Below are positions 1 through 64,000 of a stretch of 64,000 nucleotides of DNA, piece by piece. Location: NCBI RefSeq assembly GCF_017347585.1, contig NZ_AP024480.1, forward strand, positions 890,001-954,000, read 5' to 3'. Every line of letters begins with the position of its first letter. The stretch's first letter is position 1. Source of the stretch: Caldicellulosiruptor diazotrophicus (GTDB lineage Bacteria; Bacillota; Thermoanaerobacteria; Caldicellulosiruptorales; Caldicellulosiruptoraceae). Made by a program: the position numbers and the translations under genes. The notes below the pieces were generated by a model. That model saw only the letters and a list, made by a program, of their open reading frames with translations. It was not told the origin of the DNA and did no database searches.

Positions 1-2560
<2,560 letters not shown>

Positions 2561-2631
2561 AGAGAGCTTTCCTCCTATTCACTTGCGAGGCTGCTTAAAA
2601 AGCTTTTGAAAAAATGAATATTGATAACAAA

Positions 2632-2748
<117 letters not shown>

Positions 2749-2851
2749 TTTTATTTTTTGTATTAAAATGTTAAATATTTAACAATACCCATATTCCACC
2801 TGGCATCTTTGTACTTATGGCAGCATATAAAAAATTCCTGTGAATGAGAAT

Positions 2852-3610
2852 TCAATTTACTTCTAAGCTATTAAATCGAAAAACGGTTGTCACTAAAAAT
2901 ATAAGAGTCAGCAGAATGGTAGTAACCAACGTTGTTTTTACATCTTGTGAGCCAAAATTACTTGTAAGCAAAATCAAATTATATGGGCTGAACTTCTTAA
3001 GTTTTTCAAACTGAGAGAACAAGGCAGTCGAATAAGAGGCTGTACATGCCAAAATTCCAGCTGAGATATTTTTCTTTGTAAAGCTGCTAAGAAGTAATGT
3101 AAGCGAGATCACGAACAGGTAGTAAATACACAAGAGAAAGTAAACAGGAACTATGTCAGATACAGTAATTTTCTGTCCTTCAAAAAGAAGATTAGCGTAA
3201 TATTGGTTGAAGAACAAACCAACTAACAAGAGCAAGCAAATTGCAATTTCAAAATGTAAATACTTTGCCAGTACAATTTGGGATTTATTAGCACCTTTTG
3301 AAAAAGGGAAAACAATTTTTTGGGAATATATTTCCTCATTTATACTCCCAGCAGCAGTGAATATTATAAATAGCGTACCAATCTGAAAAAGATCTTTGAT
3401 ATAATTTGCCAATGCGTCTTTAGGCTTAAACTCAAATAGCTGATTTATTATATTAGCAGGAATCTTGTTGCTAATAAAGGAAGGAAGAAGCTTTAACATT
3501 ACTGGATCTAAGATAGAGAACAATATTATACCGGTTGCAAGAGCAATGTATTTGTACTGTCTTATCCCTTCAATGAATTCTTTTTTAAGATATGCTTTAA
3601 ATGTCATCAT
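2852..3610 (-). CDS. yxlG: ABC-2 type permease, YxlG-like
   Basis: A 252-residue integral membrane protein with about six hydrophobic segments, built like ABC-2 exporter permeases. The N-terminus is short and cytoplasmic (MMTFKAYLKKEF) before the first membrane segment. Its start overlaps the end of the ATPase gene by 14 nt, so the two should be translated together. It is the last gene of a six-gene unit whose order matches Bacillus subtilis sigY-yxlC-D-E-F-G, and its length is close to that of YxlG. The exported substrate is unknown; in Bacillus the operon has been linked to envelope stress and possibly toxin maintenance. The symbol rests on operon order more than on sequence. Confidence 0.8.
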   Translation of the reverse strand: MMTFKAYLKKEFIEGIRQYKYIALATGIILFSILDPVMLKLLPSFISNKIPANIINQLFEFKPKDALANYIKDLFQIGTLFIIFTAAGSINEEIYSQKIVFPFSKGANKSQIVLAKYLHFEIAICLLLLVGLFFNQYYANLLFEGQKITVSDIVPVYFLLCIYYLFVISLTLLLSSFTKKNISAGILACTASYSTALFSQFEKLKKFSPYNLILLTSNFGSQDVKTTLVTTILLTLIFLVTTVFRFNSLEVN

Positions 3611-4535
3611 TTTTGTCTACCACCCTTATGAAAATATCTTCCAGCGAGGTTTTTTTTAAATAAAAGGATAAAATAGGCTTATCTATCTGTGCCAATACTT
3701 TTATTAACTCTCTTTTTGCTGTTTCAACATTGTTAACATAAATTGAGACTTTTCCATAGACGTCAATATCAATTTTTTTAATATAAGGAAACTGAGACAA
3801 TTTTTCTTCCAGCTTATCAGGGATACTTTCAAACTCAATACAAAAAATAGGTTGAATGTATTGTTTTTGGAGGTTTTCTAAACTACTACTTACAATTACT
3901 TTACCTTCATGTAATATAGTGACATGGTCGCATATTCTCTCTACATCGCTCAATATATGTGTTGAGAAGAAAACAGTGATTCCTTCTTCTTTCAAAGATT
4001 TTATATGTTCTAACACTTCAGCTCTTCCTTCTGGGTCTAAAGATGCAGTTGGTTCATCAAGAAGCAATAGTTTAGGCTTATTAAATATTGCGACAGCTAT
4101 TCCAAGTCTTTGAAGCATTCCGCCAGAAAAAGTTGAGATTTTTCTTTTAGAAACGTTTGAAAGTTTTACAATTTCAAGAACTTCTTCAGTCCTCTTTTTA
4201 ATAGTTCTACTTTCAAAATTGCAAATTTGTCCTATTAAGTTTAAATACTCAACTGGTGTGAGATAACCATAGAATGCAGGATTTTGAGGAAGGAATCCAA
4301 TTTGTTTCACTATCGCATTTTTGTTTGTCTTATAATTAAGATTCTCAAATAAGATTGTTCCTTCATCAAAACTAATTAGTCCAGAAAGAATTTTCATTGT
4401 GGTTGTCTTACCTGCTCCATTTGGTCCAAGAAAACCATGGATTGTTGCTGGTTTTACTACAAATGATATACCTTTTAAAGCTTTTACTTTTCCAAAGCTT
4501 TTGTGAAGATTTACCACTTTCAGCAAACTAATCAC
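3597..4535 (-). CDS. yxlF: ABC transporter ATP-binding protein, YxlF-like
   Basis: A 312-residue ATPase with all ABC hallmarks: Walker A GPNGAGKTT near residue 38, signature SGGMLQRLGIA near 137, Walker B LLLLDEPTASLD just after, and a switch histidine in FFSTH. A C-terminal extension of about 90 residues is typical of ATPases paired with ABC-2 permeases (CcmA/NatA type). It would power the adjacent permease at the inner face of the membrane. The start is GTG; the gene overlaps its upstream neighbour by 8 nt and its downstream neighbour by 14 nt, showing tight operon organization. Confidence 0.88.
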   Translation of the reverse strand: MISLLKVVNLHKSFGKVKALKGISFVVKPATIHGFLGPNGAGKTTTMKILSGLISFDEGTILFENLNYKTNKNAIVKQIGFLPQNPAFYGYLTPVEYLNLIGQICNFESRTIKKRTEEVLEIVKLSNVSKRKISTFSGGMLQRLGIAVAIFNKPKLLLLDEPTASLDPEGRAEVLEHIKSLKEEGITVFFSTHILSDVERICDHVTILHEGKVIVSSSLENLQKQYIQPIFCIEFESIPDKLEEKLSQFPYIKKIDIDVYGKVSIYVNNVETAKRELIKVLAQIDKPILSFYLKKTSLEDIFIRVVDKNDDI

Positions 4536-4734
4536 GCTCTCTTCCGAGTAGTAGGTAAACTATAGGACCTACAAAGTTGAAAATAATTATTATTAGCGCC
4601 CATGCCCATTTTGGAAGATGTTTTACTCTGTCATTTTTCAACTTAACAAGACAGAAAATCATAAGAGCAAACTGCAGAACAATTACAGGCGCAAGTAATT
4701 TTAACATTTCTTCCATATCCATATTTCCGAGCAT
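4528..4734 (-). CDS. yxlE: Small membrane protein with PLDc_N domain, YxlE-like
   Basis: A 68-residue protein with two membrane helices, LLAPVIVLQFALMIFCLVKL and WAWALIIIIFNFVGPIVYLL, ending in LGRERD. This is the pattern of the phospholipase D nuclease N-terminal (PLDc_N) family: a tryptophan-rich turn, then a helix with N-x-x-GP-x-x-Y and a basic LGR end. It lies at the yxlE position of the sigY-type operon, where YxlE and YxlD are reported to act with YxlC in holding the sigma factor in check. That role is inferred from context. Confidence 0.75.
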   Translation of the reverse strand: MLGNMDMEEMLKLLAPVIVLQFALMIFCLVKLKNDRVKHLPKWAWALIIIIFNFVGPIVYLLLGRERD

Positions 4735-4750
4735 TCCAAAACACTCCTTT

Positions 4751-5047
4751 TCAGTAAGTTTTTCTATTTTTATCTTTTAAAATTACCCTCGTGATAAGAA
4801 GATATATTATAAGACTGCTGGGGAAGTTCAGAAGTCCAAATAGCCCCCAGAGAAAATAGTATTTTTCGCCCCTGTTTTTAGCATCGAAGAATATATATAC
4901 AGCCTGAGCCATCAGTAAGGAGAATAAAATTAACAAAAGACCCACTGTTATTTTCTCATCAGAAAACTGCTGGACCAAAAAAAGCAAAAAGCTCAAACAA
5001 GCGATAGCAGTGATGAAAAAAAATATAAATGTTTTATTAATCTTCAT
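4751..5047 (-). CDS. Small membrane protein at the YxlD position
   Basis: A 98-residue protein with three predicted membrane segments (FIFFFITAIACLSFLLFL, a second around residues 36-54, and a third near residues 67-88). No enzymatic motif is visible. It lies between the putative anti-sigma factor and the PLDc_N protein, exactly where yxlD lies in the Bacillus operon, so it may help sequester the sigma factor at the membrane. The Bacillus protein is shorter, and I see no sequence signature strong enough to assign the symbol. Confidence 0.6.
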   Translation of the reverse strand: MKINKTFIFFFITAIACLSFLLFLVQQFSDEKITVGLLLILFSLLMAQAVYIFFDAKNRGEKYYFLWGLFGLLNFPSSLIIYLLITRVILKDKNRKTY

Positions 5048-5051
5048 GTTC

Positions 5052-5453
5052 TCACACCTTTCCTTTTGAGAATATCAATGATACAGGGATTAAAATCCAT
5101 GGAATCAGCGTTCCGAAGAGTATCTGAAGCCTTACAAAAAATCCAAAACCATTGATGTTAATTAGCAAAATATAAATGGAAAAGACAAGGAAACTCAATA
5201 AAATGAATAATAGAAGATTAACCTTTTCCTGCTTTTTAGCTTTTGCTTCTATTGCATCTTCAATGACTTTCTGGATATCTATCTTTACCAGAGGGGAATT
5301 ATTCATAAGGTCGAATTTATTTTTTAAAAGTTTTAGCTTTTTTTCAAGCAAAACAATATTACAATCTGATTTTTCTAAAGCTTCATTTTCTAACTCTTCA
5401 TAGTATTTATCAATAATTAAATCTTGAATTTTCTCATTCTTTTTTGCTTTCAC
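5052..5453 (-). CDS. yxlC: Probable anti-sigma factor, YxlC-like membrane protein
   Basis: A 133-residue protein: a charged, coiled-coil-prone cytoplasmic N-terminal half (about residues 1-75) followed by two hydrophobic segments (LLLFILLSFLVFSIYILL and a second near residues 107-128). It overlaps the end of the sigma factor gene by 20 nt. A cytoplasmic helical domain plus membrane anchor, encoded directly after an ECF sigma factor, is the usual build of a cognate anti-sigma factor, and yxlC holds this place in B. subtilis. There is no zinc-binding HxxxCxxC motif, so it is not a ZAS-type anti-sigma factor. Confidence 0.68.
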   Translation of the reverse strand: MKAKKNEKIQDLIIDKYYEELENEALEKSDCNIVLLEKKLKLLKNKFDLMNNSPLVKIDIQKVIEDAIEAKAKKQEKVNLLLFILLSFLVFSIYILLININGFGFFVRLQILFGTLIPWILIPVSLIFSKGKV

Positions 5454-5985
5454 TCTCCAGCACTCCTTTCTTTTCGAGCTCTTTTATCAGAAACTTTATG
5501 GCAAAATGGAGCCTTGACCTTACTGTTCCGACAGGACAGTTTAAAATTTTGGCAATTTCTTTGTATTTATATCCATAAAAATGTTTTAGAATAAAAACAG
5601 CTCTGAATTTATAATCAAGCGACAAAATAGCTTTGCAGATGTCCTTGTATTCACTATTTGATATGGCTGCATGTTCTACATCCTGCATATAATCTTTGTA
5701 TGACTCGTCTAAGTAGGTATATCTTTTATTTTTTCTTAAAAGGTCCTTGTACACGTTTATTGAAATTTTTATAAGCCATGTCGAAAACTTTGCATCTGGT
5801 GAGAACTTATCCATGTTTATGATAGAACGCAAAAGTGTTTCCTGCACAACATCCTGGGCAAAATGATAATCTTGAGTCATCTTCGTCACAAAACCTGAGA
5901 GAATATTTAAGTTATTTTCAATGAGCCTGTAGAGAGCTTCTTTGTTTCCTTTTTTTGCTTCTTCTATTAACCTTTTTTCATCCAC
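5434..5985 (-). CDS. sigY: ECF RNA polymerase sigma factor, SigY-like
   Basis: A 183-residue group 4 sigma factor. Region 2 spans about residues 15-90 and includes the core-binding and -10-recognizing stretch DVVQETLLRSI and FSTWLIKI. Region 4 spans about 115-175 with the helix-turn-helix YKEIAKILNCPVGTVRSRL. There is no region 3. The start is GTG preceded by AGGAG at a 9-nt gap. It heads a six-gene minus-strand operon in the order of B. subtilis sigY-yxlCDEFG, and an ECF-type promoter is visible upstream, consistent with autoregulation. Confidence 0.85.
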   Translation of the reverse strand: MDEKRLIEEAKKGNKEALYRLIENNLNILSGFVTKMTQDYHFAQDVVQETLLRSIINMDKFSPDAKFSTWLIKISINVYKDLLRKNKRYTYLDESYKDYMQDVEHAAISNSEYKDICKAILSLDYKFRAVFILKHFYGYKYKEIAKILNCPVGTVRSRLHFAIKFLIKELEKKGVLESESKKE

Positions 5986-6010
5986 TACTTATCACTCCTA
6001 CTATAAATTT

Positions 6011-6036
6011 AACGCTATTGATTTCAAAAAAGTTCA
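6011..6036 (-). promoter_or_regulatory. Putative SigY-type autoregulatory promoter
   Basis: On the minus strand TGAACT (6036-6031) is followed after exactly 16 nt by CGTT (6014-6011), about 26 nt before the sigY start codon. From memory the B. subtilis SigY consensus is TGAACG-N16-CGTC, so both elements and the spacing agree with one mismatch each. No vegetative promoter of comparable quality is visible in the same gap. This is a sequence match plus knowledge of the Bacillus system, with no experimental support. Confidence 0.65.
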
Positions 6037-6160
6037 AAGTGATTTGGATTACAAAAATATTAAAAAATCTTGTAAATTTGCTTATCAGTATTGATACCCC
6101 TTTTTTGATGGAGTAAGATTATAATTAGAAGGACAGACATTATGTAAAGGATGAGTAAGA

Positions 6161-7009
6161 ATGATCAAGAGAACAATAACAAAAGCTCTGATATTACTTA
6201 TAATTTCATTAATAATAGCCCTTATTATCGAAAGCTTGTTTATGGCAGCAAGCGCTAAAAATTTAAACAAGTTACCGGCTTCAGTTCAAAAAGCTTCGAA
6301 ATCTGCAAAGCAAAATGTCCAGAGAGAATTGGTTTTCCAGCAGCAGATTGATTTGAACTCAGATGCGCAGATAGACATAGTAAGCATTTGGCTTGATAAG
6401 AACCAGAAAAAATATTTGCTGAGTGTAAACAATGCGCTTTATCAACCAAAAGAAAACATTTTGCAGGTGATTGGAACTGAGATTGTAGATATTGACAGCA
6501 GTGATGGATACAAAGAAGTCTTGTTTCATTACAAATCAAATAAAATTGAGAAATATGTTATATTAGAATACAATGGGAAAACTTTAAGGGAGCTTCTGAA
6601 TACTGATTCAAAACCAATCATTGATGGAAATAAAGAGGTCATTGTTGAAAGGAATATGGATTTCTGGGTAAAAAAAGAAAGATACGTTTTGGAGCAGACT
6701 GCATCTGGCGTGCGAACTTTAAAACTTTCTCCGCAAGAGCTTTACTATGTTGGGGTGTTTGCATATGTTAAAAGACCTTTTGTGTTATATTCGTACAGAG
6801 AACAGAAAACTAAGCTCACCACAGCAAAAAAGGGTGAAAAAATAGAGATAGTACAATGCGATCCTTCGAACTGGTTTAAAGACCAATCAAAAAAGAACAA
6901 CAAGATGTATGATTGGTATATGATAAAGACTGAAAAAGGTTTGCTTGGATGGGCAATGTTAAAAGATTTTATAAACTGCATTGACATTGTGAAAGCTCAG
7001 GGGCAATAA
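6161..7009 (+). CDS. Membrane-anchored extracytoplasmic protein of unknown function
   Basis: A 282-residue protein that I do not recognise. Residues 1-30 form one strong hydrophobic segment behind a positively charged start (MIKRTITKALILLIISLI), a signal anchor or uncleaved signal peptide. The rest is hydrophilic. Around residues 60-150 the short alternating strands with a D-N-S-D-A-Q-I-D stretch suggest a repeat-type beta fold. The last 80 residues, with WYMIKTEKGLLGWA near the end, look like a bacterial SH3-like domain. It is transcribed divergently from sigY and has its own terminator, so it is probably a single-gene unit. Confidence 0.7.
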   Translation: MIKRTITKALILLIISLIIALIIESLFMAASAKNLNKLPASVQKASKSAKQNVQRELVFQQQIDLNSDAQIDIVSIWLDKNQKKYLLSVNNALYQPKENILQVIGTEIVDIDSSDGYKEVLFHYKSNKIEKYVILEYNGKTLRELLNTDSKPIIDGNKEVIVERNMDFWVKKERYVLEQTASGVRTLKLSPQELYYVGVFAYVKRPFVLYSYREQKTKLTTAKKGEKIEIVQCDPSNWFKDQSKKNNKMYDWYMIKTEKGLLGWAMLKDFINCIDIVKAQGQ

Positions 7010-7029
7010 AATAAAGCTAATAAACCAGA

Positions 7030-7060
7030 AGACCATTCATGAGAATGGTCTTTTATTTTT
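7030..7060 (+). terminator. Rho-independent terminator
   Basis: A perfect 8-bp stem GACCATTC / GAATGGTC (7031-7038 with 7043-7050) with a 4-nt loop, followed by a T-rich run. It ends the preceding single-gene unit and separates it from the aro cluster. Confidence 0.9.
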
Positions 7061-7139
7061 TTTCAAGGACCAAAATTTATGATATAATAGATACAAAATT
7101 TCACACAAAAAACATATACCATAAAGGAAAGGATATCAA

Positions 7140-7658
7140 ATGAAAAATATTGTGCTTACAGGTTTTATGGGAAGTGGCAAGACAACCATAGGTAAATTAA
7201 TTGCTGAAAAACTCGATATAGAGCTTATTGACACAGACTCAGAGGTAATAAAAGAGTTTGGTATGACAATTGACAAGATATTTGAAGTACACGGTGAGAA
7301 AAGATTCAGAGAGGTTGAAACAAGGGTAATTGAGAGAGTTTCAAAGCTTGAAAATGTTGTTATCTCAACAGGCGGGGGAGTTGTTTTAAATCCCGAAAAT
7401 GTAAAACTTTTGAGAGAGAACGGAGTAATATATTTTTTATATGCCTCTGCCGAAAATATTCTCAAAAGGCTAAAAGACGATGATACAAGACCTCTTTTGA
7501 AAAATGGTGATAAACTCAGCAACATCATAAGGCTTTTGAACATGAGAATGCCTTTTTATAAAAACTGCGATTTTGAGATAAACACAGACATACTCACTCC
7601 AGAGCTTGCAGCAGAAAAGATAATTTCAATTCACTTAGCAAAGGAGAGTAAAAGATGA
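7140..7658 (+). CDS. aroK: Shikimate kinase
   Basis: Phosphorylates shikimate at the 3-hydroxyl with ATP, a late step to chorismate. The 172-residue length is normal. Walker A is GFMGSGKTT at residues 8-16, the shikimate-binding DTDSEV follows near 32, FREVE with its arginine near 58, and the glycine-rich STGGGVV near 78. The LID region contains the expected DDTRPLL arginine near 117. A TATAAT -10 box lies at 7083-7088. The gene overlaps the next by 4 nt, and together with aroQ downstream it supplies the pathway that feeds the trp operon. Confidence 0.95.
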   Translation: MKNIVLTGFMGSGKTTIGKLIAEKLDIELIDTDSEVIKEFGMTIDKIFEVHGEKRFREVETRVIERVSKLENVVISTGGGVVLNPENVKLLRENGVIYFLYASAENILKRLKDDDTRPLLKNGDKLSNIIRLLNMRMPFYKNCDFEINTDILTPELAAEKIISIHLAKESKR

Positions 7659-8515
7659 TAAGATTTGGTCCTGCAGGAAACTCTCAGAGTTTTTACGATG
7701 CTGGTTATAAATCAAGTGTTGATGCGCCAAAGTGGCTAAAATCAATAGGTCTTTCTGCTTATGAGTACCAGTGTAACAAAGGTGTGAACATTTCAAAAGA
7801 AAAGGCAAGACAGATTGGTCAGGAAGCGCAAAAGTATGATATACTTATCTCCATCCATGCACCTTACTATATAAACTTTGGAAGCCAGGAAGAAGAAAAG
7901 TTGCAAAAGTCAAAAGAGTACATCTATGAATGCGTAGAGGTTGCAAAGGAGATGAAAGCACAAAGGATTGTGTTTCACCCCGGTTCGTGTGCAAAGGTAG
8001 AAAGAAGTTTGGCTTTTGAGACAGCCAAAAAAACGATATTAGAAGTTGTAAACGTGGTGAAAGAGATGCGGGCAGATGGAATATTTTTATGCCCAGAGAC
8101 AATGGGTAAAAAAAACAATCTTGGCAGTAGCGATGAGATAATAGAGATTTGCAAAATGGACGAGATGCTGCTTCCAACCATTGATTTTGGGCACATAAAT
8201 GCCTTTGAAGGTGGCAGCTTAAAGACAGAAGAGGATTTTGAAAATCTACTCAAGAAATTTATTGACCAGCTTGGATATGAAAGGATGAAATACTTTCACA
8301 GCCATTTTAGCAGGATAGAATATACATCACAAGGTGAAAAAAAACACTGGAACTACGAAGACAAACAGTTTGAGCCTGACTTTGAACCATTGGCAGAGGC
8401 TCTTTACAAGCTAAAGCTTGAACCTGTGATAATCTGTGAATCAAAAGACTATATGGCAGAGGATGCTCTTGTTCTGAAAAAGATCTATCAAGAAACTTTA
8501 GAAAAAAGGGTGTGA
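7655..8515 (+). CDS. nfo: Endonuclease IV family AP endonuclease
   Basis: A 286-residue TIM-barrel protein of the AP endonuclease 2 family, which cleaves DNA 5' to abasic sites using three zinc ions. The metal-ligand motifs appear in order: SIHAPYY near residue 67, RIVFHPGS near 108, CPETMGK near 146, DFGHINA near 177, HSHFSR near 213, and HW and ICES towards the end. It overlaps aroK by 4 nt and precedes aroQ by 9 nt, so a DNA repair gene sits inside the shikimate cluster. The xylose isomerase-like superfamily shares the fold, but this set of His/Glu/Asp motifs favours endonuclease IV. Confidence 0.9.
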   Translation: MIRFGPAGNSQSFYDAGYKSSVDAPKWLKSIGLSAYEYQCNKGVNISKEKARQIGQEAQKYDILISIHAPYYINFGSQEEEKLQKSKEYIYECVEVAKEMKAQRIVFHPGSCAKVERSLAFETAKKTILEVVNVVKEMRADGIFLCPETMGKKNNLGSSDEIIEICKMDEMLLPTIDFGHINAFEGGSLKTEEDFENLLKKFIDQLGYERMKYFHSHFSRIEYTSQGEKKHWNYEDKQFEPDFEPLAEALYKLKLEPVIICESKDYMAEDALVLKKIYQETLEKRV

Positions 8516-8524
8516 GGATTTGTA

Positions 8525-8962
8525 ATGAAAAAGGTCTTGGTAATAAACGGCCCAAATCTTAATCTTCTTGGAATAAGAGAAAAAAATATATATGGCAGCG
8601 TAGTATACGAAGATGTCCTCAAATCTATTTCACAAAAAGCTCAGGAACTTGGGTTTGAAGTGGAGTTTTTTCAATCAAACCATGAAGGAGAAATAATAGA
8701 TAAAATCCATAGAGCATATTTTGAAAAGGTCGATGCTATTGTAATAAACCCAGGTGCGTATACTCATTATAGCTATGCAATCCATGATGCAATAAAGGCT
8801 GTAAACATTCCCACGATTGAAGTGCATATTTCCAACATTCATGCAAGAGAAGAGTTCAGACGCAAAAGTGTGATTGCTCCTGCCTGCACAGGTCAAATCT
8901 CCGGTTTTGGTACCAAGAGCTATATAATAGCACTTTATGCTTTGAAAGAGATTTTAGGGTAG
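8525..8962 (+). CDS. aroQ: 3-dehydroquinate dehydratase, type II
   Basis: Catalyses dehydration of 3-dehydroquinate to 3-dehydroshikimate. The 145-residue length and motifs fit the type II dodecameric family: GPNLNLLGIREKNIYG at residues 8-23 with the lid arginine and catalytic tyrosine, FQSNHEGEIID near 50, NPGAYTHYS near 75 and EVHISNIHAREEFR near 98 with the catalytic histidine. It is cotranscribed with aroK and the endonuclease gene upstream and an M24 peptidase downstream, a pairing common in Firmicutes. Confidence 0.96.
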   Translation: MKKVLVINGPNLNLLGIREKNIYGSVVYEDVLKSISQKAQELGFEVEFFQSNHEGEIIDKIHRAYFEKVDAIVINPGAYTHYSYAIHDAIKAVNIPTIEVHISNIHAREEFRRKSVIAPACTGQISGFGTKSYIIALYALKEILG

Positions 8963-8982
8963 AAAGGAGCAAAGCTTTAGCA

Positions 8983-10047
8983 ATGGTAAGCACAAGAATT
9001 GAAAAAATATTCAAAAGAGATGAGAGCATCGAAGCAGTTTTTGTGTCCAAAAAAGAAAATATCAGATACCTTAGCAATTTCAAAGGCGATGAAAGCTATC
9101 TATTTATTACAAGAGAAGGATCAAAATATCTTTTAACAGACTTTAGGTATACCGAGCAGGCAAAAAAAGAAGTAACTGAATTTGAAGTTGTTGACTACAA
9201 GGGAAAACTTTATGATACTATAAAAGACTTGATGGTATCGCATAACATTTCAAAGCTTTTTATTGAAGGGTATCATCTTACATTTTCGTTTGTGAGTGAG
9301 ATGAAAGAAAAGCTTGAAGACAGGGTATGTGCACTTTCATTTTCTTTGGACATACTTAGATCTGTGAAAGACGATGAAGAGATAGAGAAAATAAAAAAAG
9401 CTGTTGAGATTACTGACAGAGCATTTGAGCACATCTTAAAGTTTATAAAGCCGGGTATTTCAGAAAATGACGTGGTTGCAGAGCTCAACTACTTTATAAT
9501 GAAAAACGGCGCAAAAGGCTTTTCATTTGAACCTATAGTTGCCTCTGGCAAAAGAAGTTCTTTGCCCCACGGCGTTGCGACAGACAAAAAGATTGAAGCT
9601 GGCGATACTGTTACAATTGACTTTGGATGCAACTTTGACGGCTACATGTCTGATATGACAAGGACAGTATTTGTAGGAAATGTGAAAAGTCAGATGGTAA
9701 ATATATACCATATAGTAAAGGAAGCTCAGCAAAAGGCAGAAGAGTTTATAAAAGAAGGTTTAAAAGCAAACGAAGTTGACAAAATTGCCCGTGACTATAT
9801 AGGCTCTTTTGGTTATATGGAAAAGTTTGGACACTCTTTAGGACATGGTGTTGGACTTGAAATTCATGAACTTCCAAGACTTTCACCAAAATCTGAGATG
9901 GTTTTAGAAGAAAATATGGTTGTGACAATTGAACCGGGCATTTATATTGAGGATTTTGGAGGTGTGAGGATAGAAGATATAGTTGTTGTGAAAAGTGGTG
10001 GATGTGAGATTTTGACAAAGTCGTCAAAGGATCTAATTGTAATTTAG
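8983..10047 (+). CDS. pepQ: M24 family Xaa-Pro peptidase
   Basis: A 354-residue cytoplasmic metallopeptidase of the creatinase/prolidase fold. The N-terminal creatinase-like domain covers about residues 5-130 and the pita-bread catalytic domain the rest. All dinuclear metal ligands are visible: the aspartates in TIDFGCNFDGYMSDMTRT, the histidine in GHSLGHGVGLEIHE, the glutamate in TIEPGIY and the last glutamate in GGVRIEDIV. Members act as Xaa-Pro aminopeptidases or dipeptidases, and sequence alone does not separate the two. It follows aroQ after 20 nt and is followed by a new promoter for the trp operon. Confidence 0.92.
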   Translation: MVSTRIEKIFKRDESIEAVFVSKKENIRYLSNFKGDESYLFITREGSKYLLTDFRYTEQAKKEVTEFEVVDYKGKLYDTIKDLMVSHNISKLFIEGYHLTFSFVSEMKEKLEDRVCALSFSLDILRSVKDDEEIEKIKKAVEITDRAFEHILKFIKPGISENDVVAELNYFIMKNGAKGFSFEPIVASGKRSSLPHGVATDKKIEAGDTVTIDFGCNFDGYMSDMTRTVFVGNVKSQMVNIYHIVKEAQQKAEEFIKEGLKANEVDKIARDYIGSFGYMEKFGHSLGHGVGLEIHELPRLSPKSEMVLEENMVVTIEPGIYIEDFGGVRIEDIVVVKSGGCEILTKSSKDLIVI

Positions 10048-10057
10048 AAATTTGGTA

Positions 10058-10086
10058 TTGTCAGATGAGAAGTTTTCTGATATACT
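10058..10086 (+). promoter_or_regulatory. trp operon promoter (vegetative sigma factor)
   Basis: TTGTCA (10058-10063) and TATACT (10081-10086) are separated by exactly 17 nt, a strong sigma-A promoter. The expected transcription start near 10093 gives a leader of about 100 nt before the trpE start, which holds the (G/T)AG array and ends at the trpE-overlapping terminator. Confidence 0.8.
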
Positions 10087-10130
10087 TTTAAATAAGAATA
10101 GTTTTAAAGAGTTTAGAAAGGTCATTTTGT

Positions 10131-10188
10131 GAGCTTGTATAAGTTTAGATGAGACGAGAAGAGAATAGAAGAGATGAGAGGAGATGAG
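10131..10188 (+). promoter_or_regulatory. TRAP-type RNA binding site, (G/T)AG repeat array of the trp leader
   Basis: Nine consecutive TAG/GAG triplets begin at 10146, 10151, 10156, 10161, 10166, 10171, 10176, 10181 and 10186, each separated by exactly two bases. In the same register upstream are AAG (10141), TGT (10136) and GAG (10131). This 5-nt periodicity is the hallmark of the site bound by the 11-subunit trp RNA-binding attenuation protein. The last triplets overlap the 5' arm of an antiterminator and the region just before the trpE start, so binding could act on both transcription and translation. The protein (mtrB) is not in this window. Confidence 0.85.
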
Positions 10189-10244
10189 CTGTAAAATGGA
10201 AAAAGTGGCGAACGTGCGCCCCGATAGCTCATCGGGGCTTTTTT
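10183..10244 (+). terminator. trp attenuator: antiterminator and overlapping terminator
   Basis: The terminator is an 8-bp stem GCCCCGAT (10218-10225) / ATCGGGGC (10231-10238), loop AGCTC, then six Ts (10239-10244). A competing antiterminator pairs GATGAGCT (10183-10190) with AGCTCATC (10226-10233), perfectly over 8 bp and extendable by two more pairs, using the terminator loop and 3' arm. The antiterminator's 5' arm is made of the last GAG repeats. Protein bound to the repeats would therefore free the terminator, as in the B. subtilis trp leader. Confidence 0.85.
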
Positions 10245-11569
10245 GTTATCATGATATTGGAACCAATTTACCTTTCTTTGAAGAATATTCAAACGATTCT
10301 ATTGACCTATCAAATATAGATTTTGATTCAATCGAAGGGAATTACTTTTTCTTCGAAAATTCCCAAATGATAGCTTTTTGTCTTGATAGACTTTTGTGCG
10401 TTACAGTCTATCGTGACAAAATTGAGGTTGATTCTGAAGGAAATAAAAAAGTTTTCTATGGCGATATTTGTACAATGTTTGATAGCATATTGGAAGTCCT
10501 AATTCAAAAGAATGCTTATATCACCTGTCAATTTAACTATCATGCGGTAAATCTGTTAGAAGATATATATTTAACTGATAGTCCTTATATAGTTCTAAAT
10601 GTTTATAGGAAAAATGTACTTATTGATAAACTTACAGGCAAGAAGATTCTTTTGGTGAGCAAAGAATCTGAAAAAAATATAGAAGTAGATTTTAAGAGGT
10701 ACCAGAGAAATAATTTGTGTGAGGTAAAAAGCAATGTGGTTTTTTCAACTCCAAAAGAGTATTTTATCAGCACAGTCAAGCAGGCAAAAGAGGATATCAG
10801 AAATGGTGAGATTTTTCAGATTGTTCTGTCACAGATAATATTGGTCAAAAGCAATATCCTAACCAGCCATCTTTTTTACACAATGAAAGAGAAAAATCCT
10901 TCAGAGTACAGCATTGTGATAAACAATGAAGAGAGCCAAATAATTTGTTTTTCGCCAGAGACTCTTATAAAGAAAAAAGGAAACATAGTAAAAACATTTC
11001 CAATTGCTGGAACATACAGGATAAACGAAGGGGATGATATTGCCCAGAAAAAGATAGAGATACTAAAAGACAAGAAAGAAATAAGTGAGCATGTCATGCT
11101 TGTTGATCTTGCGCGAAATGACCTTGGCAGGATTTCAAAACCCGGAACTGTAAAAGTAGAAGAGTACTTGAGAATAAAAAGACTTTATAACCTTATTCAT
11201 ATATATTCTGTTGTTACAGGTGAACTTGAAGAAAAGAGCCTCACAAAGGCAATACTATCTGTTTTTCCGGCTGGGACGCTGACCGGCGCACCAAAGATAA
11301 GAGCTATGCAGTTGATTGAAAAATATGAAAGGCAAAGAAGAGACCTTTACGGAGGAGCAATCGGGTATATCTACAAAGACCAGTTTGACCTTGCCATAGC
11401 TATAAGAATGGCTGTAAAGGACAAAAAAGAAAGCATTATAAAGCTTCAAAGCGGTGCGGGGATTGTGAATTTGTCAGTACCTGAGAATGAGTATCAAGAG
11501 TGTTTGACCAAGCTCAGAGCGTTTTTGAGGATAATGGGGGTGGATGAAAATGATATTGTTAATAGATAA
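10196..11569 (+). CDS. trpE: Anthranilate synthase component I
   Basis: Converts chorismate with ammonia, delivered by TrpG, to anthranilate. The chorismate-binding domain motifs are clear: GEIFQIVLSQ in mid-protein, SPETLI, AGTYR, AGTLTGAPKIRAMQ and QSGAGIV near the C-terminus. The N-terminal part is diverged; FFFENSQ aligns with the usual LLES feedback-site motif. The start is uncertain. ATG at 10196 (457 residues) is chosen; ATG at 10184 lacks a spaced ribosome-binding site. Either start makes the coding frame run through the attenuator terminator at 10218-10244. No usable ATG, GTG or TTG lies between the terminator and the FFFEN motif. Confidence 0.9.
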   Translation: MEKVANVRPDSSSGLFCYHDIGTNLPFFEEYSNDSIDLSNIDFDSIEGNYFFFENSQMIAFCLDRLLCVTVYRDKIEVDSEGNKKVFYGDICTMFDSILEVLIQKNAYITCQFNYHAVNLLEDIYLTDSPYIVLNVYRKNVLIDKLTGKKILLVSKESEKNIEVDFKRYQRNNLCEVKSNVVFSTPKEYFISTVKQAKEDIRNGEIFQIVLSQIILVKSNILTSHLFYTMKEKNPSEYSIVINNEESQIICFSPETLIKKKGNIVKTFPIAGTYRINEGDDIAQKKIEILKDKKEISEHVMLVDLARNDLGRISKPGTVKVEEYLRIKRLYNLIHIYSVVTGELEEKSLTKAILSVFPAGTLTGAPKIRAMQLIEKYERQRRDLYGGAIGYIYKDQFDLAIAIRMAVKDKKESIIKLQSGAGIVNLSVPENEYQECLTKLRAFLRIMGVDENDIVNR

Positions 11570-12161
11570 CTACGACTCTTTTACATTCAATCTTTACCAA
11601 ATGATTGCAAGCAAAACAAAAGTTTTAGTGTTTAGAAACGACAAGGTTACAGTTGATACAATAAAAAAATTAAATCCTGCAGGTATAATAATTTCTCCAG
11701 GTCCTGGCAGTCCAAAAGATGCGGGTGTGAGCAAAGAGGTTGTAAATACATTTGCTGGTAGTATACCAATCTTGGGTGTTTGTCTTGGTCATCAGGTGAT
11801 TGGAGAATGTTTCGGAGCACGAATTACTCATGCAAAAACAATTTACCATGGAATGAGATCGAGAGTTGACCTGCTTGAAAGCGGTAAAAGAAGTAAACTT
11901 TTTAAGGGTGTACCAGAGAGATTTTTTGCAGGTAGATACCATTCACTTGTGGTTGAGAAATCTGCGTCTTTGAAGCAGCTTGAAATAGCTGCTGTGAGTG
12001 AAGATGATGAGGTTATGTCCCTGGTAAACGATAGTTTGAGAGTTTATGGGATTCAGTTTCATCCTGAATCAATCCTGACTCCTGATGGAGAGACAATTAT
12101 ACAAAACTTTTTAGAAATATGCTATGATGGGGTGGAAAAAGATGCTCATCGATGTGCTTGA
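11544..12161 (+). CDS. trpG: Anthranilate synthase component II (glutamine amidotransferase)
   Basis: A class I glutamine amidotransferase of 205 residues that makes ammonia from glutamine for TrpE. Motifs seen: [10 protein letters not shown] at the start, [12 protein letters not shown] near 52, the nucleophile cysteine in [11 protein letters not shown] near 79, and the His-Glu pair in [11 protein letters not shown] near 174. It overlaps trpE by 26 nt and trpD by about 20 nt. Its place between trpE and trpD differs from B. subtilis, where the amidotransferase lies in the folate operon, so this copy is likely dedicated to tryptophan. Confidence 0.94.
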
Positions 12162-13152
12162 GCTTGTGACAAACAAAAAGGATTTGGAATATAACCAGGT
12201 AAAAAATCTTCTTGATAACATTTTGGAAGGCGAACTTGATGAGATAAAGTTTGGTGCATTTTTGGCAGCGCTAAAAACAAAGGGCGAAACAGTAAAAGAG
12301 ATTTCAGCATTTGTTGATGCTTTTTATGACAGGGCAAAAAAACTTAATTTTGACCATCAAAGAACAATTGATACATGTGGAACAGGTGGCGATGGGAAAG
12401 GCACCTTTAACATCTCAACAGCCGCGGCTATTATTCTTAGCTGTTTCGACATAAAAGTAGCAAAACATGGTAACAGAAGTATTACAAGCAATTCCGGGTC
12501 AGCCGACATCTTAGAAAAACTTGGTATAGATATCCAGCCAGAGGAAGGAAAAGTTTTGGAAGGACTTGAGAAACTGAACTTTGCATTTTTATTTGCACCG
12601 ATATATCATCCAGCCATGAAGAAGGTTGCAAATTTAAGAAGATCACTTGGTATCAGAACAGTTTTTAACATCTTAGGTCCTCTTTTGAACCCTGTACCAC
12701 TGAAATATCAAGTGGTTGGGACGTTTAACTTTGATGCGCAGGAGAAAGTGGCTTCTGTGCTAAGGGGCAAGAGAAAAAAAGCCGCTGTCATACATAGCCT
12801 TGACGGACTTGACGAGATTTCTGTTTCTAAAAAGACAAGAGTACTTGAGATACAGGACAAAGATATCAAAGAATATTATATTGACCCCAAAAACTATGGA
12901 ATTGAATTTGATACAAACTCAATCAGAGGCTTTTCGCCTGAAGAAAACGCAAGGATTTTGATAAGTGTGCTTGAGGGAGAAAAGTCACCTTATTTTTGGG
13001 CTGTTGTTTTGAATTGTGGATTTGCACTTTACATTTGTGAAGTTGCAAAAGATGTGGAAGAAGGAATTAAGCTTTCCTCAAAAGCAATTGAGAGCAAAGA
13101 AGCTTATTTAAAGCTCAAAGACTTGCAGCAGTTTTATAAATCGGGAGTGTAA
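12142..13152 (+). CDS. trpD: Anthranilate phosphoribosyltransferase
   Basis: Transfers phosphoribosyl from PRPP to anthranilate. The 336-residue protein shows the PRPP and metal motifs [17 protein letters not shown] near residue 80 and [18 protein letters not shown] near 110, plus the anthranilate-site arginine region [19 protein letters not shown]. The ATG at 12142 is preferred over the in-frame ATG at 12124, because GGGGTGG lies just before it and the protein then begins like other TrpD proteins. It overlaps trpG by 20 nt. Confidence 0.93.
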
Positions 13153-13157
13153 TTAAA

Positions 13158-13940
13158 ATGAGTGTGCTTGAGCGCATTTTAAGTTATAAAAAGGAAGAGG
13201 TTGAAAAATGTAAAAATCTCATACCTGTTGAGAAGATGAAGAGACTTGCAGTTGAGAAGATTAAAGATGGCTATTTAGAGAATAAGTTTAAAAGAATATT
13301 TAAAAAAGAAAAATTTTGTATAATTGGAGAAATAAAACGGGCATCACCATCGGAAGGCGTAATATCAGAGGATGCCAATGTAAAAGCAATAGCAAAGATG
13401 TATGAAGATTTAGGGTTTTTTGCTATATCAGTTTTGACTGAAAGGTTTTTTTTCAAGGGTTCGGAACAAGATTTGATGGAAGTAAAAAAAGAGGTATCTC
13501 TGCCCGTGCTAAGAAAAGACTTTATCATTGATATCTGGCAACTTTATCAGACAAAGATGATAGGCGCAGACGCAGCTTTGCTTATCACAAAAGCTTTGTC
13601 AGAAAAACAGCTTGCAATATTCATTAAAATATTAGAAATTCTTGACATTGTCCCGCTTGTTGAGGTTGAAAATGAATATGAAATTGAAAAAGCTCTGAAG
13701 TGTGGTGCAAAACTCATAGGAATCAATAACAGAAACCTGGATGATTTGTCCATTGATATAACAAAGACAGAAAGACTCTTGAAGTATATTCCAAAAGAAG
13801 TTGCTGTGATAAGCGAAAGTGGAATTAAGACAAAAGAAGATTTTGACTATATTTTTTCGCTCGGTGTTGATGGATGTTTGATAGGGACATCTTTTATGAA
13901 ATCGCAAAATCCGCTTGAAATAATTGGTGATAGGATATGA
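13158..13940 (+). CDS. trpC: Indole-3-glycerol phosphate synthase
   Basis: A 260-residue TIM-barrel enzyme that closes the indole ring from CdRP. Conserved motifs are visible: GEIKRASPSEG near residue 57 (catalytic lysine), VLTERFFFKGS near 92, PVLRKDFIID near 115 (catalytic lysine), a glutamate in LVEVENEYE, GINNRNLDDL near 192 and SESGI near 218. It follows trpD after 5 nt and overlaps trpF by 4 nt. Confidence 0.95.
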   Translation: MSVLERILSYKKEEVEKCKNLIPVEKMKRLAVEKIKDGYLENKFKRIFKKEKFCIIGEIKRASPSEGVISEDANVKAIAKMYEDLGFFAISVLTERFFFKGSEQDLMEVKKEVSLPVLRKDFIIDIWQLYQTKMIGADAALLITKALSEKQLAIFIKILEILDIVPLVEVENEYEIEKALKCGAKLIGINNRNLDDLSIDITKTERLLKYIPKEVAVISESGIKTKEDFDYIFSLGVDGCLIGTSFMKSQNPLEIIGDRI

Positions 13941-14551
13941 TAGTAAAGTTTTGTGGACTAAAGAGGCTTGTTGATGTTGAGATGTGCAATAAACTTCAGC
14001 CTGATATGATAGGCTTAATATTTGCGCAAAGCCCGAGAAGAGTTGAAAAAGACATTGCAAAAGATATGATTTTGGCTAAAAGTCCCTCAATAAAATCAGT
14101 AGGAGTTTTTAAAGACCAGAACATATCAGAGGTTATAGAAATAGCAACTCAGCTTCAACTTGACTTTGTACAGCTGCATGGCAGGGAAGATTGTGAGTAT
14201 ATAAAACATTTGAAAAATCTTGGATTTAGGGTTATAAAAGCTATTGAAGTTAAAGGACAGGAAGATATAAAAATAGCTAAACGCTATGTAGAAATAGCCG
14301 ACTTTGTACTTCTTGACAGACCTAAAGACAGTAGTTTGGATATTACAAAGGTTGCAAAACTTGCTGACTTTGATTATATCATTGCAGGTGGAATAACACC
14401 TGAAAATATAGATAAATACCTAAATCTGAATCCAGTTGGTATAGATGTCAGCTCAGGAATTGAGACAGAAGGTTATAAGGATTTTGCAAAGATGAAAAAG
14501 ATTATTGATATGGTAAACAAATATAAGGTTGGTGAAATAGAAAATGGATAG
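13937..14551 (+). CDS. trpF: Phosphoribosylanthranilate isomerase
   Basis: Catalyses the Amadori rearrangement of phosphoribosyl anthranilate to CdRP. The 204-residue TIM barrel has KFCGLKR at residues 3-9 with the catalytic cysteine, FAQSPRRV near 34, FVQLHGRED near 75, DRPKDSS with the catalytic aspartate region near 131, AGGITPENI near 152 and [14 protein letters not shown] near 172. It overlaps trpC by 4 nt and trpB by 8 nt. Confidence 0.94.
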
Positions 14552-15725
14552 ATATTTTGGAAGATTTGGTGGGATGTATGCACCAGAAACTCTTATGCCA
14601 GCTCTTTTAGAGATAGAAGAAGAGTTTTGCAAGCTTGTGAAAGATGAAAATTTTCTCTCTGAATATGAGTATTATCTCAAAAACTATGTTGGAAGACCAT
14701 CGCCACTTTATTTTGCCAAAAACTTGAGCAATCATCTTGGGGTTAGAATATATCTCAAAAGAGAAGACCTAAACCATACCGGTGCACATAAGATAAACAA
14801 CTGCATTGGCCAGGCACTTTTGGCAAAGCATATGGGCAAAAAAAGACTTATTGCCGAGACAGGAGCAGGTCAGCACGGTGTTGCAACGGCTACAGTTGCT
14901 GCTCTTTTTGGAATGGAATGCGAGATATTTATGGGTGAAGAAGATGCAAAAAGGCAGTTTCATAACGTGCAGAGGATGAAAATGCTTGGCAGCACGGTAA
15001 GAGTAGTGAGCAAGGGAAGCAAGACCTTGAAAGATGCAATAAACGAGGCAATGCGTGACTGGAGCGAGACGTTTGAGTATACCTTTTATCTTTTTGGTAC
15101 AGCTGCAGGACCTCATCCGTTCCCAACAATTGTAAAATACTTTCAAAGTGTGATTGGGAAAGAGACAAAAGAGCAGATAAAAAGGCTTGAAGGAAGACTT
15201 CCAGACTATATCTTTGCGTGTGTGGGTGGTGGTTCTAACGCAATTGGTATCTTCTCAGCGTTTTTGGAAGATCATGAGGTAAAGCTTATTGGCGTTGAGG
15301 GTGCAGGAGAGGGAATACATACAGGAAAAACAGCTGCGACGCTATGCAGCGGGTCTGTTGGAATATTGCATGGTACAAAGACGTATATTTTACAGGATGA
15401 GGAAGGGCAAATTCAAAACACACATTCAATTTCAGCAGGGCTTGACTACCCGGGGGTTGGACCTGAACATGCATATTTGAAAGAAACAGGAAGGGTTGAG
15501 TATGTAGGGGCTACTGACAAAGAAGCTGTGGCTGCATTTTTGCTGCTCACAAGGCTTGAAGGGATAATTCCAGCGCTGGAGTCGAGCCATGCCCTTGCAG
15601 AGGTTATTAAAAGGGCAAAGATGGGACTGTTCAAAACTAGTGACATTGTGGTTGTGAACCTTTCTGGAAGAGGTGATAAGGATATAAATACAGTACTTGA
15701 GCTTTGGAAGGATGATGAGCTATGA
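14544..15725 (+). CDS. trpB: Tryptophan synthase beta subunit
   Basis: A PLP enzyme that joins indole and serine. At 393 residues it is the standard TrpB1 form. The PLP lysine lies in [10 protein letters not shown] near residue 80, the substrate loop is [13 protein letters not shown] near 103, the phosphate-binding glycine loop is [10 protein letters not shown] near 227, and the serine-side motif [13 protein letters not shown] follows. The C-terminal NLSGRGDKD is intact. It overlaps its neighbours by 8 and 4 nt, in line with coupled synthesis of the alpha and beta chains. Confidence 0.97.
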
Positions 15726-16492
15726 ATTTAATAGATGAAAGATTTGAAAAGCTAAAAAAAGAGGGAAAAAAAGCCTTCATAGGCTATGTTACGTTTGGAT
15801 ATCCCTCTTTTGAAGAAACACTTGGGTTTATAGAGCTTGTATATTCATATGTAGACATTTTAGAGATTGGTTTTCCTTTTTCTGACCCTATTGCAGACGG
15901 AGAGATTATTCAAGTAGCATCAAGGAAAGCTCTCAATGAAGGTGTTAAATTGAACCACCTTTTTGAAAGCATTGAAAAGTTTAAAAAAGATAAGCCGGTT
16001 GTGCTAATGCTGTATGCAAACACAGTTTACAAAAGGGGAATTGATAAATTTTTTGAAAGTTGCAAAGTTTGCGGTATAGATGGCGTTATAATTCCTGATG
16101 TTTCGTTTGAAGAGAGCTTTGAGTTCAAAGAAGTAGCTGAGAAGTTTGGTATTGTCTATATTGACCTTGTATCAATATCTTCTCTTGAGAGAGCCAAGAT
16201 GATAGCAAAGCAGTCTAAAGGTTTTTTGTACTGTGTTTCAAGAAAAGGTGTAACAGGTTTCAAAGGGCAGATTGATGATAGGATTTTTACTTTCTTGAGA
16301 GAACTAAAAACTATTACCTCAACACCTTTGGCAGTTGGATTTGGTATAAAGAGTAAAGAAGATGTTGAGAAATTTAAAGACCTTGCAGATGGTATTGTCA
16401 TTGGAAGCGCAATAATTACAAAGATAGATGAAGGAAAAGACAAACTTGAGGATTTTTTGAAGGAAATCTCAGAAAGTCTAAAAGACAAATAA
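15722..16492 (+). CDS. trpA: Tryptophan synthase alpha subunit
   Basis: Cleaves indole-3-glycerol phosphate to indole for TrpB. At 256 residues it has the catalytic glutamate in [16 protein letters not shown] near residue 48, the aspartate in GVIIPDV near 125, [10 protein letters not shown] near 170 and [10 protein letters not shown] near 207. It overlaps trpB by 4 nt and is the last of seven trp genes before a clear terminator. Confidence 0.96.
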
Positions 16493-16496
16493 ATTT

Positions 16497-16525
16497 AAGG
16501 GGATGCGAAAAACATCCCCTTTTTA
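16497..16525 (+). terminator. Terminator of the trp operon
   Basis: A 7-bp stem GGGGATG (16499-16505) / CATCCCC (16513-16519), loop CGAAAAA, followed by a run of Ts, directly after the trpA stop codon. It also separates trp from the convergent small gene on the minus strand. Confidence 0.9.
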
Positions 16526-16553
16526 TATTTTCACCTTCCTACCGTGCTACGCT

Positions 16554-16733
16554 TCAGTTTACAGAAACCTCCGTATTTTCACTTTCTTTCAAAAGCCGAC
16601 TGATTTTCTTTGGTGTTTCCTCAATTTTTGAAAACTCTTCTGCTTCAAGATTATCAAGATCAATTGGCAGGTTGAATTCTTTTAAATTTATCAAGTTGTA
16701 ATCAAAATAGATGTCACACCTGGGAGAAAACAT
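16554..16733 (-). CDS. Small hypothetical protein, 59 residues
   Basis: An open frame of 59 codons between the trp operon and the ECF transporter genes. It has a strong ribosome-binding site (GGGGGG, 7 nt before the ATG) and a TATAAT -10 box on the same strand at 16763-16758, giving a leader of about 20 nt. The product begins MFSPRCDIYFDYN, is acidic in its middle (LDNLEAEEFSKIEE) and ends SENTEVSVN. I recognise no family. The good start signals make it a likely real gene; it converges with trpA. Confidence 0.5.
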   Translation of the reverse strand: MFSPRCDIYFDYNLINLKEFNLPIDLDNLEAEEFSKIEETPKKISRLLKESENTEVSVN

Positions 16734-16881
16734 TTCAAATCCCCCCTTCCAATATATATTATACCCTCTTTTTCGTTAATATGTTCGATGTATACAGGGA
16801 TACTTCAAAAATACATGTATATTTAAGGCCAAAAATTTTTGCTATAATAGAATGTAGTTTGGCAAAAAGGAGAAAAGTAAA

Positions 16882-17718
16882 ATGAGCGCTTTTATAGAGT
16901 TTAAAAATGTGAGTTTTTCATATGTAAGCTCTGATGGGACAAGAACACCAGCTTTGATTGATATAAATCTTAACATAGAAAGAGGAGAATTTGTTGCGAT
17001 ATTGGGGCTGAATGGTTCTGGCAAATCAACACTTGCAAAACTAATAAACGGTCTTTTAATTCCAGAAAAAGGCGATGTGATTGTAGATGGTATGAATACG
17101 AAAGATACAGAAAAAGTCTGGGATATCAGAAGAAAATGCGGATATATATTTCAAAACCCTGACAACCAGCTTGTTGCGTCGATTGTTGAAGAAGATGTTG
17201 CGTTTGGACCTGAAAACTTAGGAATGCCGAGAGAAAAGATAAGAAAAGCTGTTGATAGCGCACTTTTGGCTGTTGAGATGATGGAATATAAAAACCATGC
17301 TACGTACAAACTGTCTGGTGGACAAAAACAAAGGGTTGCGATTGCTGGTGTTCTGGCGATGAAACCAGAGTGTATCATATTGGATGAACCAACCTCTATG
17401 CTTGACCCAAAAGGAAGGAAAGAGGTTATAGCCACTGTAGAAAGATTGAACAAAGAAGAGAAAAAGACTATTGTTTTGGTTACACACAATATCGACGAGA
17501 TGCTCTTGAGCCAAAGAAGCATTGTGCTGGATAAAGGATATATAAAGTTTGATGGACCTTCGATTGAGCTTTTAAAGCTTGACTGGTTTTATGAGATGGG
17601 CTTTGACATGCCACAAATTTTAAAGCTCTCAATTGAGCTTAAAAAAAGAGGTGTAAAGATTGATAAGGAAATCTGGTCGGTTGATGAAATGGAGAGGTTT
17701 TTATGTTCATTGAAATGA
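16882..17718 (+). CDS. ecfA1: ECF transporter ATPase EcfA1
   Basis: A 278-residue ABC ATPase of the energy-coupling factor group for vitamin and metal uptake. Walker A is GLNGSGKST near residue 40, the Q-loop region FQNPDNQLVASIVEEDVAFG follows near 93, the signature is LSGGQKQRVAIAG near 143 and Walker B is IILDEPTSMLDP near 165. The order ecfA1-ecfA2-ecfT-truA is the housekeeping arrangement in Firmicutes. No substrate-binding S component is linked, so it probably serves several S components encoded elsewhere. A TATAAT box lies at 16843-16848. Confidence 0.93.
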   Translation: MSAFIEFKNVSFSYVSSDGTRTPALIDINLNIERGEFVAILGLNGSGKSTLAKLINGLLIPEKGDVIVDGMNTKDTEKVWDIRRKCGYIFQNPDNQLVASIVEEDVAFGPENLGMPREKIRKAVDSALLAVEMMEYKNHATYKLSGGQKQRVAIAGVLAMKPECIILDEPTSMLDPKGRKEVIATVERLNKEEKKTIVLVTHNIDEMLLSQRSIVLDKGYIKFDGPSIELLKLDWFYEMGFDMPQILKLSIELKKRGVKIDKEIWSVDEMERFLCSLK

Positions 17719-18569
17719 AAAATGTAGAGTTCATATATGGCTACAAAACACCATTTGAAAAAAAGGCGCTTGAAAATATAAACCTTTCAATAACAAATGG
17801 AGAGTTTATTGGGATTATCGGCAAAACTGGTTCAGGCAAATCAACTTTGGTTCAGCTAATGAACGGGCTTTTGGTGCCGCAGATAGGTGATGTTGTTGTT
17901 GATGGTATAAATACAAAGGATAAAAAAAGGGCAAAGGAGATTCGAAAAAGAGTAGGACTTGTGTTTCAATACCCTGAATATCAGTTGTTTGAAGAGACAG
18001 TTTACAAAGACATAGCGTTTGGTCCTCAAAACCTTGGATTTTCTGAGGATGAAGTAAAAAGAAGGGTAAAAGAGGTATGCGAGCTTTTAGAGATACCTCA
18101 GCAACTTTTAGAAAAATCGCCGTTTGAGCTTTCTGGTGGGCAGAAACGAAGGGTTGCAATAGCAGGTATACTGGCAATGGACCCAGAATGTATAATTCTT
18201 GATGAACCAACAGCCGGGCTTGATATGCGTGGCCGAAAGAGGATTTTTAGTATCATAGAAAGACTTCACAAAGAAGCCAAAAAGACCATAATTTTAATCT
18301 CTCACAGCTTAGAAGATGTTGCAATGCTCTGTGATAGGGTCATAATCCTGAACAAAGGCAAAATCCATTTTGACGGATCCAAACATCAGGCTTTTGAAAA
18401 TGTAAATCTTCTTGAAAAAAGCGGACTGTTGCCACCTGACATTCTTTATCTTCAGCACAGGTTAAAACTTAAAGGTTTTAAGATTGACAGGTTTGAATAT
18501 AGTATCGAAAAGGTTGCTGATATGATTGTAAAAAATATTGCATTCAAAAGAGAAGGTGAAATGATATAA
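17703..18569 (+). CDS. ecfA2: ECF transporter ATPase EcfA2
   Basis: The 288-residue partner ATPase. Walker A is GKTGSGKST near residue 40, the Q-loop FQYPEYQLFEETVYKDIAFG near 93, the signature LSGGQKRRVAIAG near 143 and Walker B IILDEPTAGLDMRG near 164. The insertion with YPEYQLFEETV is typical of EcfA2 versus EcfA1. It overlaps ecfA1 by 16 nt and touches ecfT by one base. Confidence 0.93.
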   Translation: MFIEMKNVEFIYGYKTPFEKKALENINLSITNGEFIGIIGKTGSGKSTLVQLMNGLLVPQIGDVVVDGINTKDKKRAKEIRKRVGLVFQYPEYQLFEETVYKDIAFGPQNLGFSEDEVKRRVKEVCELLEIPQQLLEKSPFELSGGQKRRVAIAGILAMDPECIILDEPTAGLDMRGRKRIFSIIERLHKEAKKTIILISHSLEDVAMLCDRVIILNKGKIHFDGSKHQAFENVNLLEKSGLLPPDILYLQHRLKLKGFKIDRFEYSIEKVADMIVKNIAFKREGEMI

Positions 18570-19357
18570 TGGTTGACTTTGTAATTGGTCAGTATATAAA
18601 AAAAGATTCATTTGTGCACAGGCTTGACCCAAGGACAAAGATAATAGCTCTGTTCTTTTTTTGTATTTCAATATTTGTGGTAAACAGCTTTTATGGTTAT
18701 ATATTTTTGTTTGCCTTAATGCTTCTATGGATTTTGCTCTCAAAAGTAAATCCGATTATACTTTTGCGCGGAACAAAACCTGTATTTATATTAATCCTTA
18801 TAACAGTAGTTTTTAATCTTTTTATGACTCAAGGAAAACTAGTGATAAAGATATTAGGGCTTGTTATAACCGACAGAGGTATTGTACTTTCTATTTTTTT
18901 AGTAATTCGACTTTTGCTGCTCATTTTTGCAACAAGCCTTCTTACTCTCACAACATCGCCGATTGAAATAACAGATGCTCTGGAAGTGTTATTAAAACCT
19001 CTAAAAAAGGTGAAATTTCCTGTTCATGAAATCTCTATGATGATGTCAATTGCCTTAAGGTTTATACCAACCATCTACGAAGAGGCAGACAAGATTATGA
19101 AGGCTCAAATGTCAAGGGGTGCTGATTTTGAAACAGGGGGATTAATAAAAAAAGCAAAATCACTTTTGCCGCTTTTGATTCCACTTTTTATTTCAGCTTT
19201 CAAAAGAGCAGATGAGCTTGCAATTGCGATGGAAGCGCGCTGCTACAGAGGCTCAGAAGGTCGTACAAAGCTTAAAAAACTTGAGTTTGGAATTCCTGAC
19301 TATATTTCGATTGTTGTATGTGGGATTTTAATCATACTTGCGATTGTTGTGAGGTGA
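18569..19357 (+). CDS. ecfT: ECF transporter transmembrane protein EcfT
   Basis: A 262-residue membrane scaffold that couples the two ATPases to S components. It has several hydrophobic helices and the two cytoplasmic coupling motifs expected of EcfT, in AQMSRGAD near residue 177 and AMEARCYRG near 220. The conserved start FVIGQYIKKDSFVHRLDPRTKI is typical of the CbiQ/EcfT family. Its stop overlaps the truA ribosome-binding site. Confidence 0.93.
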   Translation: MVDFVIGQYIKKDSFVHRLDPRTKIIALFFFCISIFVVNSFYGYIFLFALMLLWILLSKVNPIILLRGTKPVFILILITVVFNLFMTQGKLVIKILGLVITDRGIVLSIFLVIRLLLLIFATSLLTLTTSPIEITDALEVLLKPLKKVKFPVHEISMMMSIALRFIPTIYEEADKIMKAQMSRGADFETGGLIKKAKSLLPLLIPLFISAFKRADELAIAMEARCYRGSEGRTKLKKLEFGIPDYISIVVCGILIILAIVVR

Positions 19358-19362
19358 AAAAC

Positions 19363-20097
19363 TTGAGAAACATTCTCTTGACTATAGAATATGATGGCAC
19401 AGGATATTTTGGGTGGCAAAAACAGCCCAATAAAAAAACCATTCAGGGAACAATCGAAGAAGCTATAAAAAATTTGACGGGTGAAGAGGTAAACTTGATT
19501 GGTTCTGGAAGAACAGACAGGGGCGTTCATGCTTTAAATCAAAAAGCTAATTTCAAAACAAGCTGCAAAATTCCAACAGACAAGTTTCCGTTTGCCTTAA
19601 ATTCTGTACTGCCTGGCGATATATCTATAAAAGACGCGGTTGAGGTGCCTTTAGATTTTTCTGCGCGATACAGTGCAAAGCAGAAGACTTATAAGTATCT
19701 TATTTATAACAAAAAAAGCCGTCCTGCGCTTTTGAGAAACTATGCATATTATTATCCATACCAGCTTGATGTTGATGCCATGCAAAGATCATGTGAATAC
19801 TTTATAGGGGAGTATGACTTTAAAAGTTTTTGTTCTGCTGATTCTGAAGCAAAGACAACCATAAGGCGTGTATACAATGCATATTTGGCCTTTGAAAATG
19901 AGTGCATTGCAATATATATAACAGCCAATGGCTTTCTTTACAACATGGCAAGGATTATCGCAGGAACAATCTTGGATGTGGGAGCAGGAAAATTAAAACC
20001 AATGGATATTCCGCTTATAATAGAGAGCAAAGACAGAACCAAGGCAGGAAAGACCTTGCCACCCTGGGGGCTTTACCTTGTGGATGTTGTTTACTGA
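19363..20097 (+). CDS. truA: tRNA pseudouridine(38-40) synthase TruA
   Basis: Converts uridines 38-40 in the tRNA anticodon arm to pseudouridine. The catalytic aspartate lies in GSGRTDRGVHALNQ; other conserved blocks are EYDGTGYFGWQKQP near the start, AKQKTYKYLIYN and ANGFLYNMARIIAGTILDVG near the end. The TTG at 19363 is taken as start because GAGGTG (19351-19356) lies 6 nt before it; upstream in-frame codons lie inside ecfT. The length, 244 residues, is normal for the family. Confidence 0.93.
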   Translation: MRNILLTIEYDGTGYFGWQKQPNKKTIQGTIEEAIKNLTGEEVNLIGSGRTDRGVHALNQKANFKTSCKIPTDKFPFALNSVLPGDISIKDAVEVPLDFSARYSAKQKTYKYLIYNKKSRPALLRNYAYYYPYQLDVDAMQRSCEYFIGEYDFKSFCSADSEAKTTIRRVYNAYLAFENECIAIYITANGFLYNMARIIAGTILDVGAGKLKPMDIPLIIESKDRTKAGKTLPPWGLYLVDVVY

Positions 20098-20107
20098 CAA
20101 AAATAAA

Positions 20108-20184
<77 letters not shown>

Positions 20185-20309
20185 ACCAATTGACTATTTA
20201 CTTTTTGCAAAATGTATTATAGCATATATTTTGTAAAATGAAAATATCAAATGAAAACTTTAATAGAACATAAAGGAAAATTTAAAGAATGTAACGGGGA
20301 GTACTTTAA

Positions 20310-20897
20310 ATGAGAAAGTTTTTAAAAATTTCACTTTACACTTTGGCTACTGTTATTTTGATATTTGCAGTTACTGAAGCATCAATAATTTTTTTTGGCA
20401 TTTCTGCAAAGCCTAAAAAATCAGACTGTATAATTGTTTTGGGCTGTGCAGTTTATGGTGATTTTCCAAGTCCGTTTTTTCGAGAAAGGCTTGACAGAGC
20501 TTTTGAGCTTTATAAAAAAGGTTATGCAAGATACATAATTGTCTGTGGTGCAAAAGGGCCGGGTGAAAACATTTCTGAAGCTGAGGCAGGCAAGAGGTAT
20601 CTTGTGGAAAGGGGAGTTTTGTCTGATTTTGTTTTGAAGGAAGATAAATCTTTTTCCACATATGAAAATCTTCTCCATGCAAAAAGAATTATGAATAAAA
20701 ATGGTTTTAAAAGTGCTGTAATTGTTTCAAACATGTTTCACTTAGAAAGAGCATGTTTGGTTGCCAGAAAACTAAAAATAAATGCTTCTTTTTCGGGTGT
20801 ATACGTAGAGCAATATTTGCATGAAGAATACTATGGTTTTGTGCGCGAAAGTGTAGCTGTGTTGTATGAGATTCTCAAAACTCTTATATCTTTCTGA
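20310..20897 (+). CDS. DUF218 / YdcF-SanA family membrane-anchored protein
   Basis: A 195-residue protein with one N-terminal membrane helix (about residues 6-30), then a globular DUF218 domain. Characteristic stretches are IIVLGCAVYGDFPSPFFRERLDRAFELYKKG, IIVCGAKGPGENISEAEAGKRYL in pieces, the KEDKSFSTYENL stretch and VIVSNMFHLERACLVARK. Family members (SanA, ElyC, YdcF) are linked to envelope integrity and may bind nucleotide or lipid-linked sugars; no reaction is established. The ATG follows a GGGGAG ribosome-binding site. Its partner genes are unknown. Confidence 0.85.
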   Translation: MRKFLKISLYTLATVILIFAVTEASIIFFGISAKPKKSDCIIVLGCAVYGDFPSPFFRERLDRAFELYKKGYARYIIVCGAKGPGENISEAEAGKRYLVERGVLSDFVLKEDKSFSTYENLLHAKRIMNKNGFKSAVIVSNMFHLERACLVARKLKINASFSGVYVEQYLHEEYYGFVRESVAVLYEILKTLISF

Positions 20898-20918
20898 TTT
20901 TTTCCGCCCAAATACCTA

Positions 20919-20947
20919 TTGACAACATCAAGATAAGGTATTATAAT
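20919..20947 (+). promoter_or_regulatory. Consensus sigma-A promoter of tRNA-Gly
   Basis: TTGACA (20919-20924) and TATAAT (20942-20947) with a 17-nt spacer, a perfect vegetative consensus. The tRNA begins 27 nt after the -10 box. Confidence 0.92.
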
Positions 20948-20973
20948 ATTCAATGTGCAAAGAGGAAAAACGA

Positions 20974-21047
20974 GCGGGTGTAGTTCAATGGTAGAACACC
21001 AGCCTTCCAAGCTGGCAGCGTGGGTTCGATTCCCATCACCCGCTCCA
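20974..21047 (+). tRNA. tRNA-Gly (anticodon TCC)
   Basis: A 74-nt cloverleaf: acceptor GCGGGTG / CACCCGC, D arm with TTCAATGGTAGAA, anticodon stem CCAGC / GCTGG with loop CTTCCAA (anticodon TCC), T arm with GGTTCGATTCC, discriminator T and encoded CCA. It has its own consensus promoter and terminator, so it is a monocistronic unit. Confidence 0.97.
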
Positions 21048-21059
21048 AAATGAATATAA

Positions 21060-21096
21060 CACCCTCAACGGCAAAAATGCTGTTGAGGGTTTTTGT
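21060..21096 (+). terminator. Terminator of tRNA-Gly
   Basis: ACCCTCAAC (21061-21069) pairs with GTTGAGGGT (21082-21090), extended by inner GC pairs, followed by TTTTG. It closes the tRNA-Gly unit before the spoIIA promoter. Confidence 0.9.
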
Positions 21097-21149
21097 TTGT
21101 CACTTAAAAACAAAATATTCTATTTCGACAAAATATTACATAAAATACT

Positions 21150-21176
21150 GAAGGGTTTTTTAGGGTAATATAGAAT
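21150..21176 (+). promoter_or_regulatory. Putative sigma-H promoter of the spoIIA operon
   Basis: GAAGGGTTT (21150-21158) is followed after 14 nt by GAAT (21173-21176), within ATAGAATTA. This fits the sigma-H pattern RnAGGAwWW and RnnGAATww at the expected distance. The spoIIA operon of B. subtilis is transcribed by sigma-H at the onset of sporulation, so position and sequence agree. A binding site for Spo0A was not identified with confidence. Confidence 0.6.
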
Positions 21177-21215
21177 TAGAAATAATATAACTTTCAAGTT
21201 GAGGTGCCAGAAAAA

Positions 21216-21545
21216 ATGGATTTTGAAGCAATTGTTATAGAGGGGATACTAATTTTAAAGATAAAAGGTGAGCTTGACCAATACAACGCAGATAAATACA
21301 GGCTCAGATTTGATATGAAAATTGTAAGTCCAGAAGTCCAAAAGGTTGTCATAGATATATCAGAGCTTTCATTTATGGACTCATCAGGTGTTGGCTTTCT
21401 GGTAGGAAGGTTCAAAACAGCAAAGGCATTTGCGAAGGATTTGGTTCTTGTTTGCAACTCTAATTATATAAACAAACTTCTTTCGACTTGTGGAATAGAA
21501 AAGCTAATAAAAAAATATAAAACTATTGAAGAAGCATTAAGTTAA
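21216..21545 (+). CDS. spoIIAA: Anti-anti-sigma factor SpoIIAA
   Basis: A STAS-domain protein of 109 residues that frees sigma-F by binding SpoIIAB. The phosphorylatable serine lies in [15 protein letters not shown], the family's key motif. The early strands [16 protein letters not shown] also match. The ATG at 21216 is preferred because GAGGTG (21201-21206) lies 9 nt before it; the GTG at 21204 is part of that ribosome-binding site. It is the first gene of the spoIIAA-spoIIAB-sigF operon. Confidence 0.93.
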
Positions 21546-21580
21546 TTCTGATTGAATCGAAAGGATGTGAATTTTCAAAA

Positions 21581-22033
21581 ATGAAGGTTTTAAATTATAT
21601 GGAACTTAAGATTCCATCAAAAGCCCAAAACGAAGCATTTGCAAGAGTTGCTGTTGCTGCGTTTGTTGCTCAGCTTGACCCAACAATGGACGAAATAACG
21701 GAGATTAAAACTGCTGTCTCTGAAGCTGTAACAAATTCAATAATTCATGCATACGAGGATAAAATTGGGGAAATAATAATAAAAGGAAAGATTTATGAAA
21801 ATTATATTGTAGAGATTGAAGTAATTGACTTTGGTAAAGGCATTGAAGATGTTGAGCTTGCACGACAACCACTCTTTACCACAAAGCCTGACCAGGAGCG
21901 CTCTGGTATGGGATTTACAGTGATGGAAACTTTTATGGATAAGCTTGAGGTTTTATCAGAGGTTGGCAAAGGCACATGTGTAAAGATGCTTAAAGCTATC
22001 AAAAAACGAAAGAGCGAGGGTGCAGAAAGTTGA
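21581..22033 (+). CDS. spoIIAB: Anti-sigma-F factor / serine kinase SpoIIAB
   Basis: A 150-residue GHKL-fold kinase that binds sigma-F and phosphorylates SpoIIAA. The N box is [19 protein letters not shown] near residue 46, the ATP-lid boxes are DFGKGI near 88 and [13 protein letters not shown] near 112. The length is normal. It shares the TTGA overlap with sigF, so its stop codon and the TTG start of sigF overlap by four bases. Confidence 0.95.
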
Positions 22034-22752
22034 GCAAAGCTTCTCAAGAGGAATTGATAAGTAAGGCTAAAAACGGCGATAAACTTGCACGCCAGCAGCT
22101 GATAGAAAATAATCTTGCTCTTGTGTGGAGTGTTGTAAAAAAGTTTGCTACAAAAGGAGTAGAACTTGAGGATTTATTTCAGATAGGTACAATAGGGCTT
22201 ATTAAAGCTGTTGATAGGTTTGACCCGTCGTTTAATGTCAGGTTTTCAACATATGCTGTTCCTATGATAATTGGTGAGATAAAAAGATATCTGCGCGATG
22301 ATGGCAAGATAAAGGTTTCTCGTAAGATAAAAGAAAATCAGAGTAGGATAAAAAGAATAAGAAACCAATTTATATCAGACCATGGTAGAGAACCAACAAT
22401 TTCAGAAATTTCAAATCTCACAGGACTTTCAAACGATGAGATTTTGCTTTGTATGGATGCCTCATCTGAGGTTGCATCGCTAAGTGAAGTTATAAATCAG
22501 GAAGAGGGAAAACCTATCACGCTGATGGACATAGCATCTGATGAAGAAGATTATTCGACAAAACTTTTGGATTTGATGGCACTAAAAGAAGGGCTTAAAA
22601 AATTAAAAGGACGGGAACGCTACATAATATTTATGCGCTACTTTAAAAACAAAACACAATCTGAAATTGCAAAACAGCTCAATATCTCCCAGGTGCATGT
22701 ATCAAGGATTGAAAAAAGAGCTTTAGAGAGGATAAAGAGGGAGTTTGTTTGA
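22030..22752 (+). CDS. sigF: Sporulation sigma factor F
   Basis: A 240-residue group 3 sigma factor with region 2 ([35 protein letters not shown], near residues 48-82, given here only in outline), region 3 and region 4 ([22 protein letters not shown] near the end). It begins with TTG overlapping the spoIIAB stop. In sporulating relatives it directs forespore genes. All three genes of the module are intact here. Confidence 0.95.
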
Positions 22753-22790
22753 CACGCTGTGACTTGGGAAGCGTGTCTTTTATTTTTATA
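22751..22790 (+). terminator. Terminator after sigF
   Basis: GACACGCT (22751-22758) pairs with AGCGTGTC (22770-22777), followed by TTTTATTTTT. The stem begins inside the sigF stop codon. Confidence 0.9.
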
Positions 22791-22856
22791 TAGAAATTTT
22801 TTCCCTTTTATGATTTAATATAAGTAAAATTACCTGTTTAATATTTAAAAATTCCA

Positions 22857-23573
22857 ATGGAAAAACTAATTGAATTTTTCTTTCCATCGAGATGTGCGTT
22901 TTGCGGCAGACTTGGCGAAAGCCCGTGCGATGATTGCAAGAAAAATATAAGGTTTATTTCAGGCAATACGTGTCAAAAATGCGGAATACCTATTGGCGAT
23001 ACTGCTTTGCCATATTGTGCTTCTTGCTTGAGAGAAGACTTTGCATTTGAAAAAGTTTTTCCAGTATTCTATTATGAAGGGGTAGTTCGAAGAGGCGTTC
23101 ATCTTTTCAAGTACAGAGGTTTTTATCAAAATGCAATAACCTTCTCAAGGCTTATGGCTAAAAAGATTCTTGAAGCAGATATAGATGCTAATATAATAAC
23201 CTTTGTTCCAACAAGCTATGAAAGGTATTTGCTAAGGGGTTTTAACCATTCCTCTTTGCTTGCAAAAAATATTGGGAAGATACTTAAAATTCCCACGGTT
23301 GACCTTCTTGCAAGAGTAGGTTTTACAAAACCTTTTTATAATCTCTCACGACAAGAAAGGCAAAGAGAGATAAAGGGTAAAATTAAGCTTAAAAAAGGGT
23401 ATGAAAATATTATAAAAGGCAAAAAGGTCATTCTTGTTGACGACATCTTCACAACAGGTGCAACGGCAAATGAGTGTTCAAAAGTTATACTTGAAAATGG
23501 GGCAAAATGTGTTTTTGTCTCTGTTCTTGCGATAACAAAGCTTGCACGGGAAAGTTCCAATTTAAAATTTTAA
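22857..23573 (+). CDS. comF: ComF family phosphoribosyltransferase-like protein
   Basis: A 238-residue protein: an N-terminal zinc-ribbon region with CAFCGRLGESPCDDC and CQKCGIPIGD...YCASC, then a type I phosphoribosyltransferase domain with the PRPP loop VILVDDIFTTGAT near residue 195. ComFC-type proteins take part in DNA uptake during transformation; the helicase partner ComFA is not adjacent. In many Firmicutes comF lies directly before the flgM operon, as here. Its end overlaps nothing, and yvyF follows after 17 nt. Confidence 0.9.
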   Translation: MEKLIEFFFPSRCAFCGRLGESPCDDCKKNIRFISGNTCQKCGIPIGDTALPYCASCLREDFAFEKVFPVFYYEGVVRRGVHLFKYRGFYQNAITFSRLMAKKILEADIDANIITFVPTSYERYLLRGFNHSSLLAKNIGKILKIPTVDLLARVGFTKPFYNLSRQERQREIKGKIKLKKGYENIIKGKKVILVDDIFTTGATANECSKVILENGAKCVFVSVLAITKLARESSNLKF

Positions 23574-23590
23574 AAGGGGGTTTTAAAGAC

Positions 23591-24031
23591 ATGGATGTCA
23601 GAAACTGTCGAAGATGCGGGAAAATTTATCTTTATGACGGAAGTCCTATTTGTCCTCAGTGTAGAAAAGAGGAAGAAGAGGATTTCAAAAAAGTGAAAGA
23701 GTATCTTTATGACCATCCTGGTGCGACATTACCAGAAGTATCAAACGCAACAGGTGTGTCACCTGAAAAGATTTTGAGGTTTTTAAAGGAAGAAAGGCTT
23801 GAAATTGTTGGTGAGAGCAATATCATTTTAGAGTGTGAAAGATGTGGAAAGGCAATTAAAACAGGAAGACTTTGTGATGAGTGCAAAAAAGAGGTTGGAA
23901 CAAGATTTTTGAGTTATCTTGACGACAAAAAACTTCAAGAGACTAAAAAGAAAAATGAGGAGTTTGCTAAAAGAAAGGAAGCGGGGTACAGGTATCTTTC
24001 GAAGGATTTAAAGGAAGACGAGAATAAGTAA
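23591..24031 (+). CDS. yvyF: Flagellar-region protein YvyF
   Basis: A 146-residue protein with two short zinc-ribbon-like pairs (CRRCGKIYLYDGSPICPQC at the start and CERCGKAIKTGRLCDEC near 84) flanking a winged-helix-like stretch (LPEVSNATGVSPEKILRFLKEERL). This matches the YvyF family found before flgM in Bacillus and clostridia. The ATG at 23591 has AAGGGGG upstream. A role in flagellar gene regulation is likely from context, and the mechanism is unknown. Confidence 0.85.
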   Translation: MDVRNCRRCGKIYLYDGSPICPQCRKEEEEDFKKVKEYLYDHPGATLPEVSNATGVSPEKILRFLKEERLEIVGESNIILECERCGKAIKTGRLCDECKKEVGTRFLSYLDDKKLQETKKKNEEFAKRKEAGYRYLSKDLKEDENK

Positions 24032-24040
24032 AAAATTAAT

Positions 24041-24068
24041 TAAACTTTTTTGAATTTTCTCACGATAA
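24041..24068 (+). promoter_or_regulatory. Putative sigma-D promoter of the flgM operon
   Basis: TAAA (24041-24044), a 16-nt spacer, and CACGATAA (24061-24068) resemble the flagellar sigma consensus TAAA-N15/16-GCCGATAA with two mismatches in the -10. It lies about 50 nt before flgM, with the same spacing as the promoters of flagellin and flaG in this window. Confidence 0.65.
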
Positions 24069-24117
24069 TAACTGTAGGAGAAGCTTCGAAAGTTAAACTT
24101 GAGGTAGGGATGTAAGA

Positions 24118-24402
24118 ATGAGGATAGAAGACAGGATAAGAATATTCCAAATCTATACTCAAACAGCAAAGGTTACAAGAGTTGAAAAGAAACAGGAAGT
24201 TACTTCTACTGATAAGGTTGAAATATCAAGTGAGGCAAGAGATTTTCAGGCAGTTTTGAATGCTATAAAGCTCACACCTGATGTTCGTGAAGAGAAGGTA
24301 GATGAAATAAAAAAGAAGATTGACTCTGGCACATACAATGTATCTGGCAGGGATGTTGTTGAAAAGCTGATAAGAGAATACAAAGCTTCAAGAAAAGAAT
24401 GA
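24118..24402 (+). CDS. flgM: Anti-sigma-28 factor FlgM
   Basis: A 94-residue protein that holds the flagellar sigma factor until the hook is complete and is then exported. The family motif is in the middle and C-terminal half: DKVEISSEARDFQAVLNAIK and VREEKVDEIKKKIDSGTYNVSGRDVVEKLI, the latter being the sigma-binding region. The disordered N-terminus is typical. It leads the flgM-flgN-flgK-flgL operon. Confidence 0.93.
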   Translation: MRIEDRIRIFQIYTQTAKVTRVEKKQEVTSTDKVEISSEARDFQAVLNAIKLTPDVREEKVDEIKKKIDSGTYNVSGRDVVEKLIREYKASRKE

Positions 24403-24409
24403 GTAAATT

Positions 24410-24445
24410 TTGGCTGCTTTTAGATTAATAGCAGCCTTAATGTTT
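24410..24445 (+). terminator. Stem-loop after flgM, possible weak terminator
   Basis: GGCTGCT (24412-24418) pairs with AGCAGCC (24430-24436); the T tract that follows is interrupted (TTAATGTTTATTTT). It may attenuate transcription or stabilise the flgM message. Confidence 0.5.
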
Positions 24446-24492
24446 ATTTTGAAAGTATAAATATAAATAAGTTTTAGAAAGGAAGCAATAAA

Positions 24493-24978
24493 ATGAATTA
24501 TATAGAGGGAATAATCAAGCTTTTAGAAGAAGAGTATAAAGTATTTGAGAGGATTTTGAACCTCAGCAATGAAAAAACAAAATACATTGTGGAAAACAAT
24601 CTCTCAGGACTTATTAACGTTTCAAGTCAAGAGAGAAAAGAGTCAGAAATAATCGACAAACTTGAAAGTGAAAGACAAGAAATCTTGAATGCTTTGTCAA
24701 AAGAAAAAAATATTGCTATTACCAATCTAAATGATCTTGTGTGTATTGCCACACCTGATGAATGGCAAAGGATAAATGATTTGAGAGTAAAACTTGGTGA
24801 AATTATTTTTAAACTTAAAAAAGCAAATGACCTCAACGCTTCATTAGTTTCAAGTGCGCTTGAGTATATAGATTTTATGACAAACATAATTTCATCGCAT
24901 TTTTCGGACAACACTACATATCAAAAGGATGGACAGACTGGGGCACAAAAGAAAAACCTTTTTGATGTTAAGCTGTAA
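24493..24978 (+). CDS. flgN: Flagellar export chaperone FlgN
   Basis: A 161-residue, largely helical protein with long heptad-like stretches (about residues 1-60 and 85-140), as in FlgN, the chaperone of hook-associated proteins FlgK and FlgL. The family is recognised mainly by length, helical pattern and its position directly before flgK. It has a good AAAGGAAG ribosome-binding site. Confidence 0.85.
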   Translation: MNYIEGIIKLLEEEYKVFERILNLSNEKTKYIVENNLSGLINVSSQERKESEIIDKLESERQEILNALSKEKNIAITNLNDLVCIATPDEWQRINDLRVKLGEIIFKLKKANDLNASLVSSALEYIDFMTNIISSHFSDNTTYQKDGQTGAQKKNLFDVKL

Positions 24979-24997
24979 AAAAAGGGGTTGAAATGGA

Positions 24998-26575
24998 ATG
25001 TCGTTTTACGGGCTTGAGATTGCAAGAACAGGTATATTTGTCAACAGAAAAGGGTTAGAGGTGACATCGCACAACGTTGCTAATGCTTCAACGCCAGGGT
25101 ATACAAGGCAGGTTTTAAATGTAAAGTCTAATCCGCCATCCAGTAAGGTTGGTTTTTACAGCCCAAAATTTCAAGTTGGCATGGGTGCTGATGTGCAAAG
25201 CCTTGAACAGATACGAGATATGTTTTTGGATGTTCAATATAGAAACGAATATTCACGCCAGGGAGAGTATGAAATAAAAGCTGATAATCTTAATTTTATA
25301 GAGTCTATTTTCAATGAACCCAGCGATACTGGACTTTCTTCTGTCATAGACCAATTTTTTTCAAGTTTGCAAGAGCTTTCAAAAAATCCAGAGAGTTTAA
25401 CAGTTCGTGCGCTTGTTCGCCAGAGAGCTCAAGCTTTAACTGATGCAATACATAAGATGTACAAACAGCTTGAAGATTTGCAAAGCGAGCTAAATGACCA
25501 GGTATATGATAAAATTTTAGAAATAAACAGCATAGCATCACAGATTGCAGATTTGAACCAACAGATATTCATTTTAGAGCTTCGAGGCGAAAAGGCAAAT
25601 GACCTTCGCGATCAGAGAAATCTTCTTGTTGACAAGCTTTCAAAGATTATTGATACAACTGCTTATGAAGATAAAGATGGCAGGTTCATTGTGCAGATAG
25701 CTGGAGGAGAGATCCTTGTAAATCACTTTACAGTCTATGAGCTTGAGACAGACAAATCAAAAATTATGAGAAAAAGTGGGTTTGACTCAAATGGTCTGCC
25801 AACAGGATTTAACTCTGACGACCCGCTATCACAGCAAAATCTTTACGATGTTCCAGGGCTTTTTGTTGTTATGTGGAAAGACACTGGGCAGGTTTTGAAT
25901 ATAAAGTCAGGTGAGTTAAAAGGACTTTTGGATATGAGAGATGGCGTCGGTGGGCTGAATGAAGATATAGTTGTAAATGGTCAACCAGTTGATGTTCCAA
26001 ATAAAAATTCTTTTACAGGTATTCCTTATTATTTGAACAGACTTAATGAATTTGCACAAAAGCTTATTGAAAAATTCAATGAACTTCACACACAGGGCTG
26101 GTCACTAAACGGACAAAATACAGGTATAAACTTTTTCGAACCACCTGTTGGCCAGACATTTTTCTATGCAAGGTATATAAAAGTCTCTGATGCTATTATG
26201 AATGACCTTAATAACATTGCAACTACCTATGATGTAAATAATCTTCCAGGGGGAAATGACCTTGTTGTTGATATGTTGAAGCTAAGAAATGACACTTCAA
26301 TTTTCAAAGAAGGAAAGTTTGAAGATTTTCTAAAATCTTTAATTTCAAACCTTGGAGTTGACTCTCAAGGTGCAAAAAACTTTGCAGAAAACCAGAAAGT
26401 TATGGTTACCCAGCTTGACAACAGACGCCAGGCAGTTTCAGGTGTTTCTATAGATGAAGAGATGACAAATTTAATTAAGTACCAGCATGGATTTCAGGCA
26501 TCTGCCAGGATGATAAATGCATTTGATGAGATGTTGGATGTAATAGTAAATCGCCTTGGTCTTGTTGGAAGATAG
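24998..26575 (+). CDS. flgK: Flagellar hook-associated protein 1
   Basis: A 525-residue structural protein at the hook-filament junction. The N-terminal rod-like motif GLEIARTGIFVNRKGLEVTSHNVANASTPGYTRQ (given in outline) and the C-terminal NLIKYQHGFQASARMINAFD motif, both of the axial protein family, are intact. The length is typical. It follows flgN after 19 nt and precedes flgL. Confidence 0.96.
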   Translation: MSFYGLEIARTGIFVNRKGLEVTSHNVANASTPGYTRQVLNVKSNPPSSKVGFYSPKFQVGMGADVQSLEQIRDMFLDVQYRNEYSRQGEYEIKADNLNFIESIFNEPSDTGLSSVIDQFFSSLQELSKNPESLTVRALVRQRAQALTDAIHKMYKQLEDLQSELNDQVYDKILEINSIASQIADLNQQIFILELRGEKANDLRDQRNLLVDKLSKIIDTTAYEDKDGRFIVQIAGGEILVNHFTVYELETDKSKIMRKSGFDSNGLPTGFNSDDPLSQQNLYDVPGLFVVMWKDTGQVLNIKSGELKGLLDMRDGVGGLNEDIVVNGQPVDVPNKNSFTGIPYYLNRLNEFAQKLIEKFNELHTQGWSLNGQNTGINFFEPPVGQTFFYARYIKVSDAIMNDLNNIATTYDVNNLPGGNDLVVDMLKLRNDTSIFKEGKFEDFLKSLISNLGVDSQGAKNFAENQKVMVTQLDNRRQAVSGVSIDEEMTNLIKYQHGFQASARMINAFDEMLDVIVNRLGLVGR

Positions 26576-26617
26576 CAGGCTTTTTACAAAATGAGAAGTT
26601 TGAGAGGTGAAGCTTTC

Positions 26618-27565
26618 GTGAGAATTACAAACAATATGATGGTCAACAACTTTTTAATAAATCTAAACAAGAATCTTAGCAAGTTAGATGACATACAATA
26701 TAAAATGGCAACAGGCAAGAAAATTCGCTATCCATCAGATGACCCTGTAGTTACTGCAAGGTCATTGAGACTGCGAACTGATGTATCAGAAATAGAACAG
26801 CTTCAAAAAAATGTGGATGATGCAACATCGTGGGTTGACACAACAGAAAGTGCTCTTGCGGATATCAATGAAAGCCTTCAGAGAGTTAGAGAACTTGCTG
26901 TGCGCGGTGCAAACGGAACAAACACAAAAGAGGATATGGCTCAGATTGCAAAAGAGGTTGCTCAGATAAAACAGCATATAATTCAGGTTGGAAATACAAA
27001 CTATGCAGGAAGGTATATCTTCTCTGGTTTTAAAACAGACACAGCACCGATAAATTCTGACGGTTCTTTTTCAGATACAAACGGTTTTGATTCAACAGGA
27101 GGGTATCCTGTTGATTTGTCGACTGGTAAAAATATTATTCAGTTTGAGCTTATGAAAACAAACTATATTGGTGTCAATAAATCAGCAAATCAGGTTTTTT
27201 ACATTCAGGGCGAAACTAATGAAAATAAAGGTAATCTCTTCAAGGTTTTGGATAATATTATAAATGCGCTTGAAAGTGGGGATGCAACTGCGGTAAACTC
27301 TCTTTTGAGCGATATTGACAGACACATAGACAACGTTGTTGCACAGCGTGGTGATGTTGGGGCGCTTCAGAACAGACTTGAGCTTATTAAAAATAGGCTC
27401 AGTGACGACAATGTGAACTTTACTACATTGCTATCAAACAACGAGGATGTTGACATGGCAGAGATTATAATGCAGCTGAAAACCGCAGAAAATGTTTACA
27501 GGGCAGCACTTCAAACAGGTGCTCAAGTTTTGCCACCAACACTTTTGGATTTTCTAAGATTTTAA
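26618..27565 (+). CDS. flgL: Flagellar hook-associated protein 3
   Basis: A 315-residue flagellin-like junction protein. The N-terminal RITNNMMVNNFLINLNKNL and GKKIRYPSDDPVVTARSLRL, and the C-terminal coiled region around ALQNRLELIKNRL, are typical. The GTG at 26618 is taken as start: GAGAGGTGA lies just before it and the protein then begins with the conserved MRITNNM; the ATG at 26591 would add nine unusual residues. Confidence 0.93.
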   Translation: MRITNNMMVNNFLINLNKNLSKLDDIQYKMATGKKIRYPSDDPVVTARSLRLRTDVSEIEQLQKNVDDATSWVDTTESALADINESLQRVRELAVRGANGTNTKEDMAQIAKEVAQIKQHIIQVGNTNYAGRYIFSGFKTDTAPINSDGSFSDTNGFDSTGGYPVDLSTGKNIIQFELMKTNYIGVNKSANQVFYIQGETNENKGNLFKVLDNIINALESGDATAVNSLLSDIDRHIDNVVAQRGDVGALQNRLELIKNRLSDDNVNFTTLLSNNEDVDMAEIIMQLKTAENVYRAALQTGAQVLPPTLLDFLRF

Positions 27566-27602
27566 ATAGCATTTGGTAAAAAAGTTTGAGGAAGTGCTAA
27601 AA

Positions 27603-27980
27603 ATGCAAATAGCAAGGATTCAAATTCACCAGGAGTTTGTAAAGGTAAAACTTTCTCAGGAGCATATAAAAGTTAGAATAAATCAAGACAGGTGCTGGGA
27701 AGAGGTAAACCTTGGTTCAACAGATTATCTTGTGCGAAGCTCTGCACAAAGAGGTTATGAGCAGGTTTTAAGGTATATAGAAAAGACAGCAGAAAATGGC
27801 AACAGACTTGCCAGAATTGAAGATGGTGGTCAGCCTATAATTGACATATGCATAGAAGAAGCATTTCCTGAGTATGACTATAACGTAGATGTCATCCCAA
27901 AAAGCCGCCCGCAAATTTACTTTGAAGGTGGCAAGGTGTATATAGATTTTGAGATGGGCAAGGTTGATGTGAGGGTATGA
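27603..27980 (+). CDS. yviE: DUF6470 family flagellar-region protein, YviE-like
   Basis: A 125-residue protein whose place between flgL and fliW matches yviE of B. subtilis. The N-terminal part alternates short beta-like stretches rich in QI/KV/KL (MQIARIQIHQEFVKVKL), as in the DUF6470 family. The ATG at 27603 has GAGGAA upstream; the TTG at 27573 lacks a site. Function is unknown. Its stop overlaps the HepT-like gene by 4 nt. Confidence 0.78.
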   Translation: MQIARIQIHQEFVKVKLSQEHIKVRINQDRCWEEVNLGSTDYLVRSSAQRGYEQVLRYIEKTAENGNRLARIEDGGQPIIDICIEEAFPEYDYNVDVIPKSRPQIYFEGGKVYIDFEMGKVDVRV

Positions 27981-28396
27981 ACGGAAGAGAGGTTATAATA
28001 GATAAGATAAGCAAAATAATGTTTAGAATGAAAAGAATAGAGAGATTTAAAAGTATTACTTTTGAAGATTTTAAAGATAATAATAATATTCAAGATGTAG
28101 TTGCTTACAATTTGTTTTTGATAGCTCAAAATCTAATAAGCCTGTGCAATCACATAATTGCTGAGAAACAATTTGAAGTGCCTGAGAATTTTGAAGATAT
28201 TCCTGAAATTTTAGCTAACGAGAAGGTTATTTCGGATGCTTCTTCCATCTTTATAAAGAAAATGATTGATTTGAGAAATGCAATTGTTTATGAATATGCC
28301 CAATTAGATTTAAATGTTGTATATGACATCTTGAAGAATGATTTAAATGAGATTAAGAAAGTTCTAAAGGAAATTGTGGATTATTTAAAAATATGA
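27977..28396 (+). CDS. HepT-like (DUF86) protein with degenerate active site
   Basis: A 139-residue all-helical protein of the HepT/DUF86 (HEPN) type. The C-terminal motif that should read R-N-x3-H-x-Y appears as LRNAIVYEYAQLD near residue 101, so tyrosine (TAT) replaces the catalytic histidine; the following tyrosine, the one AMPylated in known HepT toxins, is kept. It overlaps yviE by 4 nt and ends 16 nt before fliW, so it is a member of the flagellar operon. No MntA-type antitoxin is adjacent. It may be an inactive HEPN protein taken over for another task or a harmless relic. Confidence 0.75.
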   Translation: MNGREVIIDKISKIMFRMKRIERFKSITFEDFKDNNNIQDVVAYNLFLIAQNLISLCNHIIAEKQFEVPENFEDIPEILANEKVISDASSIFIKKMIDLRNAIVYEYAQLDLNVVYDILKNDLNEIKKVLKEIVDYLKI

Positions 28397-28412
28397 AAAG
28401 GGAGAATAAAAA

Positions 28413-28871
28413 ATGGTAGTTCAAAAGTCAGTAGTCCAGTCAAGGGTATTTGGAGAGCTTGAAGTAAATGAAGAGAATATAATAACCTTTGAAGAGGGGA
28501 TTCCTGCGTTTGAGAATTTAAAAAAATTTGTAATTGTCAAAGAAGAAGGCAGTCCATTTTTGTGGCTGCAGTCAATCGAAGATAAAGACGTTGCATTTGT
28601 CATCATTAATCCATTTGACATAAAACCTGACTATGAATTTGACATAGGCGAGGAAGTTTTGAAAAAGCTTGAGATAGAATCAGAAAGAGACGTTGCAGTT
28701 TTTTGTATTGTTGTAATTCCAGAAGATGTAAAGCAAACAAGAGTTAATCTCAAAGCTCCAATTATTATAAATGTGAACAAGAGAAAGGGAATGCAGTATC
28801 TTTTAGATGATGAAAGATATCCTCTAAGGTATTACCTTTTCGAAAATTTAAATTCAAACGTGCAGAAATGA
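28413..28871 (+). CDS. fliW: Flagellar assembly factor FliW
   Basis: A 152-residue protein that binds both flagellin and CsrA and so relieves CsrA repression when flagellin is low in the cytoplasm. The conserved FGELEVNEENIITFEEGIPAFE near the start (in outline), PFLWLQSIEDKDVAFVIINPF and the C-terminal NVQK region fit the family. It is directly followed by csrA, 12 nt away. Confidence 0.95.
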   Translation: MVVQKSVVQSRVFGELEVNEENIITFEEGIPAFENLKKFVIVKEEGSPFLWLQSIEDKDVAFVIINPFDIKPDYEFDIGEEVLKKLEIESERDVAVFCIVVIPEDVKQTRVNLKAPIIINVNKRKGMQYLLDDERYPLRYYLFENLNSNVQK

Positions 28872-28883
28872 GGTATATAAAAG

Positions 28884-29126
28884 ATGCTTGTTCTTTCGCG
28901 CAAAGTTGGTGACCAGATTTTAATTGGAGATGATATAATAATAAAGGTCATCAGCATAGAAAAAGATAGCGTAAAGCTTGGAATAGATGCTCCAAAAAAT
29001 ATAAAGGTTTTGCGATATGAGCTACTTCAAGAGGTTAAAAATGAAAATGTCGAAGCTTTGCAAGGCAAAGATAGACTTAGCAAGATTAAAGATTTAAAAG
29101 AAATTTTGTCTGATGAGCAAAGATAA
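28884..29126 (+). CDS. csrA: Carbon storage regulator CsrA
   Basis: An 80-residue dimeric RNA-binding protein. The first strand MLVLSRKVGDQILIGDDI and the region KLGIDAPKNIKVLRYELL, which hold the RNA-contacting residues, match well. In B. subtilis CsrA represses flagellin translation and is antagonised by FliW; the gene pair and a matching flagellin leader are present here. The C-terminal tail is slightly longer than average. Confidence 0.95.
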   Translation: MLVLSRKVGDQILIGDDIIIKVISIEKDSVKLGIDAPKNIKVLRYELLQEVKNENVEALQGKDRLSKIKDLKEILSDEQR

Positions 29127-29159
29127 AGGGGCAAGATACAAAAATTGGAAGGTCAATTG

Positions 29160-29190
29160 AAGGCAGGTAAAAGTCTGCCTTTTTTATTTT
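29160..29190 (+). terminator. Terminator after csrA
   Basis: AAGGCAG (29160-29166) pairs with CTGCCTT (29175-29181), loop GTAAAAGT, followed by TTTTTATTTTT. It ends the flgM-to-csrA operon. Confidence 0.9.
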
Positions 29191-29199
29191 TGTAAGGTT

Positions 29200-29300
29200 A
29201 TTTTATTTGAAATAAGCTCAAAAATCCAAAATATACTTTAAAAAATTAGCTTAAAAATATAAAGTATACTTTAAATTTTTAGACTAAAAATTTAAAGTAT
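29200..29300 (+). repeat. Tandem 33-bp palindromic repeats upstream of the ATPase gene
   Basis: Two 33-bp units, 29233-29265 and 29266-29298, share about 80 percent of positions and each begins ATACTTTAAA and ends TAAAGT. Each is itself palindromic around a central TAG. The second forms a perfect 16-bp inverted repeat, 29266-29281 with 29285-29300, around a 3-nt loop. A weakly similar third unit may lie at 29200-29232. The array ends a few bases before a TATAAT box (29305-29310), so it could be an operator for the ATPase gene or part of a small mobile repeat. Confidence 0.7.
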
Positions 29301-29332
29301 GTGATATAATATTGAATAAGGAGGTAAAAAAA

Positions 29333-30766
29333 TTGACTATTACAAGCTCAGAGAACGTATTGAGAATTTTATACTCTTATAATCCCTGGTGGAGAGAAGG
29401 ATATTTTCCACAAGATTTATCTAAACCTGTAAAAAGAATGGCATACTATAAGGTGGTTAATTTGCTAAATCACCCAACTATCAGAAGGTATCTTATACTT
29501 TCAGGCGCACGTCGTGTAGGCAAAACAACCATATTATACCAAATAATAGAGTCACTTTTAAAGGATAAAGTTCATCCAAAAAAGATACTATATGTTTCGT
29601 TTGATCATCCTTTGTTTAAACTTTGTTCATTCGATCAAATTTTGAATCTTTATGAACTAAACATCAACCAATCAGAGGAAGCTTATGTATTTTTAGATGA
29701 AATTCAATACGCGAGCGATTGGGACAGATGGTTAAAAGTATATTACGATACAAAAACGAAATGGAAAGTTGTTGCAACAGGTTCTGCTTCACCAAAACTT
29801 ATTGAAGGAGTAAAGGAAAGTGGTGTTGGTCGCTGGACAGTGATTTCTGTTCCAACCCTTTCTTTTTATGAATTTTGTGAAATACTTGGTGTTGAAGAAA
29901 GACCCAAGGATTTACCAAATTTAGATTTAAGAGAGCTTTTAAATTTTAATGATCATCAGATTTCTGAACTTGTCTTTTTGCTTATGCCTTTGCAAAAATA
30001 TTTCAACAGGTACTTGCTGGTTGGAGGATTTCCTGAATTTGCATTTTCAGAAGACTGGTTTTTAATTCAACGAATTTTAAGAGAAGATGTTGTAGATAAA
30101 GTCATCAAAAGAGATATTCCTTCTCTATTTAATGTTAGAAACTTAACGGTATTAGAGAAAGTTTTCTTGTATTTGTGTTTCAATTCTTCAAGTGTAATAA
30201 ATATTTCGACCATCAGTAAACAAATTGAAAATGTATCAGTAATTACAATAGAAAATTATATTCACTTGCTTGAAAATGCAAATTTGATTTATAGGAGCCT
30301 CCCAATCGAATTAGGGGGCAAAAAAATTTTGAAAGCAAAACCGAAAATATATATATCTGATCCAGCTATTAGAAATGCAGTTTTGATGATAGACAATCTT
30401 TTTACCGACAGCAAAGAACTTGGAATTACAGTTGAAACAACAGTTTTTAAGCATGTATATAACTTCTACAGTGAAGCAAACGTAAAGATAGGTTATTTTA
30501 GAAAATCAACTGATAATCAAAAAGAGATTGATATAGTTATTGAGTATCCGAATGGTAAGAGCCTTATTGAGGTAAAGTTTAGGGAAGATAGCACACTTCT
30601 TGAGAGTGATGCAATTGTACAGATGTGCCAAAAAGAAAAAGATATAATCTCAGCAGTGCTTATTACAAAGAGAGCAGAAGACTGTGGCAGAGTTGAGCTT
30701 AATACAAAGGTACCAATAATAAAGATTCCTGCGTTTGTGTTTATGTATTTGTTTGGGAGAAGGTAA
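29333..30766 (+). CDS. AAA ATPase with DUF4143-type C-terminal domain
   Basis: A 477-residue protein of the AAA_14 / DUF4143 group. Walker A is SGARRVGKTT near residue 57, Walker B with sensor is YVFLDEIQYASDWDRWL near 121, and ATGSASP follows near 151. The C-terminal part contains EIDIVIEYPNGKSLIEVKFRED, resembling a PD-(D/E)XK nuclease core. Such genes are common accessory genes in thermophilic clostridia; the function is unknown. The TTG at 29333 has AAGGAGG upstream. It interrupts the flagellar region between csrA and flagellin, with palindromic repeats in front, so it was probably inserted. Confidence 0.82.
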   Translation: MTITSSENVLRILYSYNPWWREGYFPQDLSKPVKRMAYYKVVNLLNHPTIRRYLILSGARRVGKTTILYQIIESLLKDKVHPKKILYVSFDHPLFKLCSFDQILNLYELNINQSEEAYVFLDEIQYASDWDRWLKVYYDTKTKWKVVATGSASPKLIEGVKESGVGRWTVISVPTLSFYEFCEILGVEERPKDLPNLDLRELLNFNDHQISELVFLLMPLQKYFNRYLLVGGFPEFAFSEDWFLIQRILREDVVDKVIKRDIPSLFNVRNLTVLEKVFLYLCFNSSSVINISTISKQIENVSVITIENYIHLLENANLIYRSLPIELGGKKILKAKPKIYISDPAIRNAVLMIDNLFTDSKELGITVETTVFKHVYNFYSEANVKIGYFRKSTDNQKEIDIVIEYPNGKSLIEVKFREDSTLLESDAIVQMCQKEKDIISAVLITKRAEDCGRVELNTKVPIIKIPAFVFMYLFGRR

Positions 30767-30786
30767 AAAAATTTTTCTTTACCCTC

Positions 30787-30814
30787 TAAACTCATAAGAC
30801 AATCCTACCGATAA
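30787..30814 (+). promoter_or_regulatory. Sigma-D promoter of flagellin
   Basis: TAAA (30787-30790), 16 nt, then ACCGATAA (30807-30814), nearly the flagellar sigma consensus. The expected transcript starts near 30820 and has a leader of about 70 nt that contains two CsrA-like sites. Confidence 0.85.
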
Positions 30815-30834
30815 TTTAAATGAAAACAAAATAA

Positions 30835-30880
30835 AGCTTCACAGGGACGTGAAGCTAAAAAATTAAATTCAGGGAGGGTG
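30835..30880 (+). promoter_or_regulatory. CsrA-like binding sites in the flagellin leader
   Basis: Site 1: ACAGGGACGT (30841-30850) matches the CsrA consensus ACANGGANGT at every fixed position and is shown in a hairpin, stem AGCTTCAC (30835-30842) / GTGAAGCT (30849-30856), with GGA in the 6-nt loop. Site 2: CAGGGAGGGT (30870-30879) has the GGA core and covers the flagellin ribosome-binding site. Two sites, one on a hairpin and one on the ribosome-binding site, is the arrangement described for B. subtilis hag. Confidence 0.75.
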
Positions 30881-30889
30881 TTGTTAAGG

Positions 30890-31711
30890 ATGCGTATTAA
30901 TAATAACATTCAAGCGCTTAATACTTACAACAGATTGACAATTAACAATGACATGCTTTCAAAATCACTGGAAAAACTTTCATCTGGTATGAGAATCAAC
31001 AGAGCGGGCGATGATGCAGCAGGTTTGGCAATTTCAGAAAAGATGAGAGGACAGATCAGAGGTTTGAACCAAGCTATTAGAAATGCTCAAGATGCTATTT
31101 CATTAATTCAAACAGCTGAAGGTGCTTTAAATGAGACACATTCGATCTTGCAAAGAATGAGAGAGCTTGCTGTTCAGGCAGCAAACGACACCAATACAGA
31201 TGATGACAGGAACGCTCTGCAGGCTGAAGTTGATCAGCTGAAGGCTGAGATTGACAGGATCGCAAGTACTACACAATTTAACACAAAGACCTTATTAAAC
31301 GGAGGGTTGGTAGCAAGTACTGGATTAGTATTCCACATTGGAGCTAATATCAACCAGAATATTACTTTAACGATTCGTGCTGTTAACACAAGCTCATTGC
31401 AAATTACTTCTTTATCGGTTGCTGCACAAACGTCTGCAAATAAGGCAATTTCTACAATTGACAATGCGATAAAATATGTTTCTGAAGTAAGAGCAAAATT
31501 TGGTGCATATCAGAACAGACTTGAACATACAATAAATAACTTAGGTGTTGCTTCTGAAAATCTCACTGCTGCAGAAAGCAGAATCAGAGACGTTGATATG
31601 GCAAAAGAAATGATGGCATTTACAAAAAACAACATTTTGATGCAGGCAGCAACAGCAATGCTCGCTCAGGCAAATCAGCTTCCACAAGCTGTTTTACAGT
31701 TGTTGAGGTAA
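30890..31711 (+). CDS. hag: Flagellin
   Basis: The filament subunit, 273 residues, a short flagellin with little variable domain. The conserved N-terminal D0/D1 stretch [46 protein letters not shown] (in outline), and the C-terminal [15 protein letters not shown] and [16 protein letters not shown] are complete. The ATG at 30890 gives the usual MRINNN start. It has its own sigma-D promoter, CsrA-type leader and terminator, and is followed by two glycosyltransferase genes that may modify it. Confidence 0.95.
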
Positions 31712-31732
31712 GAGGTTTAAAGCTAAATAAAA

Positions 31733-31765
31733 GGGCCCTGGTTTTAAGCCAGGGCTTTTTTAAAG
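31733..31765 (+). terminator. Terminator of flagellin
   Basis: GCCCTGG (31735-31741) pairs with CCAGGGC (31749-31755), followed by six Ts (31756-31761). A strong structure, as expected for an abundant transcript. Confidence 0.92.
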
Positions 31766-31791
31766 TTTTTTGGAAGGGAGATGTCATTGGT

Positions 31792-33690
31792 TTGACTTGG
31801 AGAAAGCTTAGTATTTGTATGATGGTAAAAGATGAAGAAAAAAATTTAAAAAGATGTTTGGAAAGTTTAAAACCGATTCTTAAAGGCGACGAAGTTGAAT
31901 TGATTGTGGTTGATACAGGTTCGAAAGATAGAACTGTTGAAATTGCAAAACAATATACTAATAACATCTTCTATAAACCTTGGAATTATAATTTTTCTGA
32001 GATGAGAAATTACACGATTTCACTTGCAAAAGGTGAATGGATTTTTATTTTAGATGCTGACGAAGAGCTTGAAGACGCGAAGATAATATTAAAGGAAATA
32101 GAAATGGCTGAGAAGGAAGGTGCAAATGCAATTAATATAGCCGTAAAAAATTTAGTTGAAGAAAATAATAAACAAAACTTTGTTTTCGGTTTTTCACCAA
32201 GACTCTTTAGAAATGGTTTTATAAAATACGAAGGAGCAGTTCACAATCAGCCTATTTTTAGACCTCCTATATACAACAGTAAAATTGTTATTTACCATTA
32301 TGGCTATATTATGAATGATACTAAGCTTATGGAATATAAATATAAGAGAACAGTTTCACTTCTTAAAAAAGAACTTGAGAAAGACCCATTAAATATTTAT
32401 TATAGATATCAACTTGGTGTTAGTTATAGTATGTATGGGAAAATTAAGGAAGCAATAGAAGAATTTAGGAAGGTCTATAACCTTTTGAAAATGGAAAATA
32501 GTGAAATAAAAAAAGGCTTAGTTGTGGTATATGGTTTGTATGCAAATAATCTTTTATTACTTGGACTTTTCGATAAAGCCTTAGAGGTTGCGGAAGAGGG
32601 ACTTAATTTTAATGATGAGTATATTGATTTGTATTACATTGCTGGGCTATCTCTTTATGCAATGGGAAGAAGACAAGAAGCATTGGTATATTTCAAAAAA
32701 TACATGGACCTTTTTAAAAAGGTAGATCAGATTAAACTCCTATACGATGCAAGAGTTGTATTTTACAATATAAGTAATAGTTATTTTGATAATGTTAACG
32801 CTATGGTTGTGCAATACTTATTAGATATAAATAATTTTTTAGAAGCCAAGGTACATATAGAGCAATTTAAAGACAATAAGCTAAAACTTCAGTATAGGAC
32901 TCTTTTGCATATAAAAGAAAAAAATTTTAATGAATTGTTTGATTTTTATTCTTCTTGTAACCAAGAAGACAAAGAAAAAGTTTCTGAATTTATTGAAAAA
33001 TATATTACTTACTTCAAATTTGATGAGGATGAAAGGTTAGAAATATATAAGAAATTTTCGGAATCAAATGATGTCTATGGCAAATATTGCTGTATAATAA
33101 CAAAAAAAGAAAAGGTAGAGTCTGCTATTTTAAATATATTTGACTCAAATGTTTTCGGATTACTACCTTCCTTTTACACAAAAGTTCTTTTTAGGGTTGC
33201 AGAAAAAAAAGAATTTTTGCTTGAGACATTAAAGAAAATTGATGTAATGGTTCTGAGGACAAAAACAGCTGAGGCATTGGCAGCAAAGTTTATTGATTTT
33301 GAAGATGTTATTAGCCTTTTAGAAGTAATAAAGCCGGAAAAAGCAGATATAGATATTTTAGCTCATTATATAGCTTTAGCATTGTTGGTATTGTTAAATT
33401 TTCCTCGCCAAAGTGATGAAAGATTATATGAGATATTCTTAAACTACACAGAAAATGGTATATTATTGATGAGCAAGCTTTATAAAAATGAAGAAATTAG
33501 TGAAAAATACAGATATTTTTTATCTGAGGAGGAGAAATATTTTGCTTTAATGTACTTGATTTACCTTTCATTACAAGAGAAGAGAATGGACAAGAGTATA
33601 AAATACTTACGAGAAGCAATATCAACAATGCCAAAATTGGTTAAACACCTTAAAAGATTCTCTAAGGACCTCTTAGGAGTGGATGTTTAG
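31792..33690 (+). CDS. Family 2 glycosyltransferase with TPR-like region
   Basis: A 632-residue protein. The N-terminal domain (about 1-200) is a GT-A family 2 glycosyltransferase: SICMMVKDEEKNLKRCLESL at the start, VVDTGSKDRTVEIA near 40 and the metal-binding DAD in WIFILDADEELED near 87. The middle (about 200-330) has TPR-like helical pairs (YYRYQLGVSYSMYGKIKEAIEEF, in outline), and the rest is helical without known motifs. It starts with TTG, 80 nt after flagellin and past its terminator. The place between flagellin and flaG suggests transfer of sugar to flagellin; the acceptor is inferred. Confidence 0.85.
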   Translation: MTWRKLSICMMVKDEEKNLKRCLESLKPILKGDEVELIVVDTGSKDRTVEIAKQYTNNIFYKPWNYNFSEMRNYTISLAKGEWIFILDADEELEDAKIILKEIEMAEKEGANAINIAVKNLVEENNKQNFVFGFSPRLFRNGFIKYEGAVHNQPIFRPPIYNSKIVIYHYGYIMNDTKLMEYKYKRTVSLLKKELEKDPLNIYYRYQLGVSYSMYGKIKEAIEEFRKVYNLLKMENSEIKKGLVVVYGLYANNLLLLGLFDKALEVAEEGLNFNDEYIDLYYIAGLSLYAMGRRQEALVYFKKYMDLFKKVDQIKLLYDARVVFYNISNSYFDNVNAMVVQYLLDINNFLEAKVHIEQFKDNKLKLQYRTLLHIKEKNFNELFDFYSSCNQEDKEKVSEFIEKYITYFKFDEDERLEIYKKFSESNDVYGKYCCIITKKEKVESAILNIFDSNVFGLLPSFYTKVLFRVAEKKEFLLETLKKIDVMVLRTKTAEALAAKFIDFEDVISLLEVIKPEKADIDILAHYIALALLVLLNFPRQSDERLYEIFLNYTENGILLMSKLYKNEEISEKYRYFLSEEEKYFALMYLIYLSLQEKRMDKSIKYLREAISTMPKLVKHLKRFSKDLLGVDV

Positions 33691-33759
33691 AAGTTAGATT
33701 AAGTAAAACTGTAGGGGATAGTTAGTAATTTTTACGTACATTTGAGGGAGTGAATTTAA

Positions 33760-35784
33760 GTGAATGAAAACATTGAGAGTAAAGTTGAGAGAATAAAAAA
33801 GCTTCTTAATGAACTTGTTGAAAAAGGAGAATTAGATTATGCGTTAGAAGTGATTGACAAATGCGAAAATGTTATTAAAAATGATATAGAGATTATTTCA
33901 ATGAAAGGGATAATATACTACGCTAAAAATGAGATTGAAAAAGCAGAAGAGATTTTCAAAAAAGGTTTGCTTGTTGATTTTACATATGCAGACTTTTATT
34001 ATAACTTGGGCTGTGTATACGAATTAAAAGAAGAATATGAAAAAGCGGCGAAATTCTTTGCTCGAGCTTTAGAGTTTGCTACTGGCAAGGAAACAATAGA
34101 TATTGGCAAAAAGTTGAATAATATTTTGTGTAAAATTTCTACTCCTTTGAACGATGAAATCAAAATAGCTTTCTTTGTGAAACCGGGGTTGGACAGTTTT
34201 CTAAACGATATAATATTAGGCTTGATGGATGAATACTTTGTAAGAAAGATTACTGTCACTGATTTTAAACAAATCGACGAAGGCATGCAATGGGCTGATA
34301 TTTGTTGGTTTGAGTGGTGCGATGAGCTTGTAATATATGGGAGTAGACATGAATTAGCAAGAGAGAAAAAGATAATATGTAGATTGCATAGGTATGAAGC
34401 ATTTACAAATTATATATTTCAGGTGGAATGGGAAAATGTAGATAAGGTGATATTTGTGGCGTCTCATATATTAAATATTGTAAATTCAAAGTTAGGTGGT
34501 AAAATAAGGGAGAAAAGCATTATTATTCCTAATGGTATTAATTTACAAAAATACAATTTTAGAGACAGAAAAAAGGGCTTCAACATAGCTTATGTTGGTT
34601 ATTTGAATTATAGAAAATCACCTAACATGTTACTGCAAATAATTGGTAAATTAACACAAATTGACAAAAGATATCGTTTATTTATTGCTGGAGAATTTCA
34701 AGATGAAGAAAATATGACCTATTTTGAATATTTGATAAAAGAGATGGGATTAAACGACTATGTAATTTTTGAGGGATGGCAGAAAGATATAAATACATGG
34801 TTAGAAGATAAAGATTATATTTTAAGTTGTAGTATCTTCGAAGGTCACCCGGTAGGAATAATGGAGGGAATGGCAAAAGGAATAAAGCCAGTAATTCATA
34901 ATTTTGTAGGAGCAAGGGATATTTATTCTAAGGAATGGCTATGGAATAGTATAAACGAAGCTGTTAGCATGATCATAGAAGAAAAATATAATTCTATAGA
35001 ATATAGAAGATTTGTTGAAAATAATTATGGTTATGACAAACAATTGAATGAGATAATAAAAGTTATTAGTGAAGTGAATGTTGTTGGCGTACCTTCATTT
35101 ATCGCAAATAAACTTCAAAATAGTATTAAAACAACAGATGAGGAGATAAAAAAATATTATAACAATTTTAGTTCATATCTCAAAAGAGATAGAGAAAGAG
35201 AAAACCCTCGACACTTATATATAAAGAATAGGTTAAAAGAATTAATAAAACCTTATTATTCTGTCTTAGATTGCGGGTGCGGGATTGGTATAATAAGTGA
35301 ATATATTAAGAATATGGGAGTCAAAGAAATAATAGGTATTGATATTTCACATGAAAATATCAATTATGCGTGTGAAACAATAAAAGATGTGATTTTTTTG
35401 GAGGGTGATATTGTAGAAATCAATCTAAATAAAAAATTTGATGTTATTTTGATGATTGACGTGTTGGAGCATATTCCTTTGGAAAAATATCCTCAGCTTT
35501 TTTGTAATTTAAAAAGACATTTAAAAGAAAGTGGTTACGTATATATGTCAATACCTACTTTTGAATATAATGAATTTATAAGAACTTATAGACCTGAGTT
35601 ACTTCAAATAATAGATAATTCAATTTCTATGGAGATGATGGTTGAACTTTGTAAATATGCCAAACTTAAGATTTTATTCTATAACACGTACGGTATAGAT
35701 GTTCCTTTTCAATATAATGAATACATAATTATTAGTGAACCTCAATATGAACAATTATGGAGCAATTTAATACCACAATTTTAG
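33760..35784 (+). CDS. TPR / glycosyltransferase / methyltransferase fusion protein
   Basis: A 674-residue three-part protein. Residues 1-120 form TPR-like helical pairs (YYNLGCVYELKEEYEKAAKFF). Residues about 135-430 look like a GT-B glycosyltransferase: IIPNGINLQKYNF, NIAYVGYLNYRKSP, and SCSIFEGHPVGIMEGMAKG, the donor-binding region. Residues about 470-670 are a class I SAM methyltransferase with VLDCGCGIGIISEYI (motif I), IGIDISHENI and VILMIDVLEHIP. The start is GTG. It lies next to the family 2 transferase gene; adding and methylating a flagellin sugar is a reasonable reading, not proven. Confidence 0.83.
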   Translation: MNENIESKVERIKKLLNELVEKGELDYALEVIDKCENVIKNDIEIISMKGIIYYAKNEIEKAEEIFKKGLLVDFTYADFYYNLGCVYELKEEYEKAAKFFARALEFATGKETIDIGKKLNNILCKISTPLNDEIKIAFFVKPGLDSFLNDIILGLMDEYFVRKITVTDFKQIDEGMQWADICWFEWCDELVIYGSRHELAREKKIICRLHRYEAFTNYIFQVEWENVDKVIFVASHILNIVNSKLGGKIREKSIIIPNGINLQKYNFRDRKKGFNIAYVGYLNYRKSPNMLLQIIGKLTQIDKRYRLFIAGEFQDEENMTYFEYLIKEMGLNDYVIFEGWQKDINTWLEDKDYILSCSIFEGHPVGIMEGMAKGIKPVIHNFVGARDIYSKEWLWNSINEAVSMIIEEKYNSIEYRRFVENNYGYDKQLNEIIKVISEVNVVGVPSFIANKLQNSIKTTDEEIKKYYNNFSSYLKRDRERENPRHLYIKNRLKELIKPYYSVLDCGCGIGIISEYIKNMGVKEIIGIDISHENINYACETIKDVIFLEGDIVEINLNKKFDVILMIDVLEHIPLEKYPQLFCNLKRHLKESGYVYMSIPTFEYNEFIRTYRPELLQIIDNSISMEMMVELCKYAKLKILFYNTYGIDVPFQYNEYIIISEPQYEQLWSNLIPQF

Positions 35785-36145
35785 GAAATTTTAAAATCTA
35801 GCGTCTGCAAGCTACAATGTGTATTTCAGTTATTTACAAAAATACGATAACAAAAAACAATCCTTTTATAACATAAGTAGTAAACATATTCGCTAAAATG
35901 GTAATTTCTGCTTTTAAGAGATAACAGTAATTATTATCAAATTAAAGGTTAGGTTGCAAAACGTAAATGGAAAAGACAAATAGAGATGTAGCCTTCCAGG
36001 AACAAATCAAATAGGTAGGGAATTTCTGATTCTTTTGCGGAACTTGTTATAATATTTGTGCGACAGAGAACAAGAAGAGTACAAAGTATTGTAAAAATGT
36101 GGGAAGTATTTTAAGAATTCAAAACGCACGGTTTTCAGAAAGTGA
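35785..36145. other. Gene-poor AT-rich gap
   Basis: No frame here has a credible start, ribosome-binding site and protein-like composition. It is probably decayed sequence leading into the transposase remnants that follow. Confidence 0.5.
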
Positions 36146-36271
36146 GGAAAGCAAAATGGTGTATTAAAAAGAGTGAAGATTGAAAGATTATTTGAAAAAT
36201 TGATTGGAGAATATAATTTAGAAAACATGAGATTGAGAGGGTTTAGAACATATAAAAGGCACGTGAACTGA
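36146..36271 (+). pseudogene. Remnant of a DDE transposase C-terminus
   Basis: A short frame reads GKQNGVLKRVKIERLFEKL, then IGEYNLENMRLRGFRTYKRH, and stops. The pattern K-x-E-R-x-F-E-x-L-x-x-E-Y-x-L-E-x-x-R-x-R-G is common at the end of DDE transposases, where it includes the catalytic glutamate. A stop at 36143-36145 and no longer frame upstream show that only the tail is left. The exact IS family is not certain. Confidence 0.5.
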
Positions 36272-36378
36272 GTTGAATCTATATAATTGTGTAAAAAGGG
36301 ATTGAGTCATCCCTTACCCTCTGGTTAGAATAGAAATTAAGAAGAACCAAAAACCAACACTAACAGGAGGGATGAGGA

Positions 36379-36900
36379 ATGATTCAATACAATATTACCA
36401 TAGATTCTGAAATTTCGCATTACCTTTTTACAACAGGCACAAAAGACGAGAAATTAGCCAAGTTTTTAGAATTAATACTTAATCAATTTCAGCAGCACAA
36501 GCTACTTCAGCAAATTAAGACAAAGCCTTACGAGAGAACAGAGGAAAGACAAGACTATCGTAATAGTTATTATTTCTGTGAATTTAATTACCAGGGTAGT
36601 GACTTTGGCTTTAAAAGGACCGAGACTTCGCAATGGCAAATTTAACATGCAACCTTTTTGAGCGTTATTATCAAAGTAAACAAGCGCTTTTATTATCTCC
36701 ACCATATCATAGCTTTGCAAAAATCTTGACTCTGTAATTGTAAAGTAGAAATTTGAGAACTTTATGAAGATAATAAGTTTCCTTTTTTGATAGTTAATGC
36801 AATGGTTACAAAAATAAAAGGAGAAGGTCGCGTTCTTTAGTAAAGTTTATTGAATTGTTATAAGTATAGACGGAAAAGGTTACAAGGAAGTGAATAATAG
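36379..36900 (+). pseudogene. Degraded IS256-family transposase
   Basis: The intact start (ATG with AGGAGGG upstream) reads MIQYNITIDSEISHYL..., then KPYERTEERQDYRNSYY near residue 55, like the N-terminus of Mutator/IS256 transposases. The frame is then lost. A second frame continues LITRVVTLALKGPRLRNGKF, matching the family's TTRVGTL-LxVPRLRxGxF. A later frame near 36790 gives FLIVNAMVTKIKGEGRV, like the FVDATYLKVREDGRV block with the catalytic aspartate replaced, and IVISIDGKGYKEV follows near 36860. Several frameshifts and a deletion make it non-functional. Confidence 0.75.
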
Positions 36901-36902
36901 GT

Positions 36903-37505
36903 ATGGAAAATAGCAACAAAGTACTGGAAGCTACTTTCAATCTTTTTATAAATCATCCTGAATTGTTAAAAATATATTTAGGTAAAGCAATTGACATACT
37001 TCTTAAACGGGATTTGTATTTTTTGAAAAAAGGATTACACGAAAGAGCAATCTCATATTGCCTTGCTATTTACATTGAGTAGTTTTTTTGCTCAGGTTTG
37101 ATGTAGATTGTGAATACGATGGTAACGAAGAACATAAAAGTGGACGTAAAATATATTGAAAATATTTGTTTTGAATACAGTAAACACAACTGCAAAAGAT
37201 TTAATTGTGACAATTGCCGCAATAAAGTTAGTGTATATCCAGATATAATTGTTCACAAGAGAAGAGTAAATTAATTTAATTTGCTTATAATTGAAGTTAA
37301 AAAAGTGAATTCATCGCATGTTCTAGAGATTGAAAAGGATATACATAAGTTAAAACAGTATACTAAACAAACCATAAGTAGTAAAAATAACAAAATAATT
37401 TTTGCTACAAATATGGGGGTTTTAGGCTTTTATATTGGTGACAACGCTAAAGAAGAACCTTTGATTAAGCGGTTTAAAAATGGTAAAGAATTAGCGGTAA
37501 AGTAA
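36903..37505 (+). pseudogene. Broken PD-(D/E)XK-type gene
   Basis: A 59-codon frame from ATG 36903 reads DLYFLKKGLHERAISYCLAI near its end, then stops. Homologous-looking sequence goes on in other frames: RFDVDCEYDGNEEHKSGRK near 37090, VSVYPDIIVHKRRVN near 37230, and LLIIEVKKVNSSHVLEIEKD from 37281 to the end at 37505. Together they resemble a family with the pattern HERAI...VDCEYN...PDIIVHKR...LLVIEVKK, a PD-(D/E)XK-like nuclease fold. At least two frameshifts separate the parts. Confidence 0.65.
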
Positions 37506-37517
37506 GTTTTAGTCTAA

Positions 37518-37971
37518 ATTTTACTATTTTTGACTGAATTTATTAACCAAAAACTTTTAGACTTCTTCGCAAAGTTTTTGCAAACTCTTCGAATAAAACA
37601 GGATGCGGATAATACCCAGATTCTCCAAAACTATGAAGGAGCATATAATGAATATTTTATGCCGTTTTCCAATGAGCCTCAGTATATATTTAGTGAATGA
37701 TGTATTTAAAAACCTCTTTCCGCTTGCCTTTGATACACCTTTTGAGAACTACATGTTCTTTTCACACATTTGGCAACAATTAAGCTTCTTTTTGTTGGTC
37801 TTTGCAGCTATTATAAAATCTGATTTTACAGAAGATATAGCAGCAGACTTCATTCAATCATTTTCAAAAACCATTGAACACAATACCGCATACCTTACAA
37901 ACTTGCTCCAAATACTTGAGAAAAATAATGTTAATACATTGGCATATATGGCGATTTTGATAAGGGGATAA
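37518..37971 (+). pseudogene. fliB: C-terminal remnant of flagellin lysine-N-methylase FliB
   Basis: One frame (from 37518) reads LTEFINQKLLDFFAKFLQTL and then QNYEGAYNEYFMPFSNEPQY and stops near 37700. A second frame takes over near 37690 with IYLVNDVFKNLFPLAFDTPFENY and runs to 37971 with FTEDIAADFIQSFSKTIEHN. The series NYxxAYxxYxxPF, ENYLVNxxFKNLFPF and IQSFSRxxEHN is what I recall for the C-terminal half of FliB-type flagellin methylases. The N-terminal cysteine cluster region is missing. The location beside flagellin-modification genes supports the call. Confidence 0.62.
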
Positions 37972-38009
37972 GGAAAATTAACATAAAAGTCTGGGATGGT
38001 GAGAAATGT

Positions 38010-38605
38010 ATGCGAAATTATGCTGAAGAACTTGCGTATTGGTATTTTCGACTTAACGGTTTTTTCGTTTTAGACAATTATGTGCTGGATAGAAATCAAC
38101 AAAAGGGAAATATAACGTATGAAACTGATATTATTGCTATTCGGTTTCCATATGTGTATGAAGAAATTGGAGGAAGAGAAGATGACTGGCATGAAGATTT
38201 AAAGAATATAATTCCTATGTTTGAAGAAAATATTATAGGAGTAATTTGTGAGGTAAAGAGTGGAGAATGTGGTTATTTAGATAGAGATCTATTTATTGAA
38301 TCTAAAGTAAGGAGATGTTTACAGAGATTGGGTTTTTTAGATATGGAAGTGATGAGTTCAGAAAATTTTATGATAAATTGTTAAACAACAGTAGCTATTA
38401 TTATAAGAATTATACAATTGTTAAAATACTTATTTCACAGAGTAGGCATACAGGAGAGAAATTTGAAAACATTTTGCTTAGTAATATTGATAGCTTTATT
38501 ACTAAGAGGATAAAGAAATACAGTGAAAAGTATTCTGATAGAAATTTTTTTAATTCTAATCTAATTCAATATAAAATTTGGGAAAGTAAAAAAATTAATC
38601 TCTAG
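38010..38605 (+). pseudogene. Hypothetical PD-(D/E)XK-like gene with a frameshift
   Basis: The first frame (38010-38384) reads NYAEELAYWYFRLNGFFVLD, then ETDIIAIRFPYVYEEIGG and IIGVICEVKSGE, the D...ExK pattern of a PD-(D/E)XK nuclease core. At a run of six Ts (38333-38338) the coding signal moves to another frame, RYGSDEFRKFYDKLLNNSSY, which continues to 38605. A one-base change in the homopolymer explains this. It is either a pseudogene, a slippage-prone gene or a sequencing error. No function is assigned. Confidence 0.6.
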
Positions 38606-39065
38606 CTCATATTGAGAAAAAAGTTGAAAGAATTTTAACAAGTATTATAATTAGCTTGTTGAATAAAATAGATTAACAGAAAAGACAATAAATAGATATA
38701 TATATATATATAAAAAGCCATCCTCGGTGAGGTAATATTTAGTAAAATAAGAGTAAAAGCACTTATAGATGTTTGCAAAGTAAGTGGCGATTGATAGTAA
38801 AAGGACCCAAAAATGATATAGAATGCATTAGTATGAGAAAAGAAAGGCAAATTAAAACTTAATATTTCTAATACTAACAAGAATAAACAGCAGCAAAAAT
38901 ATTACATGAAACAGAAAGCTTTAAAGAGACAATAGTATCTCATGCCTTCTAACCTTAAAATTTTTCTCACATTCTGTATGGACAAGTCTATACTATCATG
39001 AAAAAATATCTATTTAATAAGCTTAAGAGATAAAATCTTAAAAGCTAGCAGGAGGTTATTCAAAA
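38606..39065. other. Gap with an AT dinucleotide tract
   Basis: No credible gene is visible. A (TA)n tract of about 20 nt lies at 38695-38713. The final 30 nt contain AGGAGG (39050-39055), the ribosome-binding site of the next gene. The rest is AT-rich, possibly decayed coding DNA. Confidence 0.5.
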
Positions 39066-39704
39066 TTGAAAAAAGGTGATAGCTTTATTCTTGATTTTTG
39101 GGAAAAGATATTTCTATTTTTTCAAAAAATTTCTTTATTCTATTGGATTAAAAAAATAACAAAAAATAAATCTTATTTCCTTGTTGATATGTGGGTTTTA
39201 GGACATTTGGTGTTAGCATTTGTTTCTACTCTTATTACTTATTATATTGGTGCAAAATGCAGAGTAATAATTTGGATAGTAATCACATATGCAATATTAA
39301 GAGTGTTTGAGATAATAGTTTATCAGTTTAATGTTTTATTTTTTGATAATTATAGAAACAAGAAGAAAGGTGAGCCATATAAAATTAAGTCTGCTACACG
39401 AATGGTCATATTACTTTTACATAATTATTTTGAAGTGATGATGTGGTATTCAGCATTAATGATTTCTATTCTTTTGCTAAATGGAAATTTTACTAAACAG
39501 AAAAGTTGGTGGGATTATATTCGAGCCAATGTTTTGAATGTTGCAACTTTTAATAGTGATGATATTCAAAATATAACAGGTGAATTTACTTCAGTTTTAT
39601 CTAACTTTGTATTTTTGGAAAATATGACTGGCTTAATTATGACGATTATTTGCTTGGCTCGGTTTATTAACTTGCTACCAAATGTTGAACGGGAAGATGA
39701 TTAA
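39066..39704 (+). CDS. Membrane protein of unknown function, possibly channel-like
   Basis: A 212-residue protein with about four membrane segments: VLGHLVLAFVSTLITYYIGA near 46, VIIWIVITYAILRVFEIIVY near 69, VILLLHNYFEVMMWYSALMI near 115, and MTGLIMTIICLARFINLLP near 187. The last segment with the loop before it recalls the second helix of two-helix ion channels, but the pore signature T-x-G-[YF]-G is absent. It starts with TTG behind a strong AGGAGG. It is intact although it lies at the edge of a decayed region, so it may be under selection. Confidence 0.6.
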   Translation: MKKGDSFILDFWEKIFLFFQKISLFYWIKKITKNKSYFLVDMWVLGHLVLAFVSTLITYYIGAKCRVIIWIVITYAILRVFEIIVYQFNVLFFDNYRNKKKGEPYKIKSATRMVILLLHNYFEVMMWYSALMISILLLNGNFTKQKSWWDYIRANVLNVATFNSDDIQNITGEFTSVLSNFVFLENMTGLIMTIICLARFINLLPNVEREDD

Positions 39705-39762
39705 TCATCAGTTAGAAAATTAATAATAAAAACTCTTTTACCTGCTCAGTAACAGTTTTTAT

Positions 39763-39790
39763 TAAACTTTTCCCTTTCCACAACCGATAA
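39763..39790 (+). promoter_or_regulatory. Sigma-D promoter of the flaG-fliD-fliS operon
   Basis: TAAA (39763-39766), 16 nt, ACCGATAA (39783-39790). The two boxes and spacing are the same as for flagellin. Confidence 0.85.
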
Positions 39791-39826
39791 TATAAAAAGA
39801 AACACCATAAAGAGAGGGAAGCGATA

Positions 39827-40225
39827 ATGGTTGTTGATGGCATTGGAGTCAAAACCATTGATATATCGAATGCAGTATCAAGAATTCAAGACAGCAGGAC
39901 AAAGCCTGAAAATATTGAAGTTAGTTTGCAGAACGAAAAAGGTATAAATAAAGAGGGGGTTAACGACAAATTTATAGACAAAAATGACAGAAAGGAAATT
40001 GATGAAGATACACTCCTAAAGATGATAAACCAGGCAAACAAAGCATTTGAAGCAAAATACACACGGCTTGAGTTTTCTATTCACAAAGAGACACATGAAA
40101 TTGTTGTAAAAGTATATGACAAAGAAACAAATGAACTTATAAGAGAAATACCACCAGAAAAGATTTTAGATATCATTGCAAAGCTTTGGGAACTTGCAGG
40201 CATTTTTGTGGATGAGAGAAAATAA
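39827..40225 (+). CDS. flaG: Flagellar protein FlaG
   Basis: A 132-residue protein with a variable N-terminal half and the conserved FlaG C-terminal domain: ANKAFEAKYTRLEFSIHKET, then EIVVKVYDKETNELIREIPPEKILDIIAKLWELAGIFVDERK in outline. The IREIPPEKxLDxxAKLxExxGIxVDE pattern is diagnostic. FlaG affects filament length in several species. It is followed by fliD 14 nt later. Confidence 0.9.
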   Translation: MVVDGIGVKTIDISNAVSRIQDSRTKPENIEVSLQNEKGINKEGVNDKFIDKNDRKEIDEDTLLKMINQANKAFEAKYTRLEFSIHKETHEIVVKVYDKETNELIREIPPEKILDIIAKLWELAGIFVDERK

Positions 40226-40239
40226 GGTGGTGATGAAAA

Positions 40240-41814
40240 ATGAATGTAAATTCTACTAATTCGACAAACTATACAAATCCTTATGACATGTATAAATACT
40301 ACACAAGAATAGGTGGGCTTGCAAGCGGGCTTGATACAGACTCAATCATCCAGGGTTTGATGAGTGTTGAAAAGACAAAGTACAATAAGCTGTATCAGCA
40401 AAAACAGCTTTTAGAGTGGCAAAGACAGGATTATATGGATATGGCAAGTGCCATATCAAGCTTTAAAGATTATGTTTTTAATCTCAAGCTTTCAAGTAAC
40501 TTTGTAAAGTATAAGACAAGTGGGGAGGCTGTTGACTCTGGTTATGTTTCTGTTACAGGTACAGCTAATGCTCTTGAGGGAAATTATCAAATAAAAATTG
40601 AACAACTTGCAACCCAGGCGAATGCTGTAGTGAATGATCTTACGGTAATTACAAAAGATGATCAGAACAATGTAAAACTTAAAGTTGAACTGACAATTGG
40701 CAGTTCAACTGTCACAAAAACAATAGAGCTTACATGGAATCCAGGAGATTCTACTTCAACTTTTGGTGCTAATTTGGCAAAATCGATAAATGATGCATTT
40801 AGTAGTGATGGTGGATTGAAGGCTTATTACGACTCAACATTAAATAAATTAATAATAGCTTCTCAAAAGACAGGTAGCAATGTAAGTTTTACTGTGAAGG
40901 ATGTAAACAACAATTATGCTCAAATAGCAAGTGGAACAGGAACAGATGCAAGGATTTATATAAAGGATAGTTTCAACAATGAATCACTTATTACCTCAAC
41001 CACAAATACCATAAATGTCTATGGAATGAGCATCACATTGAATAAAGCAACATTGGATGTTCAAGGCAGTGCGCAGTATAAATCTTTTTCTATTTCAAAA
41101 GATGTTGATACGATTGTAAACAATATCAAGGACTTTATTAACAAATATAATGAACTTGTTAGCAAGATATACAACAAAATTACAGAGAAGCGAAACAGAG
41201 ACTATTTGCCACTGACAGAAGAACAGAAATCTCAAATGAAAGATACTGACATTCAAAAATGGGAAGAAGCTGCTAAAAAAGGACTTTTATATGGTGATTC
41301 TATACTTTCAAGTTTTTTGGACAATATGCGAAACTACTTATACAAACAAGTTCCAGGTGTTCCTTCTAACTTAGATACCATATCTGAAGCAGGAATAGAA
41401 ACATACAGCTATTTTGAAAGCAAAGAAGGAAAAATTTATATCAAAGATGAAGCTAAGCTCAGAGATGCAATAGCAAATAATTTTGATGCATTTGTTAAGC
41501 TGTTTACAAGCAGTGGTGACGACACAAAATCTATTGATGATGATGGGATTCTCCAGCGATTTTACAGCCTTGCAAATGATACCCTAAAGAAGATATATGA
41601 CAAAGCTGGCAAACCATATTTTACAAACACATATGACCCCAATAGTTCTATAGGAAAGCAGCTAAGAGGTATTATTGATCAAATGAATGCTGAGCAAGAG
41701 AGACTGCAAAAGGTGGAAGATAGATATTACAGGCAGTTTACTCAGCTTGAGCAGTTAATTGCCCAAATGAATACTCAAAGCTCGTGGTTATCTCAACAGT
41801 TTAGTGGCAGGTAA
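40240..41814 (+). CDS. fliD: Flagellar filament cap protein FliD
   Basis: A 524-residue hook-associated protein 2 that caps the filament. The N-terminal IGGLASGLDTDSIIQGLMSVE is characteristic. The central part is variable; a conserved mid-region IVNNIKDFINKYNELVSKIY and a C-terminal coiled coil (RLQKVEDRYYRQFTQLEQLI ... MNTQSSWLSQQF) complete the family pattern. Confidence 0.95.
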   Translation: MNVNSTNSTNYTNPYDMYKYYTRIGGLASGLDTDSIIQGLMSVEKTKYNKLYQQKQLLEWQRQDYMDMASAISSFKDYVFNLKLSSNFVKYKTSGEAVDSGYVSVTGTANALEGNYQIKIEQLATQANAVVNDLTVITKDDQNNVKLKVELTIGSSTVTKTIELTWNPGDSTSTFGANLAKSINDAFSSDGGLKAYYDSTLNKLIIASQKTGSNVSFTVKDVNNNYAQIASGTGTDARIYIKDSFNNESLITSTTNTINVYGMSITLNKATLDVQGSAQYKSFSISKDVDTIVNNIKDFINKYNELVSKIYNKITEKRNRDYLPLTEEQKSQMKDTDIQKWEEAAKKGLLYGDSILSSFLDNMRNYLYKQVPGVPSNLDTISEAGIETYSYFESKEGKIYIKDEAKLRDAIANNFDAFVKLFTSSGDDTKSIDDDGILQRFYSLANDTLKKIYDKAGKPYFTNTYDPNSSIGKQLRGIIDQMNAEQERLQKVEDRYYRQFTQLEQLIAQMNTQSSWLSQQFSGR

Positions 41815-41866
41815 GCATACTACTTATAGATATTTATAAGAAATAAACAATGAGGAGGCAAAATTT

Positions 41867-42244
41867 ATGGACGCAGCAGCAAGATATCAAGAAGAAGTTA
41901 TAATGACAAAGCCGCCTGAAGAACTTACTTTGATGCTTTATGATGGATGCATAAGATTTATCAAGCTTGCAATGCAGGCAATTGATGAAAAAAAGCTTGA
42001 CAAAGCAAATGAGAATATTATCAAGGCAGAGAATATCATAACAGAACTCATGTCAACCCTTGATATGCAATATGAGATATCAAAAAATTTGATGAGCCTA
42101 TATGATTTTATCTATAGATGGCTTATTCAGGCAAATTTAAAAAAAGACAAAAAATATCTTGAAGAGGCAGTTGAAATTGTGCAGGATTTGCGAAACACCT
42201 GGGCAGAGGCAATAAAGATTGCAAGACAGCAAAAGAATAAATAA
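41867..42244 (+). CDS. fliS: Flagellin export chaperone FliS
   Basis: A 125-residue four-helix protein that binds flagellin before export. The start AARYQEEVIMTKPPEELTLM followed by LYDGCIRFIKLA is the FliS signature. An AGGAGG ribosome-binding site precedes it. Confidence 0.95.
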   Translation: MDAAARYQEEVIMTKPPEELTLMLYDGCIRFIKLAMQAIDEKKLDKANENIIKAENIITELMSTLDMQYEISKNLMSLYDFIYRWLIQANLKKDKKYLEEAVEIVQDLRNTWAEAIKIARQQKNK

Positions 42245-42259
42245 AAAGGGCTGGGGTTT

Positions 42260-42724
42260 ATGTATAATAAGCTTGTAAGTCTTCTTGAGGAAAAGGAAAA
42301 GCTTGTGGATAGGTTTTTGACTCTCACAAGTTTGCAGCAGGAGTATATTTTAAATGACCATTTTGATGAGCTTTCTAAGATTGTTGATGAAAAAGGGGAT
42401 TTGATTGAGAAAATAAATAGAATAGACAGTGAGTTTTTAGAGGAGTTTGAAAGCATTAAAACTCAAAAGGGAATAAAAAGTTTTGATGAGATAACAGATA
42501 TTGACAAAGAAACAGGCATTTTGCTCAAAAGCCTTACATCATCTATTTTGCAAAAACTTCAAGTGATAAAGGATATAGACGAAAAGAATAATATTTTAAT
42601 TCGAGCAAAATTTGATGAGATAAAAAAGACTATAAAAAGCATGAGGTACAAAAAAGAGGCTTTGAAAGACTATTCCCAGTACAAACAAACCCAGTTTCCA
42701 TCCGGCTTTGACAGGAAAGAATAG
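42260..42724 (+). CDS. FliT-like flagellar chaperone
   Basis: A 154-residue helical, coiled-coil-rich protein (LVSLLEEKEKLVDRFLTLTS; EKGDLIEKINRIDSEFLEEF) directly after fliS. Genes here usually encode FliT, a chaperone for FliD, or a FlgN-like protein. Sequence conservation in this group is low, so the call rests on position, size and helical pattern. Confidence 0.65.
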   Translation: MYNKLVSLLEEKEKLVDRFLTLTSLQQEYILNDHFDELSKIVDEKGDLIEKINRIDSEFLEEFESIKTQKGIKSFDEITDIDKETGILLKSLTSSILQKLQVIKDIDEKNNILIRAKFDEIKKTIKSMRYKKEALKDYSQYKQTQFPSGFDRKE

Positions 42725-42750
42725 GGGGCTTAAAAAGCCCCTTCTTTGTC
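42725..42750. terminator. Bidirectional terminator between fliT-like gene and DUF2442 gene
   Basis: GGGGCT (42725-42730) pairs with AGCCCC (42736-42741) around TAAAA, with T-rich sequence after it and A-rich sequence before it. It lies between convergent genes. Confidence 0.75.
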
Positions 42751-43074
42751 ACTCTTTTGCCTGAATTCATTTTCAATCTTTTCAAAAAGCCAAGTAGGCT
42801 CTTGTACCTCAGGGCAAGTTTCATACAGAACAAGTGGGTCTAAGTCAAGGCAGGTTGTTTCATCGTAATTTCCACTTACATCCCATGCAAGTGTTCCATT
42901 TAAAACAGTGCATCTTTCCATAAAGAATTTTTTATCTTTGAGTCTTTGAAACTCACCCTTTTCAAGCAGAGTAGAGGCATCAAATAGTTTTATGCTACCA
43001 TCATCAAAGTATATATACACCTTGTAATCCTCAGTAGGAATAACCTGTACAACCTCAGGATAGTATTCCATCAT
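42730..43074 (-). CDS. DUF2442 domain protein
   Basis: A 114-residue protein matching the DUF2442 pattern: VVQVIPTEDYKVYIYFDDGS near the start, LFDASTLLEKGEFQRLKDKKFF, and NGTLAWDVSGNYDETTCLDLDPLVLYE (in outline). The domain is common in small bacterial proteins and sometimes pairs with DUF4160; no partner is present here. The function is unknown. It is a single gene facing fliT. Confidence 0.85.
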   Translation of the reverse strand: MMEYYPEVVQVIPTEDYKVYIYFDDGSIKLFDASTLLEKGEFQRLKDKKFFMERCTVLNGTLAWDVSGNYDETTCLDLDPLVLYETCPEVQEPTWLFEKIENEFRQKSDKEGAF

Positions 43075-43239
43075 ATATTAATCACCTCAAAAATTTCAAA
43101 CTAAAGGATTAATCTCATCAGCCGTAGAAAATACAAATTTCTGGCATTTTTGTTTTCACTTCAGTTTGCACAATAGGTTTGTTCTTAATAAAATTATACT
43201 CTAAATTTCGCAAATCATATCTTAAAATTTTAAGGGTAA

Positions 43240-44427
43240 CTAACTTTCAACTTTTATCTTCCTTACAAAATACAAATTCCCAAGCGCAAAGAAAGCTGCA
43301 AGTAAGAACACATATTCATACCCGAACTTATTCCACAGAAAGCCAGATAGCATAGGAAGGCTCATTGAAACTGCATGGTCCATGCTTGTGCCTGTTGAAA
43401 GAGTAGGAGTTAGGTCGTCAGGATGCTTTATAATTTTCTTTATGTATGTTGACCTTGCCATTGATGTTGCAAACATCAAGTTGTCAACGATGTAACACCC
43501 ATATGCAATGGCAAGTGCGAGCCATTTTATTTTTATGTTCTCAGTTGCTGCATATCCAAGACATATAAGAAAGATTACTACCGCATCGAATGTGAGTATC
43601 TTCTTTTCGCCAAGTCTGTCAATGAGCCTACCGATTATATTTCTAAAACCAATTCCTAAAAATGAACAAATGATTCCAACAAGCGCAAAATTTGCAACAG
43701 GTTGTTTGAAAATCTTAATCAAAACCCAGGGTGCAAAGGTGATAAATATTTGTTTTCTTGCTCCAAAGAAGATTGAAAGCACGTAATAAAGCCAGTAATC
43801 TTTTTTGATGACAAACTTGAACCCTTTGTGTTCAGGTTTTCTTGGGAGTTTAACAGGCAGTAAAAATAATGCTGCAAATAGATACATCAGAGCAGCAACA
43901 ACGTATGCTGTCTTGAAAGAAAAATTCAGAAATTTAAATCCTACCATAACTATAAAATAACCTATTATAGATGCAGCTGTTGCTACAGAACCAATAAGAC
44001 CTAAAGTTTTTCCGTATTCCTCTTCTTTAGCAAGTTCCATTCCAATACTTGAGCTCAAGACCATGTTTAGATGTGTTCCTGTATTGTAAATAGCCGTCCA
44101 TAAAATCAATAGCAGAAAAGTTGGAGCAAAAAATCCAAGACCAATTAGGGAAAATGAACATAAAATGGTTGCAATTATACTTACTCTCAAATCACCGAGG
44201 AAATATAGAAAGCCTATTAAGAATATAATCAAAAAACCAGGAGTTTCACGAGGAAACTCTAAAATTCCTCTTGCCATTGGAGAGATATTGTAGTTTGCAG
44301 CGATGTAGTTGTTAAATATTGTATCATTTATCCCACCGCCTATCCCCATAAAAGCGTTGGCAAATATAAATAGTATAATACTTGAGAAAACAGCGCTTAA
44401 ACTTTGTTTGGCAAAATGTTTTGACAC
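43240..44427 (-). CDS. Major facilitator superfamily permease
   Basis: A 395-residue membrane protein with about twelve hydrophobic segments in two halves and a charged middle loop (LPRKPEHKGFKFVIKKDYWL). The loop between the second and third helices of the C-terminal half, GRLIDRLGEKKIL, fits the MFS motif A. The substrate cannot be told. It is transcribed alone or with nothing obvious; thpR lies upstream on the same strand, 47 nt away. Confidence 0.85.
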   Translation of the reverse strand: MSKHFAKQSLSAVFSSIILFIFANAFMGIGGGINDTIFNNYIAANYNISPMARGILEFPRETPGFLIIFLIGFLYFLGDLRVSIIATILCSFSLIGLGFFAPTFLLLILWTAIYNTGTHLNMVLSSSIGMELAKEEEYGKTLGLIGSVATAASIIGYFIVMVGFKFLNFSFKTAYVVAALMYLFAALFLLPVKLPRKPEHKGFKFVIKKDYWLYYVLSIFFGARKQIFITFAPWVLIKIFKQPVANFALVGIICSFLGIGFRNIIGRLIDRLGEKKILTFDAVVIFLICLGYAATENIKIKWLALAIAYGCYIVDNLMFATSMARSTYIKKIIKHPDDLTPTLSTGTSMDHAVSMSLPMLSGFLWNKFGYEYVFLLAAFFALGNLYFVRKIKVES

Positions 44428-44474
44428 AGTTATTCAGTCCTTTCTTTTGCAAAATTCTAAAATAAATTTTGCAA

Positions 44475-45026
44475 TCAGTGTAGCTGTATCTCAAATAGGG
44501 GTGTATAGACTCTTTTCCTATCTATCTCCTCACTCAAAAAAAGAATGACCTTTTCAACAGGAATTTCATCAAAAGAAAAGCTTTCAACATACTTTTGAAA
44601 ATTCTCAAAAGGCTCATTTAACACAACATCCTGGGCAATTGTTATATGGGGTGTGTACTCTCTTTTTTCTCTTTCAAAGCCAACCTCCGCCATTGCGTCC
44701 TCAACAAGAGAAAAAAGGTTATTGAGTTTTTCAAGATTGCCATCTGGCTTTAGATACACAACTCTCAAGTTTCCATGCCCTTTAAAATATCCACAGGATG
44801 AGATTTTCAATGAAAAACGGGAAAAATCTTTTAGATTTTTTTCAAGCGCTTGTCTGATTTTTTCTACCTTTTCATATTCAATCTCACCCAAGAATTTGAG
44901 GGTTAAATGAAAGTTGTCAATGTACTTCCATCTACCTTTTTTGCTGATCGATTTTAAAAAGCTCTGCACTTCAACAATCTGCTCTTTTAAGCTTTTTGGG
45001 AAGTCAATACCAATGAATGTTCGCAT
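44475..45026 (-). CDS. thpR: RNA 2',3'-cyclic phosphodiesterase
   Basis: A 183-residue 2H phosphoesterase (LigT/ThpR). The two catalytic H-x-T/I-x motifs are present: NFHLTLKFLGE near residue 42 and YTPHITIAQDV near 127. The start MRTFIGIDFPKSLKEQI is also typical. It hydrolyses 2',3'-cyclic phosphate ends of RNA; a biological role in this organism is not known. Confidence 0.93.
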   Translation of the reverse strand: MRTFIGIDFPKSLKEQIVEVQSFLKSISKKGRWKYIDNFHLTLKFLGEIEYEKVEKIRQALEKNLKDFSRFSLKISSCGYFKGHGNLRVVYLKPDGNLEKLNNLFSLVEDAMAEVGFEREKREYTPHITIAQDVVLNEPFENFQKYVESFSFDEIPVEKVILFLSEEIDRKRVYTPLFEIQLH

Positions 45027-45145
45027 TCTATCTTCATTCCTTTCAATAACGTAATTTTTAGAAAAATCTTTGAAGGGTACACATTAATTTGATAGAATAA
45101 ATATAAGCAGCTCATATCTTAAATTTTATCAGGGGGAAGTGCATT

Positions 45146-45448
45146 ATGGAAGTACTTTATAACGTAAAACTTTTATATCCAACAGACATTCCTGTATCAC
45201 CAGGTGTTATAAACGTTGAAATTTATAAACCCCAACAAGGCAAACTTCCAATATACATCAAAAGCCTTGATGAAAACGACCCAAAAAGATTTATACTTAA
45301 TATTGCTTCCATTATACAAGAAGAACTTCTAAAAAGAATAAATATTGATATTGTAAGTCAAACCCAGCTTTATGTGGTTGAAGAGAATTCAAAGTATAAA
45401 ATCATTTTTAACAATAGCTTGAATGATTTTACCATAGAAAAGGAGTAG
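45146..45448 (+). CDS. Hypothetical protein before proBA
   Basis: A 100-residue protein without recognised motifs. It has a good ribosome-binding site (AGGGGGAAG) and a protein-like mix of beta-prone segments (KLPIYIKSL, TQLYVVEENSKYKIIF). It ends 10 nt before proB on the same strand and is probably cotranscribed. I cannot name a family. Confidence 0.65.
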   Translation: MEVLYNVKLLYPTDIPVSPGVINVEIYKPQQGKLPIYIKSLDENDPKRFILNIASIIQEELLKRINIDIVSQTQLYVVEENSKYKIIFNNSLNDFTIEKE

Positions 45449-45458
45449 AAAGTGGAGA

Positions 45459-46259
45459 ATGCGAGACTTTGGAAATGTAAAAAAGGTTGTTGTAAAGGTT
45501 GGAACAAGCACTGTGACGTATCCAACCGGTAAGCTAAATCTTTCGCGCTTAGAAAAACTTGCAAGAGTTCTTTCTGACATAAAAAATGAGGGAAGAGACG
45601 TTGTGCTTGTAACATCTGGTGCTGTTGCCTCAGGCTTGGGGCGGCTTGGGCTTACCAAAAATCACAAAACAACCCAGGAAAAACAAGCGCTCGCGGCAAT
45701 CGGCCAAGGAATTTTAATGCAGATTTACGAAAAGCTTTTTGGTGAATACGGAGTTGTAGTTGCTCAGGTGCTTCTTACAAAGGATGTTGTGGATGAAGAG
45801 AAGAAGATGCTAAATGTTAAGAACACATTTGAGTACCTGTTCAAATATGGTGCAATTCCAATTGTGAACGAAAACGACGTTGTTGCAATTGAAGAGCTTG
45901 AGTTTGGCGACAACGATACTTTGTCTGCTTATGTTGCGACAATAATTGATGCAGATTTGCTTATAATTCTTTCTGACATAGATGGGCTATATTCAGGTGA
46001 TCCACGTCTTTGCAAGGATGTAAAGCTCATAAAAGAAGTTTTTGAGATTGACTCATATGTAGAAAGTATTGCAGGTGGTGCAGGTACTGTCAACTCAACG
46101 GGTGGAATGCAGACCAAAATCGAAGCTGCTAAGATTGCAATGCAACATGGGATTCCTATGGTAATTGCAAACGGTGAAAATCCGTCAGTTGTAAAAGAGA
46201 TTTTAGAGGGTAAGGAGATAGGAACTTTGTTTGTTAGTAAAAACACTGTTTCAAGATAA
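45459..46259 (+). CDS. proB: Glutamate 5-kinase
   Basis: Phosphorylates glutamate in the first step of proline synthesis. The 266-residue amino acid kinase domain shows VVVKVGTSTVTYPTGKLN near residue 10, LVTSGAVASGLG near 50, NENDVVAIEELEFGDNDTLSA near 137 (in outline) and GTVNSTGGMQTKIEAAKIA near 211. The C-terminal PUA domain of the E. coli enzyme is absent, as in many Firmicutes. It is followed by proA. Confidence 0.96.
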   Translation: MRDFGNVKKVVVKVGTSTVTYPTGKLNLSRLEKLARVLSDIKNEGRDVVLVTSGAVASGLGRLGLTKNHKTTQEKQALAAIGQGILMQIYEKLFGEYGVVVAQVLLTKDVVDEEKKMLNVKNTFEYLFKYGAIPIVNENDVVAIEELEFGDNDTLSAYVATIIDADLLIILSDIDGLYSGDPRLCKDVKLIKEVFEIDSYVESIAGGAGTVNSTGGMQTKIEAAKIAMQHGIPMVIANGENPSVVKEILEGKEIGTLFVSKNTVSR

Positions 46260-46280
46260 ATGCAAGGGGGCAGAATAAAG

Positions 46281-47540
46281 ATGAGCGATTTGATTGAAAA
46301 AGCGAAAAAGGTGAAAGAAGCGTCAAAAAAGCTCATGAACCTTTCTGAAAATGAAAAGAACAGGGCACTTTTATGCATATCTCAAAAGATATTAGAGAAG
46401 ATGGATTTTATTTTGCAGGAAAACCAAAAAGATATGGAAAATGCTATCTCTAAAGGCATCAAAGGAGCACTTTTAGACAGGTTAAAGCTAACAGAGGATA
46501 GAATAAAGCAAATCTGCAAGGGGATTGAGGATGTTATAAAACTTCCTGACCCGGTTGGTGAAGTTATTTCTATGTGGAAGCGTCCCAACGGGCTTGTGAT
46601 TGGTCAAAAGAGAGTGCCTATTGGCGCAATTGGAATAATCTATGAGGCAAGACCAAATGTTACTGTTGATGCAGCCGTTTTGTGTTTAAAAGCAGGGAAC
46701 AGTGTCCTTTTGCGAGGCGGGTCTGAAGCGATAAACTCAAATGTTGCTCTTGTAAAGGTAATGAAAGAGGGTTTGCTTGAGGCTGGAATTGAGGAAGGTA
46801 GCATAGAGATTGTGGAGGACACATCACGAGAGACTGCTGTTGCCATGATGAAATTAAATGAGTATTTGGATCTTTTAATTCCACGTGGTGGTGCAAACCT
46901 TATAAAAACTGTTGTGCAGAACGCAACAGTTCCTGTGATAGAAACTGGTGTTGGAAACTGTCACGTTTTTGTTGATGAAAGTGCTGATTTTGAGATGGCA
47001 AAAGAAATAGTGATAAATGCAAAGACTCAAAGACCAGGTGTTTGCAACGCTGCTGAAAAGCTTTTAGTTCACAAAAATATAGCAGAGAGCTTTTTGCCAA
47101 TGATTGTAAAAGAACTGATGGCAAAAGGTGTTGAAATAAGAGGTTGCAGTAAGACAGTTGAAATCTGCAAGCAAAATGGTATAGAAGTAAAAGAGGCAAC
47201 TGAAGATGACTGGTACACAGAGTATTTGGATTTGATAATAGGTGTGAAGGTTGTTGATGGTGTTGATGCGGCAATAGAACACATAAATAAGTACGGTTCG
47301 AAACACTCAGAGGCAATTGTTACAAGAGATTATTTCAATGCACAAAAGTTTTTGGACTTGGTTGATGCAGCAGCTTGCTATGTAAACGCCTCAACAAGGT
47401 TCACAGACGGATTTGAATTTGGGTTTGGTGCAGAGATTGGGATCTCAACTCAAAAACTTCACGCAAGAGGTCCTATGGGATTAAAGGAGCTCACAACTAT
47501 AAAATACATTATCTATGGAAGCGGGCAGATAAGAGAATAG
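46281..47540 (+). CDS. proA: Glutamate-5-semialdehyde dehydrogenase (gamma-glutamyl phosphate reductase)
   Basis: Second enzyme of proline synthesis, 419 residues, aldehyde dehydrogenase fold. Key blocks are PIGAIGIIYEARPNVT near residue 113, LKAGNSVLLRGGSEA, LIPRGGANLI near 200, TGVGNCHVFVD, and the catalytic cysteine in TQRPGVCNAAEKLL near 255. The ATG at 46281 follows AAGGGGGC; an ATG overlapping the proB stop lies 21 nt upstream but has no site. Confidence 0.95.
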   Translation: MSDLIEKAKKVKEASKKLMNLSENEKNRALLCISQKILEKMDFILQENQKDMENAISKGIKGALLDRLKLTEDRIKQICKGIEDVIKLPDPVGEVISMWKRPNGLVIGQKRVPIGAIGIIYEARPNVTVDAAVLCLKAGNSVLLRGGSEAINSNVALVKVMKEGLLEAGIEEGSIEIVEDTSRETAVAMMKLNEYLDLLIPRGGANLIKTVVQNATVPVIETGVGNCHVFVDESADFEMAKEIVINAKTQRPGVCNAAEKLLVHKNIAESFLPMIVKELMAKGVEIRGCSKTVEICKQNGIEVKEATEDDWYTEYLDLIIGVKVVDGVDAAIEHINKYGSKHSEAIVTRDYFNAQKFLDLVDAAACYVNASTRFTDGFEFGFGAEIGISTQKLHARGPMGLKELTTIKYIIYGSGQIRE

Positions 47541-47562
47541 AAGAAATTGGAGTTGATTTGTT

Positions 47563-47911
47563 GTGAGTGATATCAAACTGGAAAATTACCAAGATGTTAT
47601 TAATAAAGTGGTTGAAGAGTTAAAAGAATTATATGGTGATAAACTAAGGAAAATAGTCCTCTATGGTTCATATGCTAAAGGAACTCAAAATGAAGAATTC
47701 TGATATTGATATAGCGGTATTAGTTGATGAGGACGAGCAAGTGTTAAAAGACTATGAAAATAAGTTGGATGAAATAATAAGTGAAATTGGATATAGAAGC
47801 TTTAAATTAATTTCTATAGTAGACATCAGTTATCAGAGATATATGCAATATAAAGAAATCTTACCTTACTATAAAAATATAGAGAACGAAGGGATTGTAT
47901 TGTATGGATGA
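47563..47911 (+). pseudogene. Frameshifted MntA-like nucleotidyltransferase
   Basis: A GTG-started frame reads LRKIVLYGSYAKGTQNEE and stops at 47701-47703. The next motif SDIDIAVLVDEDEQVLKD continues in another frame to 47911. Joined, they make the minimal nucleotidyltransferase motif G-S-x9-D-x-D of MntA/MJ0435-type antitoxins, about 115 residues. The shift lies at GAAGAATTC (about 47691-47699), where one extra T would explain it. No HepT partner follows. It is either decayed or a sequence error. Confidence 0.7.
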
Positions 47912-47925
47912 GTATATTCAATAAT

Positions 47926-47966
47926 GGGCTGTTTTCATGAAATATGAAGACAGCCCGCTTTTGTTT
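47926..47966 (+). terminator. Terminator after the nucleotidyltransferase remnant
   Basis: A 13-bp stem, GGGCTGTTTTCAT (47926-47938) with ATGAAGACAGCCC (47944-47956), contains one G-T pair and is followed by GCTTTTGTTTT. Confidence 0.88.
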
Positions 47967-47968
47967 TG

Positions 47969-47977
47969 TGGTATAAT
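47969..47977 (+). promoter_or_regulatory. Extended -10 promoter element of mutS2
   Basis: TGGTATAAT is an extended -10 box (TGnTATAAT) 45 nt before the mutS2 start; no clear -35 box is visible. Confidence 0.5.
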
Positions 47978-48022
47978 TAAAACTTGAGAACTTAAATTTC
48001 ATATAAGAAGGGGTTTTGAAAG

Positions 48023-50386
48023 TTGAACCAAAAGACACTCAAAGCGTTGGAGTATGACAAGATAGTTGAGATTTTAAAAAACATGGCAAAGTCAACTCCA
48101 GCAAAGGAATATTTTGAAAACCTTATTCCATCAACCAATGTTGCAGATATAGAAAATGAACTTAATAAAGTCGATGAAGGCTACAGGTACGTTCTAAAGT
48201 ATGGAAATCCACCAACTTTGGAGTTTGAAAATATACTGCCAAGCCTTAAGAAATCAAAGCTTGGGGCAACTTTAAATCCACAAGAGATTTTGCAAATTGG
48301 AAAAGTGTTGAAACTTTCTTATGAGATGCGAACTTATCTTTCTTACACACAAGACTTTAGTTTTCTTGAAAGTAAGAAAAAAAGACTTGTAAATTTAAAA
48401 GAGGTAATCTCAAGAATTGACCAGACATTTTTAACACCAGATGAAATCTTAGATACAGCATCGTCAAAGCTCAAGGAGATAAGAGATAAAATTAGAAAAC
48501 TTGAAAATAAAATAAGAGACGAGTTAAATAGCATGATTCGCGACCCAAAAATCCAAAGGTTTTTGCAAGAACCAATTATAACAATCAGAGGTGAAAAGCT
48601 CTTACTTCCTGTTAAAGCGGAGTTTAGAAATGAAGTAAAAGGAATTGTCCATGACCAGTCAGCAACAGGTGCAACTTTATTTGTTGAGCCTTTTGTTTGT
48701 GTTGAGATATCAAATCAAATCAGAATTTTGAAAAATCAAGAAAAAGAGGAAATAGAAAGAATTTTGCAAGAGATATCCTCTTTGATAGCAAGCTATTGTG
48801 AGGAAATTGAAACGTCTTTTTATGCACTTGTTGAGCTTGACATAGTATTTACGAAAGCTATTTGGGCAAAAGAAATGAACGCAAGCAAACCAATAATAAC
48901 TACAGATGGCATTATAAATCTCAAAAAAGCTCGGCATCCATTAATACAAAAAGACAAGGTTGTTCCTATTGATATTCATTTAGGCAAAGACTTCGACGTT
49001 CTTATAATAACAGGCCCAAACACAGGTGGAAAGACTGTAACGCTAAAGACGGTTGGACTTTTTTGTCTTCTTTGCCAGAGCGGAATATTCATCCCAGCAG
49101 ATGAGGGTTCTGAGCTTTGCATATTTCAAAAGATTTTTGCTGATATTGGAGATGATCAAAGTATAGTTCAGAGTCTTTCCACATTTTCAGCACATATGAA
49201 AAACATCATTGAAATAACAAAAAATGCAGATGATAAAACTCTTGTGCTATTAGATGAGATTGGAGCAGGTACAGACCCTGAAGAAGGTGCAGCTTTGGCG
49301 AAGGCAATCTTGAAATATCTTTCTGAGAAGGGCAGCAAGGTAATAGCTACAACACACTATGGTGAGCTAAAAATATTTGCTCAGCAAGAAGATCGATTTG
49401 AAAACGCTTCTTGTGAGTTTGATGTAAAAACCCTAAAGCCTACGTACAGGCTTTTGATAGGAATTCCAGGAAGGAGCAATGCGCTTGTAATTTCATCCAA
49501 TCTTGGGCTTGACAAAGGTATTGTTAAGATGGCAAGAGGGTATCTGTCTCAAAAGACAATTGATCTTGACAGAATAATAAACGAAATGGAACAAAAGAGA
49601 AAAGAAGCTGAAGAAAACCTTGAACTTGCTCAAAAATTGAGGCATGAAGCACAAGCTTTAAAGGCGGCGTATGAAGAAGAGAAGAAAAGGTTTGAGACTG
49701 AAAGAGAGAGAATTCGCAAAAAGGCCATAAATGAGGCAAAGGAGATTGTAGAAAGATCACAGTATGAAATAGAAAATCTTTTTAAAGACCTTCGAAAACT
49801 TGCTGAAAACTTAAAGGAAAAAGAAATTTTAAAGGAGTTAGAAGAGAAAAAAAGAGAATATGAAATGCTGATTAAAAGCATATCGCAGCAGGAAAAACAA
49901 GAAGCTGAGGCCAAAACCAAAAAAGAAATACAGAATCTTCGCTTAGGTCAAAAAGTGTATGTCAGAAGCTTTGATGCTGAGGGGTTTGTCGAAAGCCTGC
50001 CAGACTCAAAGGGAAATCTTACTGTCCAGATAGGTATTATGAAGATAAATGTCAACCTTTCTGATATTGAAGAAGTGGACGGACAAGATAGAAAAATATC
50101 TCAAATAGCATCTAAAAATGCAATAATCAAAGAAAAGAACATTGACATGTTCATTGATGTAAGGGGCAAAACAAGCGATGATGCAATTTTAGAGGTTGAC
50201 AAATACTTAGATGATGCATACACAGCTGGTCTAAAACAAGTAACAATAATCCATGGAAAAGGTACGGGGGCTTTGCGTCAAGCTATAAGGAATTTTTTGA
50301 GACGTCACCCTCATGTAAAATCATTCAGAGATGGAACATATGGGGAGGGCGAACAGGGTGTTACAGTGGTTGAGTTGAAAGACTAA
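48023..50386 (+). CDS. mutS2: MutS2 family endonuclease/ATPase
   Basis: A 787-residue protein that lacks the mismatch-recognition domain of MutS and carries a C-terminal Smr nuclease domain. Walker A is ITGPNTGGKTVTLKT near residue 331, the ABC signature region STFSAHMKNI follows near 390, Walker B is LVLLDEIGAGTDPEEG near 408, a long coiled coil runs from about 515 to 640, and the Smr domain has DVRGKTSDDA near 712 and IIHGKGTGALRQAI near 745. Related proteins suppress recombination or rescue collided ribosomes. Confidence 0.96.
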   Translation: MNQKTLKALEYDKIVEILKNMAKSTPAKEYFENLIPSTNVADIENELNKVDEGYRYVLKYGNPPTLEFENILPSLKKSKLGATLNPQEILQIGKVLKLSYEMRTYLSYTQDFSFLESKKKRLVNLKEVISRIDQTFLTPDEILDTASSKLKEIRDKIRKLENKIRDELNSMIRDPKIQRFLQEPIITIRGEKLLLPVKAEFRNEVKGIVHDQSATGATLFVEPFVCVEISNQIRILKNQEKEEIERILQEISSLIASYCEEIETSFYALVELDIVFTKAIWAKEMNASKPIITTDGIINLKKARHPLIQKDKVVPIDIHLGKDFDVLIITGPNTGGKTVTLKTVGLFCLLCQSGIFIPADEGSELCIFQKIFADIGDDQSIVQSLSTFSAHMKNIIEITKNADDKTLVLLDEIGAGTDPEEGAALAKAILKYLSEKGSKVIATTHYGELKIFAQQEDRFENASCEFDVKTLKPTYRLLIGIPGRSNALVISSNLGLDKGIVKMARGYLSQKTIDLDRIINEMEQKRKEAEENLELAQKLRHEAQALKAAYEEEKKRFETERERIRKKAINEAKEIVERSQYEIENLFKDLRKLAENLKEKEILKELEEKKREYEMLIKSISQQEKQEAEAKTKKEIQNLRLGQKVYVRSFDAEGFVESLPDSKGNLTVQIGIMKINVNLSDIEEVDGQDRKISQIASKNAIIKEKNIDMFIDVRGKTSDDAILEVDKYLDDAYTAGLKQVTIIHGKGTGALRQAIRNFLRRHPHVKSFRDGTYGEGEQGVTVVELKD

Positions 50387-50474
50387 TGATTTATTGATAT
50401 TGACTTGGTAGATAAATTCAATTAAACTTATATTTAAGCTTCTATTTTTTAACTTAAAAAAAGGAGACGAACTT

Positions 50475-51032
50475 ATGATGGAACAGCATCAAACACTGAA
50501 ACTTCAAAACAAAGTAGTGAAAGAAGCAGTTGAGTGGATTTTGTGGATTGGCGGTGCAGTGCTTATTGCTCTTATCCTGCGCACTTATGTCTTTTCACTT
50601 GTAATTGTCCCGACCGGCTCAATGCTCAACACAATTCAGCTAAACGATAGGCTCTTTGTATATAAGCTTGGTTATGTCCTTCATATAGAAGATGTCAAAA
50701 GAGGAGACATTGTGGTTTTCAAGTATCCAGACGATAGAAAAACTTTATATGTCAAAAGGGTTATAGGTCTTCCTGGCGACACAATCGAGATAAAAGATGG
50801 TGTTTTGTACATCAACGGTAAAGTCTATAAAGAAAACTATTTAAAAGAACCTATGATAGGAAGTTTTGGGCCATACAAAGTTCCGCCAGGACACTATTTC
50901 ATGATGGGTGATAACAGGAACGATTCTCACGACAGCCGGTTCTGGGAGCATAAATATGTTCCAAGAGATGATATTTTGGGTAAAGTTGTTTTCAGGGTAT
51001 ATCCGTTTAGCCGCGCAGGAATAGTAAAATAA
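50475..51032 (+). CDS. lepB: Signal peptidase I
   Basis: A 185-residue membrane-bound signal peptidase. One N-terminal membrane helix (about 17-40) is followed by box B with the catalytic serine in VPTGSMLNTI near 46, box D with the catalytic lysine in YVKRVIGLPGD near 90, and box E GDNRNDSHDSR near 152. A TTGACT-N17-TAAACT promoter-like pair lies at 50400-50428. Confidence 0.94.
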   Translation: MMEQHQTLKLQNKVVKEAVEWILWIGGAVLIALILRTYVFSLVIVPTGSMLNTIQLNDRLFVYKLGYVLHIEDVKRGDIVVFKYPDDRKTLYVKRVIGLPGDTIEIKDGVLYINGKVYKENYLKEPMIGSFGPYKVPPGHYFMMGDNRNDSHDSRFWEHKYVPRDDILGKVVFRVYPFSRAGIVK

Positions 51033-51127
51033 TGAAAAACAAAAAGTTCGGATAGTGACAAAAGTTTATTTTTTGATAAATTTGTTGTTTAAAAAATTAA
51101 AATTGTTCGGAGGGTTGATATTAAGTT

Positions 51128-51652
51128 ATGAATGATGTTTTCCATGAACAGTTAATCGTAAGAAGAAAGACATCGAGTGAAAAAGCAAAACAAGTACTCA
51201 TTATTATCGGCGGGGTATTAGTTGGATTTATTACATTCTTTATACCAATAATAAACACGTTGGGGCCTGTTCTGTTAGTCTTAGCTATATGGGGTGCAAT
51301 TTATCTTTCGAGAAACTACAACATTGAATATGAATATGCAGTAACAAACCACTATCTTGATATAGACAAGATAGTTGCCCAAAGAAAACGAAGTAGGATT
51401 GTTTCTTTAGATATCCGGAAAATTGATTATTTTATTTCTTCAAAAGACTCAAGTATGTTTAACGCTCAGAAGAATGACAAAAGTATTGTCCAGTCATTTG
51501 ACTGCACGTCAAACAGTGGCGAAGAGAATGTATATGCAATTGTTGCCAATGTAGAAGGTAAAAAAACAAGAATCTTGTTTGAGCCTAACGAAGAGATAGT
51601 TCAGGCAATAAACAAGTTTTTCCAGAAAAAATCTTATCAAATTTATAGATAA
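51128..51652 (+). CDS. Membrane protein, DUF6106-like
   Basis: A 174-residue protein with two closely spaced membrane helices (about residues 22-60) and a soluble C-terminal part containing YEYAVTNHYLDIDKIVAQRKR and SRIVSLDIRKIDYF. This resembles the DUF6106 family of clostridial membrane proteins, a call from memory. The soluble part recalls PH-like bPH domains. It lies between lepB and guaB on the same strand; no function is known. Confidence 0.65.
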   Translation: MNDVFHEQLIVRRKTSSEKAKQVLIIIGGVLVGFITFFIPIINTLGPVLLVLAIWGAIYLSRNYNIEYEYAVTNHYLDIDKIVAQRKRSRIVSLDIRKIDYFISSKDSSMFNAQKNDKSIVQSFDCTSNSGEENVYAIVANVEGKKTRILFEPNEEIVQAINKFFQKKSYQIYR

Positions 51653-53149
<1,497 letters not shown>

Positions 53150-53181
53150 TCAGAAGTTTTGAATAGGGGAGGAAAGTTGTT

Positions 53182-54054
53182 TTGGAATTTGTAGAAAAAT
53201 ATCTTGAAAATGGTTTGGAGCTTGTTAAGATATATTCAAAAACAAAAAATTCATATTTTACAGTTGCACCCGAACGGGGTGCAATTGTTATTTTACTTAA
53301 TCTTTCAGGAAAAGATATTCTTTACTTAAATAAGACCACGCTTTTTGACAGAACAAAAAACATAAGAGGCGGAATACCAGTTTTGTTCCCCATATGTGGC
53401 AGAGTTGTGGATGGAAAGATTTTTTTCAAAGGTCAAGAGTTTGAAATGAAAAATCATGGATTTGCAAGAGACAGCAGTTTCAACATAGCAGGGTACATTG
53501 ATATGCCAGATAAAAATGGTGTAATTTTGAGGCTATCAAGTAGCGAATTTACAAAAAGATTATATCCATACGATTTTGAACTTTTGCTTGAGTATCTACT
53601 AAATGATGAAGTGTTTGAAGTGAAGATGATTGTAAAAAATGAGGATAGTGGCATAATGCCTTTTTATGCAGGATTTCATCCTTATTTTCTATGCAACAAA
53701 GATGAATTTACTATCAAGCTTGAATGCGAAAAGTGTTTTGATGATGTTGAGAAAAGGTTTATTGATCTTCAGGATTTCAAAGAGATTGATTTTTCAAAAC
53801 CGGAGATTAACCTTGACTTTTTGGATGTAGGAAGTAGAGAGGTTGAAATTACTCTTGACAGGGATAAAAAAATAGTGCTTTTGAAAGATGAAAATTTCAA
53901 GAACATAGTGGTTTGGTCTTTAAAAGATTTTGACTTTGTATGTGTTGAGCCATGGATGGGCGAACATGAAGGGTATATAAATAATAAGTTTTATTACTTA
54001 GAGCCAGGAGCAATCTTTGAAGGTTGGTTTGCAATAAAACTTTCATGCAAGTAA
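53182..54054 (+). CDS. Aldose 1-epimerase family protein
   Basis: A 290-residue galactose mutarotase-like protein, probably of the YihR/YeaD-like or LacX group. Conserved pieces are RGGIPVLFPICGRV near 68, KNHGFARDSSF near 92 with the first histidine, and PFYAGFHPYF near 161 with the second. The catalytic glutamate probably lies in LEPGAIFEGW near the end. It acts on an aldose or a hexose phosphate that the sequence does not reveal. The start is TTG behind GGGGAGG. Confidence 0.85.
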   Translation: MEFVEKYLENGLELVKIYSKTKNSYFTVAPERGAIVILLNLSGKDILYLNKTTLFDRTKNIRGGIPVLFPICGRVVDGKIFFKGQEFEMKNHGFARDSSFNIAGYIDMPDKNGVILRLSSSEFTKRLYPYDFELLLEYLLNDEVFEVKMIVKNEDSGIMPFYAGFHPYFLCNKDEFTIKLECEKCFDDVEKRFIDLQDFKEIDFSKPEINLDFLDVGSREVEITLDRDKKIVLLKDENFKNIVVWSLKDFDFVCVEPWMGEHEGYINNKFYYLEPGAIFEGWFAIKLSCK

Positions 54055-54078
54055 ACTAAAAGAGGCAGGGATAAAACA

Positions 54079-54885
54079 TTGGTAGATAAAAAAATGGCGT
54101 ATGAAAAACTCGAAAGGCTAAGGGAAATTATAAAAGATTATAAGAGCGTGCTTGTAGCATTTTCAGGTGGAGTTGACTCTACATTTTTGTTAAAGGTTTC
54201 GTTTGATGTGCTGGGGGAAAAAGCCATCGCCGTGTTTTCAAGTTCAGTTTTGAGCCCGCAAAGTGAAAAGGAAGATGCAGCAAAGCTTGCAAAAGACATT
54301 GGGGCAAGGCTGATTGTTATAGAAAGAGACGTTTTTTCTAATGAGGATTTTATGAAAAATGATAAACTTAGATGCTATTATTGCAAAAAAGATTTGATAA
54401 AAAGGTTAAAAGTATTGAAAGAGGAGCTGAATCTGAAGGAAATAATTGAAGGTTCAAACATGGACGACCTTCAGGATTATAGACCCGGCAGAAAAGCTCT
54501 TGAGGAAGAAGGTATAAAAAGTCCTCTGGTTGAAGTAGGACTTGCTAAAGAGGAGATAAGGTATTTGTCGAAAGAATTTGAGCTTTCCACGTATCAAAAA
54601 CATTCTTCTGCCTGTTTGGTTACAAGAATTCCATATGGTGACGAAATTACATTGGAAAAACTTCAAATGATAGAAAAGGCAGAGGATTTTTTGGTTCAAA
54701 AAGGATTTTCACAGGTGAGAGTAAGACATCACGGAGCTATTGCGCGAATTGAGGTTGCAAAAGAGGATCTACCAAAATTTTTCGACCTTAAACTGCATGA
54801 TGAAGTTTCAAACGCTTTGAAAGCCTTGGGATTTAAGTATGTAACGCTTGACCTTTCCGGCTACAGAACAGGAAGCATGAACTGA
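54079..54885 (+). CDS. larE: LarE, sulfur transferase for nickel-pincer cofactor
   Basis: A 268-residue PP-loop ATP pyrophosphatase that adds sulfur to the nicotinic acid-derived precursor of the nickel pincer nucleotide. The PP-loop is AFSGGVDSTF near residue 27, the conserved cysteine is Cys179 in HSSACLVTRIPYG, and RCYYCKK (Cys99, Cys102) forms a CxxC. In Lactiplantibacillus LarE the single cysteine is sacrificed; the three cysteines here may instead hold an iron-sulfur cluster, as reported for other LarE proteins. It starts with TTG; larB follows after 27 nt. Confidence 0.93.
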   Translation: MVDKKMAYEKLERLREIIKDYKSVLVAFSGGVDSTFLLKVSFDVLGEKAIAVFSSSVLSPQSEKEDAAKLAKDIGARLIVIERDVFSNEDFMKNDKLRCYYCKKDLIKRLKVLKEELNLKEIIEGSNMDDLQDYRPGRKALEEEGIKSPLVEVGLAKEEIRYLSKEFELSTYQKHSSACLVTRIPYGDEITLEKLQMIEKAEDFLVQKGFSQVRVRHHGAIARIEVAKEDLPKFFDLKLHDEVSNALKALGFKYVTLDLSGYRTGSMN

Positions 54886-54912
54886 TTTGACACGAAAGGA
54901 AGAAGGTAGAAA

Positions 54913-55674
54913 ATGGATGTAAGAAAAATACTTGAAGATGTTAGAGAGGGCAAAATTTCGGTTGACGAAGCGATGAAGATTTTTGCAAAAATGCCGTTTG
55001 AAGACATTGACTTTGCAAAGATTGACCATCACCGCAAGCTCAGACAGGGCATGTCTGAGGTAATCTTTTGCGAGGGGAAAACAAAGGATCAAGTTTTAAA
55101 GATTTTTGAGAGGATGATTGAAAGAGGAGAAGTAAACATTATTGGCACAAGGGCAAGCAGAGAACAGTATGAGTACTTAAGAGAACATCTTAAAGATGAT
55201 GTGATATATTATGATACAGGTAGGATTATCTGTGCAAAAAGGGTTGAGATTATCAAAAATCCAAAAGGACACGTTGCAGTTGTGTCTGCTGGAACTGCTG
55301 ATTTGAAAGTGGCGGAAGAAGCAGCTATAGTTTTAGAGATTTTAGGAAACAATGTAAAGAGAATGTACGATGTTGGTGTTGCAGGAATCCACAGATTGTT
55401 TGCGCATCTTGATGAAATTCAGTCCGCCAATGCAGTGGTTGCAGTTGCTGGTATGGAAGGTGCACTTGCATCAGTTGTTGCTGGGCTTGTTTCAAAACCT
55501 GTTATTGCTGTTCCAACATCTATTGGATATGGTGCAAATTTTAAAGGCCTCTCAGCTCTACTTACCATGCTAAACTCCTGTGCAAACGGTGTTTGTGTTG
55601 TCAACATTGACAATGGATTTGGTGCAGCCGTTGTTGCCCATATGATAAATTCGCTTGCAAATCAGAACTTGTAA
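54913..55674 (+). CDS. larB: LarB, nickel-pincer cofactor biosynthesis carboxylase
   Basis: Carboxylates and hydrolyses nicotinic acid adenine dinucleotide to start the cofactor. The 253-residue protein has an N-terminal helical part (KIDHHRKLRQGMSEVIFCEGKT) and a PurE-like C-terminal domain with VVSAGTADLKVAEEAA near residue 122, DVGVAGIHRLFAH near 155, VAVAGMEGALASVVAGL near 177 and SIGYGANFKGLSAL near 206. It is placed between larE and larC. Confidence 0.94.
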   Translation: MDVRKILEDVREGKISVDEAMKIFAKMPFEDIDFAKIDHHRKLRQGMSEVIFCEGKTKDQVLKIFERMIERGEVNIIGTRASREQYEYLREHLKDDVIYYDTGRIICAKRVEIIKNPKGHVAVVSAGTADLKVAEEAAIVLEILGNNVKRMYDVGVAGIHRLFAHLDEIQSANAVVAVAGMEGALASVVAGLVSKPVIAVPTSIGYGANFKGLSALLTMLNSCANGVCVVNIDNGFGAAVVAHMINSLANQNL

Positions 55675-55704
55675 AGAAGGAAGAAAAAGAGGAGGAAATT
55701 TTTT

Positions 55705-56832
55705 ATGATTCTCTATTTTGATGCAATCTCAGGCCTTGCAGGTGATATGCTTGTTGCATCGCTGATTGACTGCGGAGTTGATTTTGAATATATAAAGTCA
55801 AATATCTCAATTTTAAAGCTTAACGTTAATCTTTCGGTCGAGGAGAAATTTGTAAATGGTATTAAAGCAAAAAGGTTTATAGTAAATACTCATTCACATG
55901 ACCATGACCATGAACATAACGGCAATAGTATTCACCATCACAGAACTTTTAAAGATATAAAAAAGATGCTTATAGAAAGCTCTTTGCCAGAGGACGTAAA
56001 AGAAATGTCGGTCAAAATTTTTGAAAAAATTGCTTTGGCAGAGGCAAAGGTTCATGGTATGAATCCAGATGATATTTCTTTTCACGAGGTTGGGGCAGAT
56101 GATTCAATAGTGGATATTGTTGCATTTTCTCTTTGTATAGATTATTTAAAGCCTGAAAGAATAATCTTTTCGCCTCTTTGTGACGGCAGAGGTTTTACAA
56201 AATCCATGCACGGCATTATTCCTGTACCAGCACCAGCTGTTTTAGAGATTGCAAGACAAAATGGTGTTCCACTTTCCACAAAGGATATCGAATCTGAGCT
56301 CATAACCCCAACAGGCATTGGGATTGCAGCAGCAGTTGCAAGCTCATTTTCCCAAATGCCGAATATGACCATCGAAAAGATTGGGTATGGTGCAGGGACA
56401 AAAGATCTTCCTATTCCCAATGTTGTGAGAGCTATAGTTGGAAAAAAAAAACTGAATTTTGATGGCGATTATTTTGAAATATTTGCAAACGTTGATGATA
56501 TGACAGGTGAACATCTTTCGCTTGCACTTGAGAAGATAATGCAAAGCGGTGCTTTGGATGTCTATTTTACTCCAATTTTCATGAAAAAAGGTCGGCCTGC
56601 TTACAAGATTGGGGTTATAACAAAAGCTCAAAACTTTGATGATGTAGTATCTGCAATCTTTCGGTGGACATCTACTATTGGCATTAGATTTGTAAAAATG
56701 CAAAGGATAGAGATGGAAAGACAGGAGAAGAGAATTCAGGATAATCCCGAGCTGAGATTAAAGATAAGTTCTTATGAAGATATTAAAAAAATCAAACTTG
56801 AATTTGAAGATATTAAAAAGTTAACTGAATAA
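55705..56832 (+). CDS. larC: LarC, nickel insertion protein
   Basis: Inserts nickel into the pincer nucleotide using CTP. The 375-residue protein begins YFDAISGLAGDMLVASLIDC, has a histidine-rich stretch HSHDHDHEHNGNSIHHH near residue 65, FHEVGADDSIVDIVA near 125, the TPTGIGIAAAVASSF region near 198 and DDMTGEHLSLALEKIM near 256. It is one uninterrupted gene, unlike the split larC1/larC2 of L. plantarum. The lactate racemase gene larA is not in this window. Confidence 0.93.
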   Translation: MILYFDAISGLAGDMLVASLIDCGVDFEYIKSNISILKLNVNLSVEEKFVNGIKAKRFIVNTHSHDHDHEHNGNSIHHHRTFKDIKKMLIESSLPEDVKEMSVKIFEKIALAEAKVHGMNPDDISFHEVGADDSIVDIVAFSLCIDYLKPERIIFSPLCDGRGFTKSMHGIIPVPAPAVLEIARQNGVPLSTKDIESELITPTGIGIAAAVASSFSQMPNMTIEKIGYGAGTKDLPIPNVVRAIVGKKKLNFDGDYFEIFANVDDMTGEHLSLALEKIMQSGALDVYFTPIFMKKGRPAYKIGVITKAQNFDDVVSAIFRWTSTIGIRFVKMQRIEMERQEKRIQDNPELRLKISSYEDIKKIKLEFEDIKKLTE

Positions 56833-56848
56833 TAAAAAAGATGAGAAA

Positions 56849-56885
56849 GGGGCAATCCTAAAAATACATTGGATAGCCCCCTTCT
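56849..56885. terminator. Bidirectional terminator between larC and ychF
   Basis: GGGGCAATCC (56849-56858) pairs with GGATAGCCCC (56871-56880) with one A-A mismatch. T-rich sequence on one side and A-rich sequence on the other fit use from both strands. Confidence 0.75.
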
Positions 56886-56902
56886 TGCAATATACAATAT
56901 CT

Positions 56903-57991
56903 TTATACATTGAACCTGAATATAACCACATCACCATCTTGCATGACATAATCTTTTCCTTCTGTTCTGACAAGTCCTTTTTCTTTTGCCTGGGCAAAAC
57001 CACCACATTCTACCAGCACTTCAAACGGAACAACTTCAGCTCTTATAAATCCTTTTTCAAAATCACTGTGGATTTTGCCAGCTGCCTGAGGTGCTTTTGT
57101 TCCTTTTTTGATTGTCCATGCTCTTACTTCTTTTTCTCCTGCTGTCAAAAATGAAATCAGCCCCAAAAGCTTGTATCCTGCCTGGATTAGATTGTCAAGT
57201 CCCGATTTTTCAATGCCAAGTTCTTTTAAGAATTCTTTCTTTTCTTCATCTGGCAGCGCAGCAATTTCCTCTTCAATTTTAGCGCAAATGACAATTACTT
57301 CTGAACCTTCTTCTGCTGCAATTTCCTTCACTACTTTTACATATTCATTTTCTTTTCCAATATCCTTTTCAGAGATGTTAGCTGCATAAATTGTAGGTTT
57401 GAATGTAAGAAGGTTCAACGAATTTACAAACTTCAAATCGTCTTCATCATCGAATTTGAGCGTTCTTGCCATTTTGCCACTTTCCAATGTAGAATAAATC
57501 TTTTCCATGATTTCAAGCTCATGTGCTGCTTCTTTGTTATTTTTTGCAAGTTTTCTTGTCTTATCAAGCCTTCTTTCCAGCACTTCCATGTCAGCAAATA
57601 TCAGCTCTAAATTGATTGTTTCAATGTCTCTTCTTGGGTTTACACTTCCTTCCACATGAACTATATCAGTGTCGTCAAAACAGCGAACAACATGAACAAT
57701 TGCGTCAACCTCTCTTATATGAGATAAAAACTTATTACCAAGGCCTTCACCTTTGCTTGCACCTTTTACAAGTCCTGCAATGTCAACAAATTCAATAAAA
57801 GCAGGTGTTACCTTTTCAGGATTGTATATTCTGGCAAGTACATCAAGTCTTTCATCAGGTACTGCAACAACTCCCACGTTGGGTTCAATTGTACAAAATG
57901 GGTAGTTGGCAGCTTCTGCACCCGCTTTTGTTATTGCGTTAAAGAGAGTACTTTTGCCTATATTTGGAAGTCCAACAATACCAAGTCGCAT
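56903..57991 (-). CDS. ychF: Redox-regulated ATPase YchF
   Basis: A 362-residue Obg-like P-loop protein. G1 is GLPNIGKSTLFNAIT near residue 7, G3 is DIAGLVKGASKGEGLGN near 69, and the G4 position reads YAANISEKD in place of NKxD, in keeping with the ATP preference of YchF. The C-terminal TGS-like domain has RAWTIKKGTKAPQAAG and VVPFEVLVECGGFAQAKEKG. It binds ribosomes; the physiological role is still debated. Confidence 0.96.
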   Translation of the reverse strand: MRLGIVGLPNIGKSTLFNAITKAGAEAANYPFCTIEPNVGVVAVPDERLDVLARIYNPEKVTPAFIEFVDIAGLVKGASKGEGLGNKFLSHIREVDAIVHVVRCFDDTDIVHVEGSVNPRRDIETINLELIFADMEVLERRLDKTRKLAKNNKEAAHELEIMEKIYSTLESGKMARTLKFDDEDDLKFVNSLNLLTFKPTIYAANISEKDIGKENEYVKVVKEIAAEEGSEVIVICAKIEEEIAALPDEEKKEFLKELGIEKSGLDNLIQAGYKLLGLISFLTAGEKEVRAWTIKKGTKAPQAAGKIHSDFEKGFIRAEVVPFEVLVECGGFAQAKEKGLVRTEGKDYVMQDGDVVIFRFNV

Positions 57992-58080
57992 TTTTCTTTT
58001 TTGCCTCCTATGAAAATCTTTTGTTTTTTACAAATAAACAGTATAGAATACTTTGTGTCAAAAATCAATTTAGAATTGCG

Positions 58081-58131
58081 CAAAATAAAAACGCCACCCC
58101 ACTTTATTTTGAGCCATTTTACAAGGTGGCG
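58081..58131 (-). terminator. Minus-strand terminator
   Basis: On the minus strand CGCCACC (58131-58125) pairs with GGTGGCG (58098-58092), followed by TTTTTATTTTG. It ends the minus-strand unit containing the transglycosylase and the 52-residue gene. Confidence 0.75.
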
Positions 58132-58153
58132 CTAAGAATTTTTGAAAAACCTT

Positions 58154-58312
58154 TTAATCTTTTCTGAGTTTTTTCCCGATTATCATTCCAATCATTATAC
58201 CCTTAAAAAACCCTGTAAGATAAGAACCAAGCATACACAACATATTCTTTTTTGCCTTGATCATGTTGTATCTATTTCTTGGGCGATTATACAGCTTTCT
58301 TGTTCTAACCAT
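58154..58312 (-). CDS. Small basic membrane protein, 52 residues
   Basis: An open frame of 52 codons with a strong GAGGGGGAG ribosome-binding site. The N-terminal half is very basic (MVRTRKLYNRPRNRYNMIKA), and the second half is one hydrophobic helix with small residues (SYLTGFFKGIMIGMIIGKKL). It lies 48 nt after the transglycosylase gene on the same strand, and a terminator follows. No family is recognised. Confidence 0.6.
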   Translation of the reverse strand: MVRTRKLYNRPRNRYNMIKAKKNMLCMLGSYLTGFFKGIMIGMIIGKKLRKD

Positions 58313-58360
58313 TTTTAATCTCCCCCTCTTTCTATTAATGTGTGCAACTGAAGAGGGAGA

Positions 58361-59035
58361 TTATACATCATCATATTCTCTGTATTTTTTAGAAAGCAAA
58401 AGCACCCTTTGAACGTAGTTTATAGTCTCATCAAATGGTGGTATTCCACCAAACTTTAAAACATTTGCTGGACCTGCATTGTAAGCTGCCAGCGCAAGCT
58501 CAATATTTCCGCCAAATTCTTCAATTTTTTCTTTCAAGTATCTTATACCACCATCTAAGTTTTCAATAGGATCATATGGATTTACACCAAGAGATTTTGC
58601 TGTTTGGGGCATAAGCTGCATAAGACCAATTGCGCCAGCCTTAGAGACTGCATCTTGACGAAAACCTGATTCTGCTTCAATTACGCTTAAGACTAAGCTT
58701 GGCAAAACACCATATTGTTTTGCTTTTTGTGTTGCAATTGAAATTATGTCATCTTTCCTAAGATTGAACCTGTTGTTAGCTGTAGGCATATAAGAATAGC
58801 TTGAGCTTTGTAAGTTATAGCTACCAAGCCGTTGGTTAAAAATGGTATCTACAGTTTTCGACTGTATGCTTGAGAATACTATATTGCTTTCTGTATTAGT
58901 TGCATGAACAACACTTTCGAAGTTTTGCGCAAATATATATTTAAAATTTTGGGGCAGGTTAGTTTTGCTTGATATTCTTTGCACTATCTGGGAAAATTTT
59001 TGAACAATTAAATCCTGAACGTTATAAATTGCCAT
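58361..59035 (-). CDS. Lytic transglycosylase (SLT domain)
   Basis: A 224-residue protein whose C-terminal half (about 105-215) is an SLT domain: the catalytic glutamate in [20 protein letters not shown] near 116, [15 protein letters not shown] near 136, [19 protein letters not shown] near 162 and [13 protein letters not shown] near 182. The N-terminal part is low in motifs and lacks a clear signal peptide. It cleaves peptidoglycan; as it is close to chemotaxis and flagellar genes, it may help insert flagella, which is inferred. Confidence 0.88.
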
Positions 59036-59073
59036 AACAAAATCCCCTCAAGCTACTTTATTTTTAAAAGCCT

Positions 59074-59334
59074 TTAGCATTCAAGATTCATATACTGAAG
59101 TTTCACATGATCAAGCTGTTTCACATCGTTTTCAAATGCCTTTATGTCATCCTCTGTTGCTTGCATGTGCAAGATGATAAGCCCCTGATTTGAACAACTG
59201 TCGCCTGCCTCATGAATACCAAGTCTTGTTTTGATTAGACAGCCATGTTTTGTTAAAATTTCCTGAAGTTTTGGTGCATCATGCAATCTGTTGTCCACCA
59301 AAATTGCAGCTATAAAAGTTTTGCACATTTTCAA
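59074..59334 (-). CDS. TM1266-like iron-hydrogenase system putative regulator
   Basis: An 86-residue ACT/NikR-C-like protein. FIAAILVDNRLHDAPKLQEI near the start, HGCLIKTRLGIHEAGD and GLIILHMQATEDDIKAFEND (in sequence) match the TM1266 family, often labelled putative iron-only hydrogenase system regulator. No hydrogenase gene is in this window. It lies directly after the chemoreceptor gene, 17 nt away. Confidence 0.65.
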   Translation of the reverse strand: MKMCKTFIAAILVDNRLHDAPKLQEILTKHGCLIKTRLGIHEAGDSCSNQGLIILHMQATEDDIKAFENDVKQLDHVKLQYMNLEC

Positions 59335-59351
59335 AACCCTCCTCTTTATTT

Positions 59352-61169
59352 TTATAATCGGTATTTTGAAAGCTCTTCTTTAAACACATTTGAAAGATTT
59401 TCAAGGTCAGCAACCTTGTTCAAAAGTTCTTTTATGCTCTCTGCATACATAGAGATTGAAGCTGCCATCTGCTGAGCTGATGCAGAATTTTCTTGTGATA
59501 TTGCCGAAAGAGATGTAATTGTTTCAAATACACTTGCAATTCTTTCTGCTTCTTGTGATAGAGATTCAATTTGCGAAATTAAAGTCTCAACTACATTTGA
59601 TATTCTTTCAATGTTTTGGTTATTATTATTCACCACATCATTTAAAGTTGATTCACTCTTTGTGAGTTTTTCAAACTGTTGGGTGAGGGTAGTTGAAAGA
59701 GATTCAATTTCATCAACAAAGTTTTTGAGATTTTTGTTAATTGTCTTAGCAAATGACATTGTGCTATCTGCAAGTTTTCTTATCTCATCTGCTACAACTG
59801 CAAATCCAACACCAACATTTCCAGCCCTCGCAGCTTCGATTGATGCATTGAGCGCAAGCATATTTATCTGGTTTGAAATCTCTGCGACTGTTGATGTTAT
59901 CTTCATAACTTCGTTTGCTTCTTCAGAAAGTTTAGTTCCTTTTTGAACTATCTCAGAAAACTCGGTGCTTATTCTATTTATATCCTCAGCAGCTTCACTT
60001 ATGTCCTTTCCAGAATTGTTAAGTATTTTATTCACCTCAGTCAAAATATCTTTTGTTTGAGTTTGTTGAGATACAATTTGTTTGAGATTTTCAATATTTT
60101 CATTCAAAGTTGTTACAGCCTTTTCGATTTCTTCAGCCTGATGGACAGCACCTTGAGCAACATCATTAACAATTCCAGCAACCGAATCTGAAAGATTTTT
60201 CATCTTATCAGCAATTTCTTTAATGTTTTTAGAAAAGTTATATATCTCGTCACTTCCACCTTTGAGCAAAAGCAAATCTTTTTTAACAGAAGATTTTGTG
60301 GTTGCTAACATTTTTGCAAAGTTTTCTAATTTGTCATTTGTCTTTATAACGAGTGAGCCGCTAAAATCCAGATTCTTGAGTGACTTCAGCTCGTCATAAA
60401 TAGGCTTTAGTGGTCTTAAGATGAAAAATGCTGCAATGAACGTAGTAATGAAAGTTAAACCTGCCATAAGAAGATGATTGGCATATTCAGTTTTATTTGG
60501 GTCGAATATAAAGCTTAAAACTATAACAGCAATAGTTGAAAATATAGAAATTTTAAACTCCAAAGATTTTATAAAGCCTAAGCCTGCTATTATATTAAAA
60601 TAAGCTTTTTTAACCTTTCTATTTGTCTTTTCAAATTTAATTCTAATCTTTAGATGATAAAACCCTTCTTCATCTTTGAACTTTTCGAGTTCTTCAAAGT
60701 CAAGTTTTTCATTGAAAAATTCAGCACTTCCTTCAAGAAGACCAAGAAAATAATCATAAAATCCTCTTTTGGACACATATGTTATGTATGCTTCGTTTGG
60801 AGAGATTTCTTCAAAGATAATTCTGGGTGGTTTTGCACCTTTTATCATTCGAGTAAGCTGGCTGTGGACATCGTCCATGTATTCCAAAAAACCTTTTAAT
60901 GAAAGCCTTTGGAAATATGAAGGAAACCATTTACTAAAGGTTCTTATATTATTTTTGCCAATTTCTCTCCACATATTAGATGGTGTAATATTTGCCTTTT
61001 CACATGCTTTTTCAATCATCTTGTGAACAAGCTCATCGTCAATATCGTCTGTTGGTGAAATTATTACCGATTCGTCAAGCCCCATACCTTGCTTTGCATA
61101 CTTTTTAACATCATCTCCCCATATATTACCAATTGTTTCAAGCCAGGTTAAAACAACAGTCCCTTTCAA
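59352..61169 (-). CDS. Methyl-accepting chemotaxis protein with N-terminal H-NOX heme domain
   Basis: A 605-residue receptor. Residues 1-185 are an H-NOX domain: Trp9, Asn74, His102 ([16 protein letters not shown]), Pro115, the heme-propionate motif Tyr131-x-Ser133-x-Arg135 (YVSKR) and Tyr140. These match the O2-binding Caldanaerobacter tengcongensis domain at the same numbers. Two membrane helices follow (about 190-205 and 215-240), then a coiled coil and the methyl-accepting signalling domain with [20 protein letters not shown] near 470. The TTG at 61169 (AAGGGG upstream) gives the usual MKGTVV start; the longer frame adds 30 unrelated residues. It likely senses O2 or NO for taxis. Confidence 0.92.
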
Positions 61170-61242
61170 GCCTTCATTCCCCTTTCTAAAAAAGTGCGAT
61201 ATATATAAATAATACCACAAAAATTGAAAAAGAGCACAACAT

Positions 61243-61443
61243 TTATGTGCTCTTTTCAATTCTCCTTTGTGCTTCGCTTTCTATAAGTCTGTCCAAAAAT
61301 ATAGATTTTTCAAATACTTCTTTTCGTGCAATAATTCCTTTGTCAACCAAAACTTCAATTAGCGAGGTTATCATCAAGGTGTTTTTATAGTCAACCTCTT
61401 TGAGCTGTGAAATCTGAGACAAAATATCAATTGACCCTTTCAT
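61243..61443 (-). CDS. Small hypothetical protein before the H-NOX receptor
   Basis: A 66-residue helical protein ([20 protein letters not shown], then [20 protein letters not shown]). No family is recognised. It is on the same strand as the chemoreceptor, ends 73 nt before its start and may be cotranscribed with it. The ribosome-binding site is only moderate. Confidence 0.55.
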
Positions 61444-61552
61444 TTGACCTTAAGTACCTCTCCCTCTTTTTAAAAATTTTAATTGCTATCATTTTGATTA
61501 TTGACTAAAATGTAATTAGCTATACATCGGGTTGATTTGGAGGTATGTTGAA

Positions 61553-61984
61553 ATGAACTATTTGTGGCTAATATTCGGCTTATTATCAGCTCTGTTTGCA
61601 TCTCTTGTTGCAATATTTGGGAAGATTGGTCTAAAAGGCATTGATACAAATGTTGCAACAGCTATAAGAGCTGTGATTATGGCTGCTTTTTTAATTATTG
61701 TAGTTGCATTTCAAGGAAGACTGAACAAAGTTTCAGATGTTTTGGCTGACAAAAAAGCTATTTTGTTTATTGTATTAAGCGGGGTTGCAGGAGCTCTATC
61801 ATGGCTTTTCTATTTTTTGGCTCTCAAAAATGGCAAGGTTCAGCAGGTTGCGCCAATCGACAGGCTTTCGGTTGTGTTTGCAATTGTACTTGCTACCATT
61901 TTTCTTGGCGAGAAAGTTTCATTTTACACAGCAATTGGAGTGCTGCTAATTGCCGCAGGTTCTATATTTGTTGCACTAGGCTAA
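61553..61984 (+). CDS. EamA-type membrane protein (single unit)
   Basis: A 143-residue protein with about five hydrophobic segments, one EamA/DMT repeat: IFGLLSALFASLVAIFGKIG near the start, TNVATAIRAVIMAAFLIIVV, GALSWLFYFLALKNGKVQQV and LATIFLGEKVSFYTAIGVLL. Proteins of this size (YP-type single repeats) probably act as dimers to move small metabolites. The ATG at 61553 follows TTTGGAGG. Confidence 0.85.
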   Translation: MNYLWLIFGLLSALFASLVAIFGKIGLKGIDTNVATAIRAVIMAAFLIIVVAFQGRLNKVSDVLADKKAILFIVLSGVAGALSWLFYFLALKNGKVQQVAPIDRLSVVFAIVLATIFLGEKVSFYTAIGVLLIAAGSIFVALG

Positions 61985-62062
61985 AAGATTATTCAATATA
62001 ATATCATTTTACAGATTTTGAAAAACAAGCTTTGAGACTTTTAAAAGGGGAAAGACAGCATT

Positions 62063-62884
62063 ATGAAAACTTGCTTTATAGTCAACACTTCTTTGGAAAA
62101 AGAGCTTCCTATTTATCTTAAAAGCGTGGGCTTTAACCAGTCTCAAGAGCATATTGTTCGAAAGAATGGGCATCCGGATTTTCATTATCTTCACACCGCG
62201 CAAGGTAGAGGAGTTTTAATTGTGGATGGGAAGGAGTACATTGTTGATGAGTCTGTGGCATTTTTCTTGTGGCCAGGTGTTCCCCACGAATATTATGCGA
62301 TATCTTCTGAGTGGTCAACAGTGTGGCTTACTTTCAATGGCCCTGCTTGTGAGATGATATTAAAAACCATGGGAATAAAACCTTTTGAAATATTTAAACT
62401 CTCAAGCAAGCAGTATTTGGAAGGCATTTTAGAAGCTATTTCGAATAAAGCATCATATTACAATTATATTGTTTCAATTGAATGTTCTCAGCTTATTTAT
62501 AGCTTTATCCTTCACATGGTATTGAATCTCCAGAACAAGATTGAAAGAAATTTTGAGAGTAATTATTTAAAGCTACTTCCAATCCTAAGATATGTCGAAG
62601 AGAATTTTGCCAAGAATATTACTCTTGAAGAGCTTTCCAAATTGATTGGTCTTTCGCCACAGCATCTTTGCTCAATTTTTAAGAAAACTTTTCAAACAAC
62701 ACCCTATGAATACTTAATAAGAATTAGAATTCAGAAAGCAAAGGAACTTTTGATAAAAAACCCGCTGATTCAAATAAAAGAAGTTTGTTATGAAGTTGGA
62801 TTTAGAAATCCAAGTTATTTCTGCTATATGTTCAAAAAATTAGAGGGAATAACACCAATGCAGTTCAAAAAACTTTTTGGATAA
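62063..62884 (+). CDS. AraC family transcriptional regulator
   Basis: A 273-residue regulator. The N-terminal part (about 1-150) is a cupin-like sensing domain (HPDFHYLHTAQGRGVLIVDGKEYIV in outline, WPGVPHEYYAI). The C-terminal 100 residues carry two helix-turn-helix motifs, ITLEELSKLIGLSPQHLCSIFKK and IKEVCYEVGFRNPSYFCYMFKKLEGITPMQFK (in outline), as in AraC/XylS proteins that control sugar use. The target is unknown; no sugar genes are adjacent. Confidence 0.93.
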   Translation: MKTCFIVNTSLEKELPIYLKSVGFNQSQEHIVRKNGHPDFHYLHTAQGRGVLIVDGKEYIVDESVAFFLWPGVPHEYYAISSEWSTVWLTFNGPACEMILKTMGIKPFEIFKLSSKQYLEGILEAISNKASYYNYIVSIECSQLIYSFILHMVLNLQNKIERNFESNYLKLLPILRYVEENFAKNITLEELSKLIGLSPQHLCSIFKKTFQTTPYEYLIRIRIQKAKELLIKNPLIQIKEVCYEVGFRNPSYFCYMFKKLEGITPMQFKKLFG

Positions 62885-62977
62885 TAATTTGTAAAGGTCA
62901 CAACATTTATGGAAGTTAGGCGTTATATAAAGTAGAATAAAAAAACAAAAAGAAGTTGTTTTTAGGAGGGAATTTAG

Positions 62978-63709
62978 TTGAAAATGAAAAACAAAAAAGT
63001 TGGATCTGTGAGTTTAGCAATCTTGCTGCTTTTGGCAACTTTTTTGGTATTTTTTGCACCAAAGGTGGATGCCTCTTCTGGAACTGATCAGTCAAAAACA
63101 GAAATTACTGTGAAAGGACAGGCATCGGTTTATGTAGAACCTGACGTGGCCATTTTGACATTTGGGGTTTTGAGTGAAAATATCAGTGCAGATGCTGCAT
63201 ACTCTCAAACTGCAGCAAAGATTAGCAAAACCATTGATGCAATAAAAAAGCTTGGAATTGACCCAAAGGATATAAAGACACTTAGAGTAAATGTTTATCC
63301 AAAATATTCTTACAACAAAGATGACGGTACTTCAAAGATAGTAGGCTTTTATGCATCAACTGATTTGACCGTAACTGTAAGAAATCTTTCTATTGTTGGT
63401 AAGACAATTGATACTGCATTCAAAAATGGCGTAAATACATTTAGTAGCCTAACATTTGATATTTCGAACTCATCGTCTTACTACAACCAGGCACTCTCAA
63501 AAGCACTTGAGAATGCAAAGCAAAAAGCAGCAACAATTGCAAAAGGACTTGGTATAAGTCTTAGCAAGCCAAAATCTGTTACTGAAAATAGCTATGTGAA
63601 CACTCCTCCTATAGTCTACTACAAGGCAGAAGCTTTGGCTTCTTCAGCATCAACCCAAATTCAGCCTGGCACAATTGAGATAAAGGCAGAGGTGACATTG
63701 GTGTACTGA
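62978..63709 (+). CDS. SIMPL (DUF541) domain secreted protein
   Basis: A 243-residue protein with a signal peptide or anchor (residues 1-32, basic start then LAILLLLATFLVFFAPKVDA), followed by a SIMPL domain: ITVKGQASVYVEPDVAILTF near 44, VYPKYSYNKDDGTSKIVGFY near 108, and ALENAKQKAATIAKGLGISL near 186. The family is periplasmic or secreted in other bacteria, with no defined reaction. The start is TTG behind AGGAGGG. Confidence 0.9.
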   Translation: MKMKNKKVGSVSLAILLLLATFLVFFAPKVDASSGTDQSKTEITVKGQASVYVEPDVAILTFGVLSENISADAAYSQTAAKISKTIDAIKKLGIDPKDIKTLRVNVYPKYSYNKDDGTSKIVGFYASTDLTVTVRNLSIVGKTIDTAFKNGVNTFSSLTFDISNSSSYYNQALSKALENAKQKAATIAKGLGISLSKPKSVTENSYVNTPPIVYYKAEALASSASTQIQPGTIEIKAEVTLVY

Positions 63710-63731
63710 GATTTTCTAAAATATACGCAAA

Positions 63732-63763
63732 AAGGCGGCAGTTTTATCCCTGCCGCCTTTTCA
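63732..63763. terminator. Bidirectional terminator between SIMPL gene and thioredoxin gene
   Basis: AAGGCGGCAG (63732-63741) pairs perfectly with CTGCCGCCTT (63750-63759); Ts follow on the plus strand and As precede it, which become Ts on the minus strand. Confidence 0.9.
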
Positions 63764-63780
63764 AGTTAGTTTTAGAAGCA

Positions 63781-64000
63781 TTAGAGATTTCTGTTTATAA
63801 AGTTTACAAAGTCACTCTTAGGTCTTGCACCGATAATCTTGTCAACTGCCTTGCCATTTTTGAAGAGCATTATTGTTGGAATACTCATGATCCTGAATGC
63901 ATATGCTATGTCGCCATAGTCGTCTACATTGAGTTTTGCAAATTTTACTTTTCCTGCATATTCCTGAGCAAGCTCTTCTATAACAGGTGCAACCATTCTA
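63781..64000 (-). CDS. trxA: Thioredoxin, C-terminal part (5' end outside window)
   Basis: The last 70 or so codons of a thioredoxin. Visible are RMVAPVIEELAQEYAGKVKF right after the expected CGPC active site (which lies beyond the window), KLNVDDYGDIAYAFRIMSIP with the cis-proline, TIMLFKNGKAVDKIIGARPK and the C-terminal helix. The family and fold are clear; the active site itself cannot be confirmed here. Confidence 0.9.
   Translation of the reverse strand, partial: RMVAPVIEELAQEYAGKVKFAKLNVDDYGDIAYAFRIMSIPTIMLFKNGKAVDKIIGARPKSDFVNFINRNL

What the first reader, a model, noticed from the sequence alone, without database searches (positions are those of the whole stretch)
59352..61169. H-NOX chemoreceptor with the complete O2-type heme pocket in an apparent strict anaerobe
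Trp9, Asn74, His102, Pro115, Tyr131/Ser133/Arg135 and Tyr140 all lie at the same positions as in the H-NOX domain of Caldanaerobacter (Thermoanaerobacter) tengcongensis Tar4, whose distal Tyr/Trp/Asn network stabilises O2. Most anaerobe or facultative H-NOX domains lack the distal tyrosine and bind NO only. The membrane hairpin plus methyl-accepting domain suggests an O2-avoidance sensor.
Basis: partly seen in the sequence, partly recalled or inferred. Interest (0 to 1): 0.66.

Follow-up and report, generated by a model that had tools for sequence, protein, structure and literature searches.

The report
Ordinary anaerobe-type H-NOX oxygen chemoreceptor
This gene encodes a probable oxygen-sensing chemotaxis receptor of a type already known to be typical of strict anaerobes; the one odd point is that the bacterium has no recognisable way to make the heme the receptor needs.

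Summary
A 605-aa H-NOX / two-helix membrane hairpin / MCP receptor lies on the MINUS strand at 59352-61169 (TTG start at 61169). Its H-NOX domain is 46% identical to the O2-binding Caldanaerobacter tengcongensis domain, and Trp9, Asn74, His102, Pro115, Tyr131/Ser133/Arg135 and Tyr140 are all identical.

The claimed surprise is the wrong way round. In a profile search not biased towards tyrosine, 36 of 36 readable MCP-fused H-NOX copies carry Trp9/Asn74/Tyr140, while 0 of 9 stand-alone copies have Tyr140. Reviews already describe Tyr-bearing, MCP-fused H-NOX as the obligate-anaerobe class. The genome fits a strict anaerobe: no heme-copper or bd oxidase in 12 of 12 congeners.

The gene is conserved across the genus (12/12, one copy with an early stop) and under strong purifying selection. 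O2 sensing is likely, but affinity cannot be predicted from the pocket: C. botulinum H-NOX shares the ligand-contacting residues yet binds O2 about 1000-fold more weakly.

New points: a family-specific gene neighbourhood with a CPF_0552/TM1266-like protein and a lytic transglycosylase (13/13 genomes); and no ferrochelatase or AhbD recognised in the whole class, so the heme source is unexplained. Verdict: new member of a known kind.

The parts
59352..61169 (-). H-NOX / membrane hairpin / MCP receptor gene, 605 aa, TTG start, AAAGGGG ribosome-binding site
   Evidence: same TTG start in the genus and sister genus
60624..61169 (-). H-NOX domain (residues 1-182) with heme ligand His102 and distal Trp9/Asn74/Tyr140
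   Evidence: AlphaFold2 model pLDDT 89.6, best PDB matches are the C. tengcongensis H-NOX structures, TM about 0.9
60417..60563 (-). Two transmembrane helices (residues 203-221, 233-251) with a short loop
   Evidence: hydropathy
59355..60269 (-). MCP signalling region (residues about 301-605) with the hairpin tip [16 protein letters not shown]
   Evidence: Pfam PF00015 residues 402-553; sequence
59074..59328 (-). CPF_0552-family (TM1266-like) small protein, 84 aa with 4 Cys, 23 bp downstream of the receptor
   Evidence: NCBIfam NF052672 102.8 bits (cut-off 85); TM1266 equivalog below cut-off; adjacent in 13/13 genomes of the family
58361..59035 (-). SLT-domain lytic transglycosylase, next gene of the run
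   Evidence: PF01464 E 6.9e-29; conserved order in 13/13
61227..61257 (-). Intrinsic-terminator-like hairpin separating upstream orf66 from the receptor gene
   Evidence: z -6.1, 0 of 200 shuffles as stable
61243..61443 (-). orf66, upstream small protein of unknown family, conserved in position but ahead of the terminator
   Evidence: no Pfam or NCBIfam match; 77-100% identical in the congeners where it was found

Best explanation
It is the Tar4-type gas chemoreceptor of this anaerobe. A cytoplasmic N-terminal H-NOX domain binds ferrous heme through His102. O2 binding is stabilised by the Tyr140/Trp9/Asn74 hydrogen-bond network and changes heme distortion; the change passes through the membrane hairpin to the MCP helices and on to CheA, so the cell turns away from O2. 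Shown here: the domains, the pocket residues, conservation, purifying selection, and the presence of CheA. Inferred: heme loading, O2 as the physiological ligand, the direction of the response, and which of the two CheA proteins is used.
For: HNOB and MCPsignal matches. 46% identity to the crystallised O2-binding domain with identical pocket. Fold match TM about 0.9. One copy in 12/12 congeners and the sister genus. dN/dS about 0.03-0.05 in the H-NOX part between close congeners, as low as in the MCP part. Two CheA and eight MCPs in this genome. No terminal oxidases in the genus; rubrerythrin-type genes present. Literature on the obligate-anaerobe class: PMC8738867, PMC9814294.
Against: No direct evidence for the ligand. 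The same residues give a 1000-fold weaker O2 complex in C. botulinum (PMC7356049), and the O2-sensor role is not demonstrated even for C. tengcongensis (PMC9814294). No recognisable heme synthesis in this genome. One congener carries an in-frame stop at codon 47, and more distant relatives carry broken copies, so the gene is dispensable in some lineages.
Confidence: 0.7

Rival explanations
1. It senses NO (or NO in preference to O2), as has been proposed for the C. botulinum H-NOX; the tyrosine gives only weak O2 binding.
For: Tyr-type H-NOX domains bind NO as well; C. botulinum, with the same closest residues, has KD(O2) 53 uM (PMC7356049). The receptor is as far from C. tengcongensis (46%) as from many clostridial ones.
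Against: Strict Trp9/Asn74/Tyr140 conservation in the fused class argues that polar stabilisation of O2 is selected; Ile/Leu/Phe sit there in the stand-alone class. No NO-metabolism gene among the adjacent genes identified.
Confidence: 0.17
2. The native protein is wholly or partly heme-free, or loaded only when heme is scavenged, so that it reports heme supply or redox state rather than O2.
For: No ferrochelatase over cut-off in 37/37 genomes of the class and none in the 29 phylum-sample genomes with a fused H-NOX; no AhbD over cut-off in the class. A heme-free H-NOX from Vibrio cholerae has been described as a redox sensor (PMC7108781, abstract).
Against: His102, the Tyr/Ser/Arg propionate motif and the distal triad are invariant and the domain is under purifying selection, which an apo function would not need. 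Heme import was not tested.
Confidence: 0.1
3. The gene is decaying or a relic with no present function.
For: Stop at codon 47 in congener G008; broken copies in G018 and G036; absence from 19 of 37 genomes of the class.
Against: Open in this genome and in 11 of 12 genomes of the genus, with dN/dS about 0.03-0.05.
Confidence: 0.03

Closest known systems
Caldanaerobacter (Thermoanaerobacter) tengcongensis Tar4 H-NOX-MCP (PDB 1u4h, 1u55, 1xbn)
   Same: Domain order, length (602-605 aa), all pocket residues, strict-anaerobe host of the same class
   Different: 46% identity in the domain; Val for Ile at position 5; different gene neighbourhood; separate deep branch in the tree
Clostridium botulinum H-NOX (SONO)
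   Same: Same fused class and, by literature, same residues nearest the ligand
   Different: Known to bind O2 about 1000-fold more weakly (PMC7356049); not aligned here
Stand-alone NO-specific H-NOX (Shewanella, Nostoc, Legionella; stand-alone Bacillota copies here)
   Same: Same fold, His102, mostly Tyr/Ser/Arg motif
   Different: No Trp9/Asn74/Tyr140, no MCP fusion
TM1266 iron-only hydrogenase system regulator (neighbour gene only)
   Same: Neighbour is a distant relative (31.2 bits)
   Different: Below the TM1266 equivalog cut-off (60.8); belongs to CPF_0552 family; the genus has a separate true TM1266 protein elsewhere

Membership tests
H-NOX (HNOB, PF07700) | Profile match above curated cut-off | tested here: met
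   145.6 bits against 25.5
H-NOX (HNOB, PF07700) | Proximal His102 and Tyr-x-Ser-x-Arg propionate motif | tested here: met
   H102, Y131, S133, R135 invariant in 25 aligned sequences
H-NOX (HNOB, PF07700) | Binds ferrous heme | not testable with these tools
   Needs purified protein; heme synthesis genes not found
O2-binding, anaerobe-type (Tar4-like) H-NOX | Distal Tyr140 with Trp9 and Asn74 | tested here: met
O2-binding, anaerobe-type (Tar4-like) H-NOX | Fused through a membrane segment to an MCP signalling domain | tested here: met
O2-binding, anaerobe-type (Tar4-like) H-NOX | Host is an obligate anaerobe | tested here: met
   No COX1 or cytochrome bd in 12/12 of the genus; genomic inference only
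O2-binding, anaerobe-type (Tar4-like) H-NOX | Stable Fe(II)-O2 complex | not testable with these tools
   Spectroscopy required; affinity varies 1000-fold within the class (PMC7356049)
Methyl-accepting chemotaxis protein | MCPsignal domain with conserved hairpin tip, and CheA in the genome | tested here: met
   CheA dimerisation domain twice in G000
TM1266 hydrogenase-system regulator (neighbour) | Equivalog cut-off of TIGR03959 | tested here: not met
   31.2 bits against 60.8; CPF_0552 family instead

The most novel reading that the evidence does not exclude
The Tyr-type H-NOX receptors of this class, including the C. tengcongensis model protein, belong to bacteria with no recognisable route to heme b. 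They would then run on scavenged heme, on another tetrapyrrole, or on heme from an undescribed pathway, and spectra measured on recombinant protein made in a heme-producing host would not show the native state. Basis: no ferrochelatase in 37/37 class genomes and no AhbD over cut-off, including the Caldanaerobacter genome G023; 0 of 29 fused-H-NOX genomes in the phylum sample have ferrochelatase against 56 of 398 overall.
Probability: 0.35. Interest if true: 0.5.

Novelty: new member of a known kind. Interest (0 to 1): 0.22.

Why it matters
The receptor adds a conserved, genus-wide member to the anaerobe O2-sensor class and corrects the idea that its tyrosine is unusual. The useful question it raises is the heme source: a heme sensor kept under strong selection in a class with no recognisable heme-making enzyme. 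That can be tested directly and bears on how the C. tengcongensis model protein is read.

Tried and rejected
A genome-contig scan with the single sequence found nothing; the alignment scan worked, but its pattern contains the tyrosine, so its 80 loci were not used for the Tyr statistics. The neighbour was first read as a hydrogenase regulator (Pfam TM1266-like); rejected after NCBIfam put it in CPF_0552. The best AhbD-like hit of this genome (156 bits) was followed up and looks like another radical SAM/SPASM protein, best match TIGR04053 and below every cut-off. Window genes 6.2-23.6 kb were scanned in case they held tetrapyrrole genes; they are mainly shikimate, tryptophan, ECF transporter and sporulation genes. 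orf66 was considered as an operon member; a terminator-like hairpin follows it. The neighbour protein has no solved relative found by sequence. No paper in the library mentions H-NOX together with Caldicellulosiruptor. In the first residue table minus-strand loci were read on the wrong strand; the corrected table is.

Full report
Observation. The coordinates hold a single open frame on the minus strand, TTG at 61169 to stop at 59352, 605 aa; the plus strand there is closed. A ribosome-binding site (AAAGGGG) precedes the TTG and the same TTG start is used in the genus and its sister genus. Pfam finds HNOB (E 1.7e-42) and MCPsignal (E 3.5e-29). Two hydrophobic helices at residues 203-221 and 233-251 form the hairpin.

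Pocket. Against the crystallised C. tengcongensis domain (46% identity, E 2e-54) the residues W9, W67, N74, F78, H102, P115, Y131, S133, R135, Y140 and L144 are identical; Ile5 is Val here. An AlphaFold2 model from 25 relatives has pLDDT 89.6 and pTM 0.86, with best PDB matches to the C. tengcongensis structures, TM about 0.9. Tyr140 falls in the helix 138-151 of the model and is aligned without gaps to Tyr140 of the crystal structure. Coordinates with heme could not be inspected, so 'faces the heme' is inferred from homology.

How unusual is it? A Pfam-profile search, not biased towards tyrosine, found H-NOX in 18 of 37 genomes of the class and 39 of 398 of the phylum sample. All 36 MCP-fused copies read have Trp9/Asn74/Tyr140 (one of them, from G008, was read through its stop codon); all 9 stand-alone copies lack Tyr140 and have Ile, Leu or Phe there. 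A tree separates the stand-alone copies from the fused ones with full support. In a second, pattern-based set (biased, since the pattern holds the Tyr) the triad is again uniform; it includes a member of the Carnobacteriaceae, Alkalibacterium subtropicum (L175), so the class is not wholly confined to clostridia. Reviews describe exactly this split: obligate-anaerobe H-NOX bind O2, have the distal Tyr, are membrane-bound and MCP-fused (PMC8738867; also PMC9814294).

Host. The window genome (G000, 2.6 Mb) lies in a genus of which 12 genomes are held, in the same class as Caldanaerobacter. By gene content and genome size I take it to be Caldicellulosiruptor; no tool named it. No heme-copper oxidase and no cytochrome bd oxidase occur in 12/12 genomes, and rubrerythrin-type proteins are present, in keeping with a strict anaerobe. 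The genome has two CheA and eight MCPs.

Conservation. One copy per genome in 12/12 genomes of the genus and in the sister genus. Between close congeners dN is about 0.02-0.03 and dS 0.4-0.7 in the H-NOX part, i.e. dN/dS about 0.03-0.05, the same as in the MCP part. One congener (G008) has a TGA at codon 47, and G018 and G036 have broken copies, so loss does occur.

Neighbourhood. The order receptor - CPF_0552-family protein - SLT transglycosylase - YchF is kept in 13/13 genomes of the family, with 18-25 bp between the first two frames in most, and was not found next to any H-NOX sampled outside it. The 84-aa neighbour has four cysteines kept in all 12 genomes of the genus and passes the CPF_0552 cut-off but not that of the TM1266 hydrogenase regulator; a true TM1266 protein is encoded elsewhere. 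Upstream orf66 is kept too, but a strong terminator-like hairpin separates it from the receptor. A link between the small protein and the receptor is only suggested by position.

Heme. Three routes to heme b are known in prokaryotes (PMC10320005). Two use a ferrochelatase-family enzyme and the siroheme route ends with AhbD (these family assignments are from my own knowledge). No ferrochelatase passes the cut-off in 37 genomes of the class, with eight control genomes ringing. No AhbD passes its cut-off in the class although one control does; the best hit in G000 is another radical SAM/SPASM protein. In the phylum sample 0 of 29 genomes with a fused H-NOX have ferrochelatase, against 56 of 398 overall (Fisher p 0.022, or 0.030 by genus, neither corrected for relatedness). 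So a heme sensor is maintained where no heme-making enzyme is recognised. Scavenging is the plain answer; heme importers, a non-orthologous chelatase and earlier pathway enzymes were not tested.

Mechanism. The best-supported account is an O2 chemoreceptor for avoidance, by analogy with Tar4; PMC9814294 notes that this role is presumed, not demonstrated, even there. Affinity cannot be read from the pocket: C. botulinum KD(O2) 53 uM and C. tengcongensis 44 nM, same nearest residues (PMC7356049). NO sensing remains the main rival.

Verdict. Real, correctly described in its residues, and an ordinary member of a known class. Interest is low except for the heme-source question.

Noticed in passing
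genomes G000-G036 (class of the window genome): No ferrochelatase and no AhbD over cut-off although H-NOX is present in 18 of 37 genomes; heme source unexplained.
   Followed up: partly
59074-59328: CPF_0552-family protein with four Cys kept in the genus, always just downstream of the receptor in this family and next to no other H-NOX sampled.
   Followed up: partly
L052 (congener G008), 5515-7332: H-NOX receptor with TGA at codon 47; its MCP part is closer to the window copy (dS 0.63) than its H-NOX part (dS 2.4), as if the gene were a recombinant mosaic.
   Followed up: no
L059 (G018) and L061 (G036): H-NOX receptor broken into pieces (probable frameshifts), which suggests repeated independent loss.
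   Followed up: no
55705-56832: LarC-type nickel insertion gene reads as one 375-aa frame here but is split into about 247 + 110 aa frames in many congeners, as expected for the known larC frameshift (own knowledge).
   Followed up: no
L175 (Alkalibacterium subtropicum); L118 (Calditrichales bacterium MX18-03): Tyr-type H-NOX-MCP outside the clostridial lineages (a Carnobacteriaceae genome on a long branch and a Calditrichota record nested among Clostridia): transfer or mis-binning.
   Followed up: no
L214 (G000 C1, about 1605.7-1607.9 kb): Two tandem radical SAM/SPASM proteins beside an MFS-like transporter, the one scanned below all NCBIfam cut-offs; possible peptide-modification cluster.
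   Followed up: no
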